From a virus: a stretch of 26,315 nucleotides of DNA. This document shows, in pieces, positions 1 to 26,315 of the stretch (positions are counted from its first letter, which is position 1; the number at the start of each line of letters is the position of its first letter). Under the pieces are notes generated by a model. That model did no database searches, was not told where the DNA came from, and worked only from the letters and a program-made list of their open reading frames with translations. A program made the translations under genes and the position numbers. The stretch spans positions 1 through 26,315 of IMG/VR virus record IMGVR_UViG_3300005452_000001; one strand, written 5' to 3'.

Positions 1-110
1 AAGACAATTTACGAAAAATTTTCTAAATGGCTTAAAGAAGATTTGGGCGACGAGTATGAATGCAAACTTTATTCCAATAGCGAGTCAATGTCAATCATTA
101 TAGAGCGCAA
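1..110. repeat. Terminal direct repeat, left copy (circle overlap)
   Basis: These 110 bases are identical to 26206-26315. The reading frame entering at base 1 continues the frame leaving at the right end without a break. The repeat is therefore best read as the overlap of a circular or circularly permuted molecule, with one real copy in the genome. A true short terminal repeat of packaged DNA cannot be excluded from sequence alone. Confidence 0.95.
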
Positions 111-297
111 GGATGGATACCGTAAGGAAATATTAACCGCCAAACACATGGGTAGGTGTTTACTGCTGTTAGAAACATTTAGTCCCATTATCCTTTTTCT
201 TATTGGAGATATCGTTAAAAAAATCCCCAAAAATAGAGTTCATAAGAAACGAAACAGGAAGAGATTTAAAACAATCCAATTTTTTATGTTAATGTAA
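1..297 (+). CDS. Early protein of unknown function, 3' part (continues from 26146)
   Basis: This is the C-terminal part of a gene that starts at 26146 and crosses the window ends. Joined across the 110-base overlap it encodes 118 residues. I do not recognise a family. The first 70 residues are charged and mixed. Residues about 72-92 are hydrophobic enough for a membrane segment, and the tail from 93 to 110 is very basic (many K and R). A small membrane-associated or nucleic-acid-binding early protein would fit, but this is a guess. The next gene starts 22 bases downstream with its own strong ribosome binding site, so both probably belong to the early operon that begins at 24.87 kb. Confidence 0.75.
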   Translation, partial: KTIYEKFSKWLKEDLGDEYECKLYSNSESMSIIIERKDGYRKEILTAKHMGRCLLLLETFSPIILFLIGDIVKKIPKNRVHKKRNRKRFKTIQFFMLM

Positions 298-319
298 TTT
301 TTTTTAAAGGAGGTGCGTT

Positions 320-1129
320 ATGGAAAACAAAAATTACATAACAACAGTTTCTAATGGGATTGAGGTTTCTCAATCCCAGCTCCAAGCGTTTAAGGAGAGA
401 CTGGAGGAGGTTAAGCAATTTCACAATTTTATTAAAAACCTCCTCCGTGAAGGGGAGGATTTCGGCACCGTTGAAGGTGTAAGCAAACCCTTTCTATTCA
501 AAGCTGGCGCGGAAAAAATAACTTATGCACTTGGCTTAAGAATATCAGTAGTCATACAGGACAGAAGAGAAAATGACAACGAAATATCTTACACTATTAA
601 ATGCCAAATACTAGACAAAAACGACAAGGTGGTTTCAGAAGGTTTCGGAATTGCTAGTAGTAACGAAGTTAAGTATTACCTACAAATCCAAAAACTTATT
701 AACAAAAATATTCCTCAAAGTGTAGCGGTTAAATCTTTAGCGAATACTCTACTTAAGATGGCGGAGAAGAGAGCCATCGTAGATGCAGTTTTACACATCC
801 TGGGGCTCTCTAATGTATTTACCCAGGATGAAGACACTATGACTGAACCAGAAGATACCGTAAAAGAAACAACAGTCGTAAACCACCACCAACAAAACCA
901 ACAGCAAAATATTAATTCTAACTCATTAGAGGATATAATAACAGGTGTTTTAGAACAAGATTTTGTTAAATTCATATCAAGTAAGCAAGACATTAATGAA
1001 AAAGCAAGATTAATACATGCTAAGTTAAACAAGCTTATTACCGAAGCTTCGGCTTCTGGTGATGATGAAAGAGTTAAAATGTTAATGACACTAAAGAAAA
1101 AAATTCAACAAGCAGTCAAGGGGGCTTAA
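320..1129 (+). CDS. Putative phage ssDNA-annealing / recombination protein
   Basis: The 269-residue product resembles a widespread phage family that I associate with single-strand annealing (Rad52-like), although its biochemistry is not well settled. The recognisable blocks are the GTV-x-KPFLFKAGAEKI stretch at about 49-67, the KMAEKRAIVDAVL helix at about 146-158, and FTQDED at 167-172. A Gln/Asn/His-rich linker follows at about 186-200, then a helical C-terminus. The start is ATG 320 with AAAGGAGG just upstream. It sits in the early operon with no partner exonuclease nearby. A terminator overlaps its stop codon. Two perfect hairpins lie in its first 130 bases. Confidence 0.65.
   Translation: MENKNYITTVSNGIEVSQSQLQAFKERLEEVKQFHNFIKNLLREGEDFGTVEGVSKPFLFKAGAEKITYALGLRISVVIQDRRENDNEISYTIKCQILDKNDKVVSEGFGIASSNEVKYYLQIQKLINKNIPQSVAVKSLANTLLKMAEKRAIVDAVLHILGLSNVFTQDEDTMTEPEDTVKETTVVNHHQQNQQQNINSNSLEDIITGVLEQDFVKFISSKQDINEKARLIHAKLNKLITEASASGDDERVKMLMTLKKKIQQAVKGA
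356..377 (+). other. Perfect 9-bp hairpin just inside gene 320
   Basis: GGGATTGAG (356-364) pairs fully with CTCAATCCC (369-377) around a four-base GTTT loop, starting 36 bases after the ATG. It has the same placement as hairpins in the early genes at 24911, 25318 and 25796. Confidence 0.7.
403..458 (+). other. Competing hairpins in gene 320
   Basis: GGAGGAGGTT (403-412) is perfectly complementary to AACCTCCTCC (437-446). Part of the second arm, CCTCC (442-446), can instead pair with GGAGG (454-458). The two folds exclude each other. A shape-switching mRNA segment is possible but not shown. Confidence 0.55.
796..830 (+). other. Perfect 9-bp inverted repeat in gene 320
   Basis: CATCCTGGG (796-804) and CCCAGGATG (822-830) are perfectly complementary across a 17-base loop. 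It lies in the coding sequence for the conserved region just before FTQDED. Confidence 0.5.
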
Positions 1130-1147
1130 TGCTCCCTTTGTATTTTT
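1118..1147 (+). terminator. Intrinsic terminator after gene 320
   Basis: AAGGGGGC (1118-1125) pairs with GCTCCCTT (1131-1138), with one G-T wobble, around TTAAT. A T-rich tail ending near 1147 follows. The stop codon TAA lies in the loop. It separates the annealing-protein gene from the next early gene. Confidence 0.75.
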
Positions 1148-1160
1148 AAGGAGGGCACGT

Positions 1161-1637
1161 ATGAAGGTAAGAGAGTTTATAAAACAAACAAAAAAATTAT
1201 ATTTTCCCACTTTTTCGTCAAAGGTGGCGTTCCTGGTGGGGGTTTTGACAAGAGAAAATGAGTGGGCAGTAAGGGAAAGCGAAGAGTTAAACCAATTCCT
1301 TAACTCACTATTTACCAACACTAATACAATTCTAACAAAAACTACATTTCGTAAAGTTATAGATGTGCTCATAAGACTAAAGAGAAAGACAAACGATTTT
1401 CAAACGACTATGTTAAATTATATCATTAAGGCGATGTTACTTATTAAAGATTTAGATAGGCATTTTCTTAAAATAGAGACAGGTTATTTCCTTTCTGGCT
1501 ACATGCTAGGTTTGCGTGAATTTTATAAATTCCTTAAACAAATTAACGATAAAGAACGAGAACAAGACAAATTCCTTTCAGAACAAGAAAAAGCATTAAA
1601 AAAGTTCCTATCATCAAAGAAAAATTTATTAAGGTAG
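1161..1637 (+). CDS. Early protein of unknown function, 158 aa
   Basis: I do not recognise a family. The product is rich in Lys, Leu and Phe and looks almost entirely alpha-helical, with a strongly charged C-terminal helix from about residue 125. There is no signal peptide or membrane segment. The start ATG has AAGGAGG six bases upstream. It lies between the gene-320 terminator and the gene at 1651, 13 bases from the latter, so these two are probably co-transcribed. Its position next to the annealing protein suggests a role in DNA replication or recombination, by context only. Confidence 0.8.
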   Translation: MKVREFIKQTKKLYFPTFSSKVAFLVGVLTRENEWAVRESEELNQFLNSLFTNTNTILTKTTFRKVIDVLIRLKRKTNDFQTTMLNYIIKAMLLIKDLDRHFLKIETGYFLSGYMLGLREFYKFLKQINDKEREQDKFLSEQEKALKKFLSSKKNLLR

Positions 1638-1650
1638 GGGGGTATAGGTT

Positions 1651-2703
1651 ATGATGAAACAAATACGAAAAATTATAAAAAATCTAACGGGGGCTTATAT
1701 GGAGGAAATAAACAAAGTTTTAAGAATGTTCAGAGATAAGGAATTAGAGAAAAAAGTGTTAACTTATATTCTACTGTTACAGGAACAAGGGGAACTAAAT
1801 AGTTACGAAGACATGGACATTCTTAAGGATATCCTTATTTCTTTTGCTTTACAAAAAGCAAAAAATATTAACACTCAAACTCTTCTAAAAAGCACCTTCC
1901 TTGCGAGGTGCTTTGAGTATAGAAGGGGGTTTTGGGATAAAACAATATCGGAACTCTACGAACTAATCTTTTTACAAACACAACAGCAAACTAAAACCGA
2001 AAACCAAAACCAAATCAAAATAGAAACACAAGAACAAAAACAAAGTGAAACTGTTAAAGCGGTAGAAGAAATAACCGAAAGAGAAACAAAAGAAAACGAA
2101 GAGAATAAGGAAAAACTAAACTCTTTGTTTGCGTTTGCTGGTAAAGTGTGGGAAAGGTTAAAAATTCCTGAAAAAATGCCAAAGGAATTCGTATGGGCAT
2201 TAAGAGATAAACTGCAAAGTTACAGCGAGGAGGATATCCTAATATTCGTTACAATATTCCGAAAAATAGAGCCAGCAGGCGGCTGGAAACTGTTTATTTC
2301 ACAGTTTCATACTCTATCTGTTATTGCTAAATCCTTAAAGAATCAAAGCACTGTTTTAAAATCCAAACTTGTTAATCGTGCATGGGAAACTCTTATTCAT
2401 AAGACTGATTATATTTCGTTAGAGATACTACCAAAACTCGGACAGATGGCTTATAAATTCATAAAATCAAAGATATTTGATTTAAGTAAAAATAGTAGTG
2501 ATTTTATACCATCTCTTAATTCATTTCTGGACAAAATTTTTAAAGAGTGGTCGGCGATGACAGAAACAGAGAAAGGAAACTGGAGAAGTAATAGTAAAGA
2601 GTTAATGCTACAGGATGCGAAAAAGTATAATATTCAGGTCGTTTTAGATAGTAAAGGTGAAATTATAAGTGTGAATACAAGCGGGAACGGTGTTTTGGCT
2701 TAG
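1651..2703 (+). CDS. Early protein of unknown function, 350 aa, two helical domains joined by a Gln/Glu linker
   Basis: GGGGGGT seven bases upstream supports ATG 1651. ATG 1654 directly follows, and an internal ATG at 1699 also has a G-rich stretch before it. Residues 1-108 are helical. Residues about 109-156 are a low-complexity Gln/Glu/Lys/Thr linker. Residues 157-350 form a second, mostly helical domain. This head-linker-body arrangement, at the end of the early operon and next to an annealing protein, resembles phage replication initiators or helicase loaders such as DnaD-type proteins, but I see no diagnostic motif. It could be the phage's own initiator, since no other candidate exists. 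Confidence 0.75.
   Translation: MMKQIRKIIKNLTGAYMEEINKVLRMFRDKELEKKVLTYILLLQEQGELNSYEDMDILKDILISFALQKAKNINTQTLLKSTFLARCFEYRRGFWDKTISELYELIFLQTQQQTKTENQNQIKIETQEQKQSETVKAVEEITERETKENEENKEKLNSLFAFAGKVWERLKIPEKMPKEFVWALRDKLQSYSEEDILIFVTIFRKIEPAGGWKLFISQFHTLSVIAKSLKNQSTVLKSKLVNRAWETLIHKTDYISLEILPKLGQMAYKFIKSKIFDLSKNSSDFIPSLNSFLDKIFKEWSAMTETEKGNWRSNSKELMLQDAKKYNIQVVLDSKGEIISVNTSGNGVLA
1882..1925 (+). other. Long hairpin inside gene 1651
   Basis: AAAGCACCT (1889-1897) pairs perfectly with AGGTGCTTT (1906-1914) around eight bases. An outer CTTCTA (1882-1887) can pair with TAGAAG (1920-1925). It is a GC-containing structure within an AT-rich coding region. Confidence 0.6.
2286..2308 (+). other. Perfect 8-bp hairpin inside gene 1651
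   Basis: GAAACTGT (2286-2293) and ACAGTTTC (2301-2308) flank a seven-base loop. A small CCAGC/GCTGG stem lies directly upstream. Confidence 0.45.
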
Positions 2704-2722
2704 CCGTTCCTGTTTTCCTTTC
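2684..2722 (+). terminator. Intrinsic terminator ending the early operon
   Basis: GGAACGG (2684-2690) pairs with CCGTTCC (2704-2710). The stop codon TAG is in the loop, and a T-rich tail (TGTTTTCCTTTC) follows. A 99-base gap and a gene with its own apparent promoter come next, so this is probably where early transcription ends. Confidence 0.75.
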
Positions 2723-2746
2723 ATATCTCTTTTTAAATCTCTCTAA

Positions 2747-2778
2747 TGCATATATTCTATGTATTTTATTATAGAACT
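2747..2778 (-). promoter_or_regulatory. Five-copy regulatory element, reverse-oriented copy
   Basis: On the minus strand this reads AGTTCTATAATA, then AATACATAGAATATATGCA, matching the four plus-strand copies at 8306, 13366, 19631 and 22281. It is the only reversed copy. No minus-strand gene lies to its left, so it is unlikely to be a simple promoter for that direction. It sits 32 bases upstream of the ParB-like gene and could act as an operator there. Confidence 0.7.
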
Positions 2779-2796
2779 CAAAAATCTCTAATCCTT

Positions 2797-2812
2797 TATA
2801 ATTTCACCTATG
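2797..2812 (+). promoter_or_regulatory. -10 box seven bases before ATG 2810 (leaderless start)
   Basis: A perfect TATAAT (2797-2802) is followed by exactly seven bases and then ATG 2810. No Shine-Dalgarno is present. Transcription from this box would begin at or next to the A of the start codon. No good -35 is visible. Confidence 0.55.
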
Positions 2813-3352
2813 AAACAGTGGAAAATTGAGAAAAGAAAAGTAAGTGAACTTAAATTCTACCCTGGTAACCCACGAAAAATTAGTAAAGAGATGTTAGAAA
2901 AACTTAAAAACAGTATTCGTGAGTTTGGAGCAGTGGAACCTTTGGTTATAAATCCCAGAAATGAGGTTATAGGTGGTAACCAACGATTAAAAGCCCTACG
3001 GGAACTCGGAATTGAGGAAGTGGATTGTATCGTTGTAGATTTACCGAAGTCAAAAGAAAAAGCACTTAATATTGCGTTAAATAAAATACAAGGCGAGTTT
3101 GATGAAGATTTATTAAGGTTATTCTTAATTGACATAGAACTACCAGATTTTGACTTAACTGGTTTAGAGGATGTTTTTAAAGAAAAATGCGGTAACATTG
3201 AGGAGTATTTTTCGGAAATTGAACCTAAGCCATACAAGAAGTTCCATATTTTGCTTTCGTTTGATATTGATGCTTACGTTAGACAGATAGACAAGATAAA
3301 CGAATTTATAAACTCTCTTGAGGGGGTAGAAGTTGAAAAGTCACAAAACTGA
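2810..3352 (+). CDS. ParB-like nuclease-domain protein
   Basis: The 180-residue product has a ParB/Srx-type domain over about residues 8-120, including the EFGAVEPLVI strand-turn and the GGNQR motif at 55-59. That motif is the nucleotide-binding signature of the family. The C-terminal third is not typical of chromosomal ParB, so a role in plasmid-style partitioning is doubtful. Stand-alone ParB domains next to phage methyltransferases are common. Here the neighbour downstream is a SAM methyltransferase-like gene that overlaps it by 20 bases. The start lacks a ribosome binding site and is probably leaderless. A second ParB domain occurs at 23579, fused to a DNA methyltransferase. Confidence 0.85.
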   Translation: MKQWKIEKRKVSELKFYPGNPRKISKEMLEKLKNSIREFGAVEPLVINPRNEVIGGNQRLKALRELGIEEVDCIVVDLPKSKEKALNIALNKIQGEFDEDLLRLFLIDIELPDFDLTGLEDVFKEKCGNIEEYFSEIEPKPYKKFHILLSFDIDAYVRQIDKINEFINSLEGVEVEKSQN

Positions 3353-3902
3353 TAATAGTCACTTTTGGGGTAAAGTTAGGTTAAGAGAAAAAATGATTGA
3401 AGACCTAAGCGAAATAAATGTTTTGGATTTATACAGTGGGTATGGGACCATTTGGAGTACCATTAAAGAAAGGAATAAAGATAAGAAAATAAATGTTACA
3501 TCAGTAGAGAAGGTTAAAGGTAAAAATCCAAATGCTATTTGTGCGGATGCTTTAAAACTTATTCCATCTTTGGATCTTAGTAGGTATGATGTTATAGACA
3601 TAGATGTTTACGGAAACCCATACAAACCACTTAAGGCTATTGTTAAGAATGGTAGTTTTAAGGATGGAGTTAATATTTTTTTAACGGACATTCGGATTGG
3701 TTATGGAGCGGTTCCAACTGAACTATTGCTTAGCCTTGGTTTTGCGGAGAAACAAATAAAGAAAGCACCAACTATTTTTTATAAGTTTGAACAATTGGCA
3801 ATTTTTAACTTCCTTTACGAACTTGGTGTTAAGAAAGTGTTGAAATTTCAGCCGACTTATAATAAAATTTATATAGGTTTTAAATTAAGGAGGTGTTTAT
3901 GA
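3333..3902 (+). CDS. SAM-dependent methyltransferase-like protein
   Basis: The start is TTG 3333, supported by GAGGGGGT seven bases upstream. The first in-frame ATG, at 3393, would cut into the N-terminus. The product (189 residues) shows a class-I methyltransferase motif I (VLDLYSGYGTIW), an acidic end of the next strand (TSVEK), and a DVIDIDVYGNPYKPL block. The D-x-D-x-YG-x-P pattern recalls Trm1-type tRNA guanine methyltransferases (D-x-D-P-x-G-x-P). It lacks a clear DPPY-type DNA methylase motif, so its substrate is unknown. It overlaps the ParB-like gene upstream by 20 bases and the radical-SAM gene downstream by 4, implying translational coupling. Confidence 0.7.
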   Translation: MKSHKTDNSHFWGKVRLREKMIEDLSEINVLDLYSGYGTIWSTIKERNKDKKINVTSVEKVKGKNPNAICADALKLIPSLDLSRYDVIDIDVYGNPYKPLKAIVKNGSFKDGVNIFLTDIRIGYGAVPTELLLSLGFAEKQIKKAPTIFYKFEQLAIFNFLYELGVKKVLKFQPTYNKIYIGFKLRRCL

Positions 3903-4732
3903 AGGTAATTTACGAACCAAAGGGGAGAGCTAGGGAATATGCCCCCCTAGCTGTCAACCTTTTTACTGGATGTACGCATGGCTGTAAGTATTGCTATGTT
4001 CCAAGAATTTTAAACAAATCTTACTCAGAGTACATTGTTTTTCAAAAAAAAGACAATATACTAAAAGATCTGGAAGAGGATTGTAAAAAATACTGTTGCT
4101 CAAAACTATATGTTCAGTTATCTTTCGTAGGGGACCCCTACGATGCAATGGATACGGAAGGAATAACAAGAGAGGCGCTAAAAATACTTTTAAGATACAA
4201 AATTCCAGTTTCAATACTAACCAAAGGTGGTAGTAGGCTATTAAGAGATTTGGATATATTTAAAAAGTTCGGAGAACACATAATAGTTGGACAAAGCTTG
4301 ACCTTTATATCCAAAGAAAAAAGCCTTAAGTGGGAACCTAACGCGGCGCTTCCAGAAGAAAGGATTGATACCTTCAAAATTCTAAAGGAAAATGGGATAA
4401 GAACATGGGCTAGCCTTGAGCCAACCATTGACCCAGAGGAAAGTTTGGAGTTAATAAAAAGAACCTTACCATATGTTGATTACTACAAGATGGGTAAGGT
4501 CAATCATATAGGCATAGAAAACAAAATAGACTGGAGATGGTTTGCAATTAGAGCAATCGAAATACTCAATGCTAATGGCAAAGACTTTTACATAAAAAAA
4601 GACTTAAGAGAGGCTAGCGGAGTTGAACATTTGTTAACCCCGAGACAAAAAGATCAGGACGACATGAAGGTTAAACCTTTCCCTTGTGAGCATTGCAACA
4701 AAAACGATAACAAAGATTTACTTTTGTTTTAG
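3899..4732 (+). CDS. Radical-SAM protein, spore-photoproduct-lyase-like subfamily
   Basis: The 277-residue product carries the radical-SAM cluster motif CTHGCKYC (C25, C29, C32), followed by YVP, in the style of SplB-like and related phage radical-SAM proteins. Such enzymes bind a 4Fe-4S cluster and split SAM to a 5'-deoxyadenosyl radical. A further CEHC near the C-terminus may bind a second metal. ATG 3899 is chosen because AAGGAGGT lies four bases upstream. A GTG six bases earlier would sit inside the ribosome binding site. It overlaps the methyltransferase-like gene by 4 bases. DNA or RNA modification is plausible from this cluster, but the substrate cannot be told from sequence. Confidence 0.88.
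   Translation: MKVIYEPKGRAREYAPLAVNLFTGCTHGCKYCYVPRILNKSYSEYIVFQKKDNILKDLEEDCKKYCCSKLYVQLSFVGDPYDAMDTEGITREALKILLRYKIPVSILTKGGSRLLRDLDIFKKFGEHIIVGQSLTFISKEKSLKWEPNAALPEERIDTFKILKENGIRTWASLEPTIDPEESLELIKRTLPYVDYYKMGKVNHIGIENKIDWRWFAIRAIEILNANGKDFYIKKDLREASGVEHLLTPRQKDQDDMKVKPFPCEHCNKNDNKDLLLF
3928..3952 (+). other. Perfect 8-bp hairpin at the start of the radical-SAM gene
   Basis: AGCTAGGG (3928-3935) pairs with CCCTAGCT (3945-3952) around nine bases, about 30 bases after the ATG. This is the same distance as in several early genes. Confidence 0.55.
4125..4143 (+). other. Perfect 19-bp near-palindrome in the radical-SAM gene
   Basis: TCGTAGGGG and CCCCTACGA form perfect nine-base arms around a single A at 4134. 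It lies in codons for the conserved SFVGDPYDA segment, so protein constraint may contribute. It could be a DNA-level protein binding site or an mRNA hairpin with a three-base loop. Confidence 0.5.
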
Positions 4733-4878
4733 TTTAATCTTTTTTCTAAAATAAACCTGTCTTTTACTTCTATTTTACTTGCTCATAACCTACCATATTA
4801 CTTTTTATTTCTTTCAATATACCATAACTAATCTTTTTATTACCTCAAACCACCGTAAAATCTTTTATTCTTTAATAT
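4733..4878. other. Pyrimidine-rich intergenic region before the terminase genes
   Basis: These 146 bases are strongly C/T-biased on the plus strand, with almost no G. I see no open frame, no clear terminator hairpin and no Shine-Dalgarno for the following gene. A poor -10-like TATTCT (4866-4871) ends seven bases before ATG 4879, the same geometry as the better boxes at 2797 and 23566. A packaging-initiation site next to terS would be expected hereabouts in a headful phage, but nothing in the sequence proves it. Confidence 0.4.
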
Positions 4879-5247
4879 ATGCGTAGTGAGAAAAAAGACA
4901 TAATAAAACGACAGATTTTGGAAGCACTAGGCAGTGGACTACCACGCTATAAGGCTTGTGAAAGTGTTGGAATATCTCTATCAACTTTTTACCGTTGGCT
5001 AAACCAGGATAAAAAATTTGCTAGAGAAGTGGCTGAAGCGGAAGAGGTAGCGGTGATGCTAGTAGAAGATGCTTTGTATGCTAAAGCAATAAAGGGAGAT
5101 GTAAGAGCTATGATTTTCTTTTTAACCAACCGAAGACCGAACCGTTGGAAAGTTGCAGGTAATGAGTTAGCAAGTGGCGAGGAAAGGAAAATTGTTTTTG
5201 AGGTGGTAGATGCAAGAAGTGAGAGTGAAAGTAACGAGGCTGTTTAG
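4879..5247 (+). CDS. terS: Terminase small subunit
   Basis: The 122-residue product begins with a helix-turn-helix over about 8-45 (GLPRYKACESVGISLSTFYRWL), the DNA-recognition fold of small terminase subunits. A helical oligomerisation region follows at about 50-90, then a variable acidic tail. TerS binds the packaging site on phage DNA and hands it to TerL. It lies directly upstream of TerL, whose start it overlaps by 38 bases. It has no ribosome binding site and is a candidate leaderless gene. Confidence 0.85.
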   Translation: MRSEKKDIIKRQILEALGSGLPRYKACESVGISLSTFYRWLNQDKKFAREVAEAEEVAVMLVEDALYAKAIKGDVRAMIFFLTNRRPNRWKVAGNELASGEERKIVFEVVDARSESESNEAV

Positions 5248-6376
5248 AGAGTTATTAAATAGCAAAGAAGCGGTAATTATAAATGTCGGTGGTGCTAGGA
5301 GTGGTAAAAGTTTTGCAACAATGCAATACTTAATTTACAAACTACTCTCGGAGCAGGATAGATTTGTTCTTATCACCCGAAAAACTTTTCCATCGTTGCG
5401 GGTTTCGGTTATTTTACCGTTTTTGGAAATGTTAAACAAGTTAGGAATTCGTTATCTTTACAACAAGTCAGAGCACTTATTAGCAGTTAATAACAATTTG
5501 CTTTTGTTTTCATCGTTGGATAACCCCGAAAAAATTAAGTCAACTGAGTTTAATTATATCTGGATGGAGGAGGCTAATGAATTCACTTACGAAGATTATC
5601 AACTTCTTAAGATGCGTTTATCCAGACCGACTAACACTAAAAACCAAATTATTTTGACCTTCAATCCTGTGGAGTGCTACATTTCTGAAAGGGTGATGGT
5701 GGAGGAGAAAGACATTAAAATAATTCGTAGTAATTACAAAGACAATCCGTTTTTGAGTGAGGAATACAAAAGACTTTTAGAAGACTTAAAGCACCAAAAC
5801 CAAACTCTTTACAAAATTTATGCTCTCGGTGAGTTTGCTACTCCAGAGGGGCTTGTTTATGACAACTTTGAAATTATCTACAGTTATGAAACAGCCGAAA
5901 AAGATAAAATCATCTGGGGACTAGACTTTGGTTATAATGACCCTACGGCTTTAGTTAAGTTAGCCGTAAACACAGATACAAAGCAAATAACAATTCTGGA
6001 GGAGTTTTATCAAACACATTTGACAACCACCGAAATCGTAGAAATTGTTAAAAGTAAGATAGCACCGAATAAGTTAGTAGTTTGTGATAGTGCTGAACCC
6101 GACAGGATAAGAGAACTACAACTAGCGGGGATTTGGGCGGTTCCTAGTTTGAAGACAAGAATAACAGAGGAAATAAACTACATTAAAACTTTTAAAATTA
6201 AAGTGCTTAATTACTGTCAAAACACCATAAAAGAGTTAAAAAGTTACACGTGGAAAGAGAAAAACGGAAAATGGCTTGATGAACCTGTTGATTTTGCTAA
6301 TCATGCGTTAGATGCTATGCGTTATGCTGTAACTTATTTAACAAAATCAAGCGGTTTTTATTTCGTTGTAAAATAA
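5210..6376 (+). CDS. terL: Terminase large subunit
   Basis: This is a 388-residue packaging ATPase-nuclease of the PBSX/Terminase_3 type. Walker A is GGARSGKS at 27-34, Walker B with the catalytic Glu is IWMEE at 117-121, and the coupling motif is ILTFNP at 148-153. The RNase-H-like nuclease domain shows its acidic residues at D239 (GLDFGYNDP), D293 (VCDSAEP) and D368 (NHALDAMRY). The length is a little short of the usual 400-450 but all motifs are present. GAGGTGG lies three bases before ATG 5210, and GTG 5219 is a possible alternative start. It powers DNA translocation into the prohead through the portal encoded next door. Confidence 0.95.
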   Translation: MQEVRVKVTRLFRELLNSKEAVIINVGGARSGKSFATMQYLIYKLLSEQDRFVLITRKTFPSLRVSVILPFLEMLNKLGIRYLYNKSEHLLAVNNNLLLFSSLDNPEKIKSTEFNYIWMEEANEFTYEDYQLLKMRLSRPTNTKNQIILTFNPVECYISERVMVEEKDIKIIRSNYKDNPFLSEEYKRLLEDLKHQNQTLYKIYALGEFATPEGLVYDNFEIIYSYETAEKDKIIWGLDFGYNDPTALVKLAVNTDTKQITILEEFYQTHLTTTEIVEIVKSKIAPNKLVVCDSAEPDRIRELQLAGIWAVPSLKTRITEEINYIKTFKIKVLNYCQNTIKELKSYTWKEKNGKWLDEPVDFANHALDAMRYAVTYLTKSSGFYFVVK

Positions 6377-6377
6377 A

Positions 6378-6393
6378 AATCATCCATAATTAA
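6378..6393 (+). repeat. 16-bp direct repeat upstream of the portal gene
   Basis: AATCATCCATAATTAA is identical at 23286-23301. Both copies lie just upstream of a gene's Shine-Dalgarno. It contains a -10-like CATAAT. A related AATCATAAATAATT precedes the tape-measure gene. Confidence 0.6.
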
Positions 6394-6406
6394 GTCGGAG
6401 GCTAAA

Positions 6407-8299
6407 ATGGGGCTTTTTGATACTCTTTTTAATGCTTTCAGGAAACTAAAAACATCTTTAATGCTACCTTCCAGTGACATAGAAATATCGGCTGACTATG
6501 TTTTTAGGAATGCTTATTTCGTGGCTGGAGTAGAAGCAATAATTAGGGGTTTACAAAGACTAGAGGTAGAGGTGGTGAACGATAAAGGAGAAAAAACAAA
6601 AACATTCCTGGATAACATAAACCTAAACGACTTACTTCGTGCTATTATTTACGACTTATACACCTATGGTAATGCTTATGTTTACATTATTAAAGTTGCT
6701 AATAAGATAACAAATCTTTTTTCTTTACCACCTTCAAAAGTGTTAATCAAAACCAACAATGATGGAACGGCTTTGTATGTTTTGGAAGGAAAGGAAATAA
6801 ACGGTGAGGATATTTTACACTTTAAGCGTTTTATTCCAAACGAAGCCGACTACTACAGAACCATAAGAGGTGACAGCGTAACAAAAGGGATTGAAGACAT
6901 GCTAAAACTAAACTACCTCATTAACTCATCACTAGCAATTAACTTTAAGCGAAACAATCTTCCATCCATTGCGTTAATAAATAAGCAACCAATACCAGCA
7001 AGCGAACGGGAAAGATTTATTGAGGACATGGAGCAAAAACTCATGGGGAATTATTCCTTTTTGTATTTGCAAGGCGACACCGAACTTAAGGAACTTGTAG
7101 CAAAGTTTCCCGAGTGGACTTTAACAGTGAAAGACAAGATAAGAGACGAAGTTTTGGCAGTTTTGGGAGTTCCAAGGCTTTTGGTGGGTGATACGGATAG
7201 CGTTAACTATGCTAATGCTAAACAGCAATATCAAGTCTTCTACACCGAGACGATAATACCACTTGCAAGGCTTTTGGAAGATGAGTTTAACAGTAAAATT
7301 TTTGGTAAACAAGGCTTAAGATTGCGTTTCAGGACTGATGCAATTGAGGTATTACAACAGGATATTAAAGAAAGAGCACAAGCAATGATGATACTTTGGC
7401 AAATGGGTTATAGTGTTGAAGAGTTAGCCGAAATGTTTAACTTGCCAAAACCGAAGATTAGCGAAAATAACAAAACCAAAGAAGACACAAATGAAGAGAA
7501 AACAGATACTAACATCGTTATAAGGAAAACAATAGATAACATGATGCTAGAAGATGTTAGAATAAAAGCGTTTAACTTTCGTAAGAAGAGCGATAGAGAA
7601 TTCTTTAATCTTATTACCAAACTAGTAGCCGAAAACATAAGAGAGTTTGACAGTGAAATGTTTAATAAAGTTCTTTCGGTTCTAAGGGGTGATATGAAAC
7701 TAGCTGATTTTGAATACGAATTAGATAAATTTTTCCTAGACAGAAATAACGACTGGATAACAACAACCAAAGACTTTTACATTAAAAATACTTTTACGTT
7801 TTTAAAGGAAGTTCACAGAAAGCAAGTTCAGAAAGATATGTTTAGTTTGTTGGTGGATAATATCATTGACAGGCACGCAAAGAAAATAAAAAAGACAAAT
7901 GAAACGGTGAAAAGACAAATAAGAAACAAAATAAGCAATCTTCTAAACAGTTACGGAAGTGTAAGAGAGTTGAGCGATGAGATTGTAGAGAATATTAAAT
8001 TATACATCATAAAGCCATTCAAGAACCAAAGAGCCAGAGCGATGACAATAGCAAGAACGGAGTTAACAAGCGTAGTTGAAGATGTCAATTTTACCTATCA
8101 TGAAGCATATGACTTCCAATACAAAATCTGGGTAACAGCTATGGACGAGGTAGTTAGGGAAAGTCATCAGCACTTAGATGGCATGAAAGTATGGATTGGT
8201 GAAGTGTTTCCTAATGGCTTAATGTATCCTGGAGACCCCCATGCGGTAGACCCAGGCGAGGTAATTAATTGTAGGTGCACGGTGATTTATGAGCCATAA
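6407..8299 (+). CDS. Portal protein fused to a C-terminal MuF-type (SPP1 gp7-like) domain
   Basis: The 630-residue product has two parts. Residues 1 to about 360 match an HK97-type portal: a short N-terminal helix, the YGNAYVYI region, an HFKRF segment, and DEVLAVLGVPRLLVG, which is typical of these dodecameric vertex proteins. A charged linker follows, then a helical region. Residues about 549-630 are a clear MuF head-morphogenesis domain: ART-E, W-x6-D-x3-R-x2-H, the HLDG block, and EVINCRC at the end. The two functions are often separate adjacent genes, and here they are one chain. I see no frameshift or internal start that would separate them. CGGAGG lies upstream of ATG 6407. Confidence 0.92.
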   Translation: MGLFDTLFNAFRKLKTSLMLPSSDIEISADYVFRNAYFVAGVEAIIRGLQRLEVEVVNDKGEKTKTFLDNINLNDLLRAIIYDLYTYGNAYVYIIKVANKITNLFSLPPSKVLIKTNNDGTALYVLEGKEINGEDILHFKRFIPNEADYYRTIRGDSVTKGIEDMLKLNYLINSSLAINFKRNNLPSIALINKQPIPASERERFIEDMEQKLMGNYSFLYLQGDTELKELVAKFPEWTLTVKDKIRDEVLAVLGVPRLLVGDTDSVNYANAKQQYQVFYTETIIPLARLLEDEFNSKIFGKQGLRLRFRTDAIEVLQQDIKERAQAMMILWQMGYSVEELAEMFNLPKPKISENNKTKEDTNEEKTDTNIVIRKTIDNMMLEDVRIKAFNFRKKSDREFFNLITKLVAENIREFDSEMFNKVLSVLRGDMKLADFEYELDKFFLDRNNDWITTTKDFYIKNTFTFLKEVHRKQVQKDMFSLLVDNIIDRHAKKIKKTNETVKRQIRNKISNLLNSYGSVRELSDEIVENIKLYIIKPFKNQRARAMTIARTELTSVVEDVNFTYHEAYDFQYKIWVTAMDEVVRESHQHLDGMKVWIGEVFPNGLMYPGDPHAVDPGEVINCRCTVIYEP

Positions 8300-8305
8300 A
8301 AACCA

Positions 8306-8339
8306 AGACTACTATATATATATACATAGAATATATGCA
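8306..8339 (+). promoter_or_regulatory. Five-copy regulatory element, copy before the protease-capsid operon
   Basis: It starts AGACTACTATATA and contains ACATAGAATATATGCA. It shares the AGACTACTATA lead with the 19631 copy. It fills the 85-base gap between the portal stop and the protease gene, 46 bases before ATG 8385. It may be a phage-specific promoter or operator for capsid genes. No -35 box is recognisable. Confidence 0.75.
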
Positions 8340-8384
8340 CTGTGCAAAACAAATCATTTATCATTCTTGTTTAGGGGGTAAAAG

Positions 8385-9335
8385 ATGGCTAACAAACTAA
8401 ACAAAAAGGGTTTTGAGTTTGCTAAAAAACTTATAAGCGAAGGTAAATACAAAATAACAAGCGAATGGGAACCACCAACACCTGAAGAGGAAAATGACTA
8501 CATAGAGGAAAACGGTTGGGAGGCTTACAGTAAGTGGCACTTAGGCTATGATAGTGAAGTAGAAAACGACGAAACAAAAGCAAAATGGAAATATCCGTTT
8601 ACAAGTGATTTTAAAAATGTTGATAGAAGGGGACTGATTGCGATAAGGCAAAGAGCAGGACAACAAGGGGATGATGACATCTTTGAAGCGGCGGGGAAAT
8701 TACTAGAAATGATAGACGAAAAAGAAGGAAAAGAGTTTAAAGTTAACATAACTAAACAACAGGATAACACATTTACGGCTATTGCTAGTAAAGAGGTAGT
8801 GGATAGGATGGGTGATATTGTTAAGATTGCGGGAATTAAAATAGATAACTACCTTAAAAACCCCGTTATTTTGTTTAATCACAATCCTGACAAAATAGTT
8901 GGCAAGTCGGTGGATGTCTTGAAGACAAACGATAGTTTAATTGTTAAAATTCAGTTTGCTAATACGCCTTTAGCACAAGAGATAAAAGAACTGGTGTCAG
9001 AGGGTTTTTTAAATACCCTTTCCATCGGTTTTATGCCACTACAGTATAAGCCAAATGAAAGCGGACAAGGAATGGTTTATGAAAGCGTAGAACTTTTGGA
9101 GATTTCCATTGTCTCCATTCCAGCCAACCCCGAAGCGGTGGTATTAAGATACTTGGAAGACAGGTTAAACGCAAGAGCAATAAAACTACAGAATGCAATA
9201 TCGGAGGAGAAAATAAAGAAACTACAATACATTTACGACAGAATAAGAGAAGCAAATAAGAAAAACATTAATGAATACAAAGATAAAGTAATTTTAGAAA
9301 AGATAAAAGAATTACATAAAAAATTAAAGCAATAA
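8385..9335 (+). CDS. HK97-type prohead maturation protease with N-terminal extension
   Basis: The 316-residue product has a U35/S78 serine protease domain over about 120-255. The catalytic His is H166 (ILFNHNP) and the nucleophile is S213 (NTLSIGF), followed by ELLEISIVSIPANPEA. The enzyme cleaves scaffold and capsid precursors during head maturation. The first 112 residues are an extra domain with an acidic start and a KYPF...RRGLIAIRQRA block, reminiscent of DUF6582-type domains found in phage head genes. The last 60 residues are a charged coiled-coil tail that may serve as scaffold. GGGGGT lies seven bases upstream of the start. Confidence 0.9.
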   Translation: MANKLNKKGFEFAKKLISEGKYKITSEWEPPTPEEENDYIEENGWEAYSKWHLGYDSEVENDETKAKWKYPFTSDFKNVDRRGLIAIRQRAGQQGDDDIFEAAGKLLEMIDEKEGKEFKVNITKQQDNTFTAIASKEVVDRMGDIVKIAGIKIDNYLKNPVILFNHNPDKIVGKSVDVLKTNDSLIVKIQFANTPLAQEIKELVSEGFLNTLSIGFMPLQYKPNESGQGMVYESVELLEISIVSIPANPEAVVLRYLEDRLNARAIKLQNAISEEKIKKLQYIYDRIREANKKNINEYKDKVILEKIKELHKKLKQ

Positions 9336-9340
9336 AACCG

Positions 9341-9361
9341 TTTTAGCCGTGATGGCTAAAA
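9341..9361 (+). other. Perfect 8-bp hairpin between protease and capsid genes
   Basis: TTTTAGCC (9341-9348) pairs with GGCTAAAA (9354-9361) around GTGAT. No T-tract follows, so it is not a standard terminator. It could protect or process the capsid mRNA. Confidence 0.55.
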
Positions 9362-9405
9362 TGAGAAATAAAACAAAAACAAAAATTTTTAAAGGGGGTA
9401 TGAAG

Positions 9406-10473
9406 ATGGATGAGGTTTTGAAAGAACTTGAAATTTTAACTGATGAAATAAAAGCCAAAACGAGCAAAATTGATGAATTTGAAAAGCAGTTAAATAGTGT
9501 TACCGAAGAGATAGCAAAAATAAAAACACTGACAATCACAACACCTGAAGGAACAAAAGAGAAAGCAAAAAAGGAATTCGGGAGTTACATTAAAAAAGCG
9601 GTTACGACGGGCTCTACTGGAGCTGAGTTTGTTTTACCTGTAGAAATATACAGCGAAGTGCAGGACATGATAAATAACTATGGCGTTGTTGCTAAGCTAT
9701 CCAAAAATATACCAATGGCTAGCAAAACGTTAAAGGTTCCAGTTTCGGGGGCTGTGGATGTATATTATCCAGACGAGGGCGTGGATATAACCGAAAGCAA
9801 TAACATTTTCAGCAATGGCTTAACACTAACAGCAAAGAAACAGGCAGCATTGGTAAACATATCAAGAGAAATGTTACAGTGGAGTGAGGTTCAGCTTGCT
9901 AACTATGTCTCCGAACTGATAGCAAGGGATATGGCTAAAGAGGAAGACAGACAGGCACTTTTGGGAACAGGTGCACCATTCAGTGGTATTGGATACAATA
10001 CAGGCGTTCCAGCAGTTGTTGGCTCCACTACTGGTTATAACTGGATAGACAGCGAGCAAATAATAAATGCTATCGGTTTAGTAGATAGTGACTACCAAAC
10101 CAGTGATGTTGTGTTGATAATGAATAGCGTTGTATTCTTTAGCATATTCCAAAAGCAAAAGAAAATAACAAGTATGACAGGTGGCTACATCATTGACGCG
10201 ATGGTTGGTCTTAATCCACCAACAATAGCGGGTTACAGGGTATTTTTCTCTAAGGTTATGCCGAACTCCACCACTGGTAGTAACTTACCTTATGTTGTTA
10301 TCGGTAATTTTGCAAACGGACACTTAAGAGGTATCGGACAGGAAATAACAGTAGAGATAAGCAAGGATTATAACTTTGCTAAAGACTTAATAACGATAAA
10401 AGCGACAAGATTACACAGTGTTGGAAACATAATACCGAAGGCATTTGCTAGAATGGTAAGTGCTAATTCATAG
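9406..10473 (+). CDS. Major capsid protein, HK97 fold
   Basis: The start at ATG 9406 gives 355 residues and has AAAGGGGG at ideal spacing (6 bases). ATG 9400 is too close to that site, and the frame is open further upstream only by chance. Residues 1 to about 60 are a coiled-coil delta domain of the type used as internal scaffold and removed by the protease. The mature HK97-fold body begins near the FGSYIKKAVTTGS segment and includes the P-domain helix and the EEDRQALLGTG loop typical of this superfamily. It forms the icosahedral shell. A terminator two genes on (10671) and the upstream hairpin set this block apart for high expression. Confidence 0.92.
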   Translation: MDEVLKELEILTDEIKAKTSKIDEFEKQLNSVTEEIAKIKTLTITTPEGTKEKAKKEFGSYIKKAVTTGSTGAEFVLPVEIYSEVQDMINNYGVVAKLSKNIPMASKTLKVPVSGAVDVYYPDEGVDITESNNIFSNGLTLTAKKQAALVNISREMLQWSEVQLANYVSELIARDMAKEEDRQALLGTGAPFSGIGYNTGVPAVVGSTTGYNWIDSEQIINAIGLVDSDYQTSDVVLIMNSVVFFSIFQKQKKITSMTGGYIIDAMVGLNPPTIAGYRVFFSKVMPNSTTGSNLPYVVIGNFANGHLRGIGQEITVEISKDYNFAKDLITIKATRLHSVGNIIPKAFARMVSANS

Positions 10474-10483
10474 GGGGTGAACG

Positions 10484-10666
10484 ATGATAGTTAAAGCATT
10501 AGCAAGTTTTTGGTATAACGGAAGACTAGTGCAAGCAGATGAAGAGGTGGAAATAAGCAAAGAAGATTACGAAAAACTAAAAAACATTGTTACCTTGCTA
10601 GTTGTTAATTCACCTACGGTAACAGCACAAGAAGACAAAATAAAAGAAAAGAAGAAAGAAAAATAA
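10484..10666 (+). CDS. Small head-associated protein, 60 aa
   Basis: The product has a compact N-terminal domain (a MIVKAL-x-SFWYNGRLVQADEEVEIS block) like small proteins often found right after capsid genes, and a Lys/Glu tail. The function in those phages is usually unassigned; minor decoration or head-joining roles have been suggested. GGGGGTGA lies upstream, ten bases after the capsid stop, so it is co-transcribed with the capsid gene. Confidence 0.75.
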   Translation: MIVKALASFWYNGRLVQADEEVEISKEDYEKLKNIVTLLVVNSPTVTAQEDKIKEKKKEK

Positions 10667-10670
10667 AAAA

Positions 10671-10695
10671 GGGAGGTTTAACCTCCCTTTCTTTT
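10671..10695 (+). terminator. Intrinsic terminator after the capsid block
   Basis: GGGAGGT (10671-10677), loop TTA, and ACCTCCC (10681-10687) are followed by TTTCTTTT. The perfect 7-bp GC-rich stem and T-tract make this the best terminator in the structural region. It should lower transcription of the connector and tail genes relative to capsid. Confidence 0.85.
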
Positions 10696-10704
10696 GGGGG
10701 CTTT

Positions 10705-11247
10705 ATGACAACGATTTTGGACACTGTTAAAAACATACTAAACATAACGGACAATAGCCAAGATGATTATCTTTTAGCACTTAAGGAAAAAGTGTTAAAG
10801 GACTTGGAAAGTGATTATACAAACCCTCTTCTAACTACCTACACATATGAGTTTGATAATCTACTTAAAAACACAAACTTAATCTTCTTTAAGCGTTTTG
10901 ATGTTAATTTTCAAATTTTGTCCGTTACCGTTACGGATACTAACGGTGTTACAAGCACCCCCGAATACACTTATACAAATGGCGTTTTGTATTTTAAAAC
11001 CAAACCAATGGTGCGAGTAAGGATAGTATTCAAGAGGGGTTACTTAAACGAAACTGACATGGATATTCACCTAATGCTTTTAATTTCCAAACTCATTTTT
11101 TTGGAGTATTACGAAACCAAATACGGTGGGCTTGTTAGTAGTGAACAGAGCGTGGATGGTGTAAGAAACACTTACAAAGATTTTAACGAGCAAAGAGCAA
11201 GTATTATTTATCAAATCAAAAGCAAATTAGGATACTACGGCGTATGA
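10705..11247 (+). CDS. Head-tail connector, gp6-like
   Basis: The 180-residue product has the N-terminal pattern LDTVKNILNITDNSQDDYL, typical of the phage gp6-like head-tail connector (DNA-packaging/adaptor) family. A beta-rich middle and a helical C-terminus follow. These proteins form a ring under the portal. A GGGGGC site precedes ATG 10705, directly after the terminator. Its stop overlaps the next start (ATGA). Confidence 0.75.
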   Translation: MTTILDTVKNILNITDNSQDDYLLALKEKVLKDLESDYTNPLLTTYTYEFDNLLKNTNLIFFKRFDVNFQILSVTVTDTNGVTSTPEYTYTNGVLYFKTKPMVRVRIVFKRGYLNETDMDIHLMLLISKLIFLEYYETKYGGLVSSEQSVDGVRNTYKDFNEQRASIIYQIKSKLGYYGV

Positions 11248-11777
11248 GTTTAGAAAGTGATTTAGAGGAAATATTCAGTAAAGCGAGGTTGAGGATAATA
11301 ATTAACGAAGCAATTAATATTGCTAAAAGAGAATTCACAAACTACATGAAAGTTAGAACAGGCTTCTTAAGAAGAACACTTGACTATAACTATAACGAAA
11401 TAACAAAGGGAATACGAATTTATAGCCAAACAGTTTACGGAAGAGCACAGGAATTTGGAGCAGAGATAACACCAAAGAAAACTAGGCGTTTATGGATACC
11501 ATTACCACCTAACCTAACTAGTGCAGGGGTGATAAGGCAGACACCAAAAGATGTTTTTGATAAGGGGTTTATAAAGAAAGACATTTTTTATCTTAAGCAA
11601 AACGATAGTATTATTCCTTACTTTGCGCTAAAAAACCAAACGAAAATAAAACCAAAATTGTGGATAAAACGAAGCTTAATGAAAGTGGATAAAAAAACAG
11701 TAGAAGAGAAGACAAGGCAGTTAGTAAAGAATGCGCTAAAAAACGATTTAAAAAATATTATCAAAAGAATATTTTAA
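11244..11777 (+). CDS. HK97 gp10-like / tail-completion (neck) protein
   Basis: The 177-residue product shows the MKVRTGFLRRTL segment and the YGRAQEFGAEITPKKTRRL block typical of HK97 gp10-like and Mu gpG-like virion-morphogenesis proteins, which act at the neck between head and tail. Its ATGA overlap with the connector gene implies translational coupling. Confidence 0.7.
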   Translation: MSLESDLEEIFSKARLRIIINEAINIAKREFTNYMKVRTGFLRRTLDYNYNEITKGIRIYSQTVYGRAQEFGAEITPKKTRRLWIPLPPNLTSAGVIRQTPKDVFDKGFIKKDIFYLKQNDSIIPYFALKNQTKIKPKLWIKRSLMKVDKKTVEEKTRQLVKNALKNDLKNIIKRIF

Positions 11778-11789
11778 CGGGGGTGTAGG

Positions 11790-12152
11790 ATGGATTGGGT
11801 TAGTGAAGAGATAAAAACAAGAATAACACCATTACTAAATGCTTATGGAGTAAGGCTAGTAGCGTTGGAAGACTTTTTAAACACACAAGACAAGCAAATC
11901 GCTTGTCTTTCTAATACGGAAAAATATATTCAAGATGGCAGAGGCTTGGTTTGTGAAATTGCTTTATTCTTAAAAGTTAAGGATAATCTTCTTACCTTTG
12001 ATAACTTCAACGAGTTTTTAAGACAGTTAAGCGCGATAAGAGACAATAATTTTGCAGTCACAAGAATAATAAATATCACAAGAACGAAAGATGAAAAGTT
12101 AAAACTTTCGGTTTTGGAAGTTAGTTTTGAAATTGTTTATTTGTTCTACTAA
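11790..12152 (+). CDS. Probable tail terminator protein
   Basis: The 120-residue product has a mixed alpha/beta pattern with a repetitive-looking C-terminal strand pair (FAVTRIINITRTKDE then LSVLEVSFEIVYLFY). I do not recognise a specific motif. Its size and its place between the gp10-like protein and the tail tube match the tail terminator (gpU-like) of siphoviruses, so the call rests on synteny. A GGGGGTG ribosome binding site precedes the ATG. A perfect hairpin lies about 100 bases into the gene. Confidence 0.5.
   Translation: MDWVSEEIKTRITPLLNAYGVRLVALEDFLNTQDKQIACLSNTEKYIQDGRGLVCEIALFLKVKDNLLTFDNFNEFLRQLSAIRDNNFAVTRIINITRTKDEKLKLSVLEVSFEIVYLFY
11887..11909 (+). other. Perfect 9-bp hairpin inside gene 11790
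   Basis: AAGACAAGC (11887-11895) pairs with GCTTGTCTT (11901-11909) around AAATC, and a few Ts follow. It resembles a weak terminator inside the coding region. Confidence 0.5.
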
Positions 12153-12181
12153 CGGTTATTATTTTTTTAAGGGGGTGAAAG

Positions 12182-12793
12182 ATGGCAAGCAATGTTTTAA
12201 CTGGTTCGTATCGTGTGTTTTTTAGCACGTATACGTGGACATCTGCAAACGTGGATAGTGCTGTAGGTGGAACAATACCAAACTCTGTAACATGGAAACA
12301 AATATTCACAAACGGCGAAGCAAAAATAACAATCTCCAGAGACTTACTAGACTTACAAACCGACCAAGAGGGTATAAGGAAAAGAATAATTAATGGTGTG
12401 GACAAGGTGGAGGTAGAAATTCCTATTGCGGACATTAGTTACGAAATACTTGTTAAGTATTTCCAAATCAACCCTACCAATGTTGATACTGCTGGTGGTG
12501 TCAAGGCACTAAAGGGTTCCTACAGGGGAACTGAGATAACTAATTCCTTTACTTTATTGCTTTATCACACTAGCTATGACCCTTCTAATCTTACTGACAC
12601 ACCAAGATTTGGAACTGGTAGCGACCCTACGGCTATACTTCTTTTTAAGGTAGTTTCGGCTAGCGGGTTAGAAATTTCCTATAACCCAAGTGGACAGCAA
12701 ATTCTAACTCTTAAACTTCAGGCGTTAAGCGTAGATGGCGCTGATAATAAAGGTGTTTTAGGTGTTATTGGAACATTAAACAGTGGCTCGTAA
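12182..12793 (+). CDS. Major tail tube protein
   Basis: The 203-residue product is beta-rich, Gly/Ser/Thr-rich and has few helices. It sits directly upstream of the chaperone-position gene and the tape measure, which is the usual place for the tail tube subunit. The middle segment (KVEVEIPIADISYEILVKYF) and the C-terminal strands fit a tube-protein fold. I see no C-terminal Ig-like domain. GGGGGTGA lies just upstream of the ATG. The stop TAA shares its last base with the next start. Confidence 0.7.
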   Translation: MASNVLTGSYRVFFSTYTWTSANVDSAVGGTIPNSVTWKQIFTNGEAKITISRDLLDLQTDQEGIRKRIINGVDKVEVEIPIADISYEILVKYFQINPTNVDTAGGVKALKGSYRGTEITNSFTLLLYHTSYDPSNLTDTPRFGTGSDPTAILLFKVVSASGLEISYNPSGQQILTLKLQALSVDGADNKGVLGVIGTLNSGS

Positions 12794-13359
12794 TGTTGGC
12801 ATTCTTAGATAAGGTAAAGATTTTCACCTGGGAGGGGGTAAAAGTTAAAATTTTTAAAAAGGGTATACGGGAGGTTTATTTACTCCTGTATATCCTTAAC
12901 AAAACTAAAGCAATAAGTGGCGACTTACTAACTTTTTTAATTAAACAAAATCAAGTAGAGTTTAGGAAAATTAATAACATCACAAAGCGGCTTTTTTCTT
13001 CCTTCTTTGCTTTTTACTCGTTTAAGGATAAACTTAAGTTTTTGTTAATGCGAAGAGACAAAAAACTAAAGTTGTTCCAGACTGTTTACCAAGAAATTTT
13101 AAACTACAACGTTGGTAGCGAAGGAAACAAAAGTGAAGAGAGCAATTTTGATTTTGACAGTTTCACAAGAAACATGTATTATTCTGTTTCGCAGTTGTTT
13201 TTCTATTCGGGGCGTTCTTTGGAAGAAATCTTTAATCTTACCTTTGAGGAGTTGAGAATTCTTTTAGTAAATCTAAACTACCATCGTTTTAACATTGCTG
13301 TGGATAGTGCGGGGGCTTGGAATTTAGAAGAGTTTAAAAGGGCTTTAAGGATTTATTAA
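12793..13359 (+). CDS. Probable tail assembly chaperone
   Basis: The 188-residue product is helical and basic in its first half and acidic in its second. It contains FTRNMYYSVSQLFFY and RSLEEIFNLTFEELRILL, which resemble the short helices of tail chaperones. Its place between tail tube and tape measure is that of the gpG/gpGT pair in lambda-like phages. Those pairs often use a -1 frameshift. Here I find one continuous frame and no second overlapping ORF. It starts on the A of the previous TAA stop, so translation is coupled. The family call is by position. Confidence 0.5.
   Translation: MLAFLDKVKIFTWEGVKVKIFKKGIREVYLLLYILNKTKAISGDLLTFLIKQNQVEFRKINNITKRLFSSFFAFYSFKDKLKFLLMRRDKKLKLFQTVYQEILNYNVGSEGNKSEESNFDFDSFTRNMYYSVSQLFFYSGRSLEEIFNLTFEELRILLVNLNYHRFNIAVDSAGAWNLEEFKRALRIY
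12864..12892 (+). other. 10-bp hairpin near the start of gene 12793
   Basis: TATACGGGAG (12864-12873) pairs with CTCCTGTATA (12883-12892), with one G-T wobble, around nine bases, about 70 bases after the start. Confidence 0.5.
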
Positions 13360-13365
13360 AACCTC

Positions 13366-13397
13366 AAGTTCTATAATATATACATATAGAATATATG
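13366..13397 (+). promoter_or_regulatory. Five-copy regulatory element, copy before the tape measure
   Basis: It begins AAGTTCTATAATATA and continues into TAGAATATATG. In this copy the core is a perfect dyad, CATATA-GAA-TATATG (13383-13397), the best-formed of the five. That is what a dimeric DNA-binding protein would recognise. It lies 39 bases before ATG 13437. Confidence 0.75.
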
Positions 13398-13423
13398 ACA
13401 TGCTTTTTGAAACACTAATCATA

Positions 13424-13439
13424 AATAATTCAATTCATG
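13424..13439 (+). promoter_or_regulatory. -10-like box seven bases before ATG 13437
   Basis: AATAAT (13424-13429) is followed by seven bases and ATG. The tape-measure gene has no Shine-Dalgarno. The geometry equals that at 2797 and 23566. Confidence 0.4.
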
Positions 13440-16400
13440 GCAGGTGATATCCAAGTCATTTACGAAATCAAAGCAGAAGTGGATAATGCTGTTAAAAACA
13501 TAGCCACTGTGAATGAAAAAGTTAAGAGTATTCCGAAGGAAGCGGAAAATGCAAGTAGAGGTTTAGCTAATATCGGTAACTCCATAGTTGGCGCTTTGGG
13601 TAAAATTATGTTAATCGTGGAAGCGTTTAGGCAGTTAACAAATGCAATCAAGGGGGCGATAGAAAAAGAAAGAAACCTTAAGCAATTAGAAGTAGCCTTA
13701 TTGGGGATTGGTAAAAGCAAAGAGGAGATAAAAGCAATAACAGAGGAACTAGACAAGTTTTCGGTGGAGTTATCCAGGTTAACCGCGATTGATGATGATG
13801 CTATTATGGGAGTTGTTAAGCTTGGTATTCAGATGGGTATGACAGCAGAGCAGGCTAAAGAGTTAACTAAACTTGCAGCAGGTATTAGTGCAACTTTTGG
13901 AATGGATTTGCAAACAGCTTTTATACAACTTAATAAACAACTCACAACTGGAGAAAGTTCACTAACCCGTTATGATGCTAATCTTAAAAACTTAACTAAA
14001 ACAGCAAAAGATAACACTGAAATAATAAACTACCTTGTTAAAACATACGGTGGTATGGCTGAAGCACAGGGGAAAGTGGATAGTTTAACTAAAGCACAGA
14101 TTGCTTTTAATAACATTCTTAAATCCATTGCTAAAATAATTTTACCGATTTTGGATGTTGTGAGTGATTTAGCAACAAGACTAGCGGATACATTAGCACC
14201 TGCTTTTGAAAAAGTTGGTGAGGTGGTAAGAGGTTTAGAACCTGCTTTTAAAGCATTAATGAACATCTTGTCACAAGTATTAAGTTTTGTTATTAATGTT
14301 GCAACTAACATTACAAAAGTATTCCAAAACCTACTGGAGAATATCGGCATTTTAGAAACCAAAAATGTAGAAAAGTTAGCAAAAAGACAAGAAACATTAA
14401 TTAGTGAGGCTAGAAGGTTAATTTTCCAATACAGTCGTAAAGAGGTTGGTGAAAGCTTCATAAGAGCATTGTTTACTGGCAGTGTCGGAGCTGAAAGTGA
14501 GTTTAGGAAGATAATAAGCAATTTATCACCCGCCAATGCTAATGAATTATTAAGCAAAATCGTGTCACTAAAGAGTGAGTATAACGAAATTGGTAAGAAG
14601 ATAAAGGAAATAAACATTGATGGTGAAAGACAGGTAAAAATAAACACTACTACGCTAGCAAGCATAAAAGCGATTAAAGAAGAGGAAGAGAAAACAAAAA
14701 CAAAACAAAAAGACACTTTGGATTTGTTAAAGGAAAGACTAACGGCTTTGGAAAAACTTGTAGAGTTCCTAAAAGCAAACAATGCTTTAACAGAAGAAAA
14801 CAAAAAGAAAATACAAGAACAGGTGGATAGTTTGCTTAAAACACAACTAGCCGTAGGGGATTTAAAGGGTAGTTTTGGAGAAATTGTGGATAAACTAAAA
14901 ACTAGCAAACTAACAGCTGAAGAGTGGCAGGCAGTTTTGGAAAATGTAGACTTAACAAGGGTGGTAGAGGATTTGGATAAAGTAACAGAAAAATTAAATG
15001 AAAGCAAAGACAACTCGGAGGAACTTAAAAGAGCTTTGGAGGAAATTAAGAAAACGATTAGCGATGTTGTTAGAGTATTGGATGCTTTAATAAGCGGGTT
15101 AGAAAAAATCGGTGCAATTAGTAGTGCAACGGCTAGTTCTTTAAAAACTTATATTTCCTCTATTCAAGAACTCGCAACGGGTATCATGTCTGGAGACACC
15201 ACTTCGGCATTGGTTGGTAGTATTACTCTTCTTTCACAAGTAGTTTATGATATTACCAACATTATTTCTTTTTACAACCAGCAAACCAAAATGGCTATTT
15301 CTAACGCCAATCAGCTTAAAGCAGAGCTGGAAGAGATTAACAGAAGGCTTGAAGACATAAAGGATAAAATGCGTGACATTTTTACTAATGAAGACATGGA
15401 AATAGCACTAGATGAGTTGACAAAAGCATTAGATGAAAAGTTTAGAAAACAGTTAGACATCGTAAATGAATATTATCGCAAACAAATAAACGAAACACAA
15501 AGCGAGATAGAAAGACTACAAAAAAGACTTGTTACTTTGAATTCAGAATTAACAGCAGGCGGTAGAGGTAGGAATGAGTTTTATTTGAAAAAAGAAATAA
15601 GAGAAACGGAAGAGCAAATACGAAGACTACAGGAAAGACTAGCAAATCTAAACCAATCTATCTTGATAGTTAACAAAAACCTCTCGGAGATGACTAAACA
15701 AGAAAGAGAAAGAGAAGCGGAGAGAGTAAGAGCAAGTATTAGTTCGCTACAACAACAAAAAGGTAAGTTAGAAGACTTCCTGAGGTGGCTACAGGAAAAC
15801 CAGGGTCAATTTAGCACAGGGGCTTTTGGAATTAATATTGTTGCTAGCCGTGAGGCTTGGAATATCTATGCTGGTATTGTAAACGAACTAGAAAGAATGG
15901 GGATTATAACAGCAAAGCAAAGACAATTGTTTTTGGATAATGCAGGAGTTACACAGGACATTAAAGACATTATAACGATAATAAACAATCGCGTTAGTGA
16001 CTTAAATAGTGCGATAGCAAATCAAAGAGCGCTTCTGGATACCTTAACCAAATACGACGAGGTAAGGCTCCAGACGGTGGAGGATTTAGCAAAGAACCAT
16101 GATGCCTTGGTTAGGCTTTATGACTTACAAGGACAAAAGGAAAAAGCAATTTTGCAACTACAGGAAAAAGCAAATTTTTTGCAAAGAGAAATAAACAAAG
16201 CAAAAGCGAATGGAATAAATACAGTGCAGTTAGAAATTGAGTATTACAAAACCATAAATGATATAACCGAAAGGCAAAGGAAACAACAAGAAGAGATAAA
16301 CAAGCTGATAAACGAAAGAATAAACAAATTAAAACAGGTGGTGGAACTTGGCGGACTGGATGTAGAGAACTACAAAGACATACAAACGATTACGAAGATA

Positions 16401-16679
16401 CTAAAGGAAAGTGGGCTTAAAGGGATGGACTTCCTTAAGACATTAAAGGACATTGGAGTTAACATATCAAGCGAGTTTTTACCAAAGAACTTACCCGATG
16501 TTGCTAGTTTGCTAAAGGAAGTATTAACAAATCCAGTTGTTAGTAATAGCACAACAAACCAGACTAATATAAATCAAAGCAATAATGTAGTTAATAACAT
16601 TAATTTTAATGCGAGCTGGGATATGTTTAATCAATTACTAAATCGTTTCCGTAATTTCTTCGGAGGGGGCAGAAGATGA
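13437..16679 (+). CDS. Tail tape measure protein
   Basis: This 1080-residue protein is the largest product in the genome. It is predominantly coiled coil (about 400-560, 610-720, 740-780 and 880-1000) with a hydrophobic stretch near 225-260 (KIILPILDVV). The C-terminus is Asn-rich and ends in a Phe/Gly/Arg segment. Such proteins set tail length and are ejected with the DNA. By the usual 0.15 nm per residue, the tail would be about 160 nm (inference). There is no peptidase or lysozyme motif that I can see. The gene follows the five-copy element and lacks a ribosome binding site. It overlaps the next gene by 4 bases. Confidence 0.9.
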   Translation: MAGDIQVIYEIKAEVDNAVKNIATVNEKVKSIPKEAENASRGLANIGNSIVGALGKIMLIVEAFRQLTNAIKGAIEKERNLKQLEVALLGIGKSKEEIKAITEELDKFSVELSRLTAIDDDAIMGVVKLGIQMGMTAEQAKELTKLAAGISATFGMDLQTAFIQLNKQLTTGESSLTRYDANLKNLTKTAKDNTEIINYLVKTYGGMAEAQGKVDSLTKAQIAFNNILKSIAKIILPILDVVSDLATRLADTLAPAFEKVGEVVRGLEPAFKALMNILSQVLSFVINVATNITKVFQNLLENIGILETKNVEKLAKRQETLISEARRLIFQYSRKEVGESFIRALFTGSVGAESEFRKIISNLSPANANELLSKIVSLKSEYNEIGKKIKEINIDGERQVKINTTTLASIKAIKEEEEKTKTKQKDTLDLLKERLTALEKLVEFLKANNALTEENKKKIQEQVDSLLKTQLAVGDLKGSFGEIVDKLKTSKLTAEEWQAVLENVDLTRVVEDLDKVTEKLNESKDNSEELKRALEEIKKTISDVVRVLDALISGLEKIGAISSATASSLKTYISSIQELATGIMSGDTTSALVGSITLLSQVVYDITNIISFYNQQTKMAISNANQLKAELEEINRRLEDIKDKMRDIFTNEDMEIALDELTKALDEKFRKQLDIVNEYYRKQINETQSEIERLQKRLVTLNSELTAGGRGRNEFYLKKEIRETEEQIRRLQERLANLNQSILIVNKNLSEMTKQEREREAERVRASISSLQQQKGKLEDFLRWLQENQGQFSTGAFGINIVASREAWNIYAGIVNELERMGIITAKQRQLFLDNAGVTQDIKDIITIINNRVSDLNSAIANQRALLDTLTKYDEVRLQTVEDLAKNHDALVRLYDLQGQKEKAILQLQEKANFLQREINKAKANGINTVQLEIEYYKTINDITERQRKQQEEINKLINERINKLKQVVELGGLDVENYKDIQTITKILKESGLKGMDFLKTLKDIGVNISSEFLPKNLPDVASLLKEVLTNPVVSNSTTNQTNINQSNNVVNNINFNASWDMFNQLLNRFRNFFGGGRR

Positions 16680-18106
16680 TAAGAACAGGACATTTAAAGT
16701 ATAAGTTTGTAAGAAACAATAAAATTACTAACAAATACTATCATTCCATTTTCAAGCAAGATATCGTTGGCTACCCTGATTATGTTTATTTAGCCGACAC
16801 TACAGAAGGCTGGGTATGGCACACAAAAGATGATTTACAAAATATTTTTAATGCTGTTTATAACAATTACCAAAACTTAAGTGGTTTTAGCATAAGGTGG
16901 CTATCAACGGCAGGGAGTGATAGTAATAATGGAACTTATGCTAATCCTGTTTTGTCTCTGGACAGGGTAAAAGCACTAACTGGAAACAATCCAACTCTGG
17001 TTTTAATTAAGGACACAAGCGATGATTATGTTTATACTTACTCTTCTTCTAGTAATTTAACAAAAGACTTTTCCAATATAGTGTTTTTTGGTGGTAAGTT
17101 TAATAATAGCTTGCAGTGCGTGAGTGTTGTAAGACCAACTATAATACTGCAAGCAACAGCATCGGTCACTTATACACTAAACTTTAAAGAAATCCACAAT
17201 GTTAAAATTATTAAGTATATAAACTTTCCAAACTACCCAAGCATGACAATAAACACAGACAGCACAAACGAACAGTATTTTAATACCATTTTTCAAAATC
17301 TTTTCATGACCTGGGTACCAGTAGATACTGTTAACATGCAAAAACCGAGATGGTGTTATTTTCATTTAGCACACAATACGGATGGACCAATAAGCTTCAA
17401 CGAATACATCTATACGGGTAGCAGGTATGCTAGTGTTACGGTTTATACTAATTATTTTTCTTTTGTTTATGATTTTTATAACAACCTAATCTATGCTGGG
17501 AGTAGTAGTGACTATTATTCGTTAAGAGACACGATAATGAACTACCTGTTGAGTAGCGAAACGGTAGCTAAAGACATGTTTGTTGTTTCCAATTTAACGG
17601 TAGGAGATTGGAAAGTAATAAATGCAGAGGTGGAAAATAGAATAATACTACGAAGAATTGGACTTATTAATGATTTTGTTAACGAGTATGTTATTACATT
17701 AAAACCCAACTTTTATAACAATTACCCTCAATTTCTAAATGGATACTGGCTAGTGGATAGGAACGAGGATTATAGTAATTTTCTAAACAAAACAGTAAAC
17801 CAAATAACAACAGATTACTTAACAGGTTTAAATGAAAACTTTTTGTTACTAGTTCAAGACACTTCAGATAGCACTTCCTACAATATCGCTTTAGTATTTA
17901 ACCAAAACGTATACAACACCGTGTGGAGCGTGAGTGATTTAATCGGTGAGGCTTGGAAATGGAAAGTTATTAATGTCTTTCAGGTTTGGCAGTTGTCGGA
18001 GAGTGTTAATTTCAAAAAATATGCGGATAACTCATACGAGGCGGTTTTGGTGTTTAGGAATTATGATAATGAAATAGTAGATAAATCAAAACCATTAATC
18101 TTATAA
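16676..18106 (+). CDS. Tail tip / receptor-binding candidate with a beta-helix-type motif
   Basis: The 476-residue product is rich in Asn, Tyr, Ser and Thr and beta-structured throughout. Residues around 78-100 (WLSTAGSDSNNGTYANPVLSL) match the sequence that commonly opens right-handed beta-helix domains in tail spikes and pectate-lyase-like proteins. The remainder is unlike any tail tip protein I know. It sits where distal tail and tail-associated lysin genes are expected, straight after the tape measure, and overlaps it by 4 bases with GGAGGGGG upstream of the ATG. It is probably exposed at the tail tip and contacts the host. Confidence 0.6.
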   Translation: MIRTGHLKYKFVRNNKITNKYYHSIFKQDIVGYPDYVYLADTTEGWVWHTKDDLQNIFNAVYNNYQNLSGFSIRWLSTAGSDSNNGTYANPVLSLDRVKALTGNNPTLVLIKDTSDDYVYTYSSSSNLTKDFSNIVFFGGKFNNSLQCVSVVRPTIILQATASVTYTLNFKEIHNVKIIKYINFPNYPSMTINTDSTNEQYFNTIFQNLFMTWVPVDTVNMQKPRWCYFHLAHNTDGPISFNEYIYTGSRYASVTVYTNYFSFVYDFYNNLIYAGSSSDYYSLRDTIMNYLLSSETVAKDMFVVSNLTVGDWKVINAEVENRIILRRIGLINDFVNEYVITLKPNFYNNYPQFLNGYWLVDRNEDYSNFLNKTVNQITTDYLTGLNENFLLLVQDTSDSTSYNIALVFNQNVYNTVWSVSDLIGEAWKWKVINVFQVWQLSESVNFKKYADNSYEAVLVFRNYDNEIVDKSKPLIL

Positions 18107-18119
18107 GAGAGGTGATTAT

Positions 18120-19622
18120 ATGTTACTGTATGGCTTAAGTAGGGAGACAGTAATAGAAGGAAACAGCTTAATTGTTAAAGACTTCTTCGGTGTTAGTTAC
18201 TCAAATGTTTCTACACCGAAAATCAAAAACGGCTTGTTTTGTGATACGGGGTTGGCAGTTTATAGTAACGATGACAACGCCTACTCTTTGGAATACGAAA
18301 ATACTTCTTTTCCTTTTGCTGTTAGTATTCAAACAAAATCGGAATACTCGGGTGGAGTATGGGTAAGGTTTTATAATGCCAGTGCTTATTACGAAAACAA
18401 AAATGGAATTGGCGTAGAAGACTTAAGCATAATGGTAAACGACACTAATGAACTTGCTTATTATGTTTATTATTACTACTTATTAAAAAACATTGTGCAG
18501 TTTAAAAGTGTAAAGTATTTACCACCGTTAAGTGTCGTTTCTGGCGATGATGGAAACCAATACAAAACAATAACCTGCGAAGTGGAGAATGGGGTTTATT
18601 ATTACATAGCGGTAAGAAGAGAAAACTTTGAAACTTTTAAAAACAATGTTACAGTAGAATACTTTAAAAATACTAATGCATTAGTGGGTGATGTTGTTAA
18701 TGTTGTTTTGGCTAACAATCTTGGTTTTCCTATTAGCTTTCAAAACTCGTTTTTGGGAAAAATAGTAAACCCGAAAAGCCATTGTTTCCGAACGTGGGTT
18801 TATGAAGATGATAATACTCTTGTTTCCACACTTAACAAAAAAATAGTTCCTACCATCATTCAGCAAGGTAACGTTGGCGGTATTACCGTTCAGCAGTTGT
18901 ATATTTATGGTAGTGAGTATGCTAGGAACAATAAAGTGTTGTTTATGTATCCACCAAGTGCGGAGTTAATTAATACCTATAGTGGTAGTTTTGTTATTTC
19001 CACCGCTCCTCCCACAACTAGACATCACTACACTACTACAACCTTTTCACCTACTATTTCACTAAACTTACAAAGAGATGTATTAATGACCTTTTACTAT
19101 ACTAGTGCTAATACTAACATAATCTGTAAAGATGGTTGGAAGTTTTATAGCGAAATGGGAATTACAAGAGGCGGGGTAGTATGGAAATATTCACCATCCA
19201 CCAACGTTTTAGATGTAAGGCTAATGGTGGAATGGAATAACCTTGTTCCAACTCCATATCTTCATATTCTCCAATTCCGTTTACCTACTCCTGATTTTGT
19301 TTACACTGTAGAAAATCTAGCTTATAGCCAAAACACAACTTACCTAATCACCGAACTACCTATAATTCCATCGTTTTTGGAAGTATGGATTTATGCAAAT
19401 GGCACAGAGTTTGGTAGCCAAAACTACTACAGTGAGGATATTCTATTATGGCAACACGAAACCGATGCATCATTGGTTCACGTGGGTTTTAGTGGTAGTG
19501 TGATGGCAAAGGTTATAAAAAGAGAAAACAATAAAATAAACCTTTACTTAAAAACATTTAGTGCACCTGTTTATTCACAGCTTAGTAGTTTTAATGTTTA
19601 TGTGCGTGCTTGGTGTGGGTAA
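18120..19622 (+). CDS. Second large tail-tip / fibre protein, unknown family
   Basis: The 500-residue product is beta-rich with much Tyr, Asn and Val. A His-His-flanked Thr-rich stretch lies near residue 300, and the C-terminal 120 residues look like a compact beta domain (LWQHETDASLVHVGFSG, ending in VYVRAWCG). I recognise no family. It is the last gene before the lysis cassette, so a fibre or baseplate role is likely. GAGAGGTGAT precedes ATG 18120, 13 bases after the previous stop. I find no separate Dit- or Tal-like gene in this genome. Confidence 0.6.
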   Translation: MLLYGLSRETVIEGNSLIVKDFFGVSYSNVSTPKIKNGLFCDTGLAVYSNDDNAYSLEYENTSFPFAVSIQTKSEYSGGVWVRFYNASAYYENKNGIGVEDLSIMVNDTNELAYYVYYYYLLKNIVQFKSVKYLPPLSVVSGDDGNQYKTITCEVENGVYYYIAVRRENFETFKNNVTVEYFKNTNALVGDVVNVVLANNLGFPISFQNSFLGKIVNPKSHCFRTWVYEDDNTLVSTLNKKIVPTIIQQGNVGGITVQQLYIYGSEYARNNKVLFMYPPSAELINTYSGSFVISTAPPTTRHHYTTTTFSPTISLNLQRDVLMTFYYTSANTNIICKDGWKFYSEMGITRGGVVWKYSPSTNVLDVRLMVEWNNLVPTPYLHILQFRLPTPDFVYTVENLAYSQNTTYLITELPIIPSFLEVWIYANGTEFGSQNYYSEDILLWQHETDASLVHVGFSGSVMAKVIKRENNKINLYLKTFSAPVYSQLSSFNVYVRAWCG

Positions 19623-19630
19623 AAAATTTT

Positions 19631-19665
19631 AGACTACTATAATATATACACATAGAATATATGCA
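19631..19665 (+). promoter_or_regulatory. Five-copy regulatory element, copy before the lysis genes
   Basis: It starts AGACTACTATAATATA, contains CACATAGAATATATGCA, and ends six bases before the ribosome binding site of the muramidase gene. It carries a perfect TATAAT at 19638-19643. If that is a -10 box, transcription would start near 19650 and the conserved right half would overlie the first transcribed bases, as an operator would. Confidence 0.75.
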
Positions 19666-19681
19666 TTGTAGGGGGTGAAAG

Positions 19682-20209
19682 ATGGATGAGAGGTTTAACA
19701 GACTTTTTAAGGACATATTAAAGCACGAAGGCGGGTATGTAAATGACCCAAACGATTTGGGGGGTGAAACGAAGTATGGAATTTCCAAGCGTTCCTACCC
19801 GCATTTGGATATTCCAAAACTCACCGAAGAGCAGGCTAAAACAATTTACTATTACGATTACTGGGAGAAATACCACGTTGACAAACTAGCAAAAGTGAGT
19901 TTTCAGGTGGCAAGTAAATACTTTGATTTTCTTATAAACGCGGGTGAAAAGAATGCTAAAAATGCGCTTATTAAAAGCATTAATGAACTTGGCTATAATG
20001 TTACGAACGATAGAGATATGAACGAAGACATTTTGCTATCAGTTAAGGAAATTGTTATGACAAACAAGAAAGAAGTGTTAATAAACAACTTTATTAAAAA
20101 CCAAAAGCAGTATTATATAACAATAGCAGAGAAGAGACCGCAGAACAAAAAATTTCTAAATGGCTGGTTAAGAAGAGCGGAATACAGAGGGGTTACAGAC
20201 TACGGCTAA
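19682..20209 (+). CDS. Endolysin, GH108-family N-acetylmuramidase
   Basis: The 175-residue product begins with the GH108 signature HEGGYVNDPNDLGGETKYGIS. E16 in EGGY is the expected catalytic acid. The enzyme hydrolyses peptidoglycan between MurNAc and GlcNAc. A C-terminal FLNGWLRRAE segment resembles the peptidoglycan-binding part common in this family. I see no signal peptide, so release should depend on the holin genes downstream. GGGGGTGAAAG lies right before the ATG. The five-copy element is immediately upstream. Confidence 0.93.
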   Translation: MDERFNRLFKDILKHEGGYVNDPNDLGGETKYGISKRSYPHLDIPKLTEEQAKTIYYYDYWEKYHVDKLAKVSFQVASKYFDFLINAGEKNAKNALIKSINELGYNVTNDRDMNEDILLSVKEIVMTNKKEVLINNFIKNQKQYYITIAEKRPQNKKFLNGWLRRAEYRGVTDYG

Positions 20210-20268
20210 AAGTGCTTGCAAGTTAATTCCAAAATCCTTTAATAAAAACGGTTAAGGAGGGTACTAAA

Positions 20269-20562
20269 ATGGAGGTTATTTTAGTTATGGGTAATATAAA
20301 AATTGGAGAAGGAAAACATATAACACTAGACCCTAGAGAAATTACACAGGAATTACTTAAAAGAGAAGACTTTATAAAACTCATAACAGACTACTTAAGA
20401 GAAAAATTACAGCCAGATATTTTAACAGTAGCACAACATATTAATTTGGGTGAGGACGGAAACGATACCTGTTACAAAGTAACAGTTTATTTGGAAAAAT
20501 GGACAGCAAAACCACTCGAAACTAATAACATACTAAAGGAAATGGGGGAAATAGGCTTGTGA
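20269..20562 (+). CDS. Unknown protein of the lysis region, 97 aa
   Basis: The protein is acidic and soluble-looking, with a helical middle (about 26-50) and a C-terminal strand-helix. It has no membrane segment. I recognise no family. AAGGAGG lies eight bases before ATG 20269, and its stop overlaps the start of the next gene. It could be a chaperone or regulator in lysis, by position only. Confidence 0.7.
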   Translation: MEVILVMGNIKIGEGKHITLDPREITQELLKREDFIKLITDYLREKLQPDILTVAQHINLGEDGNDTCYKVTVYLEKWTAKPLETNNILKEMGEIGL

Positions 20563-20810
20563 TGGAGGGTAAGGAAAAAGTGACAAGAAATAAGACACTA
20601 GACATAATACTAAAAGAGTTGGGGGAAATAAAAAACATTCTTTATTCTGTAGATAAGAAAGTTACAGAACACACGGTTAGAATTACCAGGCTTGAAGACT
20701 TCGAAAAGGAAACAAGAAGTAACCGAAATTTAACAATCACAGCACTAATTACAGCGGTTTTATCTTTTGTTACTAGTTTTGTAATGCATGTTTTATCCAA
20801 GATTAAGTAA
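20562..20810 (+). CDS. XhlA-like membrane protein (holin component)
   Basis: The 82-residue product has a cytoplasmic amphipathic coiled coil (about 15-52, heptad-like, with VDKKVTEHTVRITRLEDFEKE) followed by one C-terminal membrane segment (about 57-77) and a short basic tail. This is the architecture of XhlA/haemolysin-type phage proteins, which work with a holin to release endolysin. ATG 20562 or GTG 20559 could be used; both overlap the previous stop. Confidence 0.8.
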   Translation: MEGKEKVTRNKTLDIILKELGEIKNILYSVDKKVTEHTVRITRLEDFEKETRSNRNLTITALITAVLSFVTSFVMHVLSKIK

Positions 20811-21042
20811 AATATTCTCGAGGAAATTTTTTGTTTTTGTTGTTAACTTTATTAGTGCTTTCTTTCTTAAGTATTTTTCCAAAATTAGTGATGAAACTTA
20901 TTTAATAATTGTTCTTTCCGTTTCTCTTGTGTATCTTTTCGTGGAGGGGGTTTTAGATTTAAAAAGTTTAAGTATCAAAACAAATAGTCTTAATCTTAAG
21001 TTTAAGGAGGGTGAAGATGTGGACTATAAAAAAGATAGCTAG
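20788..21042 (+). CDS. Two-membrane-segment holin candidate
   Basis: The 84-residue product has hydrophobic segments at about 12-28 and 37-53 joined by a short loop, a basic N-terminus, and a charged soluble C-terminus. That is class-II holin topology. It overlaps the XhlA-like gene by 23 bases and the HTH gene by 26, and lacks its own ribosome binding site, so translation is probably coupled. XhlA-type proteins typically have a holin partner next door, which supports this call. Confidence 0.65.
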   Translation: MFYPRLSKIFSRKFFVFVVNFISAFFLKYFSKISDETYLIIVLSVSLVYLFVEGVLDLKSLSIKTNSLNLKFKEGEDVDYKKDS

Positions 21043-21604
21043 CATGTTAAGTGTTTCACATAACACTGTTAGGAAAGTAGTAAAAGAGATGTTCCCAGAA
21101 AAGATTAAAAACGGTGTCACAACAGTATTAAATGACGAAGAACTAGTAAAAGTTATAAGCGAAGTTAAACACAGAGGAATTATAAATCTTAATAGCAACC
21201 TTACCAAAACTGGTAAGGTAGATAAGGCTAACCTTACCAAAATTGGTAAGGTGGATGAACAACTGGCAAAACTGGAAAGGATGACCGAAAACATGGTTGT
21301 TTTGGCTAAGGAACTTTCCTACATGTTAAACAAGGCATTTTCTTATTCCGAAAGACTACTACTAAAGGAAAACAACAATCTGCCAAATCCACGAAAAGAA
21401 ATTTGGGAGGCGGTGAATGACTTTAAGCATGTAAACGGTTTAGATAGTGCTAGTAGGGATATACTACTAGATTTAGCGGAGAAATATCAAAAGGAAACAG
21501 GTAATGTAATAAAAACTAATAATGATTACGAAGCGATAATAAGAAACCTAATTCTTAAAAACAAAGTTAGCGACTTCGTTAGGTGGGTCAGGAACAGACT
21601 ATGA
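21017..21604 (+). CDS. HTH DNA-binding regulator, 195 aa
   Basis: ATG 21017 has AAGGAGG six bases upstream, so it is preferred over GTG 21011. Residues 1 to about 45 form a MerR-like or excisionase-like helix-turn-helix (WTIKKIASMLSVSHNTVRKVVK). The middle carries an 11-residue tandem duplication (NLTKTGKVDKA, then NLTKIGKVDEQ), then a coiled coil. The C-terminal 75 residues form a separate helical domain. This head-coil-tail layout resembles phage antirepressor or regulator proteins. It is the clearest DNA-binding regulator in the genome, and a candidate binder of the five-copy element or of its own internal dyads. Confidence 0.7.
   Translation: MWTIKKIASMLSVSHNTVRKVVKEMFPEKIKNGVTTVLNDEELVKVISEVKHRGIINLNSNLTKTGKVDKANLTKIGKVDEQLAKLERMTENMVVLAKELSYMLNKAFSYSERLLLKENNNLPNPRKEIWEAVNDFKHVNGLDSASRDILLDLAEKYQKETGNVIKTNNDYEAIIRNLILKNKVSDFVRWVRNRL
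21199..21251 (+). repeat. Two tandem perfect dyads inside the regulator gene
   Basis: CCTTACCA-AAAC-TGGTAAGG (21199-21218) recurs as CCTTACCA-AAAT-TGGTAAGG (21232-21251), 33 bases on, or about three helical turns. Each is a perfect 8-bp dyad with a four-base centre. They encode the 11-residue duplication. I found no further copy elsewhere in the genome. Confidence 0.75.
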
Positions 21605-21999
21605 AGTATCCAGAACTAGAGGCAATCCTGGATACAATAAAAACAGTCTACAACCTTGATTGGGAAAGAGAATATTATTTTGCTTACCCTAAATACAAAT
21701 ACCGATTTGACTACGCCATACCAGCCATCAAGTTGGCAATAGAAGTGGAGGGGGGCGTGTGGAACTACGGAAGGCACAATACACCTACAGGTTATCAAGA
21801 GGACTGTATTAAATACACTTTAGCAAGCGTTCTCGGCTGGACTTTGTTAAGATTTACAACAATACAGATAAAGAAAAATCTTTTTGTGTATCCTACCAGA
21901 GAAAAACCAAACCGAGACTACATTAGACTAGATGATTTTGTTTTAAAATTTATTAAAACAAAACTGGAGGGTAAAGAATGCGATTTATCTTTACTTTAA
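21601..21999 (+). CDS. PD-(D/E)XK-type phage endonuclease
   Basis: The 132-residue product contains the block RFDYAIPAIKLAIEVEGGVW (D37, E48, E50), then GRH...GYQEDCIKY and a GWTLLRFT strand. This is a very common small phage nuclease pattern related to Vsr/DUF559-like enzymes and often suggested to be a resolvase or packaging nuclease. ATG 21601 overlaps the previous stop (ATGA). It overlaps the next gene by 22 bases. Confidence 0.8.
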   Translation: MKYPELEAILDTIKTVYNLDWEREYYFAYPKYKYRFDYAIPAIKLAIEVEGGVWNYGRHNTPTGYQEDCIKYTLASVLGWTLLRFTTIQIKKNLFVYPTREKPNRDYIRLDDFVLKFIKTKLEGKECDLSLL

Positions 22000-22397
22000 T
22001 AATACTATCAATGCTAATATTAGCTTTGTTTGGAGGTTTTATGCTTTGTAAGTTTTTTCTATCTAACCTATCTCCTTTAGTAAAACACACAACGAATTAC
22101 ATAACAAACACAAAAGTGGTTACGAAAATAAGTTATAAAACTAACTATATTACTAATAACAGTGAGGTAGTAAAGGAAATAACAATAACGGAGAAGGAAA
22201 GTGTAACAAATACGGTTTTGTATCCATACCATGTTAAGAAAGATAACACTATCGGTTTAGGGGTCAATAATTCAGAGGGTATTATAATATATACACATAG
22301 AATATATAGCGATTTTTCTCTTGGTGCTGGCTTAAGATTTAACTATTTTACTTTTACTAACTTTGCCATTTATGTCTTCTTATCATATTCTTTTTAG
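21978..22397 (+). CDS. Membrane-anchored protein with a porin-like C-terminus (spanin candidate)
   Basis: Residues 3-28 of 139 form a strong N-terminal membrane segment. Residues about 35-90 are a Thr/Asn/Val-rich linker with a repeated TNYITN unit. Residues about 92-139 read as four amphipathic beta strands (TIGLGVNN, GIIIYTHRIYSD, FSLGAGLRFNYFTFT, FAIYVFLSYSF) ending in phenylalanine, the hallmark of outer-membrane beta-barrel insertion signals. A chain tied to the inner membrane with an outer-membrane-inserting tail would act like a spanin. No lipobox is seen around Cys24. GGAGGGT precedes the ATG. A five-copy element lies inside the coding region. Confidence 0.6.
   Translation: MRFIFTLIILSMLILALFGGFMLCKFFLSNLSPLVKHTTNYITNTKVVTKISYKTNYITNNSEVVKEITITEKESVTNTVLYPYHVKKDNTIGLGVNNSEGIIIYTHRIYSDFSLGAGLRFNYFTFTNFAIYVFLSYSF
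22281..22307 (+). promoter_or_regulatory. Five-copy regulatory element, copy inside gene 21978
   Basis: It reads ATTATAATATATA followed by CACATAGAATATAT and encodes the IIIYTHRIY strand. It lies 94 bases before ATG 22401 and may serve that gene or the non-coding region beyond. Being kept inside a coding region argues for function. Confidence 0.7.
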
Positions 22398-22400
22398 TGT

Positions 22401-22727
22401 ATGCTAGTAGTCTATTTAGCACATAAATTCAACATGGAAAAGTGGCGTGTGGAAGAGATAAGGGATTTTATCGTTAAGGCTTATCAGGTTAGAAAAGACA
22501 TTGTAATAATTAACACACCAATTCTGTTTGGCTGGAGTGGAATAAGTGAAAAACAAGCAATAAAGAAGAGTTTAAAACTCTTAAGTTTATGCGATGTTGT
22601 TTGGGTTTATGTATTTAGCAAAACAGATTTTTTCACAAGTAAAGGACTAAAGAAGGAATTAAGACTTGCTAGAATGTTACATAAACCTGTTAAGATAATA
22701 ACAAGTGTGGAAGACATAAAAACTTGA
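22401..22727 (+). CDS. DUF4406 / nucleoside 2-deoxyribosyltransferase-like protein
   Basis: The 108-residue product opens with the strand VVYLAHKF and ends with a DVVWVYVFSK...SKGLKKELRLARMLHKPVKII pattern. This matches the Rossmann-like DUF4406 and nucleoside-deoxyribosyltransferase fold: an acidic residue after the third strand and an S-x-G-x3-E helix. These may act on nucleotides or nucleotide-derived signals, but phage members are uncharacterised. It has no ribosome binding site. The ATG follows the previous stop by 3 bases, so reinitiation or a transcript from the element at 22281 may serve it. Confidence 0.7.
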   Translation: MLVVYLAHKFNMEKWRVEEIRDFIVKAYQVRKDIVIINTPILFGWSGISEKQAIKKSLKLLSLCDVVWVYVFSKTDFFTSKGLKKELRLARMLHKPVKIITSVEDIKT

Positions 22728-22734
22728 TAAAACT

Positions 22735-23265
22735 ATACATTTTTAGCCATTTTTGTTACCAGGAATGCTTATTTCTCCATCAAAAAAATGCTAGTTTTTT
22801 ATATCAAAATTAAGCGTTTTTTAATCATTTTTAGTGGTTTTTATCACCAAAAAGTATTAAAAAAGCGTTAAAAAATGCGTATTTTTCTTATCAAAAAGTG
22901 GCTATTTTTTAACTATTTTTAACATCAAAAAACTACTCAAAAACTATCAAAAAATATCAATTTTCCTATCAAAAATGAGCGATTTTTTAACATTTTTTGA
23001 CTATTTTTCTATATCTAAAAGTGTTCAAAAATCTTATTAAAAAGTGGCGTTTTTTGGCATTTTTGAGGGGGTTTTTTGCACAAAATCGGGGGTTTTTGGT
23101 GAGATTTACGGTAATATAATATCTATATATATTTATATAATAATATTATTATATACCGAAAATCTGTTCAAAAAATATAGGTTTTTGTGTAAAAAAAATA
23201 GGGTATTTTTTATCAAAAAAGCGGGGTTTTTGTTAAGATTTTTAACACTTTTTTTACTCTTAAAA
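22735..23265. other. Non-coding region with helically phased A/T tracts (curved DNA, candidate origin)
   Basis: From about 22740 to 23097 I count 32 runs of four to seven A or T (one of them only three). Their centres (22742, 22752, 22773, 22785, 22797, 22807, 22819, 22830, 22840, 22851 and so on to 23095) average about 11.0 bp apart. The series resumes at 23172-23264. A or T on either strand bends DNA the same way, so this predicts strong intrinsic curvature. No convincing gene is present: the open frame at 23044-23301 is a by-product of the tracts and has no ribosome binding site. Curved DNA next to an easily melted segment is typical of replication origins. Confidence 0.75.
23112..23155. 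other. A/T-only segment with a 22-bp perfect palindrome (unwinding element candidate)
   Basis: Of 44 bases only one (C at 23123) is not A or T. Its right half, 23134-23155, is a perfect palindrome with 11-base arms centred between 23144 and 23145. It sits between the two phased A-tract series. It could be where strands open or where a cruciform forms. Confidence 0.65.
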
Positions 23266-23285
23266 GTCTTTACAAATGTTTATTT

Positions 23286-23301
23286 AATCATCCATAATTA
23301 A
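23286..23301 (+). repeat. 16-bp direct repeat upstream of gene 23322
   Basis: AATCATCCATAATTAA is identical to 6378-6393. It contains CATAAT (23293-23298), which could be a -10 box giving a leader of about 17 bases for gene 23322. Confidence 0.6.
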
Positions 23302-23302
23302 T

Positions 23303-23315
23303 CTCCCTAAGGGGG
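23303..23315 (+). promoter_or_regulatory. Short hairpin covering the Shine-Dalgarno of gene 23322
   Basis: CTCCC (23303-23307), loop TAA, and GGGGG (23311-23315) pair with one T-G wobble. The G-run is the ribosome binding site, so the hairpin could dampen translation in a temperature-sensitive way. Confidence 0.4.
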
Positions 23316-23321
23316 GTATGT

Positions 23322-23543
23322 ATGGAGAAAATTTGTAGGAATTGTAAGTTTTGGAACAGTAAAGGGCAGTTTTGGGACTGGATGAAAATTCCAGTAACTG
23401 TGGGGGACTGTGAAATGATTTTAACTTATGTTAGTAGAAATATGCCAAGTGATAGAATTATAGCGATGTCGGAAACTATGTTTGTTGCTTTTACTGGTGA
23501 AAACTTCGGCTGTATTCATTTTCAACCAAGAGAAAACAAATAA
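23322..23543 (+). CDS. Small Cys-rich, probably zinc-binding protein
   Basis: The 73-residue product has a CRNCKFW motif at the start, then GDCEM and FGCIHF. This makes four cysteines in the pattern C-x2-C...C...C that recurs in small phage proteins of unknown role. A zinc ribbon or knuckle is likely. G-run Shine-Dalgarno upstream of ATG 23322. It sits between the origin-like region and the ParB-methyltransferase. Confidence 0.75.
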   Translation: MEKICRNCKFWNSKGQFWDWMKIPVTVGDCEMILTYVSRNMPSDRIIAMSETMFVAFTGENFGCIHFQPRENK

Positions 23544-23565
23544 CCTTTCGTTAACCATTTTCCTT

Positions 23566-23581
23566 TAAAATAAATGTTATG
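23566..23581 (+). promoter_or_regulatory. -10-like box seven bases before ATG 23579
   Basis: TAAAAT (23566-23571), seven bases, then ATG. The gene has no Shine-Dalgarno. It has the same spacing as 2797-2812. Confidence 0.5.
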
Positions 23582-24844
23582 GCTTTGGAAATAGTTTATG
23601 TTAGTGCTAATGAGTTAAGAGAAAGTGAGTATAACCCCCGTAGATTCCCGAAAGAAACAAAAGATAAACTTAAGGAAAGCATTAAAAAATTCGGTTTCGT
23701 TAACCCCTTGATTGTCAACTCTAACCCCGAAAGAAAAAACATCGTAATCGGCGGGCACTTTAGGCTTTTGGTTGCAAAAGAACTAGGTATTAAAGAAGTT
23801 CCAGTCGTTTATGTTAATGTGGATAAGGAAAAAGAGAAAGAGTTAAGCTTAAGACTAAACCGTAACACTGGTGAATGGGACTGGAAATTGTTAAGAATGT
23901 TTGAAAGTGATTTTTTAAAAAGAATTGGCTTTTCGGATAGAGATTTGGAAAAGATTTTCACAAGAACGAGAAAGGTATTAAGTAAAGATTTTATCGTTCC
24001 GCCGTTATCGGTTCTGGATGCTAGGAAGCAAACATGGATAACAAGAATGACAGAATGGGAAGAACTCGGGTTTGATGGAACAAAAGGAAGACCAACGAAG
24101 CTCTTAGGGATTTCTAAGCAAGTTGGTGGCGGTGAAGGAACTTCCAAGTTTGACCCAGTATTGGCGGAGATTTGTTATAGGTGGTTCAATACTGAAAATG
24201 GTATTATTTTGGACCCGTTTTCTGGTGGTGTTACGAGGGGGTTTGTTGCTGGCTATCTTGGATACGAATATTGGGGAGTTGATATAAGCGAAGAACAGAT
24301 AAAAGCGAACTTGGAGCAGGTAGAAGAGTTACAGCATTTACTAAAAGTAAAACCTAAATACATTATTGGCGATAGTTATGAAATAGATAATCTTATCCAA
24401 AAACGTGAATTTGATTTAATTTTTACATGCCCGCCCTACTTTGATTTGGAACGTTACACTGATAACCCGAATGACTTAAGTAACATGAGCTGGGAGAGAT
24501 TTAGAGAAAGATATAAAGCAATAATTAAAAAATCCTGCGACTTATTAGCGGAAAATAGGTTTGCTGTGTTTGTTGTGTCAGAGGTTAGAGACAGGGACGG
24601 GGTTTATAGAGGACTAGTGGAACTAACAAAAGAAGCATTTAGAGAAGCGGGGTTAAAATTCTACAATGATATTGTTTATCTTAACGCAGTAGGAAATGCA
24701 GCAGTTCGTGCTAGAAAACAAATGAAAACAAGGAAAGTCGTTAAAGTGCACCAAAATATTTTGGTTTTCTATAAGGGTGATACGGAAAGAATAATGGAAT
24801 TTTTCGGGGAAATAAAAAACGAAAGTGATGAGGAAGATTATTAA
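23579..24844 (+). CDS. ParB-domain / DNA adenine or cytosine-N4 methyltransferase fusion
   Basis: The 421-residue product has two domains. Residues about 5-110 are a ParB-type domain with GGHFR at 58-62. Residues about 145-410 are a DNA methyltransferase with the SAM-binding motif DPFSGG at 212-217, an acidic GVDIS at 233-237, and the catalytic motif TCPPY at 283-287. Motif order (SAM site before TCPPY) is that of gamma-like amino-methylases. It would methylate an exocyclic amino group of adenine or cytosine; the target sequence is unknown. No restriction enzyme is next to it, so it probably protects the phage from host enzymes or marks its DNA. The fusion itself is known in other phages. Confidence 0.88.
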   Translation: MALEIVYVSANELRESEYNPRRFPKETKDKLKESIKKFGFVNPLIVNSNPERKNIVIGGHFRLLVAKELGIKEVPVVYVNVDKEKEKELSLRLNRNTGEWDWKLLRMFESDFLKRIGFSDRDLEKIFTRTRKVLSKDFIVPPLSVLDARKQTWITRMTEWEELGFDGTKGRPTKLLGISKQVGGGEGTSKFDPVLAEICYRWFNTENGIILDPFSGGVTRGFVAGYLGYEYWGVDISEEQIKANLEQVEELQHLLKVKPKYIIGDSYEIDNLIQKREFDLIFTCPPYFDLERYTDNPNDLSNMSWERFRERYKAIIKKSCDLLAENRFAVFVVSEVRDRDGVYRGLVELTKEAFREAGLKFYNDIVYLNAVGNAAVRARKQMKTRKVVKVHQNILVFYKGDTERIMEFFGEIKNESDEEDY

Positions 24845-24850
24845 AAACAC

Positions 24851-24879
24851 TTGACAAATTAAGTTTTAATGTTTATAAT
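24851..24879 (+). promoter_or_regulatory. Near-consensus sigma-70 promoter for the early operon
   Basis: A perfect TTGACA (24851-24856) and a perfect TATAAT (24874-24879) are 17 bases apart. Transcription should begin near 24886, just upstream of the ribosome binding site of gene 24911. It is the only consensus promoter I find. It lies after the stop of the methyltransferase gene, so early genes can be read at once by host polymerase. Confidence 0.92.
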
Positions 24880-24910
24880 ATATATGTAAAAAAAGAAAAA
24901 GGAGGGGTTT

Positions 24911-25249
24911 ATGAAAGATTATAAAGCTTCGTGGATAATACTTTTAGATGAGGTCATAGCCAGCATGCCTGGCTATGAAATATCTGAATATAAGAGTAAC
25001 TGGGGCTACTGGACCAATGTTTATATCCCCATCATAAAATCTCCAGATGGTTTCGAGTTCCCATTTGCTATGATAAAATACAAATATGGTAGTGCAATTC
25101 TAATACATCCCAGGGATTTTTGCATAACCCCTAAAATTATAAAAAGGGTAGAGTGGTTTTACAGAAGTGATTATTCATATGAGAGTATATTAGTAATAAG
25201 GCACCATAAAACTGGAGATGTTATTAATATTTTACCTAAAAATTTTTAA
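24911..25249 (+). CDS. First gene of the early operon, unknown, 112 aa
   Basis: I do not recognise a family. The product is a compact, aromatic-rich alpha/beta protein (many Tyr, Trp and Ile) with no membrane segment or signal peptide. AAGGAGGGG lies close to the ATG. Its promoter is the strongest in the genome, so it is likely made immediately after infection. Such first-early proteins often bind host enzymes or defence factors, but nothing in the sequence shows that here. A perfect hairpin lies 45 bases into the gene and a terminator follows the stop. Confidence 0.75.
   Translation: MKDYKASWIILLDEVIASMPGYEISEYKSNWGYWTNVYIPIIKSPDGFEFPFAMIKYKYGSAILIHPRDFCITPKIIKRVEWFYRSDYSYESILVIRHHKTGDVINILPKNF
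24955..24977 (+). other. Perfect 9-bp hairpin inside gene 24911
   Basis: CATAGCCAG (24955-24963) pairs with CTGGCTATG (24969-24977) around CATGC. Confidence 0.65.
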
Positions 25250-25259
25250 ATAGTTTTTC

Positions 25260-25287
25260 AAGGGAGCTTCGGCTCCCTTTGTTGTAT
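25260..25287 (+). terminator. Intrinsic terminator after gene 24911
   Basis: AAGGGAGC (25260-25267), the stable TTCG tetraloop, and GCTCCCTT (25272-25279) form a perfect 8-bp stem. The T-tract after it is weak (TGTTGTAT), so read-through is likely. Confidence 0.75.
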
Positions 25288-25301
25288 CTGAACCATGTGG
25301 G
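25282..25301 (+). repeat. 20-bp leader repeat before gene 25318
   Basis: TTGTATCTGAACCATGTGGG is identical at 25763-25782. Both copies follow a terminator and lie just before an AGGAGGTGC ribosome binding site. I see no promoter in it: the position 17 bases after TTGTAT is not -10-like. Confidence 0.85.
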
Positions 25302-25317
25302 ATGAAAGGAGGTGCTT

Positions 25318-25713
25318 ATGAATTTGAAGAAACTTTTTAGTAGAAGGGATTTCTACGTAGTAGAAATCCCAGAATTTGACGGCAACATTGAAGAGAAGAG
25401 CAAAATTTCGGAAATTTTCATACTCAAAACGGTAAAACAATATTACCCCCAGCATATTCTAATACCATGCTACTTGAATGATTTTCAGATAATTTCGAGT
25501 GTCGTTCAGTTGTGGTTAATCGACAACTGGGGATACATCACCAGTTGTCGAACTACAAAAAACAAAATGATAATCGGGGTAAGGCATCCTAGTTTACCCA
25601 AACGAGGGGGTAAAACGATAATACTCAAAAAGAACAACAAGATAATAATTAAAACAGAGCTATATTCTGTGTATAGTTTTATTAAAAACGCTATCCTTAA
25701 CGAAGATGAATAA
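25318..25713 (+). CDS. Early protein of unknown function, 131 aa
   Basis: The start is ATG 25318, with AAAGGAGG at good spacing. A GTG six bases earlier lies inside the ribosome binding site and is rejected. The product is basic, beta-rich, and recognisable to no family I know. It has a Lys/Arg-rich middle (about 85-105) that could bind nucleic acid. It belongs to the early operon, between two terminators, with the 20-bp leader repeat upstream. Two long perfect hairpins lie in its coding sequence. Confidence 0.75.
   Translation: MNLKKLFSRRDFYVVEIPEFDGNIEEKSKISEIFILKTVKQYYPQHILIPCYLNDFQIISSVVQLWLIDNWGYITSCRTTKNKMIIGVRHPSLPKRGGKTIILKKNNKIIIKTELYSVYSFIKNAILNEDE
25346..25370 (+). other. Perfect 11-bp hairpin inside gene 25318
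   Basis: GGGATTTCTAC (25346-25356) pairs with GTAGAAATCCC (25360-25370) around a three-base loop, starting 28 bases after the ATG. Confidence 0.8.
25520..25551 (+). other. Perfect 11-bp hairpin in the middle of gene 25318
   Basis: TCGACAACTGG (25520-25530) pairs with CCAGTTGTCGA (25541-25551) around ten bases. Confidence 0.75.
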
Positions 25714-25716
25714 ATT

Positions 25717-25743
25717 AAGAGGAGCTCTGTCTCCTCTTTTTTC
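25717..25743 (+). terminator. Intrinsic terminator after gene 25318
   Basis: AAGAGGAG (25717-25724) pairs with CTCCTCTT (25731-25738) around CTCTGT, then a run of Ts. It is the strongest of the early-operon terminators. Confidence 0.85.
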
Positions 25744-25762
25744 AACATCTATCTTTTCTTTC

Positions 25763-25782
25763 TTGTATCTGAACCATGTGGG
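25763..25782 (+). repeat. 20-bp leader repeat before gene 25796
   Basis: It is an exact copy of 25282-25301. The distance to the ATG is 13 bases here and 16 at the other copy, with a similar AGGAGGTGC ribosome binding site between. Confidence 0.85.
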
Positions 25783-25795
25783 CTAGGAGGTGCCT

Positions 25796-26077
25796 ATGGA
25801 AAACATTGAAACTTTAGTTTATAAGTCCCTGCCATACAGGCAGGGACTTGTGTATCCCGAAAGGAAAAGAATACTAGATAGCCCTTTCGGGAAAAAGGCG
25901 CCTGCTTGGATAGTCTCTATATGGGACTATTCAAGTAGACTTTTTCTTACTGACAAGGAGATTACTATCGTCAAAAACATCCTTCTTAGAATGTATTATG
26001 AAACACCGACTGAGAGTGAGGTTGAATTATTCCTAGCCTCACTCAAGAGGCTAGGTGCTTCAAGAGATCAAGCTTAA
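25796..26077 (+). CDS. Early protein of unknown function, 93 aa
   Basis: ATG 25796 is chosen because AGGAGG lies five bases upstream. A GTG at 25790 sits in that site. The product is mostly helical after residue 45, with a Trp/Tyr-rich middle (WIVSIWDYSSRLF) and an acidic-then-basic C-terminal helix. I recognise no family. Its coding sequence is almost filled by perfect inverted repeats (25823, 25855, 25910 and 26032), which is unusual for a 282-base gene and suggests the RNA itself matters. Confidence 0.7.
   Translation: MENIETLVYKSLPYRQGLVYPERKRILDSPFGKKAPAWIVSIWDYSSRLFLTDKEITIVKNILLRMYYETPTESEVELFLASLKRLGASRDQA
25823..25849 (+). other. Perfect 11-bp GC-rich hairpin inside gene 25796
   Basis: AAGTCCCTGCC (25823-25833) pairs with GGCAGGGACTT (25839-25849) around ATACA. 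Confidence 0.8.
25855..25892 (+). other. Perfect 10-bp inverted repeat inside gene 25796
   Basis: TCCCGAAAGG (25855-25864) pairs with CCTTTCGGGA (25883-25892) across 18 bases. Confidence 0.65.
25910..25930 (+). other. 8-bp hairpin inside gene 25796
   Basis: ATAGTCTC (25910-25917) pairs with GGGACTAT (25923-25930), with one T-G wobble, around five bases. Confidence 0.5.
26014..26055 (+). other. Mutually exclusive hairpins at the end of gene 25796
   Basis: GAGTGAGG (26014-26021) pairs with CCTCACTC (26037-26044). Alternatively CCTAGCCTC (26032-26040) pairs with GAGGCTAGG (26047-26055). They share 26037-26040, so only one fold can form at a time, as in an attenuator. Confidence 0.6.
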
Positions 26078-26087
26078 TTATTATTAA

Positions 26088-26113
26088 AGGGAAGAGGCTT
26101 AAACCTCTTCCCT
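26088..26113 (+). other. Perfect 10-bp hairpin after gene 25796
   Basis: AGGGAAGAGG (26088-26097) pairs with CCTCTTCCCT (26104-26113) around six bases. No T-tract follows (ACAACAAATT). It may be an RNA-stability element or a factor-assisted terminator. Confidence 0.7.
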
Positions 26114-26145
26114 ACAACAAATTCAAATGGAGATGAGGAGGAAGA

Positions 26146-26315
26146 ATGGTAAGAAACAGAGCAATAATAGAAGTCCGAAACAGCGATGAAAGATATTCGC
26201 TTTTTAAGACAATTTACGAAAAATTTTCTAAATGGCTTAAAGAAGATTTGGGCGACGAGTATGAATGCAAACTTTATTCCAATAGCGAGTCAATGTCAAT
26301 CATTATAGAGCGCAA
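26146..26315 (+). CDS. Early protein of unknown function, 5' part (continues at base 1)
   Basis: ATG 26146 is preceded by GAGGAGGA. The frame is open to the window end and joins the frame at base 1 exactly through the shared 110 bases, giving 118 residues in all (properties are given with the other half). The N-terminal 60 residues are charged and helical. It closes the first part of the early operon, followed across the junction by gene 320. Confidence 0.8.
   Translation, partial: MVRNRAIIEVRNSDERYSLFKTIYEKFSKWLKEDLGDEYECKLYSNSESMSIIIER
26206..26315. repeat. Terminal direct repeat, right copy
   Basis: It is identical to 1-110. Removing one copy gives a 26,205-bp circle. Confidence 0.95.

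Follow-up and report, generated by a model that had tools for sequence, protein, structure and literature searches.

An array of helically phased A/T runs around an AT-rich dyad: a possible early control region and replication origin of a tailed phage

Bent DNA is a known kind of element, and several described systems come close to the array reported here. The bent region of the Crithidia kinetoplast minicircle, said to have been described by Marini et al. in 1982, is reportedly strongly curved natural DNA that is built from A runs in helical phase and lies in a non-coding part with a control role; it is shorter (about 18 tracts) and mitochondrial, has its tracts on one strand and is not known to have a central dyad. 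In pT181 cmp and the lambda origin, bent DNA adjoins an inverted repeat or an AT-rich unwinding region, as it does here, but the bends are far shorter and come with a known initiator and iterons, none of which was recognised in our sequence. In phage phi29, helical phase in the p6 complex is reported to organise the phage DNA and to affect the start of replication and early/late transcription (PMC10899789), although there an abundant phage protein wraps the DNA in a right-handed superhelix, and no p6 homologue was identified in the window. Bacterial genomes carry a genome-wide 11-bp AT periodicity (the "structural code") of the same period as our array; such a period, ~11 bp, is usually linked to the helical pitch of DNA under negative supercoiling, and phased AT runs have been reported in plectoneme loops (PMC4132750), but that signal is weak, dispersed and statistical, whereas ours is one compact, nearly perfect array. 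The supercoiling reading of genome-wide periodicity has been challenged, periodicity being argued not to serve bending (PMC7537859), curvature alone may be insufficient for the formation of superhelical apices (PMC8478907), and it is disputed whether curvature is what natural phased A-tracts are selected for or whether they simply follow from base composition. Large phages are said to be generally without a periodic signal (PMC3431218), and it is in this group of viruses that we found the array, an unusually long, shape-conserved form of bent DNA.

The window analysed here is the whole of IMG/VR record IMGVR_UViG_3300005452_000001, 26,315 bases of a tailed phage (terminase, portal, capsid, tape measure and endolysin genes) whose genes all lie on the + strand. 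Three related contigs from other metagenomes, G002, G003 and G004, have their gene order in common with it and encode terminases with 88%, 72% and 94% identity to its own, respectively. Because the contig ends of these relatives fall at differing places with respect to the window, we read the four genomes as circular permutations. Similar DNA was present in none of the annotated phages, and a terminase scan across genomes for the host returned Helicobacter as its sole match (25%). The array fills the largest intergenic gap of the window (594 bp, the next largest being 231 bp), in keeping with the description of this region in the sequence-only reading as the only long non-coding one. Its features are listed in Table 1. 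An array was found at the equivalent place in G004 (L047 3760-4370), G002 (L052 5740-6235) and G003 (L005 about 4700-5140).

Table 1. Features of the array region and of neighbouring genes in the window
Feature	Position	Strand	Remarks
Winged-helix plus coiled-coil DNA-binding protein	21011..21604	+	Candidate array binder; fold-level resemblance only
Last gene left of array	22401..22727	+	Weakly like nucleoside deoxyribosyltransferase (phrog_355, 4.7e-06); neighbour conserved
Left arm	22718..23097	.	33 phased A or T runs of at least 4; about 380 bp
AT-rich dyad, imperfect inverted repeat	23102..23165	.	Outer arms GATTTACGGTA / TATACCGAAAATC; between long left and short right arm
A/T-only core of dyad	23124..23155	.	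32 bp, longest A/T-only stretch of genome; candidate unwinding element
Right arm	23159..23265	.	10 phased A or T runs; about 105 bp; vector strength 0.93
Sigma-70-like promoter TTTACA-18-CATAAT	23269..23298	+	Reads into early genes; 10 of 12 consensus
First gene right of array	23322..23543	+	Small Cys-rich protein; kept in G002 and G004
ParB_N domain fused to DNA methyltransferase	23579..24844	+	

Between positions 22718 and 23290 we counted 43 A or T runs of at least four bases, in agreement with the roughly 40 tracts at ~11 bp noted from the letters. With all runs listed, the steps from run to run measured 9-14 bp and were interrupted only at 22752-22773 and by the dyad. The longest unbroken chain comprised 29 runs (22782-23097; mean spacing 11.07 bp, sd 0.95), against 4 in the rest of the window, leaving aside pieces of the array region. 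Random AT-rich DNA had been expected not to hold phase in this way, and indeed the longest chain in 5000 composition-matched first-order Markov sequences averaged 2.8 and never exceeded 9. For the left arm of the window the best single period was 11.10 bp with a vector strength of 0.91. Permuted spacings matched the observed vector strength in 1.4% of trials for the window, 0.05% for G002 and 1.2% for G004, three tests that are not independent as the genomes are kin; adjacent spacings were anticorrelated (-0.57 in the window, and about -0.5 to -0.6 across the window, G002 and G004). From the permutation test and this negative correlation, it follows that the runs sit on a lattice, beyond merely having similar gaps. 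The phase had been described as resuming after an A/T-only segment; this stood, with the right arm offset from the left by -0.01 turn in the window (0.12-0.15 turn in the three relatives), and the bounds of the segment were corrected to those in Table 1. The motif flanking the runs was weak, the units being unlike outside the run, and we therefore count no iterons. An open reading frame at 23044-23301 was rejected as protein-coding, since single-base indels in the tracts of the relatives break its frame.

Curvature was predicted using a simple wedge table. By this table, the array had the highest predicted curvature in each genome, which upheld the curvature proposed from the letters, and its ratio of contour to end-to-end distance was 1.92, compared with 1.48 elsewhere and rising to 8.5 at a helical repeat of 11.0. 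The array has two marks of intrinsically curved phased A-tract DNA, namely A/T runs of at least four bases at the helical repeat and, on the wedge table, predicted curvature well above the remaining genome. A tract-only model scanned over the helical repeat was most compact at 11.1 in the window and G004, at 11.3 in G002 and at 10.8 in G003, which in such a model would be the peak expected of negatively supercoiled DNA. The ratio of end-to-end distance to contour in the left arm of the window was 0.14 at a repeat of 11.1 versus 0.52 at 10.5, so that the gentle superhelix previously suggested would apply to relaxed DNA (repeat 10.5), but at 11.1 the left arm would curve most strongly. A period tuned in this manner offers a readout of how phage DNA is supercoiled inside a host that has not been cultured.

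We then compared the arrays base by base, taking the tracts of the window as the tract set. Tract positions differed from G002 at 10 of 171 (6%) and spacer positions at 93 of 244 (38%); the corresponding counts for G004 were 3 of 181 and 32 of 257, and at fourfold sites of the terminase gene 47% differed from G002 and 27% from G004. Pair by pair, no fewer than 32 of the 36-37 tracts met a tract on the same strand, with the rest mostly in gaps and none flipped, a count to be read with the caveat that an aligner may tend to pair tracts with one another. Relative to the window, the longer gaps measured 11, 14, 11 and 34 bases in G002 and 22 in G004, long indels being mostly close to whole helical turns. 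In G003 (50% GC) the array is built of CTTCAAATTTG- and GAAATTTCAAC-like units, i.e. A3T3-type runs, and has a phase score of 13.9, compared with at most 8.3 in other terminase relatives. Conservation in relatives shows that the feature is under selection, and since the GC-richer G003 shares the phase only, using other tracts, DNA shape is the selected trait: the four-relative comparison indicates that evolution preserves the bend rather than the letters, its purpose probably being control of either replication start or early gene expression. These genomes form a clean natural experiment, with tracts and phase kept, spacers free and one genome rebuilt with other tracts, by which the role of DNA shape becomes testable in a single 500-bp fragment. 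When an 18-base motif beside the dyad was used as a query for further relatives, the matches beyond G002 and G004 were without a phased array, and a weak A-tract cluster in L017-L019 (terminase relatives at 41%) was not convincing as an array.

The dyad of the window folds at -10.9 kcal/mol (z -3.6), and the homologous dyads gave z values of -6.6 (G004), -6.8 (G002) and -9.7 (G003). Its letters largely differ between genomes, except in the pair of the window and G004, where we observed a compensatory change (a G-C pair in one, A-T in the other, altered on both sides) and one pair broken in the window. In G002 and G003 no other gapless palindrome of the genome is as strong, which does not hold for the window or G004. 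On these comparisons, the dyad is conserved as a structure. No intrinsic terminator, with its G+C-rich stem and trailing T run, was found in the region, Rfam gave no match to a known RNA above noise, and a telomere-resolution palindrome was set aside, no protelomerase-like gene having been noticed among the annotated genes.

Our tentative reading is that this tailed phage has here an early control element coded by DNA shape, and that the element is most likely the replication origin. We infer a loop, an opening dyad and a role in replication, which would work as follows. In negatively supercoiled DNA with a helical repeat of about 11 the arms would curve strongly, by which the element could pin a plectoneme at its terminal loop; the AT-rich dyad, thereby presented, would then open or extrude easily, and the opened dyad could serve as a site for the replication machinery and also aid the adjacent early promoter. 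Bend-binding proteins, either HU-like or the winged-helix/coiled-coil protein of the phage, may stabilise the loop. What the sequences show is the phase, its conservation, the dyad, the promoter-like sequence and the position. In favour of the reading are a phase far beyond chance, an architecture and place shared by four genomes, tracts kept better than spacers, a predicted curvature that is highest at the array, the conserved dyad and promoter, the position upstream of the early genes, the reported occurrence of phased AT runs in plectoneme loops and the gene at 320-1129, a homologue of which belongs to the recombination/replication module in Geobacillus virus E2. The imperfection of the dyad in the window counts against it. 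Among the usual components of phage replication origins, an AT-rich unwinding element is present (the A/T-only core), and initiator binding sites are absent, with neither iterons nor DnaA boxes in the array region. The GC-skew check that had been put forward for an origin did not bear it out, third-position skew having no consistent sign change; such a switch in strand composition is not expected under one-directional replication. The early module follows the array, but among the window's genes none was recognised as encoding an initiator, helicase, primase or polymerase, and a 350-aa early protein (1651-2703) was rejected as initiator after a structure search whose PDB matches were uninformative. 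It is doubtful that the element is coded by shape alone, with more than 40 phased tracts, phase selected over 500 bp, free letters and tuning to the underwound pitch of supercoiled DNA in the host; if it is, the element would work only on a negatively supercoiled genome and thereby sense topology.

Control of the early promoter is the nearest rival, scaffold and packaging functions being less likely. Here the array would be a topological regulator, its curved DNA binding RNA polymerase alpha subunits or HU and storing supercoiling to drive early transcription or set its timing, with no replication role, and we regard this as unlikely. The sequence-only reading was incomplete in missing both the dyad and the conserved sigma-70-like promoter. 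The promoters of the relatives, at the equivalent place, all have an 18-bp spacer (TTTACA-18-CATAAT, TTTACA-18-TATTAT and TTGATA-18-TATAAT), and the weight of the promoter call rests on this conservation, because consensus matches are no commoner in the region than in shuffles. In each of the four genomes a promoter lies at the array's right end or near it (directly adjoining the right arm in three, ~55 bp further on in G003), and the right arm falls at roughly -35 to -145 in the AT-rich trio; however, the left arm reaches about 550 bp upstream, far past the range of RNA polymerase, and the conserved dyad 130-170 bp upstream is left unexplained.

It is improbable that the array is a scaffold or centromere on one face of which a phage protein polymerises, with one unit at each helical turn, so as to anchor or segregate the genome or make it compact. 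The gene for the winged-helix/coiled-coil protein, which lies 1.1 kb upstream and is kept by all four genomes, would suit this, and the best fold matches of its product include the centromere-binding (DNA-binding) domain of pSK1 Par and RacA besides MerR, but they are weak (none at E<0.001, with E of about 0.1 and above) and of a sort that MerR-like folds in general would give. Likewise, the window, G004 and G003 each encode a ParB-domain protein downstream (in G003 the array is followed by the ParB_N part alone, which is absent at that place in G002), but ParA, ParM and TubZ were not recognised and no ParR/ParM operon was found among the flanking genes using Pfam, PHROGs and NCBIfam. A and T runs are mixed over both strands at random with a weak consensus, unlike the one-orientation direct repeats of ParR/parC-type centromeres with 11-bp repeats. 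Finally, genome G005 (contig L066) keeps the left-hand genes including the winged-helix protein, and no array was found on its contig.

Many pac sites, though not all, lie in terS, and those of some phages have bent DNA. The array might be a packaging initiation site whose bend is recognised by the terminase small subunit. We consider this very improbable: the place of a pac/cos site, adjoining or within the gene for the terminase small subunit and at genome ends, is not that of the array, the contig ends are not at the array, and its position tracks the early genes. Since it lies where the late genes end and the early genes begin, adjoins a conserved promoter, is 8 kb from the terminase genes on the circle and contains a dyad, an origin or early control is likelier than a packaging site. 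Of the sequence-only reading, the long-range phase and the predicted curvature were confirmed; it named an origin, a packaging signal or a scaffold with no choice among them, and none of the three functions is proven. That the array has no function, its period being maintained by slippage of an AT-rich 11-bp tandem repeat, is barely credible, for although near-perfect 11-bp A-tract tandem repeats occur in some unrelated viral contigs and several array indels are close to multiples of 11, the units differ outside the tract, tracts are far better conserved than spacers, G003 holds phase with different tracts at 50% GC and the phase is locked beyond permuted spacings.

To look for other arrays, we scanned 2.9 million viral contigs for sets of four A5 runs spaced exactly 11 bp apart, yielding 102 stretches; this is no census, because the A5 pattern misses mixed arrays like that of the window. 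A few of the stretches lay in intergenic arrays that were 100-220 bp long and unrelated in origin, several of them tandem repeats, and no fetched match equalled the phase score of the window array (17.4), save one relative of the window. Six loci on unrelated viral contigs (L078, L112, L136, L158, L122 and L168) resemble it in that their A/T runs recur near 10.5-11.1 bp and lie between genes or nearly so, but differ in that the phased stretch is 100-220 bp and, except in L078, consists largely of near-identical tandem units. L112 (5300-5520) and L136 (520-740), on contigs that look mutually related, carry near-identical A-tract units (TTTTTACGAAA and complement), and L168 (6294-6442) and L148 (4747-4884) about 8 perfect 11-bp units GCGATTTTTCT between divergent gene blocks, adjoining a ClpP-like gene. 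In L078 (8420-8640), A/T runs phased near 10.5 bp lie directly upstream of an apparent uvrC, on a contig that may be bacterial chromosome.

The site left of the array takes up cargo in G004, where a tRNA-Asp (ARAGORN) and a second tRNA-like sequence lie directly beside it (L047 3370-3760). In G003 a QueC-like gene (7-deazaguanine synthesis, named from its translation) occupies the minus strand directly left of the array (L005 3885-4577). Two ParB-domain proteins occur within the one 26-kb phage of the window, at 2810-3352 and in the methyltransferase fusion at 23579-24844, and its early region further encodes a radical SAM protein of the PA0069/Rv2578c kind (3893-4732).
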